This document shows positions 1 to 64,000 of a stretch of 64,000 bases of DNA, one piece after another. The translations under genes and the position numbers were made by a program. This DNA is from Desulfosporosinus nitroreducens (GTDB taxonomy: Bacteria; Bacillota; Desulfitobacteriia; Desulfitobacteriales; Desulfitobacteriaceae). The stretch is taken from positions 1 to 64,000 of the forward strand of contig NZ_JAMHFY010000016.1 in NCBI RefSeq assembly GCF_023897015.1, in the 5' to 3' direction. How positions within the stretch are numbered: position 1 is the first letter of the stretch; the number at the start of each line of letters is the position of its first letter. The notes beneath the pieces were generated by a model. The model saw only the letters and a program-made list of their open reading frames with translations, had not been told where the DNA came from and ran no database searches.

Positions 1-97
1 TAGGAAGACTATTACCCAGTAATAAAATGTTGTATGGTTTGTGGCGAAAAGTTGCTGGTTTTACTTGACTGCTTACACTGATGGAGGTACGGTTCTA

Positions 98-1090
98 TTG
101 AATCATAATAAAGGCTTAACTTCCTCTTCCCTTCCACATTTTGTACAAGATTATATTAATCACCTTGCAGTCATAAATAAGTCGAAAAATACCCAATATG
201 CCTATACCAATGAACTTCGTTTGTTTTTTCAGTTCCTATGCAATTCCAAGGCTGCCTTCCCCTCTTCTCCTGTTGACGTAAGCTTATTACTTGTTGAAAA
301 CATCGGACACCGCGACATCGAAGCTTATTTGAGCTGGGCCAGCGTTGAACGCAATAATGGTGTGCGCGCTCTTGCTCGTAAACAAGCAGTCATAAAATCC
401 CTTTATCGTTATTTGCTGCGCGAGGATATGATTTCTAAAGATGTTACTATCAAGCTAGACCCGATTAACGTCAACCAAAAGCTTCCTAAAGCTCTTGAGC
501 CTAATCAAATTGCTGACCTTACTGACGTTTTACAGAACGGTGTTGGTTTATCTAAGGAACAACTCAAATATCACGCATATACTGAAAAACGCAATTACGC
601 AATATTTCTTACCTTTATTGGTACAGGATTGCGTTTATCCGAACTCTGTCATCTTAATCTCACAACTACAAACCTTAGTAAAGGCTACTTTGAAGTTATT
701 CGCAAAGGAAATAAAGAAACAGTCGTATACTTTAATACTGAAATCAAGGAAGCTTTGGACGATTATCTTCAAAATGAACGACAACGATATGCTCAAGGCA
801 AATCAGAGGCATTATTTCTCTCTATGCAAGGAAAACGCATAAGTACAAGAGCAGTACAAAATCTCATAACAAAATATATGGCAATTCTTAAAACATTGGG
901 ACATAATACTGACGGTTTCAGTGCACATAAAATGCGTTCAACCTTTGCCACATTACTACTCCGTGAAACGGATAACCTTGCAATTGTACAAGACGCTTTA
1001 GGACATACCGACCCCAGAACAACAAGAATATATGCTAAGGTTCTAGATGAACAACTCAAACGTTCAGCCGAATTAATAAAGTTTAGGTAG
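98..1090 (+). CDS. Tyrosine recombinase/integrase (XerC/D-like)
   Basis: Site-specific DNA recombinase of the phage integrase family, 330 aa from the TTG at 98. An upstream GTG at 41 is in frame, but GGAGG at 83-87 sits about 10 bases before the TTG, so I chose the TTG. An N-terminal SAM-like core-binding domain (about residues 10-115) precedes the catalytic domain. All active-site residues are visible: R179 (TGLRLSE), K203 (RKGNK), H277 and R280 (HKMR), H303 (LGHTD) and the nucleophile Y312 (RIYAKV). It could be a chromosome dimer or element recombinase. No neighbouring element genes or attachment site are visible, so its substrate is unknown. An intrinsic terminator follows at once. Confidence 0.88.
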   Translation: MNHNKGLTSSSLPHFVQDYINHLAVINKSKNTQYAYTNELRLFFQFLCNSKAAFPSSPVDVSLLLVENIGHRDIEAYLSWASVERNNGVRALARKQAVIKSLYRYLLREDMISKDVTIKLDPINVNQKLPKALEPNQIADLTDVLQNGVGLSKEQLKYHAYTEKRNYAIFLTFIGTGLRLSELCHLNLTTTNLSKGYFEVIRKGNKETVVYFNTEIKEALDDYLQNERQRYAQGKSEALFLSMQGKRISTRAVQNLITKYMAILKTLGHNTDGFSAHKMRSTFATLLLRETDNLAIVQDALGHTDPRTTRIYAKVLDEQLKRSAELIKFR

Positions 1091-1100
1091 GGAATTAATT

Positions 1101-1144
1101 AACGCCCACCTTTGTTGGAATCAACAAGGGTGGGCGTTTGTTTG
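1101..1144. terminator. Intrinsic terminator after the recombinase
   Basis: Inverted repeat AACGCCCACC-TTGTTG / CAACAA-GGGTGGGCGTT with a 4-base loop, followed by a T-rich tract. It lies between two convergent genes and may serve both. Confidence 0.8.
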
Positions 1145-1164
1145 TCTAATTCTTCCTCGCTAGG

Positions 1165-2676
1165 TTAAATAATCGGCCATACCGAACAAGGTGGTGCATC
1201 GTTATCTTTGTTCTTTTTTGTTATTTGTGTCAAGGTTTTGGCCAAGCGCTGCACGCTTTCAAGCAAAACGGTTTCATTGTGAGTCGTAAAACAGAGACGA
1301 AACTCTTTATCAGGGGTGGGTACTGTATGGAAAGCTTCGCCAGGCACAAAGGAAATTCGGTTTTTTGCAGCAGCTTGTAGGAGTTGTTGGGAGGTACCAG
1401 CCTGTTTTAACTTGCACCAAAAGTAAAACCCTCCCTCTGGTACGGTAAAATCAATCTCTTTTACACACAAACGCTGGAGAGCTTTTGCCATTGTATCTCG
1501 GCGTTTTTTGTATTCTCTCCGAACCTTGGTCAGATGCTCTGCAAGCTTCCCTTCATTTAAGAACATGGTCACGAGCCATTGGGCTATGTTGCTTGAGTGT
1601 AGGTCTATGAACTGTTTTTCTAAGGCAAGCCGATTGATTAAAACTGGCGGACCTGCAAGGTATCCTGTACGTAAACCTGGGAATAGAATTTTCGAGAAAG
1701 TCCCCAAATAAACTACTCCTCCGTAGGAATCCATTGATTTAAGAGCTTGAGGCGGCTGTTCACCATAACACAAATCGCTGTATGGATCATCTTCCACTAT
1801 CACAAGCCGATGACGTTTTGCAAGTTTTATCAAATCTTTGCGCTCTTGTTCCGGCATTACCCTGCCGGTCGGGTTTTGATAGGTAGGTATAATATATAAC
1901 AATTTCGGCCGGTAGCGAATTAGAAAGTCCTCCAACAGCTCTATTGAAAATTTTTCCGAGTAAGGGAGGCTTAAAACCCTTGCTCCTGCAGCCTGAAAAA
2001 CTTGGATAGCACCGATAAACGTTGGTGTTTCCATCACAACATAGTCGCCAGGTTCCAATAACACTTTGCTTAGTAAATATATGCCTTGTTGGGATCCTGA
2101 GAGAGTTAGTATGTTCTCCGTCGAAGCCGGTATCCCCTTCTCGCTCAACATTGCGGCGATTGCCCTTCTCAATGGGTAATAACCTTCTGTAGGAATATGT
2201 CCAAAATCTGCAGGAGGGACAGTTCCAATATTGCGGTTAAATAACTCGGTAAAGGTTTCCAGAGGATAAAGGGCTGGATCAGGCATACCTGCAGCCAGAG
2301 ATATAGTACCCGGAGTATTAGTAGAAACCAGATCCCTCAGGATTGACGCTAACGGGTTTTGAGGATAGGCAGTAAACAGTTGGGGCCAGGGGACTTCAGA
2401 TAAGGACTCTAAATCACGTGCTTGGGCTACATAAGTCCCGCTACCCACTTTGGTCCATACCAATCCCTGCTGTTCCAACTTACGATAGGCATTGATAGCA
2501 GTTGTACGGCTTACAGCAAAGAGGTCAGCTAATTCCCGTTCAGGGGGCAGCTTCGTACCTGAAGGAAAGATTTGCTTTTGGATTTTGTCAGCAATGAGTA
2601 AGGAAATTTGCAGATAGAGAGGTTGCTTATTAAAGGTATCCAACTCTGTGCTATTTAGGTATTTGGATATATCCAT
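1165..2676 (-). CDS. MocR-type regulator: GntR HTH fused to aminotransferase class I domain
   Basis: About 503 aa. The ATG at 2676 is preceded by AAGGAG; an earlier in-frame ATG at 2724 lacks a site. The N-terminal winged helix (about residues 20-85, with PPERELA and SRTTAINAY typical of GntR) is joined to a fold-type I PLP domain with the PLP-lysine region TFSKILFPGLRTGYL. This is the MocR/PdxR architecture, in which the aminotransferase-like domain senses PLP or an amino compound. It is divergent from azlCD with a 9-bp inverted repeat between them, so local control of that exporter is the likely job (inference). A true aminotransferase activity cannot be excluded. Confidence 0.85.
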   Translation of the reverse strand: MDISKYLNSTELDTFNKQPLYLQISLLIADKIQKQIFPSGTKLPPERELADLFAVSRTTAINAYRKLEQQGLVWTKVGSGTYVAQARDLESLSEVPWPQLFTAYPQNPLASILRDLVSTNTPGTISLAAGMPDPALYPLETFTELFNRNIGTVPPADFGHIPTEGYYPLRRAIAAMLSEKGIPASTENILTLSGSQQGIYLLSKVLLEPGDYVVMETPTFIGAIQVFQAAGARVLSLPYSEKFSIELLEDFLIRYRPKLLYIIPTYQNPTGRVMPEQERKDLIKLAKRHRLVIVEDDPYSDLCYGEQPPQALKSMDSYGGVVYLGTFSKILFPGLRTGYLAGPPVLINRLALEKQFIDLHSSNIAQWLVTMFLNEGKLAEHLTKVRREYKKRRDTMAKALQRLCVKEIDFTVPEGGFYFWCKLKQAGTSQQLLQAAAKNRISFVPGEAFHTVPTPDKEFRLCFTTHNETVLLESVQRLAKTLTQITKKNKDNDAPPCSVWPII

Positions 2677-2697
2677 TTGGCATTTCTCCTTATTTTG

Positions 2698-2731
2698 TAT
2701 CCAATTTATATTATATAAGCACAATTGGATA
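2698..2731. promoter_or_regulatory. Inverted repeat in the mocR/azlC divergent promoter
   Basis: TATCCAATT (2698-2706) and AATTGGATA (2723-2731) form a perfect 9-bp inverted repeat around an AT-rich spacer with TATATTATA-like -10 sequence. It is the best candidate operator for the adjacent MocR regulator. Confidence 0.5.
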
Positions 2732-2785
2732 TTTACAATATTTTCGATACTCGTTAAGATTTAAAGAAATATTAAAGGTAGGTGG

Positions 2786-3517
2786 ATGATTATGCTGCTA
2801 TCAAATCTCCTCTCAGGTAAGAACGAACTAGCAGAAGAAGTATGGGTTGCACTTCGCGAATGCACCCCAGTGGTGCTTGGGGTAGTGCCCTTTGGTATCA
2901 CCTGTGGGATAATGGGGCTTACAGCAAAAATGTCAGGAATAGAAACTATTCTAATGTCTGTCTTTGTTTTTGCCGGTGCGTCACAGTTTATTGGCATTAC
3001 GATGCTGGGCGCAGGCATAACGGGCTGGGGAATTCTTATGCTTACAACCTTACTGGTAAACTTACGCCACTTGATCATGGGATCATCCTTGGCGCCCTAT
3101 ATGGTTAGACTGCCTTTTCCCCTTCAAGCATTTATGGCATTCTTTTTGACTGATGAAGCTTATGCCTTGACCATTAGCCGAATTCACAAAACCAGATACA
3201 GTGTGCCCTATCAATTGACTGTGAGTATTGTACTTTATTTAGTTTGGGTTTTGGCTACTATTACCGGGGTCGTTTTGGGGGGCTACATTTCTGACCCCTT
3301 AACTTGGGGGCTTGATTTTGCCATGCCGGCAACTTTTTTGGTATTGCTGATACCGCTGTTGGCAGACCGCATCAGTCTAATTGTATTCGCTATAGCTGCA
3401 GTGGTTTCAGTAATTGCTGCTCTGTACCTACCAGGTAAATGGTATATTATTATCGCCTGCCTTATAGCCAGTCTAATAGGGGGTTTATTAGAGGAGGATA
3501 GCGAACATGCGCAGTGA
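2786..3517 (+). CDS. azlC: AzlC-family branched-chain amino acid exporter, large subunit
   Basis: 243 aa, very hydrophobic, with the N-terminal AzlC signature region (ALRECTPVVLGVVPFGITCG) and a conserved NLRHLIMG segment after the second helices. AzlC and AzlD together export branched-chain amino acids or analogues across the membrane. The start ATG follows GGTGG after an A-rich stretch. Its last codons overlap azlD by 11 bases, so the two are translationally coupled. The divergent MocR gene probably regulates the pair. Confidence 0.85.
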   Translation: MIMLLSNLLSGKNELAEEVWVALRECTPVVLGVVPFGITCGIMGLTAKMSGIETILMSVFVFAGASQFIGITMLGAGITGWGILMLTTLLVNLRHLIMGSSLAPYMVRLPFPLQAFMAFFLTDEAYALTISRIHKTRYSVPYQLTVSIVLYLVWVLATITGVVLGGYISDPLTWGLDFAMPATFLVLLIPLLADRISLIVFAIAAVVSVIAALYLPGKWYIIIACLIASLIGGLLEEDSEHAQ

Positions 3518-3824
3518 AGTTTTTTACATTATTATAGGGATGACCTTGGTTACATATTTCACCAGATTTGGTGCGCTAGCTTTGTTCCGGTTTACAGGGG
3601 TTCCAATTTGGTTAAACAGATGGTTAAAATATGTCCCAGTTGCAATATTGACGTCCTTAATTGTGCCATTGTTACTTTTGCCCAAGGGATATTTGGATAT
3701 TAGTTTACACAATGATTACCTGATTGCGGGCATAGTTGCTGCTTTTGTGGCCTATAAGAGCCGTAATATTATCGCCACCTTGGGTCTGGGGATGTCAGTT
3801 ATGTTTGTCCTGAAGTTATTATAG
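3507..3824 (+). CDS. azlD: AzlD-family small subunit of amino acid exporter
   Basis: 105 aa with about four membrane segments and the family motif TYFTRFGALALFRF near the N-terminus. It starts inside the end of azlC (ATG within the last codons), with AGGAGG just upstream. The overlap and order azlC-azlD are typical of the two-component exporter. The length is normal for AzlD. Confidence 0.85.
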   Translation: MRSEVFYIIIGMTLVTYFTRFGALALFRFTGVPIWLNRWLKYVPVAILTSLIVPLLLLPKGYLDISLHNDYLIAGIVAAFVAYKSRNIIATLGLGMSVMFVLKLL

Positions 3825-4020
3825 AGAACTACTTAATTCAAAAGCTATACAATGACGGAAGCCCCTAATAGCCATTACGGCCACTAGCACACAGGCTTTT
3901 AATAAATAGGGCTTGCTAACCAAACCCCTTTTTTTCTCTTAGGCAACCAGAATCTTACTATTTTTCCGCCTCAATATCCAAATCAGAATTTGGGCAATCC
4001 CGAAAGGGTCGGAGCCTTCT
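3825..4020. other. Intergenic, no gene seen
   Basis: Between azlD and the 51-nt palindrome I see no supported reading frame or RNA gene. Short minus-strand stretches with many stops may be decayed coding sequence but cannot be assigned. Confidence 0.4.
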
Positions 4021-4071
4021 CCTAGCTTGTCTCCAAAATCGTACGCGGTACGATTTTGGAGACAAGCTAGG
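4021..4071. repeat. 51-nt perfect palindrome
   Basis: Two perfectly complementary 24-base arms (CCTAGCTTGTCTCC... and ...GGAGACAAGCTAGG) flank a 3-base loop GCG. It is too long and GC-mixed for an ordinary terminator and has no T-run on either side. It may be a small mobile or REP-like element, or a strong cruciform. See findings. Confidence 0.75.
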
Positions 4072-4275
4072 CCGGGTCTGACGTTAACTATTTGGTTTAC
4101 GATACATCGTTTTTAACTCCATGTGCACGGTTTTTGACGCCAAAAGCTGTTTTTTTATGCACATATATACGCAAAACTACCCATAAATCCCTGCAAAATC
4201 TAGACTTTTTGATTAATTAGCAAACCCTATTAAGGACATCCTGGTAAGGGTGTAACCTTCGTCCAACCCACGTAT

Positions 4276-4315
4276 AAAAAACCCCGAAATCCATAATCAA
4301 AGGATTTCGAGGTTT
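4276..4315 (-). terminator. Intrinsic terminator downstream of the tRNA genes
   Basis: Read on the minus strand: AAACCTCGAAATCC, loop, GGATTTCGGGGTTT, followed by more T. It lies just after the tRNA-Leu 3' end and should end the tRNA-Cys/tRNA-Leu transcript. Confidence 0.8.
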
Positions 4316-4330
4316 GCTAAGTAGTCTGTA

Positions 4331-4417
4331 TGGTGCCGATGACCGGAATTGAACCGGTACGGATGTTACTCCGCGGGATTTTAAGTCCCGTGCGTCTGCC
4401 AGTTACGCCACATCGGC
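4331..4417 (-). tRNA. tRNA-Leu (anticodon UAA)
   Basis: 87 nt on the minus strand. The 7-bp acceptor stem GCCGATG/CATCGGC is intact and CCA is encoded. The anticodon loop CTTAAAA gives UAA for UUA codons. A long variable arm (GCGGAGTAACATCCGT) and the T-arm GGTTCAATTCC are typical of class II leucine tRNA. Confidence 0.93.
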
Positions 4418-4425
4418 AAATTGAT

Positions 4426-4500
<75 letters not shown>

Positions 4501-4611
4501 AGATTGAGTGGCCGTTTAAGCCGGAACTTTATATTAGCATTTTTAATTTACGTTGTCAACAACTAATCTGAATTGCGATTGAAACTCTAAATATATCACG
4601 CCATAAGCTAA

Positions 4612-5562
4612 TTACTTTGTTTGTAATATCCGTTCTGCAAATTGATTAGTTAGACTCATTATTTTTTCATAATCTAATAGTTTCCTCAGCCAATGATCGG
4701 GAATGTTCGAAAACCCATAATGAACACCAGCCATACTACCTGTAATTGCTCCCACTGTATCCGTATCCCAACCTAAATTTACCGCTTTGAGCACCGCGTC
4801 CTCAAACGACGATGTGGTGAGAAAGCTCCAGAGAGCGGCCTCCAAGGATTCAACGACATAGCCCCCCGATTTTATATCACTTTCATCAAGATCGGGAAGT
4901 TCACCGCTAATAATACGTTTAAAATGACTTAATTGCTTACCAATTTTGCGATCTATAAAGAACACAGTTTGAGATTTAAGTCTCATAGTGTCATAGGCTT
5001 TTTGAGGACTGCTCCCTTTTAGCAATTCCCTTACGAACAGAGAATACAAACTGCACGCCAATTGGCTACGCGGATGTCCATGGGTTATCTTGGAAACTTC
5101 ACATATTCGCTGAATCATAGTGTAATCAGATTCATGGGCGAAAAATAGGGTTGCGGGGAGAATTCGCATCAGGCTTCCATTCCCATTACTATTGGCATCA
5201 GTAGGACCCGCTTTAAATGGAGCAACCCCATGGATCAATCTCTTCATGGCTATTTCTGTGGTTTCGCCTATATCAAAGGACTTGCCCAACGGGGTCAAAT
5301 AGCCATCACGATACCACATCACAAAGCGCCGAGCAATATCAGCAGGATTATAGCCCACCTCATACAGACTTTCAGCCAGACAGAGGGTAAGAGAACTATC
5401 GTCCGACCACGCCCCCGGTTCGAGTCCGGTGGCCCCCCCTCCCGTCATATCTGTGATGGGGTTTTTCTTTATTTCTGTTTTTGTCATGAACTGAACAGGT
5501 AACCCTAAAGCGTCACCGATAATTACCCCCATGACTCCGCCAATTATTGCATCTCGTTTCAA
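4612..5562 (-). CDS. ADP-ribosylglycohydrolase family protein
   Basis: About 316 aa. The family removes ADP-ribose from proteins (DraG, ARH) or small molecules using two Mg ions. Motifs seen in order: GDALGLPVQF near the N-terminus, WSDDSSLTL (metal-binding D-D), GNGSLMRILP, HGHPRSQLA, and GWDTDTVGAITGSMAG near the C-terminus (second metal motif DTD). The GTG at 5571 abuts GGGGAG, so the TTG at 5562, seven bases downstream, is the likelier start. No dinitrogenase reductase or DraT gene is nearby, so the substrate is unknown. Confidence 0.85.
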   Translation of the reverse strand: MKRDAIIGGVMGVIIGDALGLPVQFMTKTEIKKNPITDMTGGGATGLEPGAWSDDSSLTLCLAESLYEVGYNPADIARRFVMWYRDGYLTPLGKSFDIGETTEIAMKRLIHGVAPFKAGPTDANSNGNGSLMRILPATLFFAHESDYTMIQRICEVSKITHGHPRSQLACSLYSLFVRELLKGSSPQKAYDTMRLKSQTVFFIDRKIGKQLSHFKRIISGELPDLDESDIKSGGYVVESLEAALWSFLTTSSFEDAVLKAVNLGWDTDTVGAITGSMAGVHYGFSNIPDHWLRKLLDYEKIMSLTNQFAERILQTK

Positions 5563-5659
5563 ATGAACCACTCCCCTATTTTATTGACTATGGCTGTATT
5601 ATTTGACCACTAGTAAGCCCAATAAGGATGCTAGTGACTTCATTAAATATAAATATTTC

Positions 5660-7039
5660 CTACTTAATAGAGTGACTTTTTAGGTTAATGATAATCTGTC
5701 CGTTATCGTATTGAATAAATCGGCTTGAATTTATTCCACCTACACTCTCCTCATCTTTATCCGTCACCAAATCCCCTGTACGAAACACTGAAAGCAAAAG
5801 TCCTATTAGGCACATATTTGTAACTAGGGCTCGCCCTCCGTAAGAGATTAGTGGTAACGACAACGGATCAAGTCGCCAAAAACCTAAGTTTGAAGAAATA
5901 TACAAAATAAACTGTGCAGAAAATGTTGAGATAATCGCGAGAGAAACCAAAAATCCTAGTACGCTTTTTTGCTTCTTGCAAAGAATAATGGCACGCATAA
6001 TAAAAGCTGAGAATATCGCAATTGTCCCGATAAGTACAATCCATCCAAATCTGTAAATCAAGTAAGTCAACAGAAAATTGGTATTGGCTGCGGGTAAAAG
6101 CTTTAATGCCAAATAATCTCCATACCCTCTTATCGGCAAGCCCTGACCGATTAACTGCGAATGGGATAAAAGCCGTTGTATCACAGCACTAATATATCCA
6201 TACCCCGTCGGGTCAAGCGTTGGATTTAAGATTACTCGCATTTTATCAAAGAAATACTGTTTGCCCTTCAAAAACGGTATAGACAAAACGACAACAGTCT
6301 GGATAGCTAAAATGAGTGTAGCCAATAGTTTTCTTACGTTAAACCAGCCTTTTTTAACAGCCGCCGCCAAAATAAGAAGGCAGGAAATCCAAATCAAAAA
6401 GGAAACAGTGACATTCCCATTAGTCCTCGATACCGGAATAATAAAAGCTACCCCGCAAAGAATAAGTCCGCTATACCCTCCTTTTCTCATCATGTAAACA
6501 AACCCCGCAAAGGCGGTAGGAAACAGCAATAGCAGATAAATAGTAGATGTCCCTCTGCCTTCTCCTTTTAACAAATAAGAAGCTAACGTTATTGTACAGA
6601 GACCAAAAAATATAAACTTAGGGTACTTCCCTATGATTGTGAAGTCTAAGAAATATGCCGCAAACATCACAAGAATTGAAATACCTGCCCATAAAATTTG
6701 TCTTCCAAACATCCATTCTCCAAGAGGGACATCTGGTCTAACAAAAAATTGAATAGCTAGCCCCAAAACAAGCATAGTGGCTGTTATTACAAGCAACGGC
6801 CAATCCGGCCTAGGTCTATGAGCACGGTCAAGTTGCTCTCCGACAACAAAGGGATCGCCCATCTCAGCAATTGCCTTGTCAATTGCTGCTTCCTCATTAT
6901 ACCCCTCACTTAAAAAGGCGTTTTTCTGATCGGTTATGTGGTTATTAATTTCCTCTAAAACTGGAGACTGAGCTTTTTTCCAACGTATCTGTTGGCGCAC
7001 AGCTTCCAAATACTCGGTAATTTTGCTAGGCTGTTGCAA
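5660..7039 (-). CDS. SEDS-family (FtsW/RodA/SpoVE-like) membrane protein with N-terminal prefix domain
   Basis: About 459 aa. Residues 1-70 are soluble and helical with the permease-prefix pattern (EINNHITDQKNAFLSEGYNEEAAIDKA...EMGDP). About ten membrane helices follow, with the SEDS C-terminal signature in altered form (LISYGGRALVTNM, usually PFISYGG). SEDS proteins polymerise or handle lipid-linked peptidoglycan precursors. The likely start is TTG 7039, seven bases after GGAGG. It overlaps the end of padR, so the two are cotranscribed. The altered ISYGG region makes its enzyme activity uncertain. Confidence 0.75.
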   Translation of the reverse strand: MQQPSKITEYLEAVRQQIRWKKAQSPVLEEINNHITDQKNAFLSEGYNEEAAIDKAIAEMGDPFVVGEQLDRAHRPRPDWPLLVITATMLVLGLAIQFFVRPDVPLGEWMFGRQILWAGISILVMFAAYFLDFTIIGKYPKFIFFGLCTITLASYLLKGEGRGTSTIYLLLLFPTAFAGFVYMMRKGGYSGLILCGVAFIIPVSRTNGNVTVSFLIWISCLLILAAAVKKGWFNVRKLLATLILAIQTVVVLSIPFLKGKQYFFDKMRVILNPTLDPTGYGYISAVIQRLLSHSQLIGQGLPIRGYGDYLALKLLPAANTNFLLTYLIYRFGWIVLIGTIAIFSAFIMRAIILCKKQKSVLGFLVSLAIISTFSAQFILYISSNLGFWRLDPLSLPLISYGGRALVTNMCLIGLLLSVFRTGDLVTDKDEESVGGINSSRFIQYDNGQIIINLKSHSIK

Positions 7040-7370
7040 AAGTTGCACCTCCTAAAACATCATTTACCGCAGAGGTATATGCTTTCCATTCTTCTTTTTT
7101 CTCGCTCAAATGCTTGCGACCTTTTTTTGTTATACTGTAGTATTTCCGTACCCTTGCATTATCTGCGGTCTCTTCGTATGAAGTGAGCATATTCTTTTGC
7201 TCTAAGGTGTGGAGCAAAGGATACAATGTTCCTGCTTTTAACTCAAAAGTATTGTTTGACTTTTTTCTCAGTTCTTCAATCATTTGGTAGCCGTACATAT
7301 CCGATTCGTCAAGTAACTTTAAAATAAGCATTGTAGTGCTTCCTGTTAAAAGACTTTTATCGATTGTCAT
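7026..7370 (-). CDS. PadR-family transcriptional regulator
   Basis: 114 aa winged helix of the short PadR-s2 type: STTMLILKLLDESDMYGYQMIEEL, KAGTLYPLLHTLE and a C-terminal helix for dimerisation. GGAGG precedes the ATG. It is first in an operon with the SEDS-like gene, which starts inside its last codons. A large palindrome only 10 bases upstream of the start is almost certainly its autoregulatory operator. PadR regulators paired with membrane targets usually answer to envelope stress or toxic compounds. Confidence 0.88.
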   Translation of the reverse strand: MTIDKSLLTGSTTMLILKLLDESDMYGYQMIEELRKKSNNTFELKAGTLYPLLHTLEQKNMLTSYEETADNARVRKYYSITKKGRKHLSEKKEEWKAYTSAVNDVLGGATFATA

Positions 7371-7380
7371 ATTGCGCCTC

Positions 7381-7429
7381 CATATGTAGATAATCTATAT
7401 AATTATATTATATAGATTATCTACATATG
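7381..7429. promoter_or_regulatory. PadR operator: 49-nt palindrome with four half-sites
   Basis: Perfect inverted repeat with 22-base arms (CATATGTAGATAATCTATATAA and its complement) around TTATA. Each arm is itself a small dyad, TAGATAATCTA and TAGATTATCTA, so two operator copies face each other. It contains ATGT/ACAT half-sites as in known PadR boxes and overlaps the padR promoter region. Confidence 0.7.
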
Positions 7430-7941
7430 TCAAATTTAAAATATCAGATAACTTTCTTTAAGTTAAAGAACTGCGTCCATCCGAGATTGACTCCCCATCC
7501 TATAAGAAGCAATAAGCATCAATCCAAAACAGCCTCAATAACTACTAATACTTCAATTTATTGGGCAATTTAGCTTTCACTCGTGCTTGCTCGCTACACG
7601 CCACGACTAAAATAAAAATAATATACTTTCTCTGCGTCCCGCTTATATCAAAACTTTCACTCAAACCCAATATAGCATACCACGTACTCCACGTGCGGAA
7701 CATAATAGAAAAAGCAAGTGCTCCAATGCCTCACCAGTCTACCCCATTTGTATAGGAGCGTAATACTGACGCTTGTTTATACACTTATACGTTCCTTGCT
7801 ATTAACATATTATTTTTAACTTTTTTGTTAATTATTTAACATTAATCTTTTTAGCCCCATGTTAAGATCACACAAGACGAGTAAGTTGTTAGATCCCATG
7901 ACTTATCGTACAACGAAACTCAGAGAAGAGGTGATATTAAT
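7430..7941. other. Intergenic, no gene seen
   Basis: About 500 bases without a supported gene. A minus-strand stretch around 7450-7540 reads like a hydrophobic protein tail but is broken by stops and has no start. The promoter of the DUF1638 gene must lie near its right end. Confidence 0.35.
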
Positions 7942-8571
7942 ATGGAGGTACGCATAGTTGCCTGCGGCATCTTCCAACTGGAGCTTGAGCAAGTTCTAGA
8001 GGAAATTAGAACTGAATGGGCATCTGATGTCGTGTTTAAAGTTATCTATACTGCACCAGCTTTGCATGTAGACTATGATAAACTGAAAGATGGCATCACC
8101 GATGCGCTAAATGATAATTCGACCGAAGAAAAGACAGTCCTCTTTTTTGGCTCTATGTGCCATCCTGAGATGAGCGAGTTTACAGAAAAATATCATGTTA
8201 TCAGGTTGCAACCCCGGAATTGTATTGAATTGATTTTAGGTAAGGAGAGACAGGAGAAACTAGAAAAATCGGTTAAGATATTTTACCTTACTCAAGGTTG
8301 GTTGCAAAATTGGCGAGAAATTTTCATTCAAGCACAAGGCTGGGACGAAATTGACGCTAGGCAGAATTTTGGTTTCTATGATAAAATTTTGCTCCTCTAC
8401 ACCGGTGTTTCCGAGTTCAATGATGAGGATATCTTAGATTTTTTCGAATATACACAGGTGCCAATCGAAATTGAGAGCGTTGATCTGTCAGTTTTCAAAA
8501 AGAATGTGCTTAAAACTTTAGAGAAAGCTTTAGGCAAAGAAACCCCTACTTACATCAGTAAAGTTAAGTGA
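7942..8571 (+). CDS. DUF1638-like protein
   Basis: 209 aa, soluble, no signal peptide. Segments typical of DUF1638 as I recall it: MEVRIVACGI at the start, LFFGSMCHPEM, LQPRNCIELILG and FYLTQGWLQNW, with conserved Cys residues that could bind metal or a corrinoid. The function is unknown; relatives often sit near corrinoid methyltransferases, none of which are seen here. AGAGGTGAT precedes the ATG. It is followed after 34 bases by the split-barrel gene and probably shares its transcript. Confidence 0.6.
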   Translation: MEVRIVACGIFQLELEQVLEEIRTEWASDVVFKVIYTAPALHVDYDKLKDGITDALNDNSTEEKTVLFFGSMCHPEMSEFTEKYHVIRLQPRNCIELILGKERQEKLEKSVKIFYLTQGWLQNWREIFIQAQGWDEIDARQNFGFYDKILLLYTGVSEFNDEDILDFFEYTQVPIEIESVDLSVFKKNVLKTLEKALGKETPTYISKVK

Positions 8572-8605
8572 CATAATTAATAAAAAGTTTAAGGAGTGAA
8601 TTTAA

Positions 8606-8917
8606 ATGGTTATAACTCAAGAAATTAAAGATGTAATAGCAAAGGCTCCGTTTATTCCTATTACAACTGCTTCTGTCCATGGAGAACCACACATGATCGT
8701 GGTAGGGAAAGTAGCGGAAATAAGAGAAGCTGACGTACTAGGGTTTGGTATCTACAAGATGGAGATCACTCAGCAGAACATCAAAGATAACGGAATGATG
8801 CAGGTTATAATAGCAACTATGGAAGGTGGCCCAAAAGGCTTCAGGCTCACAGGCAAAGCATGTATAGAGGAGAAAATGGTTTTATTTAAGGCAGAAAAGG
8901 TAGAAGTGCTTCTGTAA
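8606..8917 (+). CDS. Pyridoxamine 5'-phosphate oxidase-like (FMN split-barrel) protein
   Basis: 103 aa. The opening (IKDVIAKAPFIPITTASVHGEPHM) matches the beta-barrel start of FMN-binding split-barrel proteins, and a second half carries GFRLTGKACI. It is shorter than PdxH (about 210 aa) and belongs with small uncharacterised flavin- or F420-type binders. AAGGAGTG precedes the ATG. Cotranscription with the DUF1638 gene is likely. A long hairpin follows its stop. Confidence 0.65.
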   Translation: MVITQEIKDVIAKAPFIPITTASVHGEPHMIVVGKVAEIREADVLGFGIYKMEITQQNIKDNGMMQVIIATMEGGPKGFRLTGKACIEEKMVLFKAEKVEVLL

Positions 8918-8927
8918 ATTTTTCCGA

Positions 8928-8974
8928 AAATGCACAATAATTCCGCTTACGACAGGCGGAATTATTGTGCATTT
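8928..8974. terminator. Long perfect hairpin after the split-barrel gene
   Basis: 19-base perfect arms AAATGCACAATAATTCCGC and its complement with a 9-base loop. No strong T-run follows, so it ends or stabilises the upstream mRNA, or acts as an operator for the Crp/Fnr gene 87 bases downstream. Confidence 0.6.
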
Positions 8975-9060
8975 CAGGTTTTCAGGTATTATAGTAGTGT
9001 TGGAGCCTTTTCCCGATACACTCTATTTATAGCAACCGTTGATACATGAGGAGGAAAAGT

Positions 9061-9747
9061 ATGAAGCGTTGCATCATCTGTCTGCAGCAATTGGACCTAT
9101 TTCAGGGACTAGAACAAGATCAACTTACTAACTTGTGCCAATGTACGCAAAGAAAGAGATTGTCCAGAGGACACTACCTTTTTCGGCAAGGAGAGGCAAC
9201 AAGTACCATATACCTCATAAAATCGGGTAAGCTGAAACTCGTACAAACTACAAAAGAGGGCAATGAAACAATTCTGGATATATGCGGACCCGGTGAAGTC
9301 TTAGGTGAATTGTCCTTATATCAAGAACAAAATGAGCATTCAAGCGCCATAGCTATGGAAGATGTTTGCATATGCTGTTTCAGTAAACTCCAATTTGAGG
9401 CGTTAATCAAACAAGATCCTTCGTTTGCCATGAGAATTATTGGCTACTTAGGACTAAAACGTTATGAAACCATGTTGAAATTAGGAAAAGAAGCTGGACT
9501 ACCTGTAAAAGAGAGATTGTTGCAACTTTTTTATCGTTTAGCAGAACAATATGGACGAAAAACGCCAACCTCGACGTTGATAGATCTAAAAATTACCCAG
9601 CAGGAATTAGCTGATATGATTGGCTCTTCGCGTGTTATGGTCATTCAGGCACTTAAAGAGTTTAAAGCGGCTAATATAATTGACCGGGAAAAAAGATATT
9701 TCATCTTGAAAAAAGACCCTTGCATCAGTATTCATACGTTTGAATAA
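9061..9747 (+). CDS. Crp/Fnr-family regulator with N-terminal cysteines
   Basis: 228 aa. The ATG at 9061 follows GAGGAGGAAAAGT; the in-frame ATG at 9046 overlaps that site. A cNMP-binding-like beta-roll (about 15-130; RGHYLFRQGEATSTIYLI...GEVLGELSL) is joined to a Crp-type HTH (LKITQQELADMIGSSRVMVIQAL). Cysteines C4, C7, C26 and C28 near the N-terminus and a C-I-C-C cluster near 110 could hold an iron-sulfur cluster as in FNR. The recognition helix SSRVMVIQ lacks the E-x-x-S/G-R pattern that reads TGTGA or TTGAT, so its DNA site probably differs. Confidence 0.85.
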   Translation: MKRCIICLQQLDLFQGLEQDQLTNLCQCTQRKRLSRGHYLFRQGEATSTIYLIKSGKLKLVQTTKEGNETILDICGPGEVLGELSLYQEQNEHSSAIAMEDVCICCFSKLQFEALIKQDPSFAMRIIGYLGLKRYETMLKLGKEAGLPVKERLLQLFYRLAEQYGRKTPTSTLIDLKITQQELADMIGSSRVMVIQALKEFKAANIIDREKRYFILKKDPCISIHTFE

Positions 9748-9861
9748 TTTAACTGCTTATCTTTTTCGTGATCAATGCGAGCTTCCCTCGGCGTGGTAAA
9801 TAAACTTTCATTGAATGGGTTATATTCAATCATAACTCATTTAACTATGTATTGTTTATTT

Positions 9862-10107
9862 CTAAAAACCTAAACAAATCCCAACAAGTATTACTTTAAT
9901 TCTTCCTTTTGTCATAGACATTCCAGTAACTACCAACTGGCTGCATTCACCTTCAGCAAGTTTAGAAAGTTCATCAAATGAAGAGTAGCCCTGTTTAAAT
10001 ATCAGCATGGTAATTGGTGCTGCATATTTTTTTGTACGAAGTATAGCAGCATTAAATTCGGCTCAGAACTCTCCGGGATAACTTGAAACATCTAAGGAAA
10101 TCTTAAT
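9862..10107 (-). pseudogene. Decayed reading frame with an in-frame TGA
   Basis: A coherent minus-strand frame runs through a TGA at 10063-10065: ISLDVSSYPGEF-stop-AEFNAAILRTKKYAAPIT... to a TAG at 9862. Composition looks like real protein and faintly like an HPr-type fold. There is no start codon or ribosome site, an upstream TAA closes the frame, and no SECIS-like hairpin follows the TGA. I read it as the 3' remnant of a dead gene; the family is not recognised. Confidence 0.4.
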
Positions 10108-10134
10108 TTAAGGGTATATCAGAGAATGCTTAAG

Positions 10135-10168
10135 GGGTTATAACGAAACATTAGTTCCGTTATAACCC
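10135..10168. terminator. Hairpin downstream of xylB
   Basis: GGGTTATAACG / CGTTATAACCC with a 12-base loop, 60 bases after the xylB stop on the minus strand. There is no clear T-run, so it may be a terminator or an mRNA-stabilising hairpin. Confidence 0.55.
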
Positions 10169-10230
10169 TGTAATTATACTAAGTAGGTTCACTCACACAA
10201 AGATCTCTTAAAATCTTGCCGTTCACAGAC

Positions 10231-11760
10231 TTATTTTGGGAGTTTAGATAAATACTTAAATGACCCCTGTAAATCAATGTACAATTTCTTATACAGCTGA
10301 TAATACTCATCGTACACCTTTCGTGTAGAAAGATTTGGCTTCTGGATACTATTCTTGATAACTAAATTATCACAGGCGTTTTCTACTGAATCATAGATTC
10401 CTGCTCCAACTCCTGCTAGTATCGCTACACCAAAGGCAGGCCCTTCATCCGCTTTGATCGTGCTTACAGGGCAACCGTACATATCTGCAAGCATCTGTCT
10501 CCAGACGGGACTTCTTCCTCCGCCACCACAGGCTATCATATCTTCGACGTTAACTCGCATTTCCTTAAATACATCAACACATTCAAGCTGGGAAAAGGCT
10601 ACCCCCTCCATTACGGCACGAATCATGTTAGAGCGATTATGCGAAGCAGACAATCCGAAGAATACTCCTCTGCAATAAGGATCCGGATGAGGAGAGCGTT
10701 CACCCATTAAGTAAGGCAGATAAACTAATCCCCCTGCTCCGGGCATAACTTGTTCGGCCATGGTATTCATGACAACATAGGGGTCAACCCCTAGCTTTTC
10801 AGCTTCCATCATTTCCTCAGAGCAACAAGTATCTCTCAACCATTTCAAAGATAAGCCAGCACCCAAGGTGCAACTCATGACCGTCCACTTCCCAGGTACG
10901 GCACTGCAAAATGTATGCACCCTGCCCTTAATGTCAATGGAAACGTCATCTGAAATGGCATAAATCACACCGGAAGTTCCGATGGTCGTAAAAGCATTCC
11001 CTGCCCTTACGACCCCTGTACCAACAGCTGCAGCAGAGTTGTCAGCTGCACCGCCCACAACGATTGTACCCTCACGGAGTCCCGTTAAGTCTGCTGCCCT
11101 TCTGTGTACCTTGCCTGTAATATCTGGTGATTCATAGATCTTCCCCAGCATAGACTTGTCGATATTAAATTTATATAATATTTCATCAGACCAACAACGA
11201 TTAGGAATATCCATAAGTTGCATACCTGACGCATCTGACATTTCTGTAGCAAATTCACCCGTAAGCATATAGCGGATGTAATCCTTAGGAAGCAAAATAT
11301 GAGCACATTTCTCATAAACTTCAGGTTCGTTGTTCTGAACCCAGAGAATTTTGGAAGCAGTAAAGCCTGTAAGAGCAGGATTGGCCGTAATTTCAATGAG
11401 CCTTTTTTCACCGATTATTTTATTCATCTGCTGGCATTCATTGTCTGTTCTCTGATCGCACCAAATGATTGAATTTCTCAAGATGATTCCATTCTTATCG
11501 AGCATTACAAGCCCATGCATCTGTCCAGAAAGACCAATTCCGGCAATTCCAGATGCATCAATACCACTCTCATTGATAACGTATTTAATACCATTATATG
11601 TCGCATTCCACCAATCAGAAGGGTCTTGCTCTGCCCAACCATTTGCTGGCTGATATAATGGGTATTCAATCGTCTTTGAAAAGATGGCGTTTCCGGCAAG
11701 ATCAAACAACACAGTTTTTGTACCCGAAGTCCCTAAGTCAACGCCAAGTAAATATTGCAT
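10231..11760 (-). CDS. xylB: Xylulokinase
   Basis: 509 aa FGGY-family kinase that phosphorylates D-xylulose to D-xylulose 5-phosphate. It opens with the ATP-binding YLLGVDLGTSGTKTVLFD and has the substrate region GLSGQMHGLVMLD, the WCDQRTD segment, GGAADNSAAAVGTGVV with the catalytic Asp, and GGGGRSPVWRQMLADMYG near the end. These are diagnostic of XylB within FGGY. GGAGGGG lies just before the ATG. It is the last gene of the five-gene transporter/dehydrogenase operon and feeds the product into the pentose phosphate pathway. Confidence 0.92.
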   Translation of the reverse strand: MQYLLGVDLGTSGTKTVLFDLAGNAIFSKTIEYPLYQPANGWAEQDPSDWWNATYNGIKYVINESGIDASGIAGIGLSGQMHGLVMLDKNGIILRNSIIWCDQRTDNECQQMNKIIGEKRLIEITANPALTGFTASKILWVQNNEPEVYEKCAHILLPKDYIRYMLTGEFATEMSDASGMQLMDIPNRCWSDEILYKFNIDKSMLGKIYESPDITGKVHRRAADLTGLREGTIVVGGAADNSAAAVGTGVVRAGNAFTTIGTSGVIYAISDDVSIDIKGRVHTFCSAVPGKWTVMSCTLGAGLSLKWLRDTCCSEEMMEAEKLGVDPYVVMNTMAEQVMPGAGGLVYLPYLMGERSPHPDPYCRGVFFGLSASHNRSNMIRAVMEGVAFSQLECVDVFKEMRVNVEDMIACGGGGRSPVWRQMLADMYGCPVSTIKADEGPAFGVAILAGVGAGIYDSVENACDNLVIKNSIQKPNLSTRKVYDEYYQLYKKLYIDLQGSFKYLSKLPK

Positions 11761-11808
11761 CGCGCACCCCTCCTGGTTTAGTAGTCTACGAATATTGGTA
11801 GAAATAGA

Positions 11809-12849
11809 TTAGCCGATTTTTATAACAGCTTTAACAACGTCTTCTTTATGGTTAATCGCGAAGTCAAAAGCATTGGCAACATCTTCAAAATCAAACTCAT
11901 GCGTAATAATTCCAGAGATATCAATAATACCTTTTGAAATTGCATTGATAGCTTGAGGATAGATATTTCTGTAACGAAAAACTGATTTAATTTCTGCTTC
12001 TTTAGCCATAATTTTTGCGAAGTTATATTCGATAGTATCCTGAGGTGCCATGCCAACAAGAACGATACATCCACCATTCTTGACAAGATAAGGGGTTTGA
12101 GCAATTGTTTGGGTAGACCCCGCAGTTTCGATAACAATATCAACGCCTTTTTTGTTCGTAAGTTTATCGATTTCAGCTAAAACATCCACTTCTTTGGCAT
12201 TTAAAACTGTCGTTGCTCCCAGTTTTTTAGCATATTCCAGCCTTTTTTGAATAACGTCCACAACTATAATATCCGTTGCACCAAACGCCTTACACGCCAG
12301 AAGTGTAACAAGACCAATAGTACCTGAGCCAAGGATCACCACTGAATCTCCTAACTTAACATTACCCTGCGCTGCAGCATGCATGCCAACTGCTAATGGC
12401 TCAACAAGCGCGCCTTCTTTAGTTGAGATGGTTTCTGGCAGCTTAAAGGCCATGTTTTCCGGAAATGCAATGTAGTCCATCAAGCAACCATGATAGGGTG
12501 GTGTCGCTAAGAACTCTACATCCGGGCAAAGATTGTATCTGCCTGTTTTGCAAAATTCGCATTGACCACAAGTACATCCCGGTTCTAAAGCTACTTTATC
12601 TCCAACTTTGAGATTTTCTACACCTGATCCGATGGCAGCTACAGTTCCCGCACATTCATGACCAAGTATAAAATCACCATTGACGATAAAATCTCCTATT
12701 TTCCCGTGTTCCAAATAATGCACGTCAGACCCGCAAATACCTACATATTCAAGTTTTACGAGGACTTGTTTTTCTTTCGGTACAGGGACTTCGATTTCAC
12801 GGATTTCCAATTTGTTGAGACCGGTCATGTAGGCTGCTCTATTTTTCAT
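11809..12849 (-). CDS. Zinc-dependent polyol dehydrogenase (sorbitol/xylitol dehydrogenase type)
   Basis: 346 aa medium-chain dehydrogenase. Catalytic zinc ligands C39 (GICGSD), H64 and E65 (GHE) and the structural zinc set C94-C97-C100-C108 are present. The Rossmann motif VILGSGTIGLVT and the following acidic VDV favour NAD. AAGGAGGGG precedes the ATG at 12849. Between a sugar transporter and xylulokinase, the expected reaction is pentitol (xylitol or D-arabitol) to D-xylulose. A sorbitol or L-iditol activity is possible but fits xylB less well. Confidence 0.85.
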   Translation of the reverse strand: MKNRAAYMTGLNKLEIREIEVPVPKEKQVLVKLEYVGICGSDVHYLEHGKIGDFIVNGDFILGHECAGTVAAIGSGVENLKVGDKVALEPGCTCGQCEFCKTGRYNLCPDVEFLATPPYHGCLMDYIAFPENMAFKLPETISTKEGALVEPLAVGMHAAAQGNVKLGDSVVILGSGTIGLVTLLACKAFGATDIIVVDVIQKRLEYAKKLGATTVLNAKEVDVLAEIDKLTNKKGVDIVIETAGSTQTIAQTPYLVKNGGCIVLVGMAPQDTIEYNFAKIMAKEAEIKSVFRYRNIYPQAINAISKGIIDISGIITHEFDFEDVANAFDFAINHKEDVVKAVIKIG

Positions 12850-12930
12850 TGAGTACCCCTCCTTGAGTAAATGTAAGTTAGTTAAAAATGGTGCAATCAC
12901 ATATGAACGCTAGGGTAGATGTTAGCCAAC

Positions 12931-12960
12931 AGGACATTCATCCCTGAGGGAGAATGTCCT
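12931..12960. terminator. Intercistronic hairpin after the binding-protein gene
   Basis: AGGACATTC / GAATGTCCT with CCC/GGG inner pairs, and no T-run on the minus strand. Such hairpins after solute-binding-protein genes often protect the abundant upstream mRNA. Confidence 0.55.
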
Positions 12961-12985
12961 GCGTACTCCAGAGAGCATGAAAGTA

Positions 12986-13975
12986 TTATTTAATTGTTCC
13001 GGATTTTTTTAGGATTTCAATGTATTCATCAACATTTTCCTTAGTAACGAGTGGGTTACCAATATCAGTGTTAATCTCTTTTTCTGCACCAGTTAAAAGC
13101 TTGTTACTTGCATCAAGCATTTTCTCTGCAAGTTCATTAGCATTTTGCAAACAAGTAGACGTCATTTTGCCTTCTTTAATGAGGAATAATGCTTCAGCTG
13201 TTCCATCAACACCATAGGCAAACATTTTTGCATACTTTGGATTGTCTTTAACTACTTCAAGTGCTCCGGCAGCCATGTTATCATTCATGGCAATAACAGC
13301 ATCAATTTTATCGTTAGCTTGAACCCAGTCTTCCATATACTTCATAGCTTCATCTTTGTTCCAATTAGCAATTTGCTCGCCAACAATTTTAACATCTGGG
13401 CGTTTGTCAAAGAACTCTTTTTGCCAGCTGGCACGACGCTCATCGGCATGGAAGTTACCGGAAGGTCCTTTTAGGACAACGACTTTTGCATCCTGTGGAA
13501 TTTGTGTTAAAGCTGCACGTGCATTGACCGCTGCTTGCTCATAAGGTTGAGCATCAACTGACGATGCACCTTCAATACCGGAAATACGTGCATTAGTTGT
13601 AATTGCAAAGATACCGGCTTTAACAACCTTTTCTACATAAGGTCTTTGAGATTCGCCACTATTTGGCTGCACGATAACTAGATCAAATTTGTTGGTTATA
13701 GCATTCTCAATCATAGAGTTTTCTTTATCATCGTTTGCCTGACCATCGAAAACCTCTAGGGTGATATTCGGATATTTCTTAGCTTCGTCTCTAACTGCAT
13801 TAGCAAGCCAAGCCGCAAATGAATCGGATTGGGCGCGTGCTATGTAGGCAACCTTGTATTTTTTCTCGCTAGACGAGTCACTCTGAGCAGGTGTTGTTGG
13901 CTTACTTGATGAACAACCGGCTAATAAAGCCACCATTAATAACAATGAAACTACGCTTAACAGTTTTTTCTTCAT
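12986..13975 (-). CDS. Sugar ABC transporter substrate-binding lipoprotein
   Basis: 329 aa. Signal peptide with lipobox LLAGC (Cys21), then the periplasmic-binding-protein fold of the ribose/xylose type (YKVAYIARAQSDSFAAWLANAV; FDLVIVQPNSG; DAVIAMNDNMAAGALEV). The ATG at 13975 lies 6 bases after GGAG; earlier in-frame starts are worse. It is exported and membrane-anchored, capturing the sugar or polyol for the permease and ATPase encoded just upstream. Substrate is inferred from the operon, most likely a pentitol. Confidence 0.88.
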   Translation of the reverse strand: MKKKLLSVVSLLLMVALLAGCSSSKPTTPAQSDSSSEKKYKVAYIARAQSDSFAAWLANAVRDEAKKYPNITLEVFDGQANDDKENSMIENAITNKFDLVIVQPNSGESQRPYVEKVVKAGIFAITTNARISGIEGASSVDAQPYEQAAVNARAALTQIPQDAKVVVLKGPSGNFHADERRASWQKEFFDKRPDVKIVGEQIANWNKDEAMKYMEDWVQANDKIDAVIAMNDNMAAGALEVVKDNPKYAKMFAYGVDGTAEALFLIKEGKMTSTCLQNANELAEKMLDASNKLLTGAEKEINTDIGNPLVTKENVDEYIEILKKSGTIK

Positions 13976-14105
13976 CTTTTTCTCCATCCTTCTCTCTTGT
14001 AAAGTTATATTTTTAAACAGCAAGGCTTATTAATTCAGTTCATATAATACTTCGTTAAAGAATCTGATTATTTCTCATCATTAAACAAGCCTTAAACTGA
14101 TGTTT

Positions 14106-15098
14106 TTATTTTTTATCTGCTCCCAGATCCTCTGCTTTGACTAACGTAGCTTTTGCTCTGCGGTTCCTTGATCGAATATCGTAGATAACAGCAAGTGCGA
14201 TAATGGTACCGCGAACTATTTGTTGCATATAAGAATCTACATTGTTTAAGTTCATAATGTTATCTAAAAACCCAACAATGAACGCACCGGCAAGGGTTCC
14301 TCCTACGGTCCCAATACCGCCGGAAAAGCTCGTTCCCCCAATGATAGCTGCGGTTAGAGCGGTAAACTCATAATTGATAGCGCCATTCGGAAGACCTGCA
14401 TTGACACGGGACATGAATAGAACACCCGCAATCCCTACAAAAATACCATTAATGATAAAAGCAGTGTATTTAACGTTATGAACGTTAATCCCTGAGGCAA
14501 TAGCCGCTTCTTCATTACCTCCGACAGCATAAAGAGAACGTCCAAATCGAGTATGATTCAACAAATACCACGTTAGAATTGCAATCGCTATTAGAAAAAT
14601 AATAGGAATTGGAATAACTCCAATGGATCCCTGTCCTAATTCTGTAAAGTTTCCCAGTTGAAGGATGTTCTGTCCCTTCGTGTACAGAAGTGCCACCCCA
14701 CGAGCCACTGTAAGCATTGCCAATGTAGCAATAAAAGGAGGTGCTTTAAACGTACTAACCATGATGGCATTGATTACGTTACATACAATCCCAGTCAGAA
14801 TACCTACAGTAAGTGCTAATAACAAAGAGCCTGTCGCTTTATAGGTAGATACTGCAAATACTCCAGCAAGTGCCAGGACTGACCCTGATGATAAGTCCAG
14901 CATTCCGCTGATGATAAGAAGCGTCGCACCCAGTGCCAGGATAGTGGTAACTGATAACTGCCTTGAAATGTTGGTTAAATTATTGACTGACAAAAAATTA
15001 GGATTTGCCAGTGAACATACAATGAATAACCCGACTAGAATCATATAAATGCTGTATTTCTTTTTAACAGTACTCCAAAAATTACTTCCTAGTTTCAT
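14106..15098 (-). CDS. Sugar ABC transporter permease (RbsC/XylH type)
   Basis: 330 aa, about ten membrane helices, BPD_transp_2 family. Characteristic segments include NLTNISRQLSVTTILALGATLLIISG, VAxGVALLYTKG-like loop and GTSFSGGIGTVGGTLAGAFIVG. It starts one base after the stop of the ATPase gene, with GGGGTGA upstream. It forms the membrane channel with the neighbouring ATPase and binding protein. Confidence 0.9.
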   Translation of the reverse strand: MKLGSNFWSTVKKKYSIYMILVGLFIVCSLANPNFLSVNNLTNISRQLSVTTILALGATLLIISGMLDLSSGSVLALAGVFAVSTYKATGSLLLALTVGILTGIVCNVINAIMVSTFKAPPFIATLAMLTVARGVALLYTKGQNILQLGNFTELGQGSIGVIPIPIIFLIAIAILTWYLLNHTRFGRSLYAVGGNEEAAIASGINVHNVKYTAFIINGIFVGIAGVLFMSRVNAGLPNGAINYEFTALTAAIIGGTSFSGGIGTVGGTLAGAFIVGFLDNIMNLNNVDSYMQQIVRGTIIALAVIYDIRSRNRRAKATLVKAEDLGADKK

Positions 15099-15099
15099 T

Positions 15100-16611
15100 T
15101 CAGTTCACCCCCTCAGCTGTCAAAGTTCCGGTAGCATATCTCATAATGAGCTCTTGAGAAAAGTCTCCTCGATTTATCTCCCCTGTGATTGTTCCTTTGG
15201 CCATGACATAAATCCTGTCACACATACCAATGACCTCAGGGAGTTCAGAAGAAACGATAATTACGACTTTACCCTCTTTAGCTAAATCCGTCATAAGCTT
15301 ATAAATTTCTAACTTGGCGCCGACATCAATACCTCGAGTAGGTTCATCCAAGATTAGAATATCCGGATTTCTTATCATCCATTTGGCGAGAACAACCTTT
15401 TGCTGATTACCTCCGCTCAATGATGCTATAGGTGTATCTATGGTTGGTGTTTTAATTCTCATTTTATTAAGAATTTCGGAGACCAGTTTCTTCTCAACTT
15501 TTTTATGATTCCTGTAAGCATAAAAAACACTTTTTAAATTAGAAAGGGTCGTATTTTCCTTGACTGATCGCATAGGAATTATACCGTATCGTCGCCTATC
15601 CTCTGAAAGCATGACCATCCCATGATCGATACTCTGACGCACGTTTTTAATCGTAACTTCCTTGCCTTTAATTTTTACAATACCCGATGTTTTTGGATCA
15701 AGGCCAAATAAAGCGCGCATAACTTCGGTTCTTCCGGCACCCATTAGCCCGGCAAATCCTAAAATTTCCCCTTTTTTAACATGGAAATTAATATTATGGA
15801 ACACATTTGTGCAATTCAAGTTTTCAACCTGAAGCATATCTTCCCCAATAGCAACGTGTTCCTTTGGAAATGTCGTGGTAAGTTTACGTCCCACCATCAA
15901 GGCGATAACCGTTTCGATGTCCAGTTCTTCCTTAGGGTGGCTTTCTACAACCGTTCCATCTCTTAACACTGTTATATCATCCGCTATCTGGAAAACCTCA
16001 TCTAACTTATGAGATATATAGATGATGCTTACTCCTCTAGCTTTGAGTTCTCTTATCTTAACGAATAATTTTTCTACTTCCTTAAGTGTGATCGCCGAGG
16101 TGGGCTCATCCATTATGATGATATCGGACTTGTAGGAAATAGCTTTAATGATTTCCAGCATCTGAATATCTGAAATAGTAAGATCTTTAAGTGGGGTCGT
16201 CGGAGAATACGGTAGATTTTCAGCCAGTAAGAGCTCTTTAGTGCGTCGTCTTACCTCTTTCCAATTAACATTACCGAACCTTTTGACGGGGAGATTTCCA
16301 AGAAAAAGATTCTCTTCAACTGTCATCTCAGGAACATAACTCATCTCTTGAAATATCATGGAGATCCCTAGAGTTCTCGCTTGGATAGGATTATTGATTT
16401 TCACCGGTTTTTCGTCTATGTAAATCTGACCACTATCCGGTTGATAGATTCCATTAATGATTTTCATTAATGTTGATTTTCCAGCCCCATTTTCTCCACA
16501 CAATACATGGACAGAACCTTTTTTAACAGCGAAATCAATCTTATCAAGAGCCTTAACACCCGGAAACGATTTCTCAATCTGAGATACTCGCAGCTTAAAA
16601 TTTTCTTTCAT
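15100..16611 (-). CDS. Sugar ABC transporter ATPase, two ABC domains (RbsA/XylG type)
   Basis: 503 aa with two tandem ATPase domains. Domain 1 has Walker A GENGAGKST, signature-like LTISDIQM and Walker B IIIMDEPTSA. Domain 2 has a degenerate Walker A (GLMGAGRTE), an intact signature LSGGNQQK and Walker B ILILDEPTRG. This asymmetry is normal for carbohydrate importers. First gene of the minus-strand operon ATPase-permease-binding protein-dehydrogenase-xylulokinase. Confidence 0.92.
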   Translation of the reverse strand: MKENFKLRVSQIEKSFPGVKALDKIDFAVKKGSVHVLCGENGAGKSTLMKIINGIYQPDSGQIYIDEKPVKINNPIQARTLGISMIFQEMSYVPEMTVEENLFLGNLPVKRFGNVNWKEVRRRTKELLLAENLPYSPTTPLKDLTISDIQMLEIIKAISYKSDIIIMDEPTSAITLKEVEKLFVKIRELKARGVSIIYISHKLDEVFQIADDITVLRDGTVVESHPKEELDIETVIALMVGRKLTTTFPKEHVAIGEDMLQVENLNCTNVFHNINFHVKKGEILGFAGLMGAGRTEVMRALFGLDPKTSGIVKIKGKEVTIKNVRQSIDHGMVMLSEDRRRYGIIPMRSVKENTTLSNLKSVFYAYRNHKKVEKKLVSEILNKMRIKTPTIDTPIASLSGGNQQKVVLAKWMIRNPDILILDEPTRGIDVGAKLEIYKLMTDLAKEGKVVIIVSSELPEVIGMCDRIYVMAKGTITGEINRGDFSQELIMRYATGTLTAEGVN

Positions 16612-17007
16612 TTTCTTCCCCCATGAGATTATTTGTTTAATCCTTTCTCATGCTGATTTTAAAATCAGAATAGAGTCATACTTTAACATCCCTCATATTT
16701 CACCACTTAAACATTTGTAAAAAATGAACTTATTTTTCCGTGATTTATATAAGACTTTTGTAAATATGTTTTAATAAGATTTAATAAAATTATATCCCTT
16801 TTTTCACTTAAGTCAACCTGTGTTTGACTAGTAAAGTTATACATTTCTGAATTAATTTTGTCATCTGAACTCTATGGTTTTTTCCATTTTTCTGCAACAC
16901 AAACATGAAAAATCATCTTGCCTGAATTACTAAGTTATCCAGTAAAGATGATAACATTATTAGAATTGGTACTCCTTGCAGGGGTTGAGTAAGTTAAGTA
17001 AATATAT
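16612..17007 (-). promoter_or_regulatory. Promoter region of the pentitol operon with candidate ROK operators
   Basis: AT-rich 396 bases. TTACT-N9-AGTAA at 16927-16945 resembles XylR/ROK dyads and lies inside a larger ATCATCTT...AAGATGAT repeat. The block ATGTTTTAATAA near 16766-16777 is nearly repeated upstream of the ROK gene (18154-18166), as expected if one repressor reads both. No gene is seen. Confidence 0.45.
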
Positions 17008-18132
17008 TTAAATATTATTGATAAAGGTTTCAACATGCTGCAAGGCTGCGCCAACGGCTGTTGCCTCCAACTTATATTTACATACATGCAGATAACTTCC
17101 GTCTACCTCAAACGAATTTCTTTTTGATACTAATTCTCTTAATTGGTCAATGTACTCATCCATATAGGCTCCAGCATATCCACCTAGAATTACATTACAA
17201 TCATAGAGCATTCTTAAATTGTTGATAATGATGACCAAGTGCGAGAGATATTCTTCCCAAAGAGTTCTTTGAGGTTCATTATTTGATCTTAGAAGTTTAA
17301 AGAACTCAGCAATATTCCCGTTTGTGCTATCTGATAGGATTTTAGCTGAACAATATACATCAACACATCCTTTTTGTCCACAGTAACAAGTGCGACCGTT
17401 TTGAACAATTGTCATATGTCCAAACTCACCACTGCGTTGATTTTGTCCTGAAAAGATATTCTTTCCTATAATAATAGATCCACCGACACTATTATTAAGA
17501 GAAAGATATACCACATTTTGTATATCGTCTTCATTCCATAGTTCTGCAAATCCTGCTGCATTTGCATCGTTACTCAAAATGCATGGATATGGTATAAACT
17601 CACAAAAGTCCTTTACGCTTCCCCCTTTGAAATCTATAACAGTTGCGTAATTCACCATTTGTTTATCGGCTGATAATATTGCAGGTAAGGCAATACCTAC
17701 ACCTAAAATCTTCGAACTTTCTATTGTGCAATCATTAATGAATTGCTGTACTAAGTTTCCAACTCCTGCAAAGTATTCTTTAGAATTGACAAATGGATAT
17801 TGCTTTCGGACATTTTTGATCAACTTTCCGCTTAAATCAATTAATACAATTCCAACATGATTTCGGGTAATATCTAACCCAATAGCATATTTATGACTAT
17901 TAAACGTAATAGCCTTCGCTTTTCTGCCTCCTGTAGACTCGAATAAACCTGTCTCAATAATTAAATCTCTTTCTTGTAATTCTTTAAGATTTTGGGTAAC
18001 GGTGGGTAAACTCATATTTAACGTCTGAGCTATTTCTTGAATAGAGATAGGATCCCGCTTATATAAAAATTTGTAGATAGCATTTCGATTGATCTTTCTT
18101 ACTTCAATGCTACTCACTCTGTTAATTGTCAT
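17008..18132 (-). CDS. ROK-family transcriptional repressor (XylR-like)
   Basis: About 374 aa from the ATG at 18132, which follows GGGGATAAG; another ATG at 18150 lacks a site. N-terminal winged helix (YKRDPISIQEIAQTLNMSLPTVTQNLKEL), then a ROK sugar-kinase-like domain with AIGLDITRNHVGIVLIDLSG and the zinc motif CYCGQKGCVDVYC. The usual E after the motif is D-V here. ROK repressors release DNA when they bind the sugar. Position next to the transporter operon makes it the likely pentitol or xylulose sensor. Confidence 0.85.
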   Translation of the reverse strand: MTINRVSSIEVRKINRNAIYKFLYKRDPISIQEIAQTLNMSLPTVTQNLKELQERDLIIETGLFESTGGRKAKAITFNSHKYAIGLDITRNHVGIVLIDLSGKLIKNVRKQYPFVNSKEYFAGVGNLVQQFINDCTIESSKILGVGIALPAILSADKQMVNYATVIDFKGGSVKDFCEFIPYPCILSNDANAAGFAELWNEDDIQNVVYLSLNNSVGGSIIIGKNIFSGQNQRSGEFGHMTIVQNGRTCYCGQKGCVDVYCSAKILSDSTNGNIAEFFKLLRSNNEPQRTLWEEYLSHLVIIINNLRMLYDCNVILGGYAGAYMDEYIDQLRELVSKRNSFEVDGSYLHVCKYKLEATAVGAALQHVETFINNI

Positions 18133-18292
18133 CTTATCCCCGACTTTCATAAATGTGTTTTAATAATGTATTTATATTATTATATTTTTGTTGTTTTTAC
18201 AATCATAGTGTCGAAATACTACCGGCTAATGAACATTTAAATCCTGCTTCAGTATCATGAATTTTCTTTTCACGCCTGGATGGCAGTGCAAA

Positions 18293-18338
18293 ATAGCCCG
18301 ATTACCTTGATTTTGTGAGCATCAAGTTATCGGGCTAT
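18293..18338 (-). terminator. Terminator of the ars operon
   Basis: ATAGCCCGAT...ATCGGGCTAT inverted repeat with a few mismatches in the inner stem, located about 55 bases after the arsC stop. Confidence 0.7.
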
Positions 18339-18391
18339 AATTTATGAATACGCGTGATCTATAGGGCAAAGTGGCCAGATCTCCTAATACG

Positions 18392-18799
18392 CTACCACAA
18401 ATCGTTTATTCTATTTTTCAGGTCCATAACCTTCTGTTCTATTATTTGGGCAGTTTTTATAAACTCATGCTTATCCTTACCCGTAGGATCATCCAGTCCC
18501 CAATCCTCCCTGTATTTACACGGTAGAATAGGACACTTGACGTTACATCCCATGGTAATTACAACATCCACAGGAGGAATATCTGAGAGCAATTTTGATC
18601 TTTGGGTTGTGTTCATATCAACACCATAAATCTCTTTTATTACTTCAACTGCATCCTGATTAATCTGTGGCTTGATTTCTGTCCCTGCAGAATAGGTTTC
18701 AAAGTTATCCGCTGCCATTAGCTTTGATATTGCCTCTGCCATCTGTGAGCGACATGAGTTATGAACGCAAATATAGGCAACTTTAATTTTTTGAGGCAT
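18392..18799 (-). CDS. arsC: Arsenate reductase, thioredoxin-coupled low-MW phosphatase type
   Basis: 135 aa. Reduces arsenate to arsenite using a Cys relay. The P-loop CVHNSCRS supplies C11 and R17, and the two further redox cysteines are C85 and C89 (MGCNVKCP), with an extra C94. DDPTGK is the conserved general-acid loop. AAGGGG precedes the ATG. It is third in arsR-acr3-arsC; the arsenite formed is exported by the gene just upstream. Confidence 0.92.
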   Translation of the reverse strand: MPQKIKVAYICVHNSCRSQMAEAISKLMAADNFETYSAGTEIKPQINQDAVEVIKEIYGVDMNTTQRSKLLSDIPPVDVVITMGCNVKCPILPCKYREDWGLDDPTGKDKHEFIKTAQIIEQKVMDLKNRINDLW

Positions 18800-18814
18800 A
18801 ATTTAAACCCCTTT

Positions 18815-19891
18815 CTAAAGGCTATGCTTTGGTAGGCCATTTTTATCGAAATACTTGCGTTTGAAGAAGAGTGCTGCATTTACCAGAGCAATCATGACTG
18901 GCACCTCAACTAGAGGACCGATTACCGCAGTGAAGGCAACATCTGATGCTATACCGAATACAGCTACAGCAACTGCTATGGCAAGTTCAAAATTATTACT
19001 TGCCGCTGTAAAAGCTAAGGTTACAGTTTGGTCATATCTGAAACCGCCTTTAAAAGACATATAAAAGCTTACAAAAAACATTATTGCAAAATAAATTAAC
19101 ATAGGTATTGCGATTCTAATGACATCTCCAGGATTTTGAATAATTTGTTCTCCTTTTGTTATAAACATAATGACGATTGTATAAAGCAGTGCAATCAAAG
19201 CCAAGGGAGATATCTTAGGAATGAATACCTTTTCGTACCACTCTTTTGTTTTGACTCTTATCAATCCAAACCTTGTTATAAAACCTGCTGCAAAAGGGAT
19301 ACCTAAGTAAATAAGTACACTCTTTGCTACTTCCCACATCGAAACATCTACCACCTGGCCTCCCCAGGAAAGCCCCAGCCACTTAGGTATGACAGTGACA
19401 AATATATAAATATAGGCTGTGTATAAAAGAATTTGGAAGATAGAGTTAAGGGCAACCAAAGCAGCACAATATTCGTTATCCCCTTTAGCGAGGGTATTCC
19501 AAACAATAACCATTGCAATACATCTGGCAAGACCTATGATAATAAGTCCAATAGCAAAGCCGGGTTTATCGCCCAGCAGCAATATAGCCAGCACAAACAT
19601 CAAGATAGGACCAATAATCCAGTTTTGAATTAGCGAAAAGGAAAAGATCTTTTTATTTTGTGTAACTTTTCCGATCTCTTCATACTTTACCTTGGCAAGG
19701 GGGGGATACATCATAATGATAAGACCTACAGCTATCGGCCATGATATTGTTCCGGTGCTGAATTCACTCAGTGACTTTGCTAAGTCAGGAAAGAAATACC
19801 CACCAAAGACACCGACTGCCATAGCGATAAATATCCAGAGTGTCAAGAATCTGTCTAAAAACGACAACTTAGCTTGTTCAACCTTTTCCAC
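18815..19891 (-). CDS. acr3: Arsenite efflux permease, ACR3 family
   Basis: About 358 aa, ten membrane helices. Characteristic ACR3 segments: [26 protein letters not shown] with the conserved Cys in helix 4, and [21 protein letters not shown]. The second in-frame GTG (19891) has correct spacing from GGAGG, whereas the first abuts it. It moves As(III) out of the cell. Lies between arsR and arsC in one operon. Confidence 0.92.
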
Positions 19892-19911
19892 TTTAATCAC
19901 CCTCCATAAAT

Positions 19912-20250
19912 CTAATCACAGTTCAGAGTCTTGCGAGTTAACCAATCCTTTAAGTTTTTCAGGTCATTTTGATACAGTTCTAGATTCCTCAAATTATCAT
20001 AGACCAAGCTGTCTATAAACTTGATCCGTTCATCGATAGCCAAGGAATAGTAAACCCACTGGGCATGTTTGCGGTCTTTCACCAATTCAGCATTCTTAAG
20101 ATAAATTAAGTGCCTTGAGGCTTTGGCCTGTGAAATTTGTAAGGTTTCCATTATATCGCAAACACAGAGTTCCTTTTCAAATAATAAATTTAGAATCCTT
20201 AACCGAGTTTCATCAGATAGGGCCTTTAAGGCATCTAACAGCTTTTCCAT
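19912..20250 (-). CDS. arsR: ArsR-family arsenic-responsive repressor
   Basis: 112 aa winged-helix ArsR/SmtB protein. The metalloid site ELCVCD (C29, C31) is in the DNA-binding helix, followed by [19 protein letters not shown]. As(III) binding releases DNA. AAGAGGTGAT precedes the ATG. First gene of the operon, with a long palindromic operator directly upstream. Confidence 0.92.
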
Positions 20251-20270
20251 TGAATCACCTCTTTTAAATT

Positions 20271-20306
20271 ATACTCATATATTCGCTTACGCGATTATAT
20301 GAGTAT
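20271..20306. promoter_or_regulatory. ArsR operator
   Basis: ATACTCATATA-TTCGC / GCGA-TTATATGAGTAT, an almost perfect inverted repeat 21 bases upstream of arsR, overlapping a TATAAT-like -10. The ATA-type flanks resemble ArsR sites. Confidence 0.65.
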
Positions 20307-20647
20307 TATACATCATAGTTTAGTAAAAGAAAACTAGTATTAAGAAATTTGTATTAAGTATAGCTAGCTGCGCCAGGGCCTAGGCGTCAGTCGATTTCCT
20401 TTTTTACTTAGAAATTCTTAGTGTATTTAAAAGAAGCCAATTTCGGCTTCTAAATTAGCACTAATTCTCTTTAACAACATTGATCTCACTTTCTTCTTTT
20501 GTTGCCTCAATGATATAAGAAGCAAGAAAATCTTCAATATTCTTATCGGGTGCCCAGGACAACTATGAATGTACACTTCGCTTGAAGTTGTCGTGTTAAA
20601 GGATAGGAGGTATTATACTCATAGCACAATTTTTCAGGAGGTATAAG
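20307..20647. other. Intergenic with a short C-terminal remnant
   Basis: Minus-strand frame 20461-20559 reads WAPDKNIEDFLASYIIEA... and ends with TAG. It looks like the tail of a lost protein with no usable start. A small AGAAGCC/GGCTTCT hairpin lies at 20432-20451. The right end holds the SDR promoter and AGGAGG site. Confidence 0.3.
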
Positions 20648-21451
20648 ATGACTAAAACTAATACTTCAAATCCCGATACGGATTTATCGGGAATCCATAT
20701 AGTTGTGACCGGTGCCTCAAGCGGTATTGGACTTGCAATGGCGGAAGGTCTTCTTCGTGCAGGGGCTACGGTTGCTCTGGCTTCAAGACCAGGAGTAAAA
20801 CTGGATAATCAAGTTAAGCGACTTAAATCGTCAGGTTTGAATGCATACGGATTGCCTTTGGATGTTCGCTCGGAAACATCGGTTGCTGATTCAGTTGAAT
20901 GGGTACAGAGAACCTGGGGGAAACTTGATGTTTTAGTCAATAATGCTGGAATTGGTATGCATACAGTAAATAAGCGATTCATGGTAGAACCACAACCCTT
21001 TTTCCAAGTTACCCCTGACGGATTCCGAAATTTAATCGACACAAATCTTACGGGTTATTTTCTTGTGGCCCGAGGGTTTACCCCACTTATGATTAAGCAG
21101 GGACATGGAAAAATTATCAACATTATGATAAATCGTGAAACCACGAGGTGCAAGGGCTTTATCCCCTACGGCCCTTCTGGTTCCGGAGCTGAGTCGCTGT
21201 CATACATAATGGCAGAGGATCTCCGCCCATATGGAATAACCGTTAATATGCTCCTTCCTGGCGGAGCAACTGATACCGGGATGATTCCCGAAGATCTTAA
21301 GCGTCAAATAAAATCCCCACTGCTACGTCCAAGAGTTATGGTAGAACCAATTATTTTCCTGGCCTCTAGCATGTCTGATGGCATAACCGCTGAAAGAATA
21401 ACTGCCCTTGAATTTTCTAAGTGGCGCATTAAATATAATACCGTTGATTAG
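20648..21451 (+). CDS. Short-chain dehydrogenase/reductase lacking the usual catalytic Tyr-Lys pair
   Basis: 267 aa Rossmann protein. Cofactor motif TGASSGIGLA (21-30) and NNAGIG (98-103) are intact. Where SDRs have S...YxxxK, this protein has INIMINRE and Y174-G-P-S-G178, so the serine and lysine are missing. LLPGGATDTGM matches the usual PG...T segment. AGGAGGT precedes the ATG. It may use another acid/base or have lost oxidoreductase activity. Substrate unknown. Confidence 0.8.
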   Translation: MTKTNTSNPDTDLSGIHIVVTGASSGIGLAMAEGLLRAGATVALASRPGVKLDNQVKRLKSSGLNAYGLPLDVRSETSVADSVEWVQRTWGKLDVLVNNAGIGMHTVNKRFMVEPQPFFQVTPDGFRNLIDTNLTGYFLVARGFTPLMIKQGHGKIINIMINRETTRCKGFIPYGPSGSGAESLSYIMAEDLRPYGITVNMLLPGGATDTGMIPEDLKRQIKSPLLRPRVMVEPIIFLASSMSDGITAERITALEFSKWRIKYNTVD

Positions 21452-21553
21452 CTATCCCCTCCTCAATACAGGACTATAAAATGGGCGGTAATCTTATCAT
21501 GGAAATAATTATTATAAGAAGGCTATGGCTTATAAATTAAAGGAGTGCAAACA

Positions 21554-22249
21554 TTGAAGTATACATCTGTTAAAGTTGCAAGATTTATAAGACGGCCTAA
21601 TAGATTTATTGCTCACGTAATGTTAGACAATAATGAAGAAATTGTTCATGTTAAAAATACAGGACGGTGCAGAGAGATACTCCAAGAAGGAACTGTGGTA
21701 ATTCTGGAAGAAGCAAAAAATACAGAGCGAAAGACAAAGTACTCCCTTATAGCCTGCTATAAGGGAAATGTTCTGATCAATATCGATTCACAAATCCCGA
21801 ATCTGGTTGTATTTGATGGTATCAAGGAGGGGAAAATTAAGGAATTTCGTGAAGTTACAAAACTGTCTAAAGAGGTTGTTTACGGTAATTCTAGATTTGA
21901 TTTATACTTTGAAACCAACGATCAAAGAGGGTTCATTGAAGTAAAAGGTGTAACCCTTGAAACCGAGGGCATTGCCATGTTCCCTGATGCTCCTACTCAG
22001 AGAGGCTGCAAGCATATTTATGAAATGATCAAAGCAGTGGAGGATGGGTATGCCGGTTTCATTTTCTTTCTCGTCCAGATGAAAGGCGTAAAGTATTTTA
22101 CCCCCTTTGAGATAAGGGATCCGGAATTTACAAAGGCGCTGAAGCTTGCAAGTGAAAAAGGAGTGACGATCTTGGCCTATGATTCTATAGTTTCTGAAGA
22201 CGGGATAACCATAGGATCTCCAGTAGAAGTTCGTTTGAAAACGATGTAA
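21554..22249 (+). CDS. sfsA: SfsA (sugar fermentation stimulation) family protein
   Basis: About 231 aa. Typical SfsA layout: an OB-fold start (VKVARFIRRPNRFIAHVML) with HVKNTGRC, then a nuclease-like domain with SRFDLYFE, GFIEVKGVTLE and AMFPDAPTQRG. The D-E-K pattern is that of PD-(D/E)XK enzymes. TTG at 21554 lies 8 bases after AGGAG; the GTG at 21545 abuts it. Function in vivo is poorly understood. Followed by a strong terminator. Confidence 0.9.
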   Translation: MKYTSVKVARFIRRPNRFIAHVMLDNNEEIVHVKNTGRCREILQEGTVVILEEAKNTERKTKYSLIACYKGNVLINIDSQIPNLVVFDGIKEGKIKEFREVTKLSKEVVYGNSRFDLYFETNDQRGFIEVKGVTLETEGIAMFPDAPTQRGCKHIYEMIKAVEDGYAGFIFFLVQMKGVKYFTPFEIRDPEFTKALKLASEKGVTILAYDSIVSEDGITIGSPVEVRLKTM

Positions 22250-22253
22250 AAAA

Positions 22254-22296
22254 ATCTATAGACTAAACTCTTTTTAAAAGTGTCTAGTCTATAGAT
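22254..22296 (+). terminator. Terminator after sfsA
   Basis: ATCTATAGACTA / TAGTCTATAGAT, 12-base perfect arms starting five bases after the stop codon. Confidence 0.7.
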
Positions 22297-22412
22297 ACCA
22301 GTTAACGACTTGTTTCTACTTATTGATTTTTAGTATAAAAGACATTTTCTAAAACTCCAATCAAACAATTTTGAAAATATTACATTGATATACATTACTA
22401 TATATAAAACGA

Positions 22413-23228
22413 TTAAAGGTCTAACGTCTTTGCTTTTTCCTGGGGATACTTATAATAAGGGCATTTATCTTCTCGGCATTGGTGCGGGTGACGTGCGCTA
22501 TAGGTGCAGTCGATCTGCTCGTACGCAGGCAGGGAGACATTAAAGAACTCTTCGGCTGAAGCTGAGGCCTCAGCTAGGGCAGCCCTAACAAAAGCCTTAC
22601 AACAGCATGGACCGGTGAGACTGGCGATGACCTGAACGATATTGCCAACAACGTTCATGGTTTTTGCTGTTTCTTGATCTTTTGGACACGCTGCTCCCAG
22701 CAGAACGCTAAAACAGGCTCCAATAGCCGGGGCAATGCCGCAGACACCCGTTAATCCGCAATATCCGCCGATAGCTTGTTTTTTTGTTCTCTGTAAAGCC
22801 TCTCGAATCTGATTGTCAGCTATTTTTAACGTTCCTTCGTTTTTAAGTGCCGCAAGGAAAGCCCCGGCAGCGATCCAGGCATTCTCACAACCAAGCATTG
22901 GCACTCTTTCATGACTCATCAATCGCTCGGCAATCACAAATGGATTATGTTCTTGAGTTGTCTCAATATCATTCAAAATGAACTCAAATAGATCTTTCCC
23001 ATGGCAATCATCACAAACGTAGTGCCCATTAGGACAACATATATTTCCAATCTCGATTTTCCCGCATTTAACACAGGTGCTCTCTTTGCCCACGCTTAAA
23101 TAGTCCAACGCTTGACCGCAGATTTGGCAATGCTCCGTATTGTTCTTCATAGGATGCTGACCAGCATCCTTCTTTGGTGCTCAGCAACTTTCTACCGGAG
23201 AAGCAACTGGATTTATGAGTTTAGTCAT
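22413..23228 (-). CDS. DUF5714-like Cys-rich protein, probable selenoprotein with N-terminal C-U motif
   Basis: 271 aa if the TGA at 23181-23183 is read as Sec16. The ATG at 23228 has AGGGGGA nine bases upstream and leads into MTKLINPVASPVESC-U-APKK, in frame with the long Cys-rich body. The ATG at 23150, which ordinary calling would use, has no ribosome site and follows a hairpin directly. The hairpin AGGATGCT-GGTC-AGCATCCT begins 11 bases after the TGA, like a bacterial SECIS. Zinc-ribbon-like pairs occur at C34/C37, C52/C55, C64/C65 and C72/C75, with more Cys clusters later (GYCGLTGVCG, GPCCC). The family assignment is from memory; function unknown. Confidence 0.65.
23151..23170 (-). promoter_or_regulatory. 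SECIS-like hairpin in the DUF5714 gene
   Basis: Eight perfect base pairs AGGATGCT/AGCATCCT with apical loop GGTC, the loop starting 19 bases after the TGA. A G-G-U apical loop at this distance is the hallmark of bacterial SECIS elements read by SelB. Confidence 0.65.
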
Positions 23229-23382
23229 GGTGGTATTCCCCCTAAAACCCATTTTTTTCATTATCACATAAACCATAAATGCTGTCACTCTCATTCGGGT
23301 CATCTGCCTCTAAAAAAAGTACCAGCAGACCTCGTGAAACCGGATACGCCTTCTAAAATTCAAATGCTAATCTGAACAAATA

Positions 23383-23859
23383 CTATAAGTCTAAATACAT
23401 AGCCTTACTTAAATCTTTAAAACCTTTCCTTGAATAAAATTCATCAGCATACTTATTGAAGGAATATACTTTTAATTCGATTCTTTTTATCTCCTGACAT
23501 TTAGCCCACTCAACAACTTTCCTTAAAAGTAAAGAACCGATATGATACTTTTGATAATCTCTCTTAACTGCAATACCATCTAATTGTACCCATTCCCTCT
23601 TCTTGATAACAGGGAAATTAGATGACCTCTGAATGAAACATTCTGCAAAAGCCACAACTTTTGTATCAATATCAGCAACAAAAAGTGCCTTATTACTATC
23701 ATTGATGATTTCCGATATGTATTCTTTTGCTCTTGCGTAATCTTCAGGTTTAATAAAAAGTTCAGGATGATTTAACCTGTGTTGTTCATCAAGTTCGACA
23801 TAAATTTCACATAAACTTTCATAATCTTTTATGACTGCTTCCCTTATCTTTATATCCAT
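23383..23859 (-). CDS. GNAT-family N-acetyltransferase
   Basis: 158 aa from the ATG at 23859, preceded by AGGAGG at 11 bases. GNAT fold: IREAVIKDYESLCEIYVEL, central strand VAFAECFI, acetyl-CoA loop VKRDYQKYHIGSLLL (a variant of Q/RxxGxG/A) and C-terminal YSFNKYADEFYSRKGF. The frame is open upstream to an ATG at 24003 that overlaps the stop of a small ORF, so a 206-aa coupled form is also possible. Substrate unknown. Confidence 0.75.
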   Translation of the reverse strand: MDIKIREAVIKDYESLCEIYVELDEQHRLNHPELFIKPEDYARAKEYISEIINDSNKALFVADIDTKVVAFAECFIQRSSNFPVIKKREWVQLDGIAVKRDYQKYHIGSLLLRKVVEWAKCQEIKRIELKVYSFNKYADEFYSRKGFKDLSKAMYLDL

Positions 23860-24002
23860 ATAGTTATATCCTCCTGAATGAGTTAAGGCATTGTCGTAAT
23901 GGTTATTCTGTTTTTCTCTTTTCCTTGCTCTTCGGTTTATCAAGAAATATGCAGTGGAATTATTGGACACCGCTATCATATCCAGCTTTTCGGCAGACTT
24001 CA

Positions 24003-24131
24003 TTACAACTGTCTTAACTGCTCTCGATATTGCCTTAATTCATCTTCGTCAAAATCGTCAATAGTGTCTTGCAATACTTTAAGCATCTTAGGTCTATCTT
24101 CGGGGATTTTGCCAACCACGGGAGTAGCCAT
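24003..24131 (-). CDS. Small ORF of 42 aa upstream of the GNAT gene
   Basis: Reads MATPVVGKIPEDRPKMLKVL... and ends RQYREQLRQL. It is acidic/charged with one predicted helix. Its TAA overlaps an ATG (TAATG) of the frame running into the GNAT gene, suggesting translational coupling. There is no good ribosome site upstream, so it may be a remnant. Family not recognised. Confidence 0.35.
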   Translation of the reverse strand: MATPVVGKIPEDRPKMLKVLQDTIDDFDEDELRQYREQLRQL

Positions 24132-24259
24132 TGATAAATTTTAATATGGAGATCAATTTATTATTCCACATATTTCTTTAGACTTCCTGCCAAGATCAGT
24201 AAATAATCTAAGTAAATATAAAAAAACTAGATCTAACGATCTGGTAAAGTTTTATGATG

Positions 24260-25417
24260 TTAAAATTCCTCAGTAATCAAATCAAAGCCTTCAAGTGTGG
24301 CTGTGTCATCAATTCTAATCATCAAATATCGTACACCGTCCTTGGTTACTTGCTTAACATTTTTTAAATCTTGTGGGCCAATGGAAATTGACGCTGTGTT
24401 GTTGTCAATTTTAATCGACTTCGTTGCATAATTAGGGGTAATACTCGAGGCTTTAAACTCGTAGTTTTCCTCACCCATAATTCCCAGAAACGAAGATCTC
24501 AACTTATCTGCGGTGTTAATTCCGCTATTTTCTAAAATTCTCTCCATATCTTTCAAACCTATTAAAGAAACTTCTCCACTTTCTTCCTCTACGTCAAGTC
24601 GACGACCAAGTTCTTCATAAATGCTCGAAACAACTTCCGGCTCAATTTCGGCTCCTACAATGTCTCGAACAACTTCAAAAAAGCGCTCTTTGTCAGCCTG
24701 GGCTGTCGATTTGAAATCACAATCGAGAATGTTTTCTACAAACAAAGCATTGGGCTTGTTTTCTTTTTGGGTATAGTAAACAACCTTGTCAGTCTCTGCA
24801 GCATCTTCACTAAACGAAGGAAACATAAAACCCTCAAAAGGAGACGCTGTATTAATGATAGCTTTTGCAGGTACACTGGTGCTAAACTCTCTTTCAATGA
24901 AATCAAAATTAAGTGAGTTTTTCGGAATGATAACAGGGCAGACACTGCATATGAAAAATCCCAAGGAGTAGGCTACGTCATTATCTACTTCACCGTTATC
25001 TTTATTTTTAGCTGACTTATAAACTTCTCCTCGAACAAAACTAACCATAAAATCTAGCTCATATTTTTCACTAGTTTGGTCCAGAATTTTACTCACGATA
25101 GTTTGTGTTGCCTCTTTGAAATTATTTGTTTTCAAAATATGAATCATTTGCTTCTGAGTTTGATTTTCGCCCAGTTTATTGTTTTTGAATTCTAATTCAA
25201 AAATTTTCGAATCAATCTTACCTGTCAAGACCTTTTTGAAGTTTTTTAAATACAATTCTTTTTTTTGCTCGTCCATCATATCAAAGTATATTTCTTCAGA
25301 ACAGAGGATGTCCTTACTGTCTTGTTTGATAAAATAGCTGCAAATTTCTTGAATTTTTAATTTAGAATTATTTGTTTTTAATTCTTTACGAATGCCTGCG
25401 ATATCTTCCTTGTTCAA
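24260..25417 (-). CDS. DUF4317 domain protein
   Basis: 385 aa soluble protein. It starts MNKEDIAGIRKELK, the standard DUF4317 opening, and keeps the alternating helical/beta layout of the family over normal length. TTG start with GGGAG eight bases upstream. Function unknown; found widely in Clostridia. It stands alone here, with its own terminator region. Confidence 0.75.
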   Translation of the reverse strand: MNKEDIAGIRKELKTNNSKLKIQEICSYFIKQDSKDILCSEEIYFDMMDEQKKELYLKNFKKVLTGKIDSKIFELEFKNNKLGENQTQKQMIHILKTNNFKEATQTIVSKILDQTSEKYELDFMVSFVRGEVYKSAKNKDNGEVDNDVAYSLGFFICSVCPVIIPKNSLNFDFIEREFSTSVPAKAIINTASPFEGFMFPSFSEDAAETDKVVYYTQKENKPNALFVENILDCDFKSTAQADKERFFEVVRDIVGAEIEPEVVSSIYEELGRRLDVEEESGEVSLIGLKDMERILENSGINTADKLRSSFLGIMGEENYEFKASSITPNYATKSIKIDNNTASISIGPQDLKNVKQVTKDGVRYLMIRIDDTATLEGFDLITEEF

Positions 25418-25492
25418 TCATCTATCTCCCTTTTATTAATTGTTAGGCTGAACACTCCGGCCTCTCCAGCAAAAAATCAATCTAAAACAATG

Positions 25493-25520
25493 TCAGCTTT
25501 TGTTGATCAACAAAAGCTGA
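25493..25520. repeat. 28-nt perfect palindrome
   Basis: TCAGCTTTTGTTGA followed directly by its reverse complement, no loop. It sits upstream of the DUF4317 gene and could be an operator or a hairpin in its leader. Confidence 0.5.
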
Positions 25521-25626
25521 TGACTGATAATTCGAGTGATACCTACAGATTATATGTTATGCATACAATATTCGTCATCTTTTCTTTAATTCCTCCCAGA
25601 TAACAGAAGTTAACATTGATAAAACG

Positions 25627-25658
25627 AAACCAGATCGTCACAAAAACGATCTGGTTTT
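25627..25658. terminator. Intrinsic terminator near the CGGC-like gene
   Basis: AAACCAGATCGT / ACGATCTGGTTTT with a 7-base loop. It lies downstream of the CGGC-like gene stop on the minus strand. Confidence 0.75.
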
Positions 25659-25747
25659 GCCATTTATAAAATTGGTTCCCCTAACGTCCTTCCGTTCCCC
25701 AGATGGCTTTTGTTCTTCTTATAAAGCTTCAAAATTCCATACCATAC

Positions 25748-26098
25748 TCAATCATTAATATCATGTTTTATATCATGAAGCGAAGAATTTCTTACCCCTG
25801 CTTCTGAACCGTGTGTGTATCCGACAACGGTAAAATTAACAGAAAGAGTTTTAGTTAACGTTTCATATTCCGGGGACTTTGCTCTTAAGCAGGAGGATAT
25901 GTGTACACTCTTGATGCCGGCTTCAAGCATTTTCTCAATCTTACGATTTAAATTACCGCCGGTATGGGTAAAAGTCAGCAACTCTATTTCTCCATTATAT
26001 CTAGCAAAAGCATCTTTTCTCTGTAAAAGAGCGTTCAAGCAGCCCTTTCCTGTACACTTCATCATGGTATCTTCTCTTACGAGAATTCCAATCTTCAT
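25748..26098 (-). CDS. CGGC-domain-like protein lacking the CGGC cysteines
   Basis: 116 aa. Matches the CGGC/DUF1847-type layout: MKIGILVREDTMMKCTGKGCLNALLQRKDAF, then ELLTFTHTGGNLNRKIEKM, SVHISSCLRAKSPEYE and VVGYTHGS. The name-giving CGGC is replaced by HTGGN, leaving Cys of CTGKGC and SSC as candidate metal ligands. TGAGGTGA precedes the ATG. Function unknown; redox or metal binding is inferred from the family. Confidence 0.7.
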   Translation of the reverse strand: MKIGILVREDTMMKCTGKGCLNALLQRKDAFARYNGEIELLTFTHTGGNLNRKIEKMLEAGIKSVHISSCLRAKSPEYETLTKTLSVNFTVVGYTHGSEAGVRNSSLHDIKHDIND

Positions 26099-26310
26099 AT
26101 GTCACCTCACTTAGTATTTACTGTTTCTTTCGCATTATAAGAATTCTTCACCATTTCATTTCTTTCTCGAACCTGTCATAGCTTTTCCTCTTAGCATTAT
26201 GGTTACAATCTACTATCACGACTCACTTTTAAGAAAGACAAAATTCATAGCCACTTAACTTCCAAGTATTTAACATTCTCTGGAGTATATTTTACGGAAT
26301 GGATTTTAGC

Positions 26311-27312
26311 TTAAAAGTGATTTAACTGGTCCATAATTGGGATTAACATCTTATACATTTCCGTTGAGATACTCGTTTCCCAATACCCAGTCAGCTTGGC
26401 AACACCGACCAAGGCGATCCATAAAGCAACTACTCCCAGAGCCAACATCCTTGGTGACAAAGGGAACGAAGTCTTGGGAAGATCAAATCTTAAAGTGTTG
26501 CTTACTGGACACTGATCCACACAATTTAAACACCCTGTACACTCCGGTGACCAAACGGTTAGTGCTTTATCGACTTCGATTCGGTTCGGGCAAGAGATCG
26601 AACATCTTTCACAGGATATACATGAGAGGGGCTCTCTTCGTATCTTCCAAGGACTTAATATGCCCAATAAACCTAACAAAGCTCCATAGGGACAGAGATA
26701 CCGGCACCAGAAATTCTCAATAAGGATGGAAAGCAGCATCAAGCTGATGATAACGCTGAATCCTACCCAAGTCATATTTCTAAAAAAGTCTAACATCTTA
26801 ATATCCGCAACCATGTTATAGGGAGTTTGTAAAAACATGTAGGTTGAAGCTCCATCCATAAGCACAAAAATGAAAAGGACAAAAAAAGCAAGAATTATAT
26901 ACTTTAGAGAGCGTAAAGGACAATCGAGCCAGTTTGGCAGGATAAAATTCCTCTTGAACATCTTTTTACCCAATAAAGCTAAACCCTCAGATAATGTACC
27001 AAAAGGACAAATCCAAGAACAAAATGCCCTCTTCCATAAAAGGGAGACGCTCATGGCAGCCAAAAGCATCACAAGTCCAGCCGGGTGGATCTGGTCAAAT
27101 ATACCATTGGCGAGCCACGATTTTAAAGCGACCAAAGCACTGATCGGAAGAAATGCCTCCACTCCCGCCGGTCTTGCAATGAACTGCATGGTGTTTGGAT
27201 CGGTTATGCTGTAAACAAAACGAATAAATTGAACCCCGATCAAGACAACAACAATGGTGAATAGTAATTGAATGAGTCTGCGCCAAGTGTAAGTGTTTTT
27301 ATGCTTCGACAT
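26311..27312 (-). CDS. NapH/CcoG-like membrane polyferredoxin
   Basis: 333 aa. Several membrane helices carry cytoplasmic CSWICPFG (C98-C102) and CRYLCPYG (C203-C207) motifs, followed by two [4Fe-4S] ferredoxin motifs, C231-C234-C237-C241 and C258-C261-C264-C268. Such proteins pass electrons between the quinone pool and soluble partners. It is divergent from hcp with CRP-type boxes on both sides of the gap, so it probably supplies or balances electrons under nitrosative stress. AAGGAG precedes the ATG. Confidence 0.85.
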   Translation of the reverse strand: MSKHKNTYTWRRLIQLLFTIVVVLIGVQFIRFVYSITDPNTMQFIARPAGVEAFLPISALVALKSWLANGIFDQIHPAGLVMLLAAMSVSLLWKRAFCSWICPFGTLSEGLALLGKKMFKRNFILPNWLDCPLRSLKYIILAFFVLFIFVLMDGASTYMFLQTPYNMVADIKMLDFFRNMTWVGFSVIISLMLLSILIENFWCRYLCPYGALLGLLGILSPWKIRREPLSCISCERCSISCPNRIEVDKALTVWSPECTGCLNCVDQCPVSNTLRFDLPKTSFPLSPRMLALGVVALWIALVGVAKLTGYWETSISTEMYKMLIPIMDQLNHF

Positions 27313-27378
27313 AAGTTCTCCTTTGCTTCATATAGTAAATTATTTCTCGTTAATTATATAATTTTAAGATGATTAATG

Positions 27379-27394
27379 TGTGATACAGCTCACA
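27379..27394. promoter_or_regulatory. CRP/Fnr-type box upstream of the NapH-like gene
   Basis: Exact TGTGA-TACAGC-TCACA, with longer TTAATGTG...CACATTAA symmetry. This resembles the reported HcpR/CRP consensus. It lies 67 bases before the NapH-like start. Confidence 0.65.
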
Positions 27395-27405
27395 TTAAAC
27401 TTATA

Positions 27406-27508
27406 AAAAGGAAACCACCTTAAATTTTTACGGATGGTTTCCTTTTCAGTAAAAGCCTAAGCCAAGGCGCGTGCGCAAAGATCGTATTCCAATTATCTTT
27501 GGCGTAGG
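27406..27508. other. Terminator-like hairpin and a second structured element between napH-like gene and hcp
   Basis: 27406-27446 holds AAAAGGAAACCA / TGGTTTCCTTTT. 27456-27508 can fold as a closing stem CCTAAGCC/GGCGTAGG around two hairpins, GCGC-GT-GCGC and AAAGAT...ATCTTT. Both lie between two divergent promoters, so they may form a small separate RNA or be relics. Confidence 0.35.
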
Positions 27509-27552
27509 TTTCCTGATAAAAAGGCTTCTACTTTCCTTTTGTTTGCAGATTA

Positions 27553-27591
27553 TGTGATTGTGTTAACAGTGAAGATATGATTTATATCACA
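27553..27591 (+). promoter_or_regulatory. Two CRP/Fnr-type boxes upstream of hcp
   Basis: TGTGA-TTGTGT-TAACA at 27553-27568 and TATGA-TTTATA-TCACA at 27576-27591. Each differs from TGTGA-N6-TCACA in one half. They sit 90-130 bases before the hcp start, a suitable place for an activator. Confidence 0.5.
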
Positions 27592-27680
27592 TTAAAAAAA
27601 CTAACCAGTCACAGTTAAATCTCTTTTCTTAAAGTATCATAAAACTATAAATACAAACAAACAACAAAGGAGACTAAATA

Positions 27681-29045
27681 ATGTCATTAAAAGATCTTTT
27701 CGCGAATTTAGGCGGCAAATCCCAAAACGATAAAGAAACTTCAAAAGAAATCAACGCCATGTTTTGTTATCAATGTGAACAAACTCCGAGTGGCGGATGC
27801 ACTAAATTCGGAGTTTGCGGTAAGAACCCGGATATCGCTAGCCTGCAAGATACCATAATCTTTGGTTTAAAAGGGGTTGCAGCCTACGCCACACATGCAC
27901 GGCAACTTGGTTACAGCGACACGGAAGTCGATAAAATAACTCATGAAGCTTTGTATTCAACCTTGACCAACTCAAACTTTAACCTTGCCGAGACTATTGG
28001 CATGGCCCTTAAAGTTGGAACAGCTACAGTTAAAATTATGGATGTCTTGGACCAAGCCCACACAGCTTTGCTGGGAACACCAACCCCTGTAACCGTTTCT
28101 GAAGACAAAATTGAGGGACATTGTATCGTAGTCACCGGGCATAACTTGTTTGCCCTCGAACAGCTTCTCAAACAGAGCGAAGGCAAAGGCGTTAATATTT
28201 ATACCCACTCCGAAATGTTGCCGGCTCATGGTTATCCTCATCTGAAAAAATATGCTCATTTAAAAGGTAATATCGGTAAGTCCTGGTTTGATCAGAGGCA
28301 ACTCTTTGAAGCATTTCCTGGGGCAATCCTTGGCACAACCAACTGCGTGATGCCAATCAAAGGGAGCTATAGCGATCGATTCTGGTCCTACGATGTTGCG
28401 GGTTTAGAAGGAGTCGCAAAAATCGCCAATGATGATTTTACTCCAATCATTGAAAAAGCACTGTCCTTGCCTAAAGCGGATGTCAAATCCGATAAAACCT
28501 TGTTGACAGGATTTCACCACACCACCGTTTTAAGTATCGCCCCGCAAATAATAGAAGCTGTAAAGGCTGGGAAAATCAAACGATTCTTTGTTATTGCAGG
28601 CTGTGATGCACCAGGAAAAGGCGGCGACTATTACCGTGAATTAGCCCTCTCCGTTCCTCAAGATTGTGTCATTTTGACGACTTCCTGCGGTAAGTTCCGT
28701 TTTAATGACCATGATTTTGGTACGATCGATGGAATCCCCCGTTATATCGACTTGGGTCAATGTAATAATTCCGGTTCAGCCGTAAAAATTGCTTTAGCAC
28801 TGGCAGATGCCTTTGGTTGCGGGGTAAATGACCTTCCGCTAAGTATTGTTCTCTCCTGGTTTGAACAAAAAGCCGTGGCCATTCTTTTGGGACTCTTTAG
28901 CTTAGGTGTCAAGAACATCTATGTAGGGCCAAAGGCTCCGGAATTTATTACGCCTGGTGTTTTGAGTGTCCTCCAGGAAAACTTCAACCTTCAACTGACC
29001 GGAGATGTCAAGACTGACCTTAACAATATGTTAGCAGGAAAATAG
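27681..29045 (+). CDS. hcp: Hybrid cluster protein (hydroxylamine/NO reductase), short class
   Basis: 454 aa, about 90 shorter than class I/II Hcp, consistent with the class III form that lacks a helical segment. The N-terminal [4Fe-4S] set is C29-C32-C40-C46 (CxxCx7Cx5C, anaerobe type). Hybrid-cluster ligands are visible in HSEMLPAHGYP, GTTNCVMP, GCDAPGKGGDYY, TTSCGKFRFN and DLGQCNN. It reduces NO or hydroxylamine. AAAGGAG precedes the ATG and a strong terminator follows. No hcr reductase is adjacent; the divergent NapH-like gene may be the electron route. Confidence 0.92.
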   Translation: MSLKDLFANLGGKSQNDKETSKEINAMFCYQCEQTPSGGCTKFGVCGKNPDIASLQDTIIFGLKGVAAYATHARQLGYSDTEVDKITHEALYSTLTNSNFNLAETIGMALKVGTATVKIMDVLDQAHTALLGTPTPVTVSEDKIEGHCIVVTGHNLFALEQLLKQSEGKGVNIYTHSEMLPAHGYPHLKKYAHLKGNIGKSWFDQRQLFEAFPGAILGTTNCVMPIKGSYSDRFWSYDVAGLEGVAKIANDDFTPIIEKALSLPKADVKSDKTLLTGFHHTTVLSIAPQIIEAVKAGKIKRFFVIAGCDAPGKGGDYYRELALSVPQDCVILTTSCGKFRFNDHDFGTIDGIPRYIDLGQCNNSGSAVKIALALADAFGCGVNDLPLSIVLSWFEQKAVAILLGLFSLGVKNIYVGPKAPEFITPGVLSVLQENFNLQLTGDVKTDLNNMLAGK

Positions 29046-29056
29046 GAAAATAAAAA

Positions 29057-29097
29057 GCAAAAAGCACAGGCAGAATTTCTTGTCCTGTGCTTTTTGC
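29057..29097 (+). terminator. Terminator of hcp
   Basis: GCAAAAAGCACAGG / CCTGTGCTTTTTGC, 14-base perfect arms, directly after hcp. Confidence 0.85.
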
Positions 29098-29146
29098 GTT
29101 GATTTCACTAAACTAAGGCAGTTACTACTGGCGTAATGTTAATAAT

Positions 29147-30376
29147 TTAATGAGAAAATTGCTTCTCCTCATCTACTAAACCCAATGCAACTTCTACTAA
29201 GGCGGTGAGATGCATCATTTTCATACCAAGTTTGTAATGCTTATTCATGTCTACAAACTGGTCCATACAGTTATGGCAAGGGATACACCCAATTTTCGCA
29301 CCTGTAGCCACTAATTGATCAACTTTAGGCTTGGCTTTAACCATACGCATTGCTTTAGTTGCAGCTACGGCACCTGCGCCCCCGCCGGCTCCGCAACAAA
29401 GGTTATACTCCCTGTTAGGAAACATTTCACGAAAATCCATCACAGTATTATTCAGTACATAACGCTGAGGCTCGACAATTCCCTCTTTACGAACCGTATT
29501 ACAGGGATCATGTAAAGTTACCGGGATTGTGTTTCTGCTCTTATCCAATTTTAATGTGCCGTCTTTAATCCAATCAGCATACAACTCGACTATATGCCGA
29601 ACAGGGAACTGTTTCCCTTTCCAGTAATCTCGCGCAAACACCCTTGTCGAACGGAAAGCATGACCGCATTCCGTGACAATAATTTCCTTAGGGTTTAGCC
29701 TCTCAGCTTCTTCAAACATCGGACGCGAAATCGCATCGAATTCATCGTTTTTACCCGTAAACAAACAAATATTTGTTGCATCCCAACGCTTAGAGCTAAT
29801 CGTAAAGTTTGCTTTGGCCGCGTGGAAAACGTTTAAAATGCTTTGCAGATCAGCTGGATAATGTTTAATCTCTCGAGCATTAAATCCAAAGAAGAAATCT
29901 GCATTAGGGACATCTAAAGGAATCTTATAAGTCGGGTCGTTCAATTCTTCCTGCATCATTTCTTCAATCCATTGTAATGTCTCATCATAGTCAATTTGTT
30001 CGACACCCATCTGATTACCTGTCCGTATATGATCATTAGCAATAACCTGCAAATGACCAGGAGGCATTGCAACTTTTCCTCGAAATGCCCTCGCTATTGC
30101 GTTAATATTCACTCCCATCGGGCATTCAACGGTACAACGATTACACATTGTACAATTCCAGATAAAGGGATCGTTCTCTGCTTCTTCTCGCATACCCAAG
30201 ACTACTTTACGTATAAATTTACGAGGATCTTGATCCTCATGCAGATCACTATAAACACAACCAGCCGTACACATACCACAAGTAAGGCATTTAGAAAAAT
30301 CATAGCCTTTCAATAATTCCGCGATTTCATCACGTAAGGTTGGATCTGTATTTTTAATTCTTATTGGTACTCTCAA
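29147..30376 (-). CDS. HdrBC-like fusion (heterodisulfide reductase-type iron-sulfur subunit), copy 1
   Basis: 409 aa. The N-terminal ferredoxin part has two [4Fe-4S] sets, C30-C33-C36-C40 and C75-C78-C81-C85. The C-terminal part has CCG-type cysteine segments (TECGHAFRS; HDPCNTVRKEG; CCGAGGGAGA; CIPCHNC), which build the noncubane clusters of HdrB. TTG start after GGAGG. It is closely similar over its whole length to the gene at 60135-61367. A ferredoxin gene lies just upstream in the same transcript. The electron acceptor is unknown; a disulfide such as that of DsrC is one possibility. Confidence 0.85.
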   Translation of the reverse strand: MRVPIRIKNTDPTLRDEIAELLKGYDFSKCLTCGMCTAGCVYSDLHEDQDPRKFIRKVVLGMREEAENDPFIWNCTMCNRCTVECPMGVNINAIARAFRGKVAMPPGHLQVIANDHIRTGNQMGVEQIDYDETLQWIEEMMQEELNDPTYKIPLDVPNADFFFGFNAREIKHYPADLQSILNVFHAAKANFTISSKRWDATNICLFTGKNDEFDAISRPMFEEAERLNPKEIIVTECGHAFRSTRVFARDYWKGKQFPVRHIVELYADWIKDGTLKLDKSRNTIPVTLHDPCNTVRKEGIVEPQRYVLNNTVMDFREMFPNREYNLCCGAGGGAGAVAATKAMRMVKAKPKVDQLVATGAKIGCIPCHNCMDQFVDMNKHYKLGMKMMHLTALVEVALGLVDEEKQFSH

Positions 30377-30448
30377 CTTATGTTCACCTCCGATTGACTT
30401 TGGTCAAAGTCCCCAAATTCAACCCTTGAAACCTTATCATCACTTAAA

Positions 30449-30637
30449 CTATTCAATAGTAATACAGTGTGCCGGGCAGCCCTCGGCAGCTTCTTTGGCA
30501 GCTTCTTCAAACTCACTGGGGACTGGGTTTGTGTATGCTACTGCTAACCCGTCTGCCCCCATCTTAAAAACCTCAGGACAGAATTCAGGGCATGATTCAC
30601 ACCCGATGCATTCATCTTGGTTTACTACAGCAATCAT
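30449..30637 (-). CDS. Ferredoxin, [4Fe-4S]
   Basis: 62 aa acidic electron carrier. Cluster ligands C10-C13-C16 and C54; the extra C20 and C58 lie where a second cluster or disulfide is found in related ferredoxins. GGAGGAGAC precedes the ATG. First gene of a two-gene operon with the HdrBC-like fusion, which it probably reduces or is reduced by. Confidence 0.92.
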   Translation of the reverse strand: MIAVVNQDECIGCESCPEFCPEVFKMGADGLAVAYTNPVPSEFEEAAKEAAEGCPAHCITIE

Positions 30638-30939
30638 AATGTCTCCTCCTCAATTTTATCAACCTTAATTTGTTGCCTTAAGACCTTGCGATATTTTTCT
30701 CTATCATTAATTAGGTATTTAACAGTTCCTTAGATTTCCAACTCTTCCTGCGCAGCCCTTTAAGTCGATGAGCCGTATAGTTTCTTACTCATCAGACATC
30801 AAGGTATAATTTCATTTTTCATGACAAAAGTAAAAGGAGCGTCCTTCTTCCACCTTTGCTATCCTTTTAACCCATTTCAACTCTACCTGACATCTATTTA
30901 CCTCCTCGAAGTTACTGACATATGCCCTTTATGATTTCA
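30638..30939 (-). promoter_or_regulatory. Long leader of the ferredoxin/HdrBC operon with mini-ORFs
   Basis: About 290 transcribed bases if the promoter at 30940-30967 is used. It contains a strong ribosome site (GAGGAGG) and an 8-codon ORF MSGRVEMG, and later the 10-codon MSKKLYGSST. An overlapping frame reads VKRIAKVEEGRSFYFCHEK, like a decayed metal-binding protein. Leader control or gene remnant; no known riboswitch is recognised. Confidence 0.35.
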
Positions 30940-30967
30940 ATTATACTCTGTATTGAACATATGTCAA
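30940..30967 (-). promoter_or_regulatory. Consensus sigma-A promoter for the ferredoxin operon
   Basis: On the minus strand, TTGACA, 16-base spacer, TATAAT. A TGACATATG...CATATGTCA inverted repeat (30916-30924, 30958-30966) brackets it and could be an operator. Confidence 0.7.
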
Positions 30968-31021
30968 TAATTACTATTACATAATTTTCCTTCATAATCG
31001 AGGAATCAAACTAAGAAATAT

Positions 31022-31050
31022 AAAAGTTCCAGACCGTCTTAAAACGATCT
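31022..31050. terminator. Terminator downstream of selO
   Basis: AAAGTTCCAGA-CGT / ACG-TCTGGAACTTT hairpin with T-tracts on both sides, between the selO end and the ferredoxin promoter. Confidence 0.7.
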
Positions 31051-31117
31051 GGAACTTTTGGCGCTTAGAGATTAACTTTGAAAGACTCAAGAAAGAATCG
31101 CCCCTAATACTTCTATA

Positions 31118-32593
31118 TCAGGTCCCGCAAAAAGTTCGGTAAGGTTGGCTTGATAGCTCTGGCAATGTACAGTAATCAGCCTGTTCGGGGGAGTGTGCGT
31201 AGGGGTTTGAAAGAACATCAAGAAGTTGCTCCATTACGCTGTAGTCTTCTTGTTTCACCGCGGCTTCCAGTGCAGCCTCTACTTGATGGTTGCGAGGGAT
31301 TAGCGCAGGATTGGAGTTCCGCATCAATTGATGGGAAGAGGTTTTCGATTCCTGTTGCCTGCCTAGTCTTGCCTGCCACTGCTCATGCCACTGACCAAAT
31401 TCTGGGGTGCCAGACAGGACCGAATCCTCCAGTCTGTCAAAAGTTAACGTGCGGAAAGTATTAGTATAGTCCGCACGATACTTCTGCATCATACTGAGCA
31501 GACCTTCAATAAGGGCTTCATCCTCGATCTCTTCGTTCATAATTCCTAGTTTTGCTCTCATTCCTGAGAGCCAATTACGGTGATACAAGTCAGTAAAATC
31601 CGAAATCGCATCCTGGGCCATTTTGATCGCTTGTTCCTGATTGTTATGCACCAGCGGCAATATGGTTTCAGCAAATCGCGCGAGATTCCATGCGGCAATA
31701 TTCGGCTGATTGACATAGGCATAGCGGCCTTGAACGTCAATTGAACTGAATACTGTTGCCGGGTCATAGGTATCCATGAAGGCGCACGGACCATAATCAA
31801 TGGTTTCTCCACTAAGGGTCATGTTGTCGGTGTTCATCACCCCGTGAATGAAACCAACGAGTTGCCATTTGGCAATCAATTCGGCCTGACGCTTGATAAC
31901 TTCCTGAAGCAACAAAAGATAGCAGTTCGGGGCATCTGCAACGTCAGGATAATGTCGTTGCAATGTGTAATCAGCTAAAACCCTGAGATCCTCGACCGTT
32001 CCCCATTCTGAAACGTATTGAAAGGTGCCGACCCGCAGATGACTGGCAGCTACGCGGGTTAAAATTGCACCCGGCAGCTTGGTTTCGCGGATTACTGACT
32101 CTCCGGTTGTCACCACCGCAAGGCTACGGGTGGTAGGAATACCAAGCGCATGCATTGCTTCGCTGATGATATATTCGCGCAGCATCGGTCCAAGCGCTGC
32201 TCTGCCATCACCACGGCGGGAATATGGGGTTGGACCTGAACCCTTAAGCTGAATATCAACCCGCTCACCTTTCGGAGTGATCTGTTCGCCAAGCAACAGA
32301 GCCCGGCCGTCCCCTAACAAGGCAAAATGACCGAATTGATGTCCCGCGTAAGCTTGAGCAAGAGGCGAAGCGCCTTCAGGAATTCGGTTGCCAGCAAACA
32401 CTGCAACGCCATCTATGCTTTCCAACGCTTGGAAGTCCAACCCTAGGGATGTTGCTAACGGATAATTGAGGATAATCAACTTGGGCGAGCGTACAGGGAT
32501 TGGGTTGAGGCTGGTGAAAAATGATTTTGGCAGCCGTGCATAACTGTTGTCTAAGTTCCATCCTGTTTCAATTATTGCTTTCTCCTTTGTCAT
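31118..32593 (-). CDS. selO: SelO/YdiU pseudokinase, protein AMPylase
   Basis: 491 aa. The SelO family transfers AMP to Ser/Thr/Tyr of redox proteins. Signature segments: [60 protein letters not shown] (reversed catalytic loop) and [10 protein letters not shown] (metal Asp). It ends in TFCGT, the usual bacterial Cys end where some eukaryotes carry Sec; the TGA here is the true stop. GGAG lies before the ATG. Single-gene unit. Confidence 0.93.
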
Positions 32594-32643
32594 CGCATCT
32601 CCTTCTCTTTTTCCTTTTTCTTATTGTATCCTAGTTGTTTCTT

Positions 32644-32838
32644 TTACATAGTACAAGATACCATAGGGATTCTATGATATTTTTTGATATCTACATTCGT
32701 TCCAACACAAAGGCAACCTTTTTTAGTGTCTGCTTCTGTTAATTTATTATACACTTCCGACAACGGGCTTTTATCCGTTGCGTAATCACTAATAAGATCA
32801 TTGTAAGCAAAAAGTCCAGTTTTATTACTGGACTTAAT
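32644..32838 (-). pseudogene. Unassigned open frame without a start
   Basis: A 64-codon frame, LFAYNDLISDYATDK...KKGCLCVGTNVDIKKY..., ending TAA. It looks like genuine protein but has no ATG/GTG/TTG with a ribosome site, and a hairpin AAGTCCAGT/ACTGGACTT lies in its first codons. A second broken stretch at 32909-33012 (VETLGEKQAQNYNQLM) is similar in character. Probably remnants; family not recognised. Confidence 0.3.
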
Positions 32839-33027
32839 TCACTGTATCAATTATTAAGTTATAAATTTCTAGAACATAGTTGCTAGCTTTTCTCCTACCA
32901 CCCTAAGGTTATCTAATTTCTGAGACAACACAAGGTTTATAATAGACTTTATTCAAATTCATCAATTGGTTATAATTTTGCGCTTGCTTCTCACCCAGTG
33001 TTTCAACAGGCTATAAAATTAAGTTTG

Positions 33028-33654
33028 TTAAGTAGGCGATACCAGTTTCTCCCCTGTCGATATATAGACGTGATTGAAGACTGGTAAACCATTGTTCCAC
33101 AGGTTTGAAAAAACTTCTTTTTCCATAGTTTTGTTTCCGGGAAGTTCTGCGTTATTATCATTTGTTTCGTTAGAATCGTAGAAATACAATTCGTTTTTTT
33201 CGTCATCAAATCCTAAAAATGTAATATAATGTTGCCAATAGATTCCTTCTCCAATTAACACAATAATTGGAGACGCCTCTTGTACAAGTCTAGCCTTGAG
33301 TGTAGCTAGATCCCCTTTATATATCATAGGCGTTAACCCTTGTGTTTGAAGATATATAAATAGTCCTTTTGTCAAGACATAGCCCATAAAAGGGTCTTTG
33401 AAAGGGATTTCAGCATAGATATCAGCTCCCTTGGATTCATTACCTAAGTTTCTTAAAACGAAAGCAACAGAATATGCGGCGCATTCATTTCCTATCTGGA
33501 GTTCAAAGTTGCTATATACAGGTAGGTAAAACTTATTATTATTTATTAATGAAGTGGAGTCTTTACTCGGAAATGGCGATAATACATATACCGTACCAAC
33601 TAAGAAAATTGTTATTAATATTATGATTTTTAACTTAAAAGTGTAAACTTTCAT
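33028..33654 (-). CDS. Peptidase C39-like exported protein
   Basis: 208 aa. An N-terminal hydrophobic segment (residues 8-26) is a signal or membrane anchor. The rest fits the papain-like C39 fold: C58 in GNECAAYSVAF, H142 in QHYITFLGFDD and D160 in LYFYDSN form the expected triad. The role may be cell-surface proteolysis or peptide processing. No bacteriocin precursor is visible nearby. Confidence 0.65.
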   Translation of the reverse strand: MKVYTFKLKIIILITIFLVGTVYVLSPFPSKDSTSLINNNKFYLPVYSNFELQIGNECAAYSVAFVLRNLGNESKGADIYAEIPFKDPFMGYVLTKGLFIYLQTQGLTPMIYKGDLATLKARLVQEASPIIVLIGEGIYWQHYITFLGFDDEKNELYFYDSNETNDNNAELPGNKTMEKEVFSNLWNNGLPVFNHVYISTGEKLVSPT

Positions 33655-33996
33655 TTTTATTGGCCTCCTGTTTAAAGTTAAAAGTGTTGCTAAATAACTA
33701 TATCCTTTGTTTCTGAATCAGGCCTAAATGCTAGCTGAACGTTTGTTGAGTGTTTCCTGAATTGATAATGATCAAAAAATTAACGGCTATATTCGCCACG
33801 AATCAGCGAATCTAGCCGTTTGTAACATTTATTTATAAATCAATGATCCTTACCCTTTGCGTAAAATTAAAAGCCGCATTTCAAAGCTAAAAATTCCCAG
33901 AACTCGAAAAGTTTATTACACGTTATCTTCAACTTAAGTGTCATATTTGATATAATACACTTAATACAAAGAGATCTATCTTGAGGGGGACCGTTA
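33655..33996. other. Divergent promoter region with a hairpin
   Basis: Contains AACGGCTA-ATTCGC / GCGAAT-AGCCGTT at 33782-33820, a strong hairpin that may be bidirectional. Promoters for the C39-like gene and the GntR operon must lie here. No gene is seen. Confidence 0.4.
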
Positions 33997-34386
33997 GTGG
34001 ACAGCATACAAGTTGGTGATTTTAAGTTTCGATTGGATTTGTCAAAACCTTTGTATGAACAAGTCCTGCAGCATATACGCCAGGCTATAGCTAGAGGAGA
34101 CGTTCAATTAGGAACAAAGTTGCCTTCCGTGCGCGATCTTGCACAACAATTAAAACTTAACCCCAACACCGTAATGCGAGCCTATCAAGAACTCGATCGT
34201 GATCACTTAACAGAAACTCGCCGGGGTCAGGGAACCTTTATCACCTCTAATTCTGAAACTGTCGAACAAGTAAAAAAGGCGCTGGCACGTGAGGCAGTGA
34301 TTGCCTTCGTCTCGTCAATGAAAAATCTGGGGATCGACCGATCTACAACAGAGTCCTTTCTAAAGGAGGTTACTTGGCATGAGTAG
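33997..34386 (+). CDS. GntR-family regulator, YtrA type
   Basis: 129 aa, short C-terminal tail typical of YtrA. HTH region: PLYEQVLQHIRQAIARGDVQLGTKLPSVRDLAQQLKLNPNTVMRAY. GTG start after GAGGGGG. Its end overlaps the start of the ABC ATPase gene by 8 bases, so the three genes are one operon. YtrA-type repressors usually control their own ABC transporter in response to cell-wall-active compounds. Confidence 0.88.
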   Translation: MDSIQVGDFKFRLDLSKPLYEQVLQHIRQAIARGDVQLGTKLPSVRDLAQQLKLNPNTVMRAYQELDRDHLTETRRGQGTFITSNSETVEQVKKALAREAVIAFVSSMKNLGIDRSTTESFLKEVTWHE

Positions 34387-35074
34387 TGCTCTTGAAATTA
34401 AACACCTATGCAAATCCTATGGTTCCAAGATCGCCCTCAACGACTTAACCGTATCTTTTCCAGCAGGTCAAATAACAGGACTTATTGGTCCTAACGGCGC
34501 GGGAAAGTCGACGCTTTTAAAGGCCATCGTTGGGCTTGTCAAACCGCAACAGGGAAGTATCGGGATTTTCGGTCAACCAGCTCACTGGAAGTTAAACTCA
34601 GAGATCGCCTACCTCCCTGATCGTGCAAAATGGTACAAATCCCATACGATTAAACAAGCCTTAACCTATGCTCTCAATATTTTACCTGGCTTTGACCTGC
34701 CACGCGCTCTTGAAATGGCCAACCTCATGAGTCTCGATTTGGACGTACTGGTATCCACCTTATCAGAAGGTTATGAGGCCCGCTTACATATCATTCTTTG
34801 CCTGGCACGGAGGGTCAAACTTGTGCTCCTTGATGAACCATTTTCCGGGATTGATCTATTGTCCCGTGAAACCATTATTCAACTGCTCATTAATTCTATG
34901 CTGGATCAACCACAGACTATATTGATCAGCTCCCATGAAATCCACGAAGCAGAAAGCTTGTTTGAACATGTTGTATTTCTTAACAAGGGACAACTTGTTT
35001 TAGAAGGAAATGCGGAAGCCCTGCGTCAAGAAAAGGGATCTATCGAATCCATTTACAGGGGGTTATTTCGATGA
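34379..35074 (+). CDS. ABC transporter ATP-binding protein
   Basis: 231 aa. Walker A GPNGAGKST, signature LSEGYEARL (E-Y variant of LSGGQ), Walker B LVLLDEPFSG and switch His in LISSHE. AAAGGAGG precedes the ATG. Works with the membrane protein encoded next, with a 4-base overlap. Substrate unknown; export or antibiotic resistance is likely by analogy to YtrB. Confidence 0.9.
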   Translation: MSSALEIKHLCKSYGSKIALNDLTVSFPAGQITGLIGPNGAGKSTLLKAIVGLVKPQQGSIGIFGQPAHWKLNSEIAYLPDRAKWYKSHTIKQALTYALNILPGFDLPRALEMANLMSLDLDVLVSTLSEGYEARLHIILCLARRVKLVLLDEPFSGIDLLSRETIIQLLINSMLDQPQTILISSHEIHEAESLFEHVVFLNKGQLVLEGNAEALRQEKGSIESIYRGLFR

Positions 35075-35817
35075 AAGCATTTTTAACTTTGGTTAGAAAT
35101 GATTCTAAACTCGAAAAAGAAGATCGTCGTCATCGATCTCTTTTAAGTAAAGTTTATGCAGTTTTTGCAGTAGTCTTAATAAATGCTGCCTTAACCTTTT
35201 CCAAGGGATACATTGACATTAATTTGATTATTAGGTGTTTGCTAATTTTAACTCCTTTTGGGTGCGCAATCTTAGTTGTCAATAAAGAATGGCAAGAAGG
35301 AACCACAGGGTGGTGGCTGGCGCTTCCTTATTCAAGAAGTTTACTGCTTAGTGCCAAATGGGTTGCTAGTTTCTGGCGGGTTTTAAAAATGTATGGCATT
35401 TTCTTTGCTACATTAGTAATTATGGGGTCAATTTATACCTCAACTCTGCCTGTTTTTTTTCCAAAAATTCAACTGTTAGACTTGCTTCAGGCTTGTGCAA
35501 GAGATCTAAGTTGGTTACTCATTATAAGCCCCTTCTCAATTACTCTAGGTGCCTTGATGGTTATCCTTACAAGGTCATATTGGATACCTGGCTCTCTAAT
35601 AATTTGGGTTATGTTTGGCCTAATGACCAATCTTTATGCGGCTAAGGCCCTTGGTCTTTCTCCACAGAAGGATTCCTTTGTCTCACACTCTGGTCAAGGC
35701 TTTTGCTTTAGCATAAATGGGAGTGATTTCTTCACAACCTTTCTTATCTCTCTCGCAGTCTCATCACTATTATTCGTTTTTTCCGTGTACCTTCTTAAGA
35801 AGCATGTGGAATTATAG
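35071..35817 (+). CDS. ABC transporter membrane subunit
   Basis: 248 aa, six predicted membrane segments, with a short charged N-terminus (RNDSKLEKEDRRHRS). The region EWQEGTTGWWLALPYSRSLLLSAKW is typical of ABC-2 type permeases. Overlaps the ATPase gene and is followed by a perfect terminator. Substrate unknown. Confidence 0.8.
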   Translation: MKAFLTLVRNDSKLEKEDRRHRSLLSKVYAVFAVVLINAALTFSKGYIDINLIIRCLLILTPFGCAILVVNKEWQEGTTGWWLALPYSRSLLLSAKWVASFWRVLKMYGIFFATLVIMGSIYTSTLPVFFPKIQLLDLLQACARDLSWLLIISPFSITLGALMVILTRSYWIPGSLIIWVMFGLMTNLYAAKALGLSPQKDSFVSHSGQGFCFSINGSDFFTTFLISLAVSSLLFVFSVYLLKKHVEL

Positions 35818-35827
35818 TACCGAGCAG

Positions 35828-35867
35828 AAAGCGACGTGAGAGGATTACCTCTCACGTCGCTTTTTTT
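35828..35867 (+). terminator. Terminator of the GntR/ABC operon
   Basis: AAAGCGACGTGAGAGG / CCTCTCACGTCGCTTT with a 4-base loop and T-run. Confidence 0.9.
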
Positions 35868-35919
35868 CTTCGGAATATGATCATTTACTACAGTCATTAA
35901 ACATCTTTTCAATACTATA

Positions 35920-36354
35920 TTATTCTTCTTTCTGCATATCCAAAAATGCATTGTATTGCAAATCTTTGAGAACTAAAACCGTGTCATCTAAAGAGTAATT
36001 ATAGGTTTTCATCATTTCTTTGATCATCTCAGTAAATATTCTATGATATTGCTTACAATTTACGGTGTTTTGATATTCCCCGAGAATCGGATAAAGTTTT
36101 GTCCAGTCAACAACATAACCATTTGAACTCTTCATAGAAACTTCAGATGTCACCGACTTCTCATCTCTTAATAGATAATCACAACTTACCCTCAGCACTT
36201 CAGCTAATTTGGGGATTTTTGCAGTTTCTGGAAAGGCTAATTCGGATTCCCATTTGGAAATAGTCTGCCTTGTAACTTCCAATAATTCAGCTAATTGATC
36301 CTGTGTCAAATTTATAGCTTTTCTTGCCTTAGCTATTTTTTCTCCGGTTTTCAT
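35920..36354 (-). CDS. XRE-family helix-turn-helix protein
   Basis: 144 aa. HTH_3 domain at residues 5-62 (KIAKARKAINLTQDQLAELLEVTRQTISKWE), then a helical C-terminal part of unknown role. AAGGAGAG precedes the ATG. Monocistronic between the ABC operon and ubiD; target unknown. Confidence 0.85.
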   Translation of the reverse strand: MKTGEKIAKARKAINLTQDQLAELLEVTRQTISKWESELAFPETAKIPKLAEVLRVSCDYLLRDEKSVTSEVSMKSSNGYVVDWTKLYPILGEYQNTVNCKQYHRIFTEMIKEMMKTYNYSLDDTVLVLKDLQYNAFLDMQKEE

Positions 36355-36429
36355 GTTTCTCTCTCCTTTTAACGTTATGCATCAATTGTAGCATTCTGAA
36401 GAGAAAAACAAACCACCCCAGTGTTTCTA

Positions 36430-36503
36430 AAAGCAACCTCTAGTTGCTTTAAAAGTGTTTTGTTATTTTCATCATAAAGCCCTCACCTTAAATGATGAGG
36501 GCT
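36430..36503 (-). terminator. Two hairpins downstream of the UbiD gene
   Basis: AAAGCAAC/GTTGCTTT at 36430-36450 and AGCCCTCA/TGAGGGCT at 36478-36503. Together they probably end the UbiD transcript. Confidence 0.6.
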
Positions 36504-36519
36504 CAAATGAATTCTTGAA

Positions 36520-38355
36520 TCAGTCTGCTTTTACTTCGCTCAAGCTCGCTCCCTTTAGAAATAAACGTTCAATGTTCTTTTCAACGGCTGGATCGAGAAT
36601 TAATGGCGGTGCATGGTGAGGCTTTTTGCGGGCATCAATGATCATATTGTCACAGGCCCAGTGCTTGTTTTCATAGTAACTATTAACCCCATAGATATCA
36701 TGTGAAGGATTACTTCGCGTAAATGTCGCCCATAAAAAGTTATTTAGAGAGCCACTGATAAATGAACTATCATCACAAAGGATAATCATTGGACAAGTTG
36801 GCATTTCACCTCTTGTCTGTATAGCCAAGCTTAACTCGTCTAATTCCTTTTGTGCTTGCGGATAGTTTATAAACTCTGGTCCTTCGATCGCAACAATCCC
36901 TGGCATTACTAAACATGGATTCTTAAAGGCCTGCAAATCTTTCAACTGTTCTGGGACTGCTCTGCACACATCTCTTTTTTGATCACCATAGGCGGCGATA
37001 ACCACCTTGCTGCCTGAGTTTAAACCTGTTCCCGAATAATCAAGGGTATCGATTGTTGTATTAGTTTGGAAATGAATGTCACGATGCAGATCAATTCGTT
37101 CGAGTATATATGTTAAGAATTCTACTTCTCGATGGGTATCTAAAGGTTGATTCTCTTCGGCCGTAATAAATAAATATTTAGCGAGACTTACATGCCCTGT
37201 ACCTAAAATGCGGTTAGCGATAGTGAGAAGTTCAGTCGGTTGTTTGACGATTTGATACGGCGTATAGCGTTCGCTTCCAATCGCAAATAGTAAAGGATGA
37301 ACTCCTGCAGCATCTACAGCATGAACTTCTTTCACACCAGGAATTTCTTGTTTAATTGCATGTCCCGTTAACCCATGGATAAGATCGCCGAAAGCAGTAT
37401 CTTCTTGAGGTGGACGACCAACAACTGTAAACGGCCAGATCGCATTTGGCTTGGCAAATACTTTATGTACCCTCAGGAAAGGAAAATGGTGAATAAGACT
37501 ATAATAGCCTAAATGATCACCAAAAGGCCCTTCTGGCTTTGTTTCACCTGGATGAACTTCGCCTGTAATAACAAAATCAGCATCAAGGCTAATGCAATAA
37601 CCATCAACATAGCTGTAACGAAAACGACGTCCAGCAATCAAACCGGCAAACGTCATCTCACTTAGACCCTCTGGTAATGGCATGACTGCTGCCAGGGTAT
37701 GAGCAGGAGGACCTCCAATAAATATACTGACTTTTAACGGAACACCAAGCTTTTTTGCCTTTTCTTGGTGAATGCCGATTCCGCGGTGGATTTGATAGTG
37801 TAAACCAACTTCTTTATTTTGTTCATAATCGTTACCGCTAAGCTGAACACGGTACATACCTAAATTGCTGTTCATAATCCCTGGTTTTTCCGGATCTTCT
37901 GTATAAACTTGAGGCAAAGTTATAAACGCACCGCCATCATCTGGCCAATGGTGAATAAGCGGAAGATCAGAAATTCGTATTTCATTGAACCCAGTCAAAG
38001 TGTTATTTGCTTTTTTCAAAGGCAATGCCTTGGAAGCCGCCAATCCTGAACTGAAATGTTTAAAGGGATTTTTCAATGCCTTCATTGGATCATTGCGCAA
38101 CGCGATCACGTCCTGTGTCGCCCCTAGCGTATTCCGAAAAATAAACTTACTTCTCTCTAAGTTACCGAATAAATTAGATACTGCTCGGAAATTCGAGCCT
38201 TTTACATTTTCAAATAACAGTGCAGGGCCACCGGCAGCATGGACTCTCATATGTATAGCTGCCATTTCAAGATAAGGGTCGACTTCTTCACGAATCCGAA
38301 CCAATTGACCAGCCTTTTCTAAATCAAGAATACATTCATCTAAATTATGATACAT
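36520..38355 (-). CDS. UbiD-family decarboxylase (prenylated-FMN dependent)
   Basis: 611 aa, the long UbiD form. Recognisable segments: ALLFENVKGSNFRAVSNLFGN, YRVQLSGNDYEQNKEVGLHYQIHRG with prFMN/Mn-binding residues, FIGGPPAHTLAAVMPLPEG, and EVHPGETKPEGPFGDHLGYY with the catalytic Glu. It removes or adds CO2 on aromatic or unsaturated acids, for example in menaquinone or aromatic-acid metabolism. No UbiX partner is in the window, so prFMN comes from elsewhere. GGGAG before the ATG. Confidence 0.88.
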   Translation of the reverse strand: MYHNLDECILDLEKAGQLVRIREEVDPYLEMAAIHMRVHAAGGPALLFENVKGSNFRAVSNLFGNLERSKFIFRNTLGATQDVIALRNDPMKALKNPFKHFSSGLAASKALPLKKANNTLTGFNEIRISDLPLIHHWPDDGGAFITLPQVYTEDPEKPGIMNSNLGMYRVQLSGNDYEQNKEVGLHYQIHRGIGIHQEKAKKLGVPLKVSIFIGGPPAHTLAAVMPLPEGLSEMTFAGLIAGRRFRYSYVDGYCISLDADFVITGEVHPGETKPEGPFGDHLGYYSLIHHFPFLRVHKVFAKPNAIWPFTVVGRPPQEDTAFGDLIHGLTGHAIKQEIPGVKEVHAVDAAGVHPLLFAIGSERYTPYQIVKQPTELLTIANRILGTGHVSLAKYLFITAEENQPLDTHREVEFLTYILERIDLHRDIHFQTNTTIDTLDYSGTGLNSGSKVVIAAYGDQKRDVCRAVPEQLKDLQAFKNPCLVMPGIVAIEGPEFINYPQAQKELDELSLAIQTRGEMPTCPMIILCDDSSFISGSLNNFLWATFTRSNPSHDIYGVNSYYENKHWACDNMIIDARKKPHHAPPLILDPAVEKNIERLFLKGASLSEVKAD

Positions 38356-38492
38356 TCTTCACTACTCCCATTTCTAATCCTCGTTAAGCTTAATTATACC
38401 CCGTCTAGTGTTCTCTCAGTTATTGTTTCACGTTCTATTGTACTATATAGCTCGTAATATCGCCTATTGGTAATATGAAAAGGCGTAAAAAA

Positions 38493-38520
38493 AACGAGGT
38501 CTCGTTTTAAGAGCCTCGTT
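38493..38520 (-). terminator. Terminator of helD
   Basis: Minus strand AACGAGGCTC / GAGACCTCGTT followed by eight T. Confidence 0.8.
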
Positions 38521-38598
38521 ATTTCATAATTAATTGAAATCAGGATTGCAATTGTCAGGTAGCTTTTATTACGCTTCTGATTATCCGGTTCTTCACAG

Positions 38599-40827
38599 TT
38601 AAATCAACAGACTTTTATCTCCTTTATAATAAATAACGAGCCGATGGAGCGCTCGCGTACAGGCAATGTACAGTAATTTTTTATCAAAATCACTCGAATA
38701 GTTCTCCTTATTAACATCGTAAACGATCACAACATCAAATTCTAATCCCTTCGCCATATATGATGGAATGACCAATGCACCTTTTATTACTTCTCCGCCC
38801 CGGGGTTTAATAAGGGTAATTTGCACTGATTTTTTCAACCGACAATACACCTTTTCTGCATCATTTTGAGTTTTACATATTACAGCTATGGATTCATACC
38901 CTTGTTCTGTATACATAGCAATATCCCCGATGATCGCCTCATCCATCGATTCAAATGTTTCTTGATGAAGAACCAAGGGTTCCTCACCATGCCGTTCAAT
39001 AGAACAATAATTTTGTTTGGCACCTTCACTCAGAAGCTTCTGCGTGAAAGTGTTGATTTCAAGAGTTGATCTATACCCTTTATCTAATGATAGCTTAATC
39101 GTTTTATTTTTGCTGAGTATCTCAGAAATATCATCATAGTGTGAACGGTTAATCGTCTTTTCAATCGTCTGCTGAATGTCTCCCAATACCGTATAAGTCG
39201 CGTTTTTGTACAAAAGCTTAAAAACCTCATATTGCAGGGGTGAATAGTCCTGAGCTTCATCAATGACCACATGTTTGATCTCGGAAAACAAATCATTTCC
39301 TTCGATTTTTAACTTAAGATAAAGAAGTGGTGCATAATCCTCATAGTGCACTTGTCCTTTTCGAAGATTTTCTTGGGTTGTTGTAACTATTTCTTCAATA
39401 TTCTCTGGGAGTTCTAGACCTTTCGATAACTTAACCAAAAGCCCACGGTTATTGAAAAGCAGCTCATATAACTGACTATAATCAACGTTCGTAAATCTTT
39501 GAATTCGTTCCCTAAATGCCTTGGCTTGTTTAATAGCTAATAATCGGCTGAATGACTTTATCTCAAATTCATGCCCTTCACTTTTTTCAACAATCTTTTC
39601 CAAGCGTTTGAGTCTATTTCTCTGTAAGGGGTGGACCTTTTCCAAGAGTGTCTTTTCGATTATTTTGAGCTGTTTTGCCATCGGAATACCAATTTCATTG
39701 TGTAAAAAACGGTTCTTTAGCTGTTGCCTTGTCGTAATAATCGTTCCGTTGTAATATACATCTTCAAAAACAATGAGCTGATGCCCATAATGCCATAATA
39801 GTCTATCAAGAATTTGCTTAAAGATCCTCGAACCTTTAAAATCGATGCTTTGCCGCCTTTGGTCTCCTACGATCTTCGCTCGGGAATGTATCAATGTTTC
39901 AAGCTGCATATCTCTAGTTTCTTCACCAAACCTGCCTTTAAAAGCATCTAGTACTAGATCATCAAAAATGCTTTGTCTCACATTTTCCTCTCCGAGCTCG
40001 GGGAGGACACTAGAAATATAGTGACTAAAAACAATGTTAGGGGAAATTATGATGACATTATTAGATTGCAGATTGGAATTAAGACCTTCATAAAGGAGGA
40101 AGGCAATCCTATGCAAGGCAATCGAAGTTTTTCCACTCCCCGCTACACCTTGTACGATTAAAAGCTCATGGTCCCTATCCCTAATAATTACATCTTGTTC
40201 CTTCTGAATAGTTTCTATAATATTTTTCATTTTGGCGGAAGTATTATGACTTAATACTTCCTGCAGTATTTCGTCGGTAATCCTGACACTACAATCAAAA
40301 AAATATTTTAGCTTAGAATTTCGAATTTGATACTGCCTTTTTAATGAAACATCTCCCCGACTAATCCCTATCGGAGTGTCATACATCGCTTCTCCTAGTT
40401 CATACCTATAAAATATGCTTGAAATGGGAGCACGCCAATCATAAACGTATACGTGACCTGTATCCCTATCCATTAAATTGTAAAGTCCAATGTATATTTT
40501 CTCTTTTTCACTGAAACCCTTTTCTGTAAAGTCAAACCGTCCAAAGTAAGGCGAGCTTATCATTTTCTTAAGCTTCTTAATACGCCTTGAATTGTAATTT
40601 GAGATCTGATTATTAACTGGCGTGAGATATAAACTAATATCAACAAGACTCTCAAAGTCACTTGAAATATGAACGGTGTTTTCATACATATCCTTTCTAG
40701 CTGCAATTAAATCACTCTTTTTCTCTACTAAATCAATCTCTTCCTTTTCCATTTCTTCGTTAATAAAGGCTATTGTTTTAGTAAGATACTCAATTTCCTC
40801 TTGATGATTTTCTTGAAAACTGTCCAT
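38599..40827 (-). CDS. helD: HelD-like UvrD/Rep-family helicase (RNA polymerase recycling)
   Basis: 742 aa. An N-terminal coiled-coil arm (residues 1-50, rich in E/K) enters the RNA polymerase channel in known HelD proteins. Next come Walker A GVAGSGKTS (227-234), Walker B VVIDEAQDYS (about 510) and GDIQQTI, then C-terminal SF1 motifs (KGYRSTLEIN; MAKGLEFDVVIV; YIACTRALHRL). HelD removes stalled RNA polymerase from DNA. AGGAG before the ATG. Single gene with its own terminator. Confidence 0.88.
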   Translation of the reverse strand: MDSFQENHQEEIEYLTKTIAFINEEMEKEEIDLVEKKSDLIAARKDMYENTVHISSDFESLVDISLYLTPVNNQISNYNSRRIKKLKKMISSPYFGRFDFTEKGFSEKEKIYIGLYNLMDRDTGHVYVYDWRAPISSIFYRYELGEAMYDTPIGISRGDVSLKRQYQIRNSKLKYFFDCSVRITDEILQEVLSHNTSAKMKNIIETIQKEQDVIIRDRDHELLIVQGVAGSGKTSIALHRIAFLLYEGLNSNLQSNNVIIISPNIVFSHYISSVLPELGEENVRQSIFDDLVLDAFKGRFGEETRDMQLETLIHSRAKIVGDQRRQSIDFKGSRIFKQILDRLLWHYGHQLIVFEDVYYNGTIITTRQQLKNRFLHNEIGIPMAKQLKIIEKTLLEKVHPLQRNRLKRLEKIVEKSEGHEFEIKSFSRLLAIKQAKAFRERIQRFTNVDYSQLYELLFNNRGLLVKLSKGLELPENIEEIVTTTQENLRKGQVHYEDYAPLLYLKLKIEGNDLFSEIKHVVIDEAQDYSPLQYEVFKLLYKNATYTVLGDIQQTIEKTINRSHYDDISEILSKNKTIKLSLDKGYRSTLEINTFTQKLLSEGAKQNYCSIERHGEEPLVLHQETFESMDEAIIGDIAMYTEQGYESIAVICKTQNDAEKVYCRLKKSVQITLIKPRGGEVIKGALVIPSYMAKGLEFDVVIVYDVNKENYSSDFDKKLLYIACTRALHRLVIYYKGDKSLLI

Positions 40828-40975
40828 TAAATCACACTCCTAAAACTCAGAATCCTTAAAACCCATTTGACATCATCTAGACTTTGTGATATGATATTAG
40901 TAAGGGAAATAAAGATAATATGGGTTTTTTATGTCTATTTTTTATTATACAACAATAACGTCTTCAAGTATAGTC

Positions 40976-41065
40976 GAAGTGAGAATATCTTTCTTGTCTA
41001 TTCTCGCTTCTCTTGTAAGATGTTAAAATTATACCGCAAAAAGCCAGCTTTGAAGCTGGCTTTTT
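40976..41065 (+). terminator. Two hairpins, second a perfect terminator
   Basis: GAAGTGAGAATA/TATTCTCGCTTC (40976-41010), then AAAAAGCCAGCTT/AAGCTGGCTTTTT (41038-41065). No gene upstream on the plus strand explains them. A TTGACA..TATGAT-like promoter near 40867-40900 could make a short untranslated RNA of about 160 bases ending here. Confidence 0.45.
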
Positions 41066-41113
41066 GTTAGCAAATTGTCTTTAATCAAAACCATTTTTTT
41101 CGCAGTATAATAT

Positions 41114-41229
41114 GTGAAATTATTATCACCGAAAGATAATGCTCCATTTGCTGATCAAGACTGCGCTGAAGCTGTTGAGAATATGTTATTAGTCGCTACA
41201 GCTTTAGGGCTTGGCACACGCTATATCGT
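41114..41229 (+). pseudogene. Nitroreductase fragment
   Basis: The frame SPKDNAPFADQDCAEAVENMLLVATALGLGTRYI matches the flavin-binding helix region of nitroreductase-family proteins. Only about 35 residues remain, with no start domain before it and unrelated sequence after. A relic of a deleted gene. The AAAGTCG/CGACTTT hairpin at 41280-41302 follows. Confidence 0.65.
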
Positions 41230-41417
41230 TTCTCGATTGAAAGTCGTTGTAATGATTTTTTTAAATACCCGACAAAACAAAAGTCGCCTTATGGACGACT
41301 TTATTTTTATAAAACGTTATTAAAGGCATCATTACTGCATATATATTTGTAATAGACATAATTATCATATTTGCGGGCATGCAGCCAAATTTCTCTCTGA
41401 AGGGAGGAAGTTGGATC

Positions 41418-41519
41418 ATGAAAACATATGAAACGTTAATGATTGCCATCGGATCCTGTTCATTACTAGTTAGTTTGCTAGTTTTAATCGTGGAGGTGAT
41501 AAAAGTTATTGTGAGGTGA
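41418..41519 (+). CDS. Putative holin-like small toxin (type I toxin candidate)
   Basis: 33 aa: MKTYETLMIAIGSC then a hydrophobic stretch and a short positive tail. The opening xTYETLM plus one membrane helix is the signature of the Firmicutes holin-like toxin family (Hol_Tox). GGGAGG precedes the ATG. Immediately after the stop, the DNA folds into GTAGC/GCTAC-type and GATAAGG/CCTTATC hairpins with a T-run, as at type I loci where an antisense RNA overlaps the toxin 3' end. Toxicity is inferred. Confidence 0.65.
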   Translation: MKTYETLMIAIGSCSLLVSLLVLIVEVIKVIVR

Positions 41520-41637
41520 ACTATCTCCTCAGTGGTAAAAAAAGGTAAAAAGTAGCCAGCGCCAAACCGAGCTACTTCTCACCGGCCGATAAGGTTGCCT
41601 TGCTCGCACCGATAAGGACACTCCCTTATCTTTTTTT
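41520..41637. ncRNA. Candidate antisense RNA/3' UTR region of the holin-like toxin
   Basis: Contains AGTAGC...GCTACT (about 41551-41575) and the terminator GATAAGG-ACACTC-CCTTATC-TTTTTTT (41611-41637). The paired layout of toxin and structured tail is typical of TxpA/RatA-like systems. Strand and limits of any antisense RNA cannot be fixed from sequence alone. Confidence 0.35.
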
Positions 41638-41781
41638 GCCCTGCAATATAATTATGTCGCGTGTCACATTTGTATTACAGATAAAATAAATTTATCTGCT
41701 AACCCCAGTCACCGAGTTAAACACGCGTTCGTCAAATAAATGTAAGCGAGGAGGCACTGGTTCTATTAGACTTCTGTACCC

Positions 41782-42291
41782 TTAAACATCGAGGTGTGAA
41801 TCAATTACTTTCCATGAGATAGTTCCATTATTTATATCGTAACTTAACAGCATATATCCGGAAATATGTCCATCATCAAAATATGCCAATGCCCACCTAT
41901 CAGTAAGAAGGTGTATGTCTTTATCATGATAAAAACCCATTGTGCCACCCATAATACCCTTATAGGGAATCAACTCATTATGCATCTTGAGGTCTGCAAC
42001 AATATCTTTCAGTTGACCTGTATATCCTTTAGCCTGTAATTTAAGCATTGTAGTTTTGTCATAATTTCCTAATTCTAATTTCTCAAGTTCGCTCCTCAAT
42101 CCCGAAGCTTGAGTGGCACAATCTTCATTTTCTTGCTTTAGTCGACTATTGTCGTTAAATAAACTAGTCTTCTTTTCCTCAGCGTTGCTTAACTTTATTT
42201 GGTATTGAAAAATAATGATTAAAGAAACGGCTAAGATTACCGCCATTGAACCAATCCATAGTATTCGCTCTTTGTTTTTCATATCCTCCAT
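41782..42291 (-). CDS. Membrane-anchored coiled-coil hypothetical protein
   Basis: 169 aa. One membrane helix (about residues 10-28), a coiled coil (30-75; KLSNAEEKKTSLFNDNSRLKQE), and a C-terminal globular domain of about 80 residues with WALAYFDDGHISGYMLLSYD. The start may be M4, just after GGAGG. Neighbours are also small membrane proteins. Family not recognised. Confidence 0.6.
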   Translation of the reverse strand: MEDMKNKERILWIGSMAVILAVSLIIIFQYQIKLSNAEEKKTSLFNDNSRLKQENEDCATQASGLRSELEKLELGNYDKTTMLKLQAKGYTGQLKDIVADLKMHNELIPYKGIMGGTMGFYHDKDIHLLTDRWALAYFDDGHISGYMLLSYDINNGTISWKVIDSHLDV

Positions 42292-42420
42292 CCCCTTCTC
42301 AAGTTAAGCTCTGTTCGAAAAAGTTTTGTTAATGTTGCAGTTTTTTAGGACGTTATCATTATAATTCCTTTATTGACTTACTAAGGGCGGCCCAGAGTTC
42401 TTGAGCACCTGGGTCCTGCA

Positions 42421-42945
42421 TTAATCCTCTTCTTCTTTCTTTAATCCCGCAGTCCTAATTGCCTTTAGGAAGTTGACTAAACCCTTTGAGCTGAGAAAAA
42501 TCCATAAACCCACGATTAATTGGGTTATGTCTCCTCCTGCTCCAAGTAATATTTCTGCTGTAGAAATGTTTATTCCTCGACTACTCTTGGTATAAAAAAT
42601 TGCGATTACTGAAACTAGCCTAGGCAATGAATTACCTACAAAAAATAGACCGAGAACTGAAAATGCAATTCTTTGAATATCACTAGCACTTATCCTTATC
42701 CCATCGTTAAAATGAGTTTCCTTCTTTACAATAACTACCGATAACTTACTCGATAGAAGCCATAGTAAAACTCCGAAAAGAATATACATTAACGGATAAC
42801 TGATATTCAGTAAATTTTCACGAGTCATTTGATGTGACATTGCGACAGCAAAAGAAAGAACATTGGTTGATACGTTAATCCCTTGAATAATCATGTAAAT
42901 ACTAAGAATCTTACAAGCAAGACTTGCTACCTCACGGTTACTCAC
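42421..42945 (-). CDS. Hypothetical membrane protein, four helices
   Basis: 174 aa from the GTG at 42945, which follows GGGGGAGG. Hydrophobic segments near residues 10-30, 45-65, 90-110 and 130-150, and a charged C-terminal end (KKEEED). No catalytic motif. Family not recognised. Confidence 0.6.
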   Translation of the reverse strand: MSNREVASLACKILSIYMIIQGINVSTNVLSFAVAMSHQMTRENLLNISYPLMYILFGVLLWLLSSKLSVVIVKKETHFNDGIRISASDIQRIAFSVLGLFFVGNSLPRLVSVIAIFYTKSSRGINISTAEILLGAGGDITQLIVGLWIFLSSKGLVNFLKAIRTAGLKKEEED

Positions 42946-43152
42946 TCTTCCTCCCCCTTTATTTAAAATAGAACTTGCCGCTGACACAAAATCAGTTCTA
43001 AGCAATAAGTAATTATCGAATAATTCCTAATTGTCATCGAAAAGGTTTGTCTCTGTTTATACTATATTCTAGATTTGCGGCGAAACATGGCGAAAAAGCG
43101 AAGTGACTCCTAAGGGCCTCCGTAATATTTTTGACCTTTGGTTCCTGTAGGA

Positions 43153-43500
43153 CTACTTATCTCCTTCTTCAGGTACAATACAGATGAAAGCAAATCTTCC
43201 CTCGCCAGTATTTGTAAACTGATGCAACTCATTGCTAGGTACAAAAGCAAACGAACCTGCTTCTAACGCATAATCCTGTCCATCTAAATACAAAGACCCT
43301 GTACCTTCGAGAATGTAATTTATATGCGGCCAAGGGTGAGTATGGCGAGGAGTATAGCCTCCCTGACCCAGCTCAAATTCGCGCATAACATAGCCTTCCC
43401 ACCCTTGCCCAGGAGAAATAAGTACTTTCTTGACGGCATTTTTTATTTGATCATTGTCTATAGGTGTTCCTAAAACTTCCCGGTTATGACTTACTATCAT
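43153..43500 (-). CDS. Cupin-domain protein
   Basis: 115 aa single cupin barrel. Motif 1 HTHPWPHINYILEG and motif 2 FVPSNELHQFTN give the metal-binding His residues. GGAGGTAG precedes the ATG. Substrate unknown; small single-domain cupins act as isomerases, dioxygenases or sensors. Stands alone. Confidence 0.85.
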   Translation of the reverse strand: MIVSHNREVLGTPIDNDQIKNAVKKVLISPGQGWEGYVMREFELGQGGYTPRHTHPWPHINYILEGTGSLYLDGQDYALEAGSFAFVPSNELHQFTNTGEGRFAFICIVPEEGDK

Positions 43501-43656
43501 TTTTCTACCTCCCTAAATACATCATTCATCCTTGAAATCTTTCGCTTGATTCTCGTTCAATTATTTAAATTGGTTCTACTGTACGCTTGATTTAAACAAA
43601 CCATATTATAACTTTCCTCACCAGATACTAAATTCCTCTAATACATTGCTTAACAG

Positions 43657-43715
43657 CATAAAAAAGCAGGCTGACGTTAACCTCTTAGGAGTTAACGTCA
43701 GCCTGCTTTTTTATG
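43657..43715. terminator. Long bidirectional terminator
   Basis: 25-base perfect arms, CATAAAAAAGCAGGCTGACG... and its complement, around CTCTTAGGA. A-tract on one side and T-tract on the other allow termination in both directions. Confidence 0.8.
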
Positions 43716-43744
43716 AGTGGAGCGCTATTCTACAAAATAGCACG

Positions 43745-44212
43745 TTATTTTTTGTGAAACCTACATGGCCTTAATAAATATGCCCTTAAACTATTAGCTA
43801 AAGTTATCAGCTTTTTAGGTTTGGCAATTAAAAAAATCACACCTGCTGTTAAAAGGATACAGAGCACCTGGATAAGTCTCTTAACCGAAGTAGCACTAGT
43901 CAATAGCACAGGATTTGATGGTTCTGAAACACGTTGTACTTTTAAAGTTCCTTGCCAATACTTCGGCTTGATTGACAAACTCATTGCTGGGGGAGGAATT
44001 TTTCGGTAAGATCTGCTGAGAACTACACTACTGGAAGAGAGTCGTTTTGTTGTGCTTTTAACCGAATATGTAGAGCTTCCAATTATGTTCGCCTTTGAAA
44101 CCGGACAAGCATGAACTATCCCGGTCGAATCCTTTTGCAGTATCACAACACTTGTAAATGGACATTGGTGTCCCTTCCTGTTATCTGACCTGATAAAACT
44201 TTTGTTTAACAT
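43745..44212 (-). CDS. Hypothetical protein with C-terminal membrane helix
   Basis: 155 aa from the ATG at 44212, which follows GGAGG. The N-terminal 100 residues are basic and Ser/Thr-rich; a membrane helix lies around 118-135 (LIQVLCILLTAGVIFLIA), with a basic tail. Possibly a tail-anchored envelope protein. Family not recognised. Confidence 0.5.
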   Translation of the reverse strand: MLNKSFIRSDNRKGHQCPFTSVVILQKDSTGIVHACPVSKANIIGSSTYSVKSTTKRLSSSSVVLSRSYRKIPPPAMSLSIKPKYWQGTLKVQRVSEPSNPVLLTSATSVKRLIQVLCILLTAGVIFLIAKPKKLITLANSLRAYLLRPCRFHKK

Positions 44213-44496
44213 TGTCAGCCTCCTATATCCGGGCAACAAGTTAAGTAATATTCTAACTTCATCTTATGTCTTCTTATGGTGTAGTGTTCATGTCCTTGTT
44301 AGTCATTCTCTGCAACATTAGTTTAAGCATTGAACCATTGAAACCAGAAGCATTTTATCTCGGAGAGCATATAATAAATAAGACTTGTAAACTTACGACC
44401 ATGATAGCAACGATTGCACATCAAACAAAGACTTCTAGATATACAAAATAGAGGTTAGCTTTGTAATTTCATGGCGTTAAAAGGAGCGGATAAGAA

Positions 44497-45012
44497 GTGG
44501 GAAAAAATAACGCAAACAAAAAGGGTACGGTAATTAAGGCGGCTATGTTTGGAAGTCTAGCAGGAGCAGTGATGGGCCTATTGCTTGCTCCAAAAAGCGG
44601 ACAGGAAATGCGTCAAGATCTAGTCGAACAGGCCCATGCAATCGGAGACAAAGCTGTAGATATTAAAGACAAAGCGCAGAGTGTTTGGCAAAATGTTGAG
44701 GAAAAAACCCAAGTGACGGTTAATAATGGTAAGAGCTGGATTAACAAAGGAAAACAATTAGTTAGTAACCTGAAGACATTAGTATCTGAGATTCAGCAGG
44801 GTGCTTTGACAAAGACTGTTCCTGTTTATGCAACAGAAGAATTTGTTAGTGATAAAGACAGTGAAAGTAATAGTGATATTTATTGTGAAATTGATGCTAA
44901 TTGTGGTACTGGTACTGGTGCTGATATTGAAACAGATACTGATACTGATACTGATTTTGATACCGATATTGATACTGATAATGACAGTGATGATCCAGGA
45001 AAGATATTTTAG
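44497..45012 (+). CDS. YtxH-domain protein with Asp/Thr-rich tail
   Basis: 171 aa. The YtxH motif (AAMFGSLAGAVMGLLLAPKSGQEMRQDL, residues 15-42) forms a short membrane-associated helix followed by amphipathic helices. The last 30 residues are mostly D and T from GATACT-like repeats (about 44927-44990). AAAGGAGCG precedes the GTG. General-stress association is known for the family; the tail looks like recent repeat expansion. Confidence 0.8.
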   Translation: MGKNNANKKGTVIKAAMFGSLAGAVMGLLLAPKSGQEMRQDLVEQAHAIGDKAVDIKDKAQSVWQNVEEKTQVTVNNGKSWINKGKQLVSNLKTLVSEIQQGALTKTVPVYATEEFVSDKDSESNSDIYCEIDANCGTGTGADIETDTDTDTDFDTDIDTDNDSDDPGKIF

Positions 45013-45092
45013 ACCTAAGATAGTATTCTATTGTCTTATGAACAAATACTGGCATTCCTTTTGATACTTAATTAAATATTTAACGGTAGTTG

Positions 45093-45120
45093 AAAAGACA
45101 GTTTGAACTGTCTTTTTTTT
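45093..45120 (+). terminator. Terminator after the YtxH gene
   Basis: AAAAGACAGTT / AACTGTCTTTT with a 2-base loop and a long T-run. Confidence 0.85.
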
Positions 45121-45388
45121 TCGAGTGAGACAATTAAAAGAGTCTTCATATCACCTTACAAAGACTGACCTCATCATCAACAAAATCGAAGGAAAATTAA
45201 ATGATCAATATGCTCATTAGGGATAAGACGTCCTCTCGTGGAATGAGATTCTAACCCTCAATTAAAGCACCTTTTTTAACTTACTACAATATATTAAGTT
45301 AAACAAAGCCGGAAATAGATCATGCTTGTGTAATTTTGACACAAAGATTTCCCTATCTCAGAACTTATCTATTTCGTGGGGGTTATAT

Positions 45389-46282
45389 ATGAATAAGTTA
45401 AAACGCATTTCTAAAGTCTTTGATTCAGCAGACGAAATTTCCTTTGACGACACCTCTAGGATTGTATTAATGAGTGATATCCATAGGGGTGATGGAAGCT
45501 GGGCAGATGATTTTTCAAAGAACCAAAATCTATATTTCGCTGCCTTAACCCATTACTATAATGAAAATTATACTTATATTGAGATTGGTGATGGTGATGA
45601 ACTTTGGAAGAATAAAAAAGCTTCTGACGTTATATACGTACATAGTGATGCATTTTGGCTTCTTTCTAAATTCTTCAATGAGGGCAGGCTGTATTTAATT
45701 TTTGGGAACCATGACATGTGCAAAAAAAGTGACAAATTTGTTAAAAACAATTTGTATCAATACTTTGATGTAAGGGACAAAAAGTACTATCCCTTATTTG
45801 AGAATATTAAGGTTCATGAGGGCCTGGTTTTAAGGCATTCAATGACAGATCACAAGATTCTCTTGATCCATGGGCATCAAGCAAGTTTCATGGATTATGA
45901 AATGTGGAGGTTATCGAGATTCCTGGTTAGATATTTATGGAGACCCCTGGAGCTATTCGGTGTAAATGATCCAACAAGTACAGCCAAAAACTATCATATG
46001 AAAGATGCAGTTGAAAATAAACTTACAGAGTGGGTAATACAGGAAAAACATATGCTTATTGCCGGTCATACTCATAAGCCTATGTTTCCAGAGATCGGTA
46101 ATCCCCAGTATTTTAATGATGGAAGCAGTGTCCATCCTCGTAGTATAACGGCAATTGAAATTGCTGATGGTTTTATTGCACTTGTTAAATGGAATGTCAA
46201 AACAAAGGATGACGGTACATTGTTCATTGGCAGAGAGGTACTAGCGGGGCCAAGAAGATTAAGTGATTACTTTTTATCATAA
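45389..46282 (+). CDS. Metallophosphoesterase (LpxH/UDP-diacylglucosamine hydrolase-like)
   Basis: 297 aa from the ATG at 45389 (GTGGGGG upstream). The binuclear metal motifs appear in order: SDIHRGDG (D30, H32), GDGDELW, GNHDMC, LIHGHQ and AGHTHKP. Related to LpxH-type enzymes, but Gram-positive versions have unknown substrates. Cytoplasmic. No operon partners. Confidence 0.85.
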   Translation: MNKLKRISKVFDSADEISFDDTSRIVLMSDIHRGDGSWADDFSKNQNLYFAALTHYYNENYTYIEIGDGDELWKNKKASDVIYVHSDAFWLLSKFFNEGRLYLIFGNHDMCKKSDKFVKNNLYQYFDVRDKKYYPLFENIKVHEGLVLRHSMTDHKILLIHGHQASFMDYEMWRLSRFLVRYLWRPLELFGVNDPTSTAKNYHMKDAVENKLTEWVIQEKHMLIAGHTHKPMFPEIGNPQYFNDGSSVHPRSITAIEIADGFIALVKWNVKTKDDGTLFIGREVLAGPRRLSDYFLS

Positions 46283-46411
46283 TAACGGGTCCCGTTAAGG
46301 AGTTAAAAACAACGAATCACGTTAAAATTATCATCCTTTTATTTCTTCATCATAGACATATGGTTTTTTCTGCAAGGTATTACGAAGTGGTTAAATTCAA
46401 TTAAAATTCCA

Positions 46412-46551
46412 TTAAGGATATTGATTGCATTCGTTACAGTGTTCTACCTTACGATTGATGGCACAAGCTCTTATTTTACAATGCTTGCAGTTTATGAATA
46501 AATTATTCGATTTACACCCATCGCACTTAGCGAATATGAGGGCTCCCCCCT
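46412..46551 (-). pseudogene. DUF3795 C-terminal fragment
   Basis: Frame ending TAA reads CDGCKSNNLFINCKHCKIRAC...EHCNECNQYP, the metal-binding tail of DUF3795 proteins (CxxC...CxxCxxxxC...CxxC). The N-terminal half is missing and a stop closes the frame upstream. A truncated relic in an otherwise empty 360-base gap. Confidence 0.65.
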
Positions 46552-46657
46552 TTCAAAAAAGTATAATATAAGACAACTTTTTCGGGTAGCGAAATGGTAT
46601 AGCCCCGAATAATCTACCATATATTACCTTTTTAATAGAGATATGGAGAGTGACCTT

Positions 46658-47188
46658 ATGTCTTTAGATAGAATGAATATGTTTTGGAATCAACAAGCAA
46701 TGCCCCAACAGAATCAGTTCTTTCAACCTTCGGCTGCTCCGGGGCAATTTAGCGGGGGCGCTCCCACTTGGATGTTGAATCAGAGTCAGAGAGTACCGTC
46801 CACGATGGGAGGGCAAGGCAGTTTTCCGATACCACCAGGATATAGCCGCAACATGAATATGAATGGTCCCGGAAGCAGTCTGGGGGGAGAAATGCCTAGA
46901 CATCAAGGAAATTTTGGAGGGAATCTTGGTTTAGGAGCCGGACCACAAAATGTGGGTGGTCAAGGCTACGCCACACCAGGGTATCCGCCTCAAGGCTTCG
47001 GGCAGCTACAACAATACCCCCAACCCCAGTTGCCTTTGACTCAAAGTTATCCGTCCCAAGGATATTCCCCCCAGGGATATAATCAAGATTATAGAGGACA
47101 AATGCCTTTACAATCTGCATGGGAAGAACCCAAAAAAGGTGGACTTAAAGGTTTTATCAGCAATCTTATGGCAAAACGAAAGAGATAA
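46658..47188 (+). CDS. Gly/Pro/Gln-rich low-complexity protein
   Basis: 176 aa from the ATG at 46658 (GGAG nine bases upstream). Rich in G, P, Q, N and M with repeated QGY/PQGY units in the second half, and a basic end (KKGGLKGFISNLMAKRKR). This composition resembles VrrA/YqfQ-type or spore-coat proteins. Function unknown. Followed by a terminator. Confidence 0.65.
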   Translation: MSLDRMNMFWNQQAMPQQNQFFQPSAAPGQFSGGAPTWMLNQSQRVPSTMGGQGSFPIPPGYSRNMNMNGPGSSLGGEMPRHQGNFGGNLGLGAGPQNVGGQGYATPGYPPQGFGQLQQYPQPQLPLTQSYPSQGYSPQGYNQDYRGQMPLQSAWEEPKKGGLKGFISNLMAKRKR

Positions 47189-47245
47189 TTAGTTCAACCT
47201 CTCTACTTCTGTTATTCTCCATTTCGAGGATTGAGAGCATCGTTG

Positions 47246-47273
47246 AAAACGGGGAGCTACTACTCCCCGTTTT
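47246..47273 (+). terminator. Terminator after the Gly/Pro/Gln-rich gene
   Basis: AAAACGGGGAG / CTCCCCGTTTT. A second hairpin, AAACCTTC/GAAGGTTT at 47335-47363, probably ends the convergent gene. Confidence 0.85.
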
Positions 47274-47443
47274 CTTATATTGAGTATTTATTCTAAGAAC
47301 AGAGAAAGGTGCAGACGCTTATCAGAAAATAATAAAACCTTCCACATCATGTGTAGAAGGTTTCAACTTATCGCACATAGCACATCCACTCATATCTTGG
47401 CCTTATCTATGAGATAATTAGATTTGATTTACCCTGCGAAAGG

Positions 47444-48250
47444 CTATGCATACTTCGAAAAGTTTATTTCCTCACTTGTTTTTTGGGATACCTCTCTATA
47501 GATCTCTAATACTGCTTTATTAATAACTGCTCCAAAATAGGCAGTAATAATTACTCCAACGACAATGCCATTCTGACCCATTCCGGCCAAAATAATAATC
47601 GCTATACCTATAAGGGAAAACAAAAAGCCAAAAACAAAGGCCATTTTGATTGTTAATCCTAAGTTTTCAAACAGAAAACTAATTCCCAGCTTAAAATTAT
47701 CCTTGAGGCTTACTTTATCAACTACTATTGAGTATTGGACATAAACAAGGATGATAAATATGAAATTTAAATAAAATAAATTTACCGATATAAATACCGA
47801 AAGTGAAGGGATAATCCCTAAGAGGGTTAGGACAAAAAACTTAAACCATAATTGATTACCATCTCGAAGAAAATCCTTAAATGTTACTCTTTTGTGTCCA
47901 GCCTGACTTATCACGGATAAATAACCACTATGTAAAAAACTTGTGATAAGAACAAACGACATAAGGAGCAAAATATTAGTCAGGTTTATTTGATTTATAA
48001 GACCTCGAAAACCGCTTGAATTATACTGAAAGAAGATCGAAGGAAAATCCTCCAGAGTGTATCTTATACTAGGTGGAGATGAAATAAACCCTAACTTAAA
48101 TACTAATTTTGATAAAGGCTGGTACTCAGTCTTAAAAATCCTTTCAAAAAGATTAAGTTCTCCAATGTCGATTATTAGAGGCAGCAAAATGATCCAAATA
48201 ACCTTATGAATTGATTGAAACTGTTTATTCAACATATCAGTTATAGACAT
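47444..48250 (-). CDS. Hypothetical integral membrane protein
   Basis: 268 aa, five to six membrane segments, with a long loop after the first. C-terminal AVINKAVLEIYREV is a helix like that of DUF-type permease relatives. AAAGGAG precedes the ATG. Divergent from the gene at 48330 across a perfect 9-bp dyad. Family not recognised. Confidence 0.6.
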   Translation of the reverse strand: MSITDMLNKQFQSIHKVIWIILLPLIIDIGELNLFERIFKTEYQPLSKLVFKLGFISSPPSIRYTLEDFPSIFFQYNSSGFRGLINQINLTNILLLMSFVLITSFLHSGYLSVISQAGHKRVTFKDFLRDGNQLWFKFFVLTLLGIIPSLSVFISVNLFYLNFIFIILVYVQYSIVVDKVSLKDNFKLGISFLFENLGLTIKMAFVFGFLFSLIGIAIIILAGMGQNGIVVGVIITAYFGAVINKAVLEIYREVSQKTSEEINFSKYA

Positions 48251-48278
48251 TTTTTACTCCTTTTAGTCCATTAAAGTG

Positions 48279-48301
48279 TGGTATAATAATTAATTATACC
48301 A
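48279..48301. promoter_or_regulatory. Dyad in a divergent promoter
   Basis: TGGTATAAT-AATTA-ATTATACCA, 9-base perfect arms, midway between two divergent membrane/exported genes. It includes TATAAT on both strands, so it may be the overlapping -10 regions or an operator. Confidence 0.5.
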
Positions 48302-48329
48302 TATTATGGAGGGAGTATTGGGTTAGTCT

Positions 48330-49571
48330 ATGAAAAAATACACTATGCTCTTATTTACACTTGTGGTGATGATAGCTACTGTTATTACTCAAATATCAGA
48401 ATACAAAACACTTCCAAAACCTGAGTTCAGGGAGCCTTTTCTGGACATTGAATCTACAAAGTTCGGCCAAATTAAAAACATTGTTTGGTTAGATAACTTT
48501 GTATCAAGTGAAAATGCTGTCTTAGTCTTAGCCACAAATCCTAAGAATAATATTGTCTACTCTTCTTTATCGTATTTAGATATAGCTAATGGTGAGACTA
48601 AACTCTTAGCGGAATTTCCATCTCACCAATTCCTTGACAACATTATTTTATTTGATAATCGCCTCTCTCAAAACAATGGTATAATAACAGCTTTCAATGA
48701 AGGAGTTGTTAAAATTACTCTCAATCGGAATGACAACCACATTTTATTCGCCGAACAAGAATTCATGCCTATAGAAGGCTTTGAGAAAGCTAGCAGCATG
48801 GATTTAAAAGGTGATCTCTATTACTCTAAACCAAATGATCATTTATTATTTGTAAAGCATTTTGGCCAACCATCTTTCCCTTTTTTCATGAATGATAACG
48901 AAGTTGTTAAGGATATGACCTACTTACGAAAGCCCTATCAAATAGTCAATGCTAATAGTTTAGACCGTAAACTGACCTATACCTCTCTCACTGCTAATGG
49001 GATTGACCTCTATGCCATGGATTTTGATGGCACTCCCGTGGCTGACTTTAATAAACCCATTATAAAAAACGTCATTAACGCTCAAAGCATCGAGGACAGT
49101 TTTGGTTTAATTGGCATGAATTTAATTAAAGAATCCTCTGGTTCCTCTGTTGAGCAATCTTTAAATATCTTTATGGCTCGAAGATATAAAGCTAATTACG
49201 ATAAAATACTTGTCTTGGATACTATTCCATTTAACACTGACCCTCTAGGTTCAGCACCGGCCTTGGATTCGACTACCTTTAATGACGACTATTCTGTTGT
49301 CTATACCAGCTATGATGAAAGCCATAAAGGCAAGCTCACAATATGTAATTATCAGCAAGAACCCAAAGTTATTCTTGAAAATGAGAACCTCTTTGGACCA
49401 GTTAGTATTGATAGAAAAAGCATTCTTGATCCTACTGATCCTTTGGCTAAAAGTGATATCAAAAACCCATACATTCTCTACTTCACCTTAGAAAATGACA
49501 AGGTTAGAGTAAAAATCTGTGATCAGCATGGAAAACCTGTGAAGGATATTACAAACATAATCATGAACTAA
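48330..49571 (+). CDS. Hypothetical exported protein, beta-propeller-like
   Basis: 413 aa. N-terminal hydrophobic segment (residues 5-22) acts as signal or anchor. The body has repeated strand-turn patterns (YSSLSYLDIANGETKLLAEF; YTSLTANGIDLYAMDFDG; VYTSYDESHKGKLTICNY), as in WD40/TolB-like propellers. GGAGGG upstream. Paired divergently with a membrane protein. Family not recognised. Confidence 0.6.
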   Translation: MKKYTMLLFTLVVMIATVITQISEYKTLPKPEFREPFLDIESTKFGQIKNIVWLDNFVSSENAVLVLATNPKNNIVYSSLSYLDIANGETKLLAEFPSHQFLDNIILFDNRLSQNNGIITAFNEGVVKITLNRNDNHILFAEQEFMPIEGFEKASSMDLKGDLYYSKPNDHLLFVKHFGQPSFPFFMNDNEVVKDMTYLRKPYQIVNANSLDRKLTYTSLTANGIDLYAMDFDGTPVADFNKPIIKNVINAQSIEDSFGLIGMNLIKESSGSSVEQSLNIFMARRYKANYDKILVLDTIPFNTDPLGSAPALDSTTFNDDYSVVYTSYDESHKGKLTICNYQQEPKVILENENLFGPVSIDRKSILDPTDPLAKSDIKNPYILYFTLENDKVRVKICDQHGKPVKDITNIIMN

Positions 49572-49583
49572 TAATAGATCAAT

Positions 49584-49617
49584 ATCCCTCTTATTGAATT
49601 TATCAATAAAGAGGGAT
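49584..49617. terminator. Bidirectional terminator
   Basis: ATCCCTCTTATTGA / TCAATAA-GAGGGAT between convergent genes. Confidence 0.8.
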
Positions 49618-49640
49618 TTGTGTTTGTGATTTTTCCATCT

Positions 49641-50531
49641 CTAATCGAAGGCAACCCCCAGATACCCTAAATCTTCTGGCATTATTAACGTATCTATGGC
49701 ACTTTGTACCCTGATCATTCCGAAAGGACGAATGGAGCCTCCTAATTGCTGACCTATGTGGGGTGAGGTGCGCAGCACATATTCTTTTGCAGTAAGTTGT
49801 TGCACGATTTGTTTGACAGCTGTGTTAAGGAGATCATCAGGAAGTAAGATTTCTTTGATCAGCACCTTGTCAGAAGTAATTCTTTCAACTGCTAAACACC
49901 CCTGTATATCATCAATATTTATAGCGTAGATATCTGCTCCAGAGAGCTGGGACAGTTTTTTCTGGTAGGAAATGTTCTCATCAGGATACGAAATATAAAG
50001 ACGGCCGTTAAGTTGGCTATTCCTTCTGCGATTATAATCCTCAGAGGTTATTGGTAAAATCGTACAACTGAACGGCTTAGAGACAGGCAAGCTATCTGCT
50101 CCTTCTCGACTAAATAGAATCTCCCTAATATATAATCCGTCCTGGTAGCCTTGTTTTCGATAATACTCAAAAAGCTGAGTGTGAGCTGGAACAAGAACGG
50201 AAAGTTCCTCTTTTCTAGCCCTGAGGTACTGGTTGTTGCTATAGTCCATTAATTGAGTAGCAAAACCTCTGTTCTGGAATTTAGGGTGTGTTGCGATAGC
50301 GTAGAACATGGCTGTATTAAGGCTTCGGTCATCCGGAAACACCGTTCTGACAGGTATCATCGTAAGCATAGCCGCAATCTCTCCATCATGAAGCAATACA
50401 ACCGTTTCATCCTCTTTATATCGATTGGCAAAATAGAAATCGATATAACTGTCAGGATCTCCAAAGCAAAGTTTCCATATTTCTTTTTGCTGATCCGTCT
50501 CACCTTTTCGGGCCAGTCTGATTTCGCACAT
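49641..50531 (-). CDS. GNAT acetyltransferase, Eis-like
   Basis: 296 aa. N-terminal GNAT domain with ATHPKFQNRGFATQLM (acetyl-CoA loop QNRGFA) and VPAHTQLFEYYRKQGYQ, then a C-terminal domain, the two-domain plan of Eis-type enzymes. ATG at 50531 with GGAG. Next to the DUF2156 gene with an 18-base gap, so one operon. Substrate unknown. Confidence 0.8.
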   Translation of the reverse strand: MCEIRLARKGETDQQKEIWKLCFGDPDSYIDFYFANRYKEDETVVLLHDGEIAAMLTMIPVRTVFPDDRSLNTAMFYAIATHPKFQNRGFATQLMDYSNNQYLRARKEELSVLVPAHTQLFEYYRKQGYQDGLYIREILFSREGADSLPVSKPFSCTILPITSEDYNRRRNSQLNGRLYISYPDENISYQKKLSQLSGADIYAINIDDIQGCLAVERITSDKVLIKEILLPDDLLNTAVKQIVQQLTAKEYVLRTSPHIGQQLGGSIRPFGMIRVQSAIDTLIMPEDLGYLGVAFD

Positions 50532-50552
50532 CAAATTTTATCTCCATCTGCC

Positions 50553-51476
50553 TTAAACGGCTAATTCTTTAAGTTCAAAGTAAGTAGCCCAGTATTTCTC
50601 CTCCATTTTATCTGGATGGTAAGATAACTTAGCTTTTCTTAATCCCTCAAAGCCCATATCCTCCTCACGGTTGACATAAAGGAGTTGGGGATAGTTCTTT
50701 TGGATAACCGCAGCAAACTCACGGTTGATCATTTGATAGGCACCCGCTATCTCGCCAAAGGCTTTTTCAATATGGATGACATAAGTGTCCGAATTTAGTT
50801 TTTCTCCCATTGTGAAAGCAATTACTTTACCCTCTGCACGAATAAGCCCACCTTCTAAGCCAAGTTCGGTAAAATTGTCAAAGCAACGCCGTACTGCGCA
50901 GGTTTCATTGGCGATCTCGTGCCGATTCTCATTATGAGAATTGAGCTTACACCATTGCAGGTTCATTTCCCAGCATTCGGCCAGATTTGCTAATGATATC
51001 GGTTCAAAACTCCAATCAGAATTCACCTTAATAAATCGATTGATATAATTGCGCTTAGAGTGAAGTTTATTCCCCTTTAACGTGACTAGCTTGTCCAGAA
51101 GATAAACATAATCAAAGTTATCTCGTATTACTTTATACTCGAAGTTATCAGGAAAAACTTCTTTCATTACTGCGATATTTTCGGGGGATATTCCTGCTAC
51201 TACAAATTCTTGCCCATTGTAAACTGCGTCTTGTTTCAATACTTCAAAGACAGTTTTGATATCGCCCGTACCAGCAGGGAAAAAATAATAGGGGGAATCA
51301 TCCATAACTCCTTTAACCACAAGAAAGTCATTTACTTGTGCAACCCGATACTTATAGATTTTGGACCATGCAAATATGTTTGTAAAATTTTGATGACAAC
51401 CACGCATATCAGCAGTGACAAGAAGTTGGTCTATCCACTTCTTGTCACTTATTTCTATTTCTTTAAAGTTAATCAT
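50553..51476 (-). CDS. DUF2156/LPG-synthase C-terminal domain protein
   Basis: 307 aa. Segments SDLTN-like TNIFAWSKIYKYRVA, GNKLHSKRNYINRF, AFTMGEKLNSDTYVIHIEKA and QLLYVNREEDMGFEGLRKAKLSYHP match the DUF2156 family, tandem GNAT folds related to lysyl-phosphatidylglycerol synthase. No membrane part, so probably a soluble aminoacyl or acyl transferase. GGAGG before the ATG. Operon with the Eis-like gene. Confidence 0.85.
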   Translation of the reverse strand: MINFKEIEISDKKWIDQLLVTADMRGCHQNFTNIFAWSKIYKYRVAQVNDFLVVKGVMDDSPYYFFPAGTGDIKTVFEVLKQDAVYNGQEFVVAGISPENIAVMKEVFPDNFEYKVIRDNFDYVYLLDKLVTLKGNKLHSKRNYINRFIKVNSDWSFEPISLANLAECWEMNLQWCKLNSHNENRHEIANETCAVRRCFDNFTELGLEGGLIRAEGKVIAFTMGEKLNSDTYVIHIEKAFGEIAGAYQMINREFAAVIQKNYPQLLYVNREEDMGFEGLRKAKLSYHPDKMEEKYWATYFELKELAV

Positions 51477-51592
51477 TTTATCCTCCAGTTTAGTATCCTG
51501 TTTTTACACTTACTATATAATTTGCCACTTATAAAATCGGTATTCAACTCAGGCGAGTTCACATTTTAATCACTCCCGCTACAGAGTCAATA

Positions 51593-52972
51593 TTAGGTGT
51601 TTTTACAGATTGAGCTTAGATGGTGAAATAAGTCGACACCTTTTTGGTAATAATTACTCATTTCTGATTGCGGCACCATGTTGCCGCCGGTTGCCCAGAT
51701 AATATGAGATGCATTCTGGATTTTGTCTGTTAAACCTTGATCTATTACATATTTGTTTCCTGCATTCGTCATGAATAAATTGAACATACCGGGAGCACCT
51801 GCCAACGCTGAGGGTTCAACGAATATTTCTTCTGTATCAGCCATAACACTCAACATTCTATACAACATATTATCGTTTAAAGTGTAAATGCCGCTTAACA
51901 GATTTATCATTGTTTTTCCGATAAAGCTTGAAGCTCTGCCTACAGCTAATCCGTCTGCATCCGTGATGTTATCAATTCCAAAGTCCTGAACACATACTTT
52001 ATCATGTTCACCTGTCATACATCCTATTAACATGCAAGGTGAATGAGTAGGCTCCGCAAAGAAGCAATGCACATAATCCTTAAAAATTAGCTTTAATCCA
52101 AATGCTACTCCACCGGGTCCCCCTCCAACACCACAAGGAAAGTATACAAATAATGGATGGTCTTTATCCACAACAACCTTTAGATCTTTAAGTTGTTCTT
52201 TTAGCCTTAGTGCTGCAACAGCATACCCTAGGAATAGATTGATTGAATTCTCATCATCAACAAAATAGCTCTTTGGATCGTTATCCGCCTGTCTTCTACC
52301 CTCTTCAACAGCTTTGCTGTAATCCGATTGATATTCAATTACGGTAACCCTTTTGCTTCTGAGAAGGTCCTTCTTCCATTGCTTTGCATCGGCAGACATA
52401 TGAACAGTTACATTAAATCCTAATTTAGCACTCATTATGCCGATACTTAATCCCAAATTTCCTGTAGAGCCAACGACAATAGAATAGTGGGAAAAGAAAT
52501 TTCTGAATATATCATTGTCTAAAACCGAATAATCGTCTTCCCTAGAAAGCATTCCAAATTCAAACGCTAAATCTTCTGCATGCTTAAGTACCTCATAAAT
52601 TCCGCCTCTTGCTTTGATTGACCCAGAAATAGGGAGATGGCTGTCACATTTGAGCAACAAGTTTTCACAAATTATTTTCAGGTTAAATATTTCCTCCATT
52701 TGTTTTTTCATACGAGGAATTCTGATAATAGGTGACTCTATAATACCACCTTGTTCTTTTGTCTCTGGAAAGACTTTGGCGATATATGGAGCAAATTTTT
52801 TCAGTCGTTCGTCAGCAGCTTTTACGTCTGCTTCAGTGAGGGAAATCTTTAAAATGGCGTCATTATATGCTTGATATTGTGGATTTATCCAGAATACTTC
52901 GTTAGTATTGATTATTTCAGTAAGCAATGGATATTCTTGTTGCCAACGCTCAATACTTTTTCCTAAAATCAT
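51593..52972 (-). CDS. dsdA: D-serine ammonia-lyase
   Basis: 459 aa, PLP-dependent fold type II. The PLP lysine is K120 in [27 protein letters not shown] and the glycine loop [17 protein letters not shown] bind PLP phosphate. D-serine is converted to pyruvate and ammonia. GAGGGGATT before the ATG. No dsdC or transporter is adjacent. Length is normal for DsdA. Confidence 0.92.
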
Positions 52973-53056
52973 ATTAATCCCCTCAAAATTTCAGATAGCT
53001 TCTAATCTTAGTATGTGATAGCCAATTCTTTCTTTCAGCAACCTTGTTGCTGATTT

Positions 53057-53527
53057 TTAATCTCGAAGTTCAGTAAACGAACTAGGTTTAGGTCTTTCCA
53101 TAGTATTCACGGTGTCTGCTTTTCTTTGGATCAAGATTTTAGAACAGTATTCAATTATTTCCCGACGACGTACAATTCCGATAAAGATTTGCTGATCATC
53201 CACGACAGGCACAAAATTCTGCACTACCGCTCTGGAAATTAAATCCTCTATATGGGCTTCGATCGTTACTGGCAAATTCTGAACATGTTGTTTTACTTCG
53301 CTTAGAAAAATATCCTCCGTGTTTTCAAAGGATAAACCAGGCGTATTTTTTAACTTCCAGAGTAAATCTCCTTCTGTTATCGTTCCTGCATATTTTCCCT
53401 CGTCATTAATGAGAGGGACCGCCGAATAGCTATGATACTCCATTCGTTCCAAGGCTTGACGCATCGTTGCATTTTCTTTTAAAAAAACGATGTTCTTTTT
53501 AGGTATAAGAAAAAATGCTACATTCAT
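53057..53527 (-). CDS. Two-CBS-domain protein
   Basis: 156 aa made of CBS domain 1 (about 10-62; RQALERMEYHSYSAVPLINDEGKYAGTITEGDLLW) and CBS domain 2 (about 88-140; NFVPVVDDQQIFIGIVRRREIIEY). Such stand-alone CBS pairs bind adenosine nucleotides and regulate partners. Partner unknown; the gene stands alone. Confidence 0.9.
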   Translation of the reverse strand: MNVAFFLIPKKNIVFLKENATMRQALERMEYHSYSAVPLINDEGKYAGTITEGDLLWKLKNTPGLSFENTEDIFLSEVKQHVQNLPVTIEAHIEDLISRAVVQNFVPVVDDQQIFIGIVRRREIIEYCSKILIQRKADTVNTMERPKPSSFTELRD

Positions 53528-53920
53528 TAATATTTACGCTCCATTTCGGCTATCTATTATAAAACTAGGATTAATTATATACCATACAGTTAGAAAAACT
53601 GAAATGAAACTTTGGTTTTTTGAGTAACATAATTATAGCACCGACCTTCTATTATTAGAACATCAGTGCTATGTTCATTCATTACCTTGTCACCTAGAAA
53701 CCAAACTTGGAGCCTGTAAATTGTTGATCTAAAAATCAACCTATTCTAGCCTCTTTTAACGTAGGCCATAGTTGTTGATTAATAACGTGTACTAAATAGA
53801 AATCTAAGGAATCTGTCTGAAAAAGGTTTGATTTGGCATTTAATCGCTCCACTTAGCAAAGTATAACCACGTGTCATTTTGTGATTATATGAGTACATAG
53901 TCACAATGTCAAGCTTGTTA
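53528..53920. other. Intergenic, no gene seen
   Basis: AT-rich, with an imperfect TAGCACCGA...TCAGTGCTA hairpin near 53636-53674 and a TTGTGA-N16-TCACAA dyad at 53879-53906. No convincing frame. Confidence 0.4.
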
Positions 53921-53952
53921 ATAAACCATGATCTTGAAAGACCATGGTTTAT
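53921..53952 (-). terminator. Terminator of the 39-aa gene
   Basis: ATAAACCATG / CATGGTTTAT with a 12-base loop, a few bases after the small gene's stop. Confidence 0.65.
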
Positions 53953-53956
53953 AGAA

Positions 53957-54076
53957 CTATTTGTTAGTACTATGCTGCTTACTGGGTAACTTCTTAGCTG
54001 GATTTTCATTATCTTGATGTTTCTTGTTTTTTTCAGCTTTTGCTTGAGCATCCTGTATTTTAGCCAATTCATCCAT
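53957..54076 (-). CDS. Small charged protein, 39 aa
   Basis: MDELAKIQDAQAKAEK... ending LPSKQHSTNK. Lys/Glu/Gln-rich helix, no Cys. GGGAGGG seven bases before the ATG and its own terminator make this a real small gene. Possibly a spore or nucleoid-associated peptide; family not recognised. Confidence 0.6.
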   Translation of the reverse strand: MDELAKIQDAQAKAEKNKKHQDNENPAKKLPSKQHSTNK

Positions 54077-54365
54077 TGATTTACCCTCCCTTGATTACTG
54101 AACCTTATCTTACTTTAACCATACATCCTCAAAAACATGCTTGCAAACATCATATAAAAATTAACTCAATCTTTACTCCCTCGTGTCCACTGATTGGTAT
54201 ACGTCTGCGATATGGTGAAACATAATTATGTAATTGATTAGTGAGAATTATAATATTGGAGTTATTGCAAGATTTTTGGTGGAGCAAATAAATGCTGTTG
54301 TTTTTTTCAACATTATATAGTATAATAAAAAAGCGAATTAATCAATTCATAAATTATTTGAATTC

Positions 54366-54430
54366 AAAGCAACCTGACTGGCGGGACTAGGAGCAGAATC
54401 CATCCCAATGGTTGTTGCTTGTTTTTTATT
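54366..54430 (+). promoter_or_regulatory. Structured leader with terminator (attenuator candidate)
   Basis: AAGCAAC...GTTGCTT closes a 40-base loop with an inner GGGA/TCCC stem, followed by GTTTTTT. It ends 29 bases before the start of the 117-aa gene, as cis-regulatory terminators do. A -10-like TATAGTATAAT lies about 50 bases upstream. No known riboswitch class recognised. Confidence 0.45.
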
Positions 54431-54458
54431 TGGGTGTCACTTTGAAAGGAGTCAACTA

Positions 54459-54812
54459 ATGAGCGATAACATTTCTATGAAAACTGAGCTCTCAAGGTCA
54501 ATTATTGAGAGGTATTTAGAAAGAAAATTGAAAGATACTGAAATTCTGCACCATCTTAACGAAGTCAATGATGACGACAGAACTGCAAACCTTGCAGTGT
54601 TCATTGATAGCGCTCATCATGCGAAATTCCACAAGGCCAAAAGGAAATCTCTCTATATCCCTGAAGTCGGACGCACCAGAAAAGAGATCGAATCTAAAAT
54701 GTTAGAGAAGTACGGAATAGTTTTTTATGGACCGTTATACAATAGTGATAGAGAAAAAATGCTTAAAAAGCTGGCAGAACGAACAAAAAGAGAACTAGGT
54801 TTAATCAGCTAG
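54459..54812 (+). CDS. Hypothetical soluble protein
   Basis: 117 aa from the ATG at 54459 (AAAGGAG upstream). Highly charged, mainly helical; ends KMLKKLAERTKRELGLIS. Contains HHLNEVNDDDR and SAHHAKFHKAKRK, no cysteine. Function unknown. Leader structure suggests regulated expression. Confidence 0.6.
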   Translation: MSDNISMKTELSRSIIERYLERKLKDTEILHHLNEVNDDDRTANLAVFIDSAHHAKFHKAKRKSLYIPEVGRTRKEIESKMLEKYGIVFYGPLYNSDREKMLKKLAERTKRELGLIS

Positions 54813-54876
54813 CATATATCAGTTTATGAACTATTTCTCATAACTTATTGGTACTCTGAAGTTTATCAATTCCAAG

Positions 54877-54905
54877 ACACCCACTTCTTCAAGTGGGTGT
54901 TCCTT
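54877..54905 (+). terminator. Terminator after the 117-aa gene
   Basis: ACACCCACTT-CTTC-AAGTGGGTGT followed by a T-containing tract. Confidence 0.8.
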
Positions 54906-55030
54906 ATTCTACTTGCTTTTGCTGAACGAGTTCACTTTGCAGGTACCATAGGTGAGAAGCTAAATTTGTCTCAACCACTTAAAGGAAGTATAATACGTTA
55001 TAATAATGCTGATTACAGGAGGAATCCACT

Positions 55031-55351
55031 ATGTTTTTAGTTGACAAAGAGGCCTTGCAATATATCAATTCCAAGTCGAATTCTATAGTTATTGACTTGA
55101 AGCCAAATCCGTCTTCAGGCGGATGATGTCCCAGTCCAAACGTAACAGGTCGTTACGTTCCAAAAATCTCTATCAGAGAACCACATTCAAATAGACAACT
55201 CGAATATAATGTTCTCGACCAAGATGGAATCAAAATCTACTATTCAACAAAACTTAAAGTAAGAGATGGCTATTCGGATATTAAAATTAAACTGAGAAAG
55301 TTGTTATTTTTTAAATGGTTGGAAATAGAAGGAGCAAGTATAAAGAAGTAA
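55031..55351 (+). CDS. CC/Se-motif small selenoprotein
   Basis: 106 aa if the TGA at 55124-55126 is read as Sec32. AGGAGG lies eight bases before the ATG. The frame MFLVDKEALQYINSK... reaches SSGG-U-C-PSPNV and continues for 74 more codons of ordinary protein (DQDGIKIYYSTKL, LRKLLFFKWLEIEGASI) to TAA. GG-U-C is where related proteins, which I recall as the CC/Se motif family, carry Cys-Cys. A hairpin with AGGTC loop follows at the SECIS distance. Function unknown; a thiol/selenol redox or metal role is inferred. Confidence 0.8.
55139..55159 (+). promoter_or_regulatory. SECIS-like hairpin of the CC/Se gene
   Basis: AACGTAAC-AGGTC-GTTACGTT, eight perfect pairs. AGGT of the loop lies at +21 to +24 after the TGA, as in the gene at 58369-58596. 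Confidence 0.75.
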
Positions 55352-55417
55352 GAGATATTTAGAAACATCTCCGAGCCTTCCAGGCGATGGACATGACTCA
55401 AACAGGACGTTGGAAGC

Positions 55418-56485
55418 TTAGGGTATCGCCAAGGTTGGCACAATTTCATAGTTCTCAGTAGTTCGTATTTGAAAGCCCCAATGAATACTGTCCGGAGTTG
55501 TTACGGTCTCTCCCATAAGCAGCTTAATAGCAAGATCTAAGAAATTCACCCCTGTAAAACAGGATTTATGAATCCCTGCTGACATACGGGTGTTTATTTC
55601 TATAAGATAGGCCTTGCCTCTGTGATACTTAACTTGAATATTGTACAGATAACTCAAGGAAAATTCCTTAGTTAGTTTTTGAGCTAGAGCAATCAAATCT
55701 TCTCGATATTCAATGTTCTGACGATACAGGTCTAGCTTTCTCCTAGGAATAGCTACGATAAGTTCGCCCTTATTCCCTAAACAATCAATGCTAAACTCAT
55801 CCCCTTCCAAGTATTCCATTACTATGAAGGGGTTTACATTTTTGGAGTTCTGTAATACCCGTACTATCCTATCCATGGCGATTGTCGGACCTGTTGTTTT
55901 ATAAAGCTCATCTACTTCTTTCATATCCTCTAAGATTTGTTTGAAGCCATCTCCGCCAATTCCAGAGATAGGCTTCAAACAAGAACTGCTTCTGTTTTTT
56001 GTTATATCATCATGTGCTTTTTCAAAGTCCACATAGTTTCTGATACAAAATGTTTTTGGGATAGCGACAATATCAGTATCTTTTAAAGCCTCGTACGTTT
56101 TTAACTTATCGTCAAGAAGTTGGTAAGTTGCACTGTTCCCGATAAACATTACCTTAACTCCAAGTTGTTCAAACTGTTCCTTAAAGTTGATTAAAGTGTT
56201 TACATTATATCTTGGTACAAACAAGTTAATATTGTTTTTAAGACAAAAATCTAAACAATAGTTAGCATAGTCGTTTCCATGAAGAGATGGTTCCACTTCG
56301 AAATAATCTGCAACTTCTTCTAGATAGTTGTTTGCACAAACATGAGAAATGAAGATCTTAAACTTATTGGAATTATTATTGCTTAAAAAGTATTTAATAA
56401 CTTTGTGAGTTGAGGAAAAACAACGATTAAAATAAATATTGATTGTCACTTGTTCAGTGCTGTTTGCTTTGGCTTTGTTATACAT
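55418..56485 (-). CDS. ATP-grasp family ligase
   Basis: 355 aa from the ATG at 56485. N-terminal Rossmann-like domain, then ATP-grasp: SSCLKPISGIGGDGFKQI (nucleotide loop), FIVMEYLEGDEFSIDCLG, and IEINTRMSAG with the metal-binding E-x-N. It should join a carboxylate to an amine or other nucleophile. Follows the methyltransferase gene after about 80 bases on the same strand, suggesting a two-step pathway. Confidence 0.8.
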   Translation of the reverse strand: MYNKAKANSTEQVTINIYFNRCFSSTHKVIKYFLSNNNSNKFKIFISHVCANNYLEEVADYFEVEPSLHGNDYANYCLDFCLKNNINLFVPRYNVNTLINFKEQFEQLGVKVMFIGNSATYQLLDDKLKTYEALKDTDIVAIPKTFCIRNYVDFEKAHDDITKNRSSSCLKPISGIGGDGFKQILEDMKEVDELYKTTGPTIAMDRIVRVLQNSKNVNPFIVMEYLEGDEFSIDCLGNKGELIVAIPRRKLDLYRQNIEYREDLIALAQKLTKEFSLSYLYNIQVKYHRGKAYLIEINTRMSAGIHKSCFTGVNFLDLAIKLLMGETVTTPDSIHWGFQIRTTENYEIVPTLAIP

Positions 56486-56563
56486 AATTAATTTGCATCC
56501 TCCTATAGGTCCACTCATAGGATTAGCAAAATCATAAAATACATACGTTGCATACGAGCATTA

Positions 56564-57400
56564 CTATGCTTTTCTTCGAAATAAAACTTGCCTAACCCAA
56601 TCCTTGAATCCCAATTTCTTGGGAGTGGGTTTGCGACCATAAATAAGGCCAAATCCAAAGTAGCTACGGTTCTTCTTCATGAAGCCGGCATTCTTTTGCA
56701 ATCTGGGCAATAAATTAGGCTGTCTTTTGATTTTAGTGGTAAGGTCTTTTATCAGTAGCCAATCCTTTTTGAGTTCATTCATAACAACATTGCCATTATC
56801 TTTTAATACTTGAGGATTTTTAATTTCAACATCCTGAAATCCAGCTTGCTCTAAAGCATTATGCCACTCTTCGAAGGACAATGGATTAGTGCCAGAACCG
56901 AAGCACTGTTCCATCTGATGTCTAAGATTAGCAGGCATTTCTTTTAACAATGCCATTTCTAGGTCAGCTACTCTCCCCTCAGGCTTTAATACTCGATAAA
57001 ATTCCAGATAAACTTTGACTTTATCTAAAAAAACGGTAATAGATTCAGCAATTATTAAGTCAAAGTGGTTATCGTTAAACGGCAGATCATAAACATCTGA
57101 AACACTAAATTCAACCAAATGAGATACTCCTTCTTTTTCAGCCCTTAGTCTTGCTTTTTCAATCATTTGAGGACTAATATCTACGCCTGCAATTTTGCAT
57201 CCCACTGTTTTGGCTAAATGACAAGCTGTTAGACCACTTCCGCATCCTGCGTCTAGCACATATTCCTCAGGTGTGACTTGTATTGCATCTAAATTAAGTT
57301 TGGTAGCAGGAAAGCCTCCGGGATGGGAACTTCCTATTCCAAGCCAAGCAATCAGTTCAAAATAGTTCATTTCCTCCACTCGTTTGTTTTCATATACCAT
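56564..57400 (-). CDS. Class I SAM-dependent methyltransferase
   Basis: 278 aa. Motif I VLDAGCGSGL (48-57), acidic end of strand 2 in GVDISPQM, motif with FSVSDVYDLPF, and DLIIAESITVFLDK. Methyltransf_11/25-type. GGAGGG before the ATG. Substrate unknown; the adjacent ATP-grasp gene suggests modification of the same small molecule or peptide. Confidence 0.85.
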   Translation of the reverse strand: MVYENKRVEEMNYFELIAWLGIGSSHPGGFPATKLNLDAIQVTPEEYVLDAGCGSGLTACHLAKTVGCKIAGVDISPQMIEKARLRAEKEGVSHLVEFSVSDVYDLPFNDNHFDLIIAESITVFLDKVKVYLEFYRVLKPEGRVADLEMALLKEMPANLRHQMEQCFGSGTNPLSFEEWHNALEQAGFQDVEIKNPQVLKDNGNVVMNELKKDWLLIKDLTTKIKRQPNLLPRLQKNAGFMKKNRSYFGFGLIYGRKPTPKKLGFKDWVRQVLFRRKA

Positions 57401-57471
57401 GTATAACCCTCCTTCCGAAGGTATATGGTATTATATTCCATGGTCGAGCTTACTGGAAACTTGTTCATTCT

Positions 57472-57798
57472 TCATAATAAGAAAACTAATTTGAGTACTG
57501 TAGTACATAACCATAGGAAGATCATATAGGCGAGAAAGCAAATTATTGAATCTTCATGTTTATTTGCAATAAGATCAGAACAGAAAATTATGCCTATTAC
57601 TGTTAAGATTAGATCGACTAGAACAGATATTGTGTAATTGGCTATTGAATCACCACTGTAATATGCAACCAGTAGATCTAGAGCTGAAAGGACAGATACA
57701 GAGATTAGAAACGTATTAGCTATTAATGTCAATTTAGATTTTGTTCTAGATTCGGTTTTTTCATTAAAATCCAATAGACTTGCTTTTGAGACAGACAT
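57472..57798 (-). CDS. Hypothetical small membrane protein
   Basis: 108 aa from the ATG at 57798 (GAAGGGAA upstream). Three hydrophobic segments (about 22-40, 48-72, 85-106). No motif recognised. Lies between two hairpins and the methyltransferase gene. Confidence 0.5.
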   Translation of the reverse strand: MSVSKASLLDFNEKTESRTKSKLTLIANTFLISVSVLSALDLLVAYYSGDSIANYTISVLVDLILTVIGIIFCSDLIANKHEDSIICFLAYMIFLWLCTTVLKLVFLL

Positions 57799-57925
57799 GT
57801 TATTCCCTTCTTTCATTAAACTATTTAATGATTTAACTATAGCACCCTGTACAGACAAATAAATGTTGCGGCCAGTCAGGTCAAGAAGTGAGCTCAGATA
57901 GAACAATAATCCTGGTAAAAACAAA

Positions 57926-57968
57926 AGACAGATAAGTTACCGCCCAAAAAGCGGTGGCTTATCTGTCT
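57926..57968 (-). terminator. Terminator downstream of the 84-aa gene
   Basis: AGACAGATAAG...CCGC / GCGG...CTTATCTGTCT with internal asymmetry, between two small membrane-protein genes. Confidence 0.7.
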
Positions 57969-58040
57969 GAACATTTCTATTTTCTTTTGTATCTTCAAGT
58001 CCTAGAAAAACTATACCCTAGGTAAAGAATAGGCTATGAA

Positions 58041-58295
58041 TTATCTTAATTTTTTCACATCAATCGTATCATGAATCACTTCAGATTTTATATCGATGAT
58101 TTCCCCAAAAGTATAGACTTGTGACCTTGAATTATGGTGTTTAGGAAATTTCTTTTTCGGAAAGTAATGTCGATAAATTCCGTAAAGACTCAGCGTTGCT
58201 GCACCAACTAAAATAATCCCAAAGGAAAAAATCACAGTGGTGATAACAACAAATAGAATCGCAAGGGACCATAGAATTCTATTAAGTTTTGGCAA
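58041..58295 (-). CDS. Small membrane protein, 84 aa
   Basis: TTG start with GGAGG eight bases upstream. Two adjacent membrane helices (about 8-42; FVVITTVIFSFGIILVGAATL), then a basic loop and a soluble tail. It lies 73 bases after the TGA-containing gene on the same strand and may share its transcript. Family not recognised. Confidence 0.55.
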   Translation of the reverse strand: MPKLNRILWSLAILFVVITTVIFSFGIILVGAATLSLYGIYRHYFPKKKFPKHHNSRSQVYTFGEIIDIKSEVIHDTIDVKKLR

Positions 58296-58368
58296 TGCGA
58301 AAACCTCCTTTATCTTAACCCTCTTACCATCCTATTACATTGTATCATAAGTGCTTACAGTTTTAAAA

Positions 58369-58596
58369 TCAATCGACCACTTCAACTAATTCTCCATCCT
58401 CAAAATTGATATAAAAACCGGCTTGACGTGTACAACCTTGCACACCACATGTTCCACTTCAAACATTTTCCAGCATGCTGCGTTTAATCTTATATTTCCC
58501 TGCGCAGATTCTGCATATTTGGCTCCATGCTTTTGTTCCGTCAGCATGCTTGGGATTAGCGTTTTTAAATATTATTCCATTGTATTCGTACATCAT
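58369..58596 (-). CDS. Small Cys-rich protein with in-frame TGA, probable selenoprotein
   Basis: 75 aa if the TGA at 58459-58461 is Sec46. Sequence MMYEYNGIIFKNANPKHADG...ICRICAGKYKIKRSMLENV, then U-SGTCGVQGCTRQAGFYINFEDG to a final TGA. C28-C31 and C50-C55 look like a zinc ribbon with the Sec in between. GAGGT lies upstream of the ATG. A 7-bp hairpin with AGGT loop follows the TGA at +14 to +31. Coding character is continuous across the TGA. A nonsense mutation is the alternative. Confidence 0.6.
58428..58445 (-). promoter_or_regulatory. SECIS-like hairpin of the small Cys-rich gene
   Basis: GTGTGCA-AGGT-TGTACAC (one G-U pair). AGGT sits at +21 to +24 after the TGA, the same offset and loop as the CC/Se gene. 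Confidence 0.6.
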
Positions 58597-58664
58597 GATT
58601 ACCTATTACCTCTTTCTGTGCAGTTAGTTAAACTCGATTGGAGTGTCATTTACCCTATATTATA

Positions 58665-59525
58665 TCATTCTCTCATAGCATTTTCTGTATAATAAGCAAT
58701 TGCAATTGCACCTGGACCTACATGTAACCCGATGACCGGTCCAATATCCATGACATCTATATCAACTTTCAAATTTTCCTTGATTATTTTAGCTAGTTCT
58801 ATCGCTTCATCGAAACAGTTAATATGCAAAACAACAATTTCTCCTAAACCATACATACCTACATCCAGCATCATTCTATCAACCATAGCCTTAACAGCGT
58901 TATTCTTCGTTCGAACTTTCGTTAAAACCGTTGTTTTACCATCTTCTACAGTTAAAATCGGAATGATTTTAAATAAGTTTCCTATTAACGCACTAGCGCC
59001 ACCAATTCTGCCACCTTTTTTCAAGTACTCCAAATTTTCCGGAATAAACAAAAATCTGCTTCGTTTGATATTTTCTAAAGCTGCTTCTTTAACCTGCTCC
59101 AGGGTTTTGCCCGCCTTAGCAGCTCTGGCTGCTAAAACAACGGCAAATCCAAGTTGCATGCAGTTTGATCTAGAATCAACGATCTCTATTTGGGCATTTT
59201 CATATTTCTCTAAAACCATGGCTTTTACTATTTGACCAGTTGATACAGTACCACTCATATCTGAAGACAAGAAGATGCAGCAAAGGCTATCCCCCATCTC
59301 AATCGCACTTGTCATTTCTTGATACATTTCCCCAACTGAAGGTTGTGAAGAGGTTGGAATCCCTTTTGCATCCATCATTGTGTAAAACGTCTTGTTATCT
59401 ATGTCAATTTCCCTCATACTATCATTTCCAAATGAAAGATTTAACGATACCATTCTTATGTTTAATTCTTTTCTAGTTTCTTCTGGCAAGTAGCTTGTGC
59501 TATCTGTCAAAATTTGTACAGCCAT
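58665..59525 (-). CDS. DegV family fatty-acid-binding protein
   Basis: 286 aa. Opens VQILTDSTSYLPEE with the conserved T/S pocket; PTSSQPSVGEMYQ, SSDMSGTVSTGQI, DSRSNCMQLGF and HVGPGAIAIAY near the end are standard DegV signatures. It presents fatty acids to the FakA kinase. No fakA here. Cytoplasmic, normal length. Confidence 0.92.
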   Translation of the reverse strand: MAVQILTDSTSYLPEETRKELNIRMVSLNLSFGNDSMREIDIDNKTFYTMMDAKGIPTSSQPSVGEMYQEMTSAIEMGDSLCCIFLSSDMSGTVSTGQIVKAMVLEKYENAQIEIVDSRSNCMQLGFAVVLAARAAKAGKTLEQVKEAALENIKRSRFLFIPENLEYLKKGGRIGGASALIGNLFKIIPILTVEDGKTTVLTKVRTKNNAVKAMVDRMMLDVGMYGLGEIVVLHINCFDEAIELAKIIKENLKVDIDVMDIGPVIGLHVGPGAIAIAYYTENAMRE

Positions 59526-59627
59526 CCTTTTAGCTCTCTTTCATTACATGCTAATAAGCTGAATGCGCATGTATTAATTATCTCTATATTATACCTTTAT
59601 TAACTCACTGTGTAATTTGTTTAGAAT

Positions 59628-59918
59628 TTAATTATAGACTTCCAATAGTGTGGTGATATCTTCTTGACTAAGTGATACAGGCTCCGGAGGATCTACTCGG
59701 ACAATGATGAAAGTTCCCTCAATATCTGATCTTCTGAGGGGCTTTTTGAGAAGAGGTTTGTTGCCATTGTATATTATTGAGCACCCAGGACGCACACTCT
59801 CTGCAATCTCAAGATAACCTCCGATTGTCAGTTCGAACGCTTTAAGGTTATTGGGCATTTCTCGAATATCTGGAGATTTTCCAGGCTCCACTACTAGAAC
59901 CGTTATCCATTTAACCAT
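59628..59918 (-). CDS. DUF3846 domain protein
   Basis: 96 aa from the ATG at 59918 (GGGGGAGG upstream). WITVLVVEPGKSPDIREMPNNLKAFELTIGGYLEIAE is the DUF3846 pattern; GGxL and a final acidic stretch fit. Function unknown; often in mobile or phage regions elsewhere. Monocistronic with terminator. Confidence 0.7.
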   Translation of the reverse strand: MVKWITVLVVEPGKSPDIREMPNNLKAFELTIGGYLEIAESVRPGCSIIYNGNKPLLKKPLRRSDIEGTFIIVRVDPPEPVSLSQEDITTLLEVYN

Positions 59919-60011
59919 TTTTCCTCCCCCAGCATCCTTCAATAAAACAAAGTGAAGGATTATGAATTGATAAGACATTCTATCAGATTCTGAACTATAC
60001 GGGAAGCAAAA

Positions 60012-60053
60012 AAAGCCCCGTACGCGCGGTTATTTTTCCGCCGACGGGGCTTT
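60012..60053. terminator. Terminator between convergent-side genes
   Basis: AAAGCCCCGT...ACGGGGCTTT with an inner CGCGG/CCGC stem, T-tract on the right. It lies downstream of the HdrBC-like copy 2. Confidence 0.8.
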
Positions 60054-60134
60054 CTGATTCACTTTAAAATAAAGCAAATAGTATTTTTGCTAATGCCACG
60101 GTTCAAGACATTCAGCAAGGACAACCAGACTGGT

Positions 60135-61367
60135 CTACTCTGCTGCAGGACTCTCCGGCGCATCATCGGGTACTAATGCATTTTCAATGAGAGTACTGAG
60201 ATGGTGCATTTTCATTTTAAGCTTGTAGAACTTATTCATGTCATTAAACTGGTCAATGCAGTTATGACAGGGAATACAGCCAATTTGTGCCCCAGTAGCC
60301 AATAATTGATCAACTTTAGGTTTAGCTTTAATCATACGCTGCTGTTTGGTCGCAGCTACGGCTAAAGCGCCACCGCCGGCTCCACAACAAATGTTATACT
60401 TGCCATCAGGATTCATTTCGCGATAATCCTCAACGACATGTTTAATGACATAGCGTTGCGGTTCATAGACTCCTTCTTTACGAACCGTATTACAAGGATC
60501 GTGAAGGGTCACTGGGAGAGGATTTTTGCTCTTATCCAGTTTTAGTCTGCCTTCTTTAATCCAATCGGCGTAAAGTTCGACAATGTGGCGGACAGGGAAT
60601 TTTTTCCCTTTCCAGAAAGTACGCTCAAACATTTTACTGGAGCGGAAAGCGTGACCACATTCTGTAACGATTAGTTCTTTAGCATTTAAGCGCTCTACTT
60701 CTTCAAAGAGCGGTCGAGAAATTTCTTGAAATTCATCATTCTTTCCTGTGAACAGACAGATATTCGTTGCGTCCCAACGTTTACTGCTCAGGGTATAATT
60801 TGCTTTCGCAGCGTAAAAGACATGTAAAATAGTCTGCAGTTCATGAGGATAATGCTTGACCTCTCTGGCGTTAAAGCCAAACATAAAATCTGCATCCGGC
60901 TTGTCGATAGGAATTTTATAATTTGGATCGTTCAGTTCTTTCTGAAGTTCCTCCTCAAGCCATTCCAGAGTTTCATCATAATCAAGTTGTTCTACAGCCA
61001 TTTGGTTACCCGTACGGATATGGTCATCGGCAATGATTTGTAAATGACCGGGAGGCACAGGAGTTTTTCCTCGGAAAGCTCTTGTTATAGCTGCAATATT
61101 CACACCCATCGGGCATTCTACGGTACATCGTTCACACATATTGCAATTCCAAACGAAAGGATCGTTAGCCAATTCTTCCCGCATGCCAAGGGCTACTTTG
61201 CGAATGAATTTACGAGGGTCTTGATCCTCAATTAAATCACTATACTTACATCCCGCAGTACACATACCACAAGAAAGGCAATTGGAAAAATCATAGCCTT
61301 TTAATAATCCAGCCATTTCATCTCGCAGGGTAGGGTCTAAGTCTTTAACTCTAATGGGTTCAGCCAT
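60135..61367 (-). CDS. HdrBC-like fusion, copy 2 (Flx operon)
   Basis: 410 aa from the ATG at 61367; GGAGG lies 11 bases upstream, and an in-frame GTG at 61379 abuts it. Same layout as the gene at 29147-30376: two ferredoxin-type cysteine sets (CLSCGMCTAGC; CNMCERCTVECP) and CCG segments (TECGHAFRSS; HDPCNTVRKEG; CCGAGGGALA; CIPCHNC). Last gene of the operon after FlxC-, FlxB- and FlxA-like genes. It probably receives electrons for disulfide reduction, or supports bifurcation. Confidence 0.88.
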   Translation of the reverse strand: MAEPIRVKDLDPTLRDEMAGLLKGYDFSNCLSCGMCTAGCKYSDLIEDQDPRKFIRKVALGMREELANDPFVWNCNMCERCTVECPMGVNIAAITRAFRGKTPVPPGHLQIIADDHIRTGNQMAVEQLDYDETLEWLEEELQKELNDPNYKIPIDKPDADFMFGFNAREVKHYPHELQTILHVFYAAKANYTLSSKRWDATNICLFTGKNDEFQEISRPLFEEVERLNAKELIVTECGHAFRSSKMFERTFWKGKKFPVRHIVELYADWIKEGRLKLDKSKNPLPVTLHDPCNTVRKEGVYEPQRYVIKHVVEDYREMNPDGKYNICCGAGGGALAVAATKQQRMIKAKPKVDQLLATGAQIGCIPCHNCIDQFNDMNKFYKLKMKMHHLSTLIENALVPDDAPESPAAE

Positions 61368-61390
61368 TCTTACTATCACCTCCGACTTGA

Positions 61391-62236
61391 TTAATATTCA
61401 TTAGGTAATTCTTTTAATTGAGCCATAGAGAAAACCGGGCCATCTTTGCATACATATTCTGTACCAATATTACAACGTCCACAGATTCCTAAACCGCACT
61501 TCATGCGCATTTCTAATGAAGTGTATATTCGCTCAGGAGGGAAGTTGAGTTTTTCTAAGACTGGCAATGTGAATTTAATCATAGCCGGTGGTCCGCAAAC
61601 AACGGCATAGGTGTTGACTGAAGAAGGAGCAATTTGCTCAGTTATGCTGGGAATAAAACCAACATGTTTATTCCAGCCTTCTGCCGGTCTGTCAATGGTG
61701 GTTACCAGATTAATGTTTGGGTTGTTTTCCCACTCGGCTAATTCTTCCTTGTAAAGCAATAAGCCAGGGTTTCTAGCACCGTAAATAACCGTAATATCAC
61801 CATAGTCACCGCGATGTTTAGGATCAAGCATGTATTTAGCAAGTGAACGCAGAGTCGTAAAGGCAAAACCTCCACCGATAATGACAATATTTTTCCCTTT
61901 AAATTCTTCGATGGGATAATAATTGCCCATTGGTCCTCTAACCCCTACCATAGTTCCTTCTTCCATGAGGTGTAAGGCATTAGATACGCATCCTACTTTA
62001 GCAACCGAAAACTTTAGAATTCCAGGCTCAGTCGGAGAGGTTGCAATTCCAAAAGGTGCTTCGCCATGACCATAGGCACTTAGTTCTGCAAACTGCCCCG
62101 GCATATATTTAAAGTTTTCTTCATCTTGTTTATTGAGAAACTCCAGTGTAAAGGTATTGATCAGCTTATCTTCGGTTTCTACTAAATTTTTAACGAGTTT
62201 CATGGTTATTGGGATATATGGATTCAGTTGCATCAT
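61391..62236 (-). CDS. FAD/NAD(P)H-binding oxidoreductase subunit (FlxA/HydG/PyrK-like)
   Basis: 281 aa. Ferredoxin-reductase fold: MPGQFAELSAYG (FAD), GVRGPMGNYYP, then IVIIGGGFAFTTLRSL and ICGPPAMI-like VVCGPPAMIKFT (NAD). C-terminal [2Fe-2S] ligands C247-C252-C255-C263. Overlaps FlxB-like gene by 4 bases. Moves electrons between NAD(P)H and the iron-sulfur subunits. Confidence 0.88.
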   Translation of the reverse strand: MMQLNPYIPITMKLVKNLVETEDKLINTFTLEFLNKQDEENFKYMPGQFAELSAYGHGEAPFGIATSPTEPGILKFSVAKVGCVSNALHLMEEGTMVGVRGPMGNYYPIEEFKGKNIVIIGGGFAFTTLRSLAKYMLDPKHRGDYGDITVIYGARNPGLLLYKEELAEWENNPNINLVTTIDRPAEGWNKHVGFIPSITEQIAPSSVNTYAVVCGPPAMIKFTLPVLEKLNFPPERIYTSLEMRMKCGLGICGRCNIGTEYVCKDGPVFSMAQLKELPNEY

Positions 62237-63249
62237 TCCACCACCAATTCTGCTTTGTTAGCCCCATCAATGACTTGTCGGATATCCATATTAACTGGGC
62301 AACCTTTTATGCAGCGACCACAGCCTACGCACGACATAGACCCATTGTTGTGGACAAAATAGTTAAACTTGTGCATCATCCGCTGACGCCAACGAGTCTT
62401 TTTATTATCCCGCGGGTTATGACCAGATCCATGAAGTGTAAAGAGCGGGGCCATACAAGCATCCCAAGTTCGAACTCTCGTGCCTTCATTTTTGCGCACT
62501 TCCTCGGAAATATCGAAGCAATGGCAGGTAGGACATGAGAACGAACAAACATTACACCCAATGCACTTTTCTTGGAGAGTATCCCAGTAAGGATTATTAA
62601 ACATCTTGTCCAGCTTACTGGTGGTGGTTGATACATCGACCTTGCTCGAGGTCTCTGCGTCCTTAATTTTGTCAACTAAGGCTTGTTCATCTGCAGAAAG
62701 TTCAGAGAGCGCTTCGAAACGAGCAGCTACGGCTTTCCCTTTCTCTGTGATCACTTCAACGTCGTAGGAATCTCCAAGATCAATTAAAAAGATATCGGAC
62801 CCTTCACTGCCAGCCGGAGAAAGACCAAATGAGGAGCAAAAGCAAGTAGGAGCAATTTTGTTACACGCTACCCCGATTATGACAGATTTATCTCGGCGTT
62901 CAAAATAATATGGGTCTGTATACTGATCATTTTTGAAGACCATATCTAAGAGTTGCATCCCTTTAGCATCGCACGGTCTAATTCCAAAAAGAACTGTATT
63001 TTCTACCTTAAGCTCGCTCTTAACGGTTACATCTTTACCCTCTTTTTTATAAGACATGAGTTTTTCATGTTGAGGAAAAAAGAAGGCTTTGGGAGGAAGT
63101 TTAGAATTTAGATAATCTTGCTTAACTTCTGAGAAGCTTTTGACTCCTTTGAAAGCAATTCCGTTAGCATCACTAACCGGAGCAATTATTTGGTACTCAG
63201 CGACTAAAGCATCAAATGCCTGGCCAAATTTTTCTTTACTTATCTTCAT
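62233..63249 (-). CDS. 4Fe-4S dicluster subunit (FlxB/HydB-like)
   Basis: 338 aa from the ATG at 63249 (GAGG eight bases upstream). N-terminal domain with FGIRPCDAKGM and CNKIAPTCFCSSFG, then two [4Fe-4S] motifs, CIGCNVCSFSCPTC and CVGCGRCIKGCPVN. Matches the beta subunits of sulfhydrogenases, AsrA and FlxB. Works with the FlxA-like protein. Confidence 0.85.
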   Translation of the reverse strand: MKISKEKFGQAFDALVAEYQIIAPVSDANGIAFKGVKSFSEVKQDYLNSKLPPKAFFFPQHEKLMSYKKEGKDVTVKSELKVENTVLFGIRPCDAKGMQLLDMVFKNDQYTDPYYFERRDKSVIIGVACNKIAPTCFCSSFGLSPAGSEGSDIFLIDLGDSYDVEVITEKGKAVAARFEALSELSADEQALVDKIKDAETSSKVDVSTTTSKLDKMFNNPYWDTLQEKCIGCNVCSFSCPTCHCFDISEEVRKNEGTRVRTWDACMAPLFTLHGSGHNPRDNKKTRWRQRMMHKFNYFVHNNGSMSCVGCGRCIKGCPVNMDIRQVIDGANKAELVVE

Positions 63250-63259
63250 TATCTTCACC

Positions 63260-64000
63260 TCACTCCTTTACCAAGAACTGTTCTGGATCATTTGCGCTGT
63301 ATTCATTAAGAGCAGGTTTACCCTCTTCACTGATACCGGATTCATGGTTATACATGACGTATACATCTTTCGTCATTTTACGGTTCAAGGCGCGGATGTC
63401 AACACCTTGTGGACATGCACGACTGCATGCACCGCAATCAACACATCGGCCAGCTAAGTGCATAACGCGGCCAGCTTGGAAAAGGAGATTTTCGGCACGA
63501 TTTACTCCGCCAGTGAGCCATCTTGGAGAATTGCAATCCACAAAGCATTCCTGACAATAGCATAAAGGACAAGCATTACGGCAGGCATAACAGCGAATGC
63601 ACTTGCTCATTTGCTCTTTGAAATATTCTTGGCGCTCGCTGTCAGATTTGCTTTCCAAGGCTTCTACGTCTGCAAAGGCAGCAGCTTCTTGAGATACTTC
63701 AATCGTATCGCCAATATGAAGGTCCTCCATGACAGGGTTAGGGTAACGGCAGGTTTGACAGGTAGCATCCTTTACTTCCGTAAAGAGATACTCTTTATCC
63801 CCTTCCATTCCTTTTACGGATATTTTACCGTCGCTGATACTAGCTTCGAGAATTTCTCCCACTTCAGCTCCGATTTTTCTTTGATCAATGACACCGTGAC
63901 AGGAAACTCCAATGATGTATAAGTCATCTCTGACAATTTGATTTTCTTGTAACAAGACTGCTAAAGCGCGACTGTCACACCCTTTGGCGACAATGGCTTT
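63260..64000 (-). CDS. Iron-sulfur subunit (FlxC-like), partial at window edge
   Basis: Coding continues in frame to base 64000 (KAIVAKGCDSRALAV before LLQENQ), so the start lies outside the window; a TTG at 63955 is not the real start. Two ferredoxin motifs are seen, CIRCYACRNACPLC with CQECFVDC, and CVDCGACSRACPQG. ATCQTCRYPNP is a further Cys pair. At least 246 aa. Ends one base before the FlxB-like ORF. Confidence 0.85.
   Translation of the reverse strand, partial: KAIVAKGCDSRALAVLLQENQIVRDDLYIIGVSCHGVIDQRKIGAEVGEILEASISDGKISVKGMEGDKEYLFTEVKDATCQTCRYPNPVMEDLHIGDTIEVSQEAAAFADVEALESKSDSERQEYFKEQMSKCIRCYACRNACPLCYCQECFVDCNSPRWLTGGVNRAENLLFQAGRVMHLAGRCVDCGACSRACPQGVDIRALNRKMTKDVYVMYNHESGISEEGKPALNEYSANDPEQFLVKE

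Follow-up and report, generated by a model that had tools for sequence, protein, structure and literature searches.

The window analysed here, a stretch of 64,000 nucleotides from Desulfosporosinus nitroreducens, carries on its minus strand a frame in which the initial annotation had proposed an overlooked protein N-terminus. That proposal comprised an ATG at 23228 preceded by AGGGGGA and lying 26 codons upstream of a more obvious ATG at 23150, an in-frame TGC-TGA (Cys-U), a hairpin of eight perfect pairs with a GGTC loop 11-30 bases after the TGA, and a DUF5714-like product of 271 residues. All of these elements were located in the sequence, and the features of the locus are as follows.

22413..23228, minus strand: inferred complete gene of a 271-residue single-Sec protein (U16) with a CU arm, a Zn-ribbon-like part and DUF5714, delimited by the frame read through TGA and by the NF045648 match
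23237..23243, minus strand: Shine-Dalgarno element AGGGGGA of the inferred start, 5/6 matches to AGGAGG
23226..23228, minus strand: inferred start codon ATG, from the ribosome site and a comparison of candidate starts in family members
23184..23186, minus strand: TGC, Cys15 codon of the Cys-Sec pair (a Cys codon in 58/59 members, Trp in L152)
23181..23183, minus strand: UGA, inferred selenocysteine 16, from conservation in relatives
23151..23170, minus strand: inferred bacterial SECIS hairpin, 8 pairs with a GGUC loop, from geometry, conservation, covariation and a covariance model
23148..23150, minus strand: ATG (MKNN) within the gene, opening the longest ordinary ORF and probably not the real start, without a ribosome site and poorly conserved
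23004..23129, minus strand: Cys-rich Zn-ribbon-like segment, residues 34-75, from Cys residues invariant in the narrow alignment A1 and strands 37-46 and 53-59 of the structure model
22452..22973, minus strand: DUF5714 domain (PF18978), residues 86-259, from the profile match
22413-22415, minus strand: TAA stop codon ending the frame with TGA read through
19912-20250, minus strand: arsR, context within 18392..20250
18815-19900, minus strand: acr3, context within 18392..20250
18392-18799, minus strand: arsC-like gene, context within 18392..20250

In minus-strand sequence, AGGGGGA (23243-23237) stands 8 nt from the ATG at 23228, and TGC-TGA (23186-23181) forms codons 15-16 of a frame which, with the TGA read through, runs for 271 residues to the TAA at 22415-22413. 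Two more in-frame ATGs lie farther upstream, and inspection of the sequence found a ribosome site at neither. The product belongs to DUF5714 as annotated, with 180.3 bits for PF18978 against a gathering score of 26.2.

Matches to the window protein at E <= 1e-20 were found in 28 of the 45 genomes of its family. We compared the upstream regions of relatives for Cys-Cys or Cys-TGA, the check that the initial annotation had called for. The loci of 37 relatives were retrieved together with flanks (40 stretches chosen among the best matches, minus L086, which holds another gene, and L105 and L106, which lack a DUF5714 match), and 36 of them have Cys-TGA in the aligned position. The exception, L104, is the same gene as L116, from a Clostridia MAG (G076) with SelB in its genome; the CU-hairpin segment is absent from it and the rest is 63% identical. 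Independently, we scanned named contigs; the 68 loci obtained comprised 46 with Cys-TGA, one with Trp-TGA (L152) and 21 with neither. Among these 21 are 13 distant proteins (12 from Lokiarchaeota, one from Chloroflexi), two of which have an unrelated upstream TGA, as well as L116, L135, L153 and five fragments or late-starting alignments (L155, L157, L158, L170 and L174). L135, from a Pelotomaculum MAG, keeps the hairpin sequence but has Cys-Ser before it, with TCA instead of TGA, through either a real loss or a sequence error. After removal of identical copies, and of the archaeal L167 and L172 with a chance TGA upstream (61 to 59), the set of members including the window comprised 30 genes with TGT-TGA, 28 with TGC-TGA and one with TGG-TGA (L152). 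L024 was kept outside both A1 and the 59, having TGTTGA at the place, a TAA three codons later and no similar hairpin. In Desulfosporosinus sp. I2 we noticed a second, split copy (L157, G316:C6:72029-72786) as two adjoining matches, of which the first contains a TGA and the second ends in CKTUTV. Another relative, L246 from Acetoanaerobium noterae, is 52% identical over query residues 10-259; its record, NZ_CP154629.1, is a PLSDB 'plasmid' of 2.6 Mb with a nearly empty gene table, and its size suggests a chromosome.

Cys-Cys forms were found among distant relatives and none among close ones. In 56 additional or distant DUF5714 loci, duplicates and fragments included, an N-terminal Cys-Cys lies 9-10 residues before the first Zn-ribbon Cys in five genes of three genera (loci L247, L248, L249, L253 and L262), namely those of G085, G120 and G229 (one genus), that of G045 and the second gene of G317. 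In the first genus the protein begins MMECCETKYMENC, preceded by AAGGAGATA, a good ribosome site, and the SelB matches of this genus (E about 1e-57) stay short of the cut-off. The genome of G045 contains a full SelB. Since the linker is shorter than in the CU proteins, these Cys cannot be aligned with the UGA without gaps, so that they are suggestive rather than a clean Cys/Sec pair. L019, with CC before a likely later start, was not counted as Cys-Cys. A distant DUF5714 gene of G337 (L055/L263) has Cys-TGA 33 residues before the Zn-ribbon part with no convincing hairpin; it was not counted as a member, and the stretch is possibly a non-coding leader.

The window hairpin, AGGATGCT-ggtc-AGCATCCT (23170-23151), has 8/8 Watson-Crick pairs, begins 11 nt and ends 30 nt after the UGA, has 18 nt between UGA and loop, and reaches an energy of -11.7 kcal/mol for 40 nt. 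Its GGUC loop, 8 bp, 18 nt and -11.7 kcal/mol satisfy the bacterial SECIS constraints as they stand in the excerpted text of PMC13188914 (loop of 3-9 nt with a G in the first two, stem of 4-16 bp, 16-37 nt from the UGA, MFE <= -7.5), and a strict search of this kind is passed by 58/59 members, with L083 failing. The loose rule is obeyed by 67% (stem of at least 4) or 40% (stem of at least 5) of random places in the same genes, so that covariation carries the SECIS argument. Likewise, the 171-nt region folded alone is no more stable than its shuffles (z 0.01), and the relatives therefore had to decide.

A hairpin of at least 4 pairs follows the UGA in 59/59 members, with the loop GGUC in 44/59 in the anchored register. 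Across 56 aligned hairpins (52 distinct; L111, L115 and L152 excluded), 91.0% of cells are paired, as against 16.0-52.9% in slid controls, and 6/6 inner pairs change on both sides. Of 500 shuffles, 13 reached six pairs changed on both sides; the observed values for paired cells, pair types, covariation score and double-changed cells (51) were reached by none. The stem takes forms as different as GATGCT/AGCATC, GATACC/GGTATC, GGCGTT/AACGCC, CAGCCT/AGGCTG and AAGCCG/CGGCTT, and in L103 the hairpin is kept with a different sequence under a different peptide. Best stems average 5.88, compared with 3.97 (sd 0.15, maximum 4.49) in 300 synonymous recodings of the same peptides. A family covariance model, built with the window hairpin included, found the hairpin in the 64 kb at E 3e-5; it also matched the complement of the hairpin (E 0.05) and one further place (E 1.4). 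Rfam gave one irrelevant match (E 0.48) near the gene. The proposal that this hairpin is a SECIS thus gains support, at the level of sequence comparison, from the covariation of all six inner pairs and from its presence in every member.

Where translation begins bears directly on this reading. Conceivably, the gene could start at ATG 23150 and encode a plain 245-aa DUF5714 protein, the upstream frame being a leader and the hairpin regulatory or incidental. That ATG opens the longest ordinary ORF at the locus, the corresponding codon is TTG in L069 and GTG in L070 (close relatives, and the two closest with a fusion), and 44 of the 56 distant loci have neither CU nor CC before the Zn-ribbon. The ATG, however, lies directly 3' of the hairpin with AGGAGG matched 3/6 at best upstream of it, which agrees with its description in the initial annotation as lacking a ribosome site. 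The loop-aligned codon is ATG in only 4/59 members and GTG or TTG in 2, and codons +1 to +21 hold no ATG, GTG or TTG at all in 34/59. Internal candidates with 5/6 Shine-Dalgarno matches occur in only 2/59, whereas the best candidate before U has 5 or 6 matches in 39/59 and lies 8-18 codons before U in 58/59 (35 codons in L100). Homologues consistently starting at the MKNN equivalent would have spoken against the longer protein; judged from the member sequences, the MKNN start is not conserved. A point against the longer protein is that, compared with close relatives, 5-8 of 19 codons of the N-terminal extension are changed nonsynonymously, unlike the body, where change is mostly synonymous (62-68 synonymous and 32-36 nonsynonymous changed codons of 200 against L068-L070). 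Together with the joint conservation of Cys codon, UGA and hairpin, the comparison of candidate starts leaves a plain MKNN start highly improbable, and the true start is probably the one 26 codons upstream of that which simple gene calling would pick.

The window's genome contains SelA, SelB, SelD and tRNA-Sec. Two SelB are over the cut-off, one matched over 1-579 and the other over 2-361 in a 678-aa frame, and there are two SelA and two SelD, each SelD with an in-frame TGA, one of them at a UGC site which we take to be like the usual one. The tRNA-Sec matches score 67.5, 64.9 and 47.2 bits against a cut-off of 47, so the third, which just passes, is doubtful, and the model was also over its cut-off in 5/14 control genomes. 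As a side observation, the Sec machinery genes form two sets in one genome (G000:C95, C66, C55 and C22), and on C55 one SelA adjoins one SelD. In the phylum sample, SelB is matched at E 1e-98 or better, over the cut-off, in all 13 genomes with a CU protein; within the family, the window protein has no match in the 6/45 genomes lacking a SelB above the cut-off. Support from this co-occurrence is weak because the samples are related and partly incomplete. SelB presence was also rejected as a discriminator for the CU protein; 202/299 sampled genomes are over the SelB cut-off.

We conclude, with a probability of roughly 0.93, that 22413-23228 encodes a 271-residue selenoprotein on the minus strand. 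Translation would start at ATG 23228, and the hairpin after the UGA of codon 16 would serve as a bacterial SECIS, recruiting SelB and its Sec-tRNA, so that selenocysteine would be inserted next to Cys15. That the UGA is very probably read in this manner is well supported by the Cys-TGA conservation, the covarying hairpin, the start sites and the Sec machinery. The initial annotation was therefore right on sequence and decoding as regards a Cys-U N-terminus, one which is already modelled in the databases as that of MbdU.

The MbdU model (NF045648, 'metal-binding double selenoprotein') matches residues 12-264 of the window protein over its positions 5-271 of 468 (E 2.4e-124, 415.8 bits), below the curated cut-off of 600 bits. 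Both have an N-terminal Cys-Sec, a Zn-ribbon-like part and DUF5714, whereas the window protein has one Sec and lacks the C-terminal DUF2284 module in which MbdU carries its second Sec. The window protein ends at residue 271, and in frame after its stop there is nothing like DUF2284. The absence of this Sec module makes the window protein a stand-alone, single-Sec variant of the MbdU N-terminal part. A full MbdU of the same genus, L002, scores 780.5 bits over 5-468, shares the start, CU and hairpin of the window gene, and has its second TGA within the DUF2284 module. PMC13188914 gives MbdU two Sec and the motif CU, with Haft and Tolstoy 2025 as the reference. The literature searched yielded no mention of DUF5714, and among the matches listed for MbdU only PMC13188914 concerns selenoproteins.

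Among the 59 members the architecture is stand-alone in about 49, and three are fused to DUF2284 (L067, L069 and L070). Four others (L083, L093, L095 and L098) have three in-frame UGAs each and continue into an AhpD-type domain with CEPU, ending in CKTU; L084 and L099 have the CKTU tail without AhpD and a hairpin after the stop, and so apparently carry two Sec; and L068 has a different C-terminal stretch. In assigning these tails, we read a TGA directly behind DUF5714 as selenocysteine only within CKTU or CEPU, and otherwise as a stop. One nearly identical stem-loop follows the CEPU UGAs, and similar stem-loops lie beyond the stop codon for the CKTU UGAs. The four AhpD forms would accordingly appear, from their sequences, to be triple selenoproteins of the layout CU-DUF5714-AhpD-CKTU, with the alternative that the CKTU UGA is a plain stop with a terminator. 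L153, a relative from a Nitrospirae MAG that lacks the N-terminal CU, has SCUK at its end and a GC-rich hairpin behind that UGA; this is either a Cys-Sec pair at the C-terminus or simply a stop followed by a terminator.

One AhpD form was scanned, L004 (the gene of L083), and no NCBIfam model exceeded its cut-off. The partner part of L004 resembles ArsM_AhpD_UU (NF041537) and MduS (NF045649), and the DUF2284 part of L002 resembles ArsM_DUF2284_UU (NF041536). The fused relatives thus have DUF2284 or AhpD and C-terminal parts in common with these three families, all below cut-offs, and they differ in that, going by the model names, a methyltransferase stands where the fused relatives have CU-DUF5714. 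The window protein, unlike all three, has neither partner module. In essence, MbdU already accounts for the CU motif. What the existing database model does not cover, as far as these tools show, is the stand-alone form with one Sec, the apparent triple-Sec form and the shared partner domains.

A structure model from 33 sequences (mean pLDDT 78.6) predicts a disordered CU arm, with pLDDT below 50 for the first 24 residues, followed by a small beta part with the invariant Cys and a helical domain. A search of solved structures by sequence gave 11 sequences at E 0.16-0.84, none of them credible. By sequence, the DUF5714 protein is perhaps distantly akin to C_GCAxxG_C_C (PF09719), a putative redox-active family for which the tables seen of PMC13188914 list two selenoprotein forms. 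The order of Cys/Gly motifs is common to both families, whereas the profile match covers neither the CU arm nor the Zn-ribbon part. The window protein has no PF09719 match at E <= 1 and stays below its gathering score of 27 bits; the MbdU of G003 reaches 25.5 bits, and 16/33 members match at E <= 1, the best at 8e-5, below the Pfam cut-off. Profile comparison by hhalign gave 68% with a score of 37.7, where 40 shuffles reached at most 24.8 (23/30 sequences, motif filter). Without that filter it gave 33% with 34.9, against 19.0 in 100 shuffles (26/30 sequences), and with the narrow alignment A1 it gave 3.7%.

Two further explanations concern the origin and activity of the protein. The window gene may be a decaying MbdU double selenoprotein that has lost its DUF2284 module, an idea suggested by the DUF2284 fusions L033 (79% identity) and L035 (80%) among its closest relatives and by the lack of any DUF2284-like remnant after its stop. 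We consider this quite unlikely, since most members stand alone, comparison with L068-L070 shows purifying selection on the body, and the window hairpin with its 8 pairs is longer than those of L068, L069, L070 and L109 (6-7). As for activity, DUF5714 could be a shrunken [4Fe-4S] cysteine-desulfidase-like domain (CyuA or L-serine dehydratase alpha), acting as an iron-sulfur enzyme on a thiol or selenol. CyuA (9he0_A) tops a second-look list of structures compared with the predicted model (Z 7.6, 149 aligned, rmsd 5.0), and on visual inspection the two have in common an LGC motif and a stretch rich in Gly and Cys. Against this kinship, however, Foldseek against the PDB had no match at E <= 0.001, Z below 8 is common for such models, and hhalign with CyuA/SDH_alpha gave 0.2-0.5% with a score inside the shuffled range. 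As a homologue CyuA/SDH_alpha thus has a structural resemblance without profile support, and it is kept as a rival that we regard as unlikely. We prefer to see in the window gene a stand-alone selenoprotein. Its function, we infer, is redox activity linked to metals or metalloids, with a mobile Cys-Sec arm borne by a Zn-ribbon-like part and a helical domain rich in Cys.

The neighbourhood of the gene touches on arsenic. An arsR-acr3-arsC cluster lies 2.2 kb downstream of the selenoprotein gene on the same strand; a single operon with these genes is ruled out by two intervening genes on the opposite strand. In 7/59 loci the gene is directly preceded by that of a short ArsR-type regulator. Within the examined flanks, several of them short, ArsR occurs in 10/59 loci, Acr3 in 4 and a MetE-like protein in 6, and 49/59 have no ArsR; the 5.46 Mb of the window's genome hold 8 ArsR-domain places. 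The metal(loid) link is only suggestive, because 49/59 loci are without ArsR and the window's ars genes lie outside the operon of the gene. The MetE-like protein follows the CU-DUF5714 gene in L067, L093, L094, L095, L143 and L148 (that of L095 has no Pfam match at E <= 0.001), and a relative of CopZ-type metallochaperones is near the gene in some of these loci. Adjacent Cys and Sec also occur in proteins tied to organometals, namely HgcA and the Cys-Cys-COOH selenoprotein SaoC, for both of which the tables of PMC13188914 give the motif CU; they have other domains than the window protein, and the SaoC pair is C-terminal, going by its name.

In the mechanism that we consider most likely, the Cys-Sec pair would be located in a flexible N-terminal arm on the Cys-rich Zn-ribbon-like segment and the Cys-rich helical DUF5714. 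The pair may cycle between selenolate-thiolate and selenosulfide, and may pass either electrons or a soft ion (of a metal or a metalloid, for instance arsenic) between the DUF5714 Cys clusters and a partner. Only tentatively, and as the less likely outcome, do we extend this to a family-wide scheme in which CU-DUF5714 would be a Se-dependent metalloid-handling module, alone or joined to ArsM-type DUF2284/AhpD Sec domains, with Cys-Cys in Sec-free lineages. At its largest this would be the three-Sec form, in which CU-DUF5714 is followed by the AhpD CEPU and a C-terminal CKTU whose putative last SECIS lies past the stop codon. If true, there would be an uncharted arsenic or organometal pathway with DUF5714 in place of the methyltransferase.

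For genes of this kind, ordinary ORF calling gives a false start and hides the Sec. A covariation-supported SECIS set is now available for the CU-DUF5714 family, and the partner domains it has in common with arsenite methyltransferase make its function testable via selenium and arsenic. Our analysis suggests that CU-DUF5714, in Desulfosporosinus and other anaerobes, occurs for the most part as a selenoprotein of its own, and not only within the double selenoprotein of the database.
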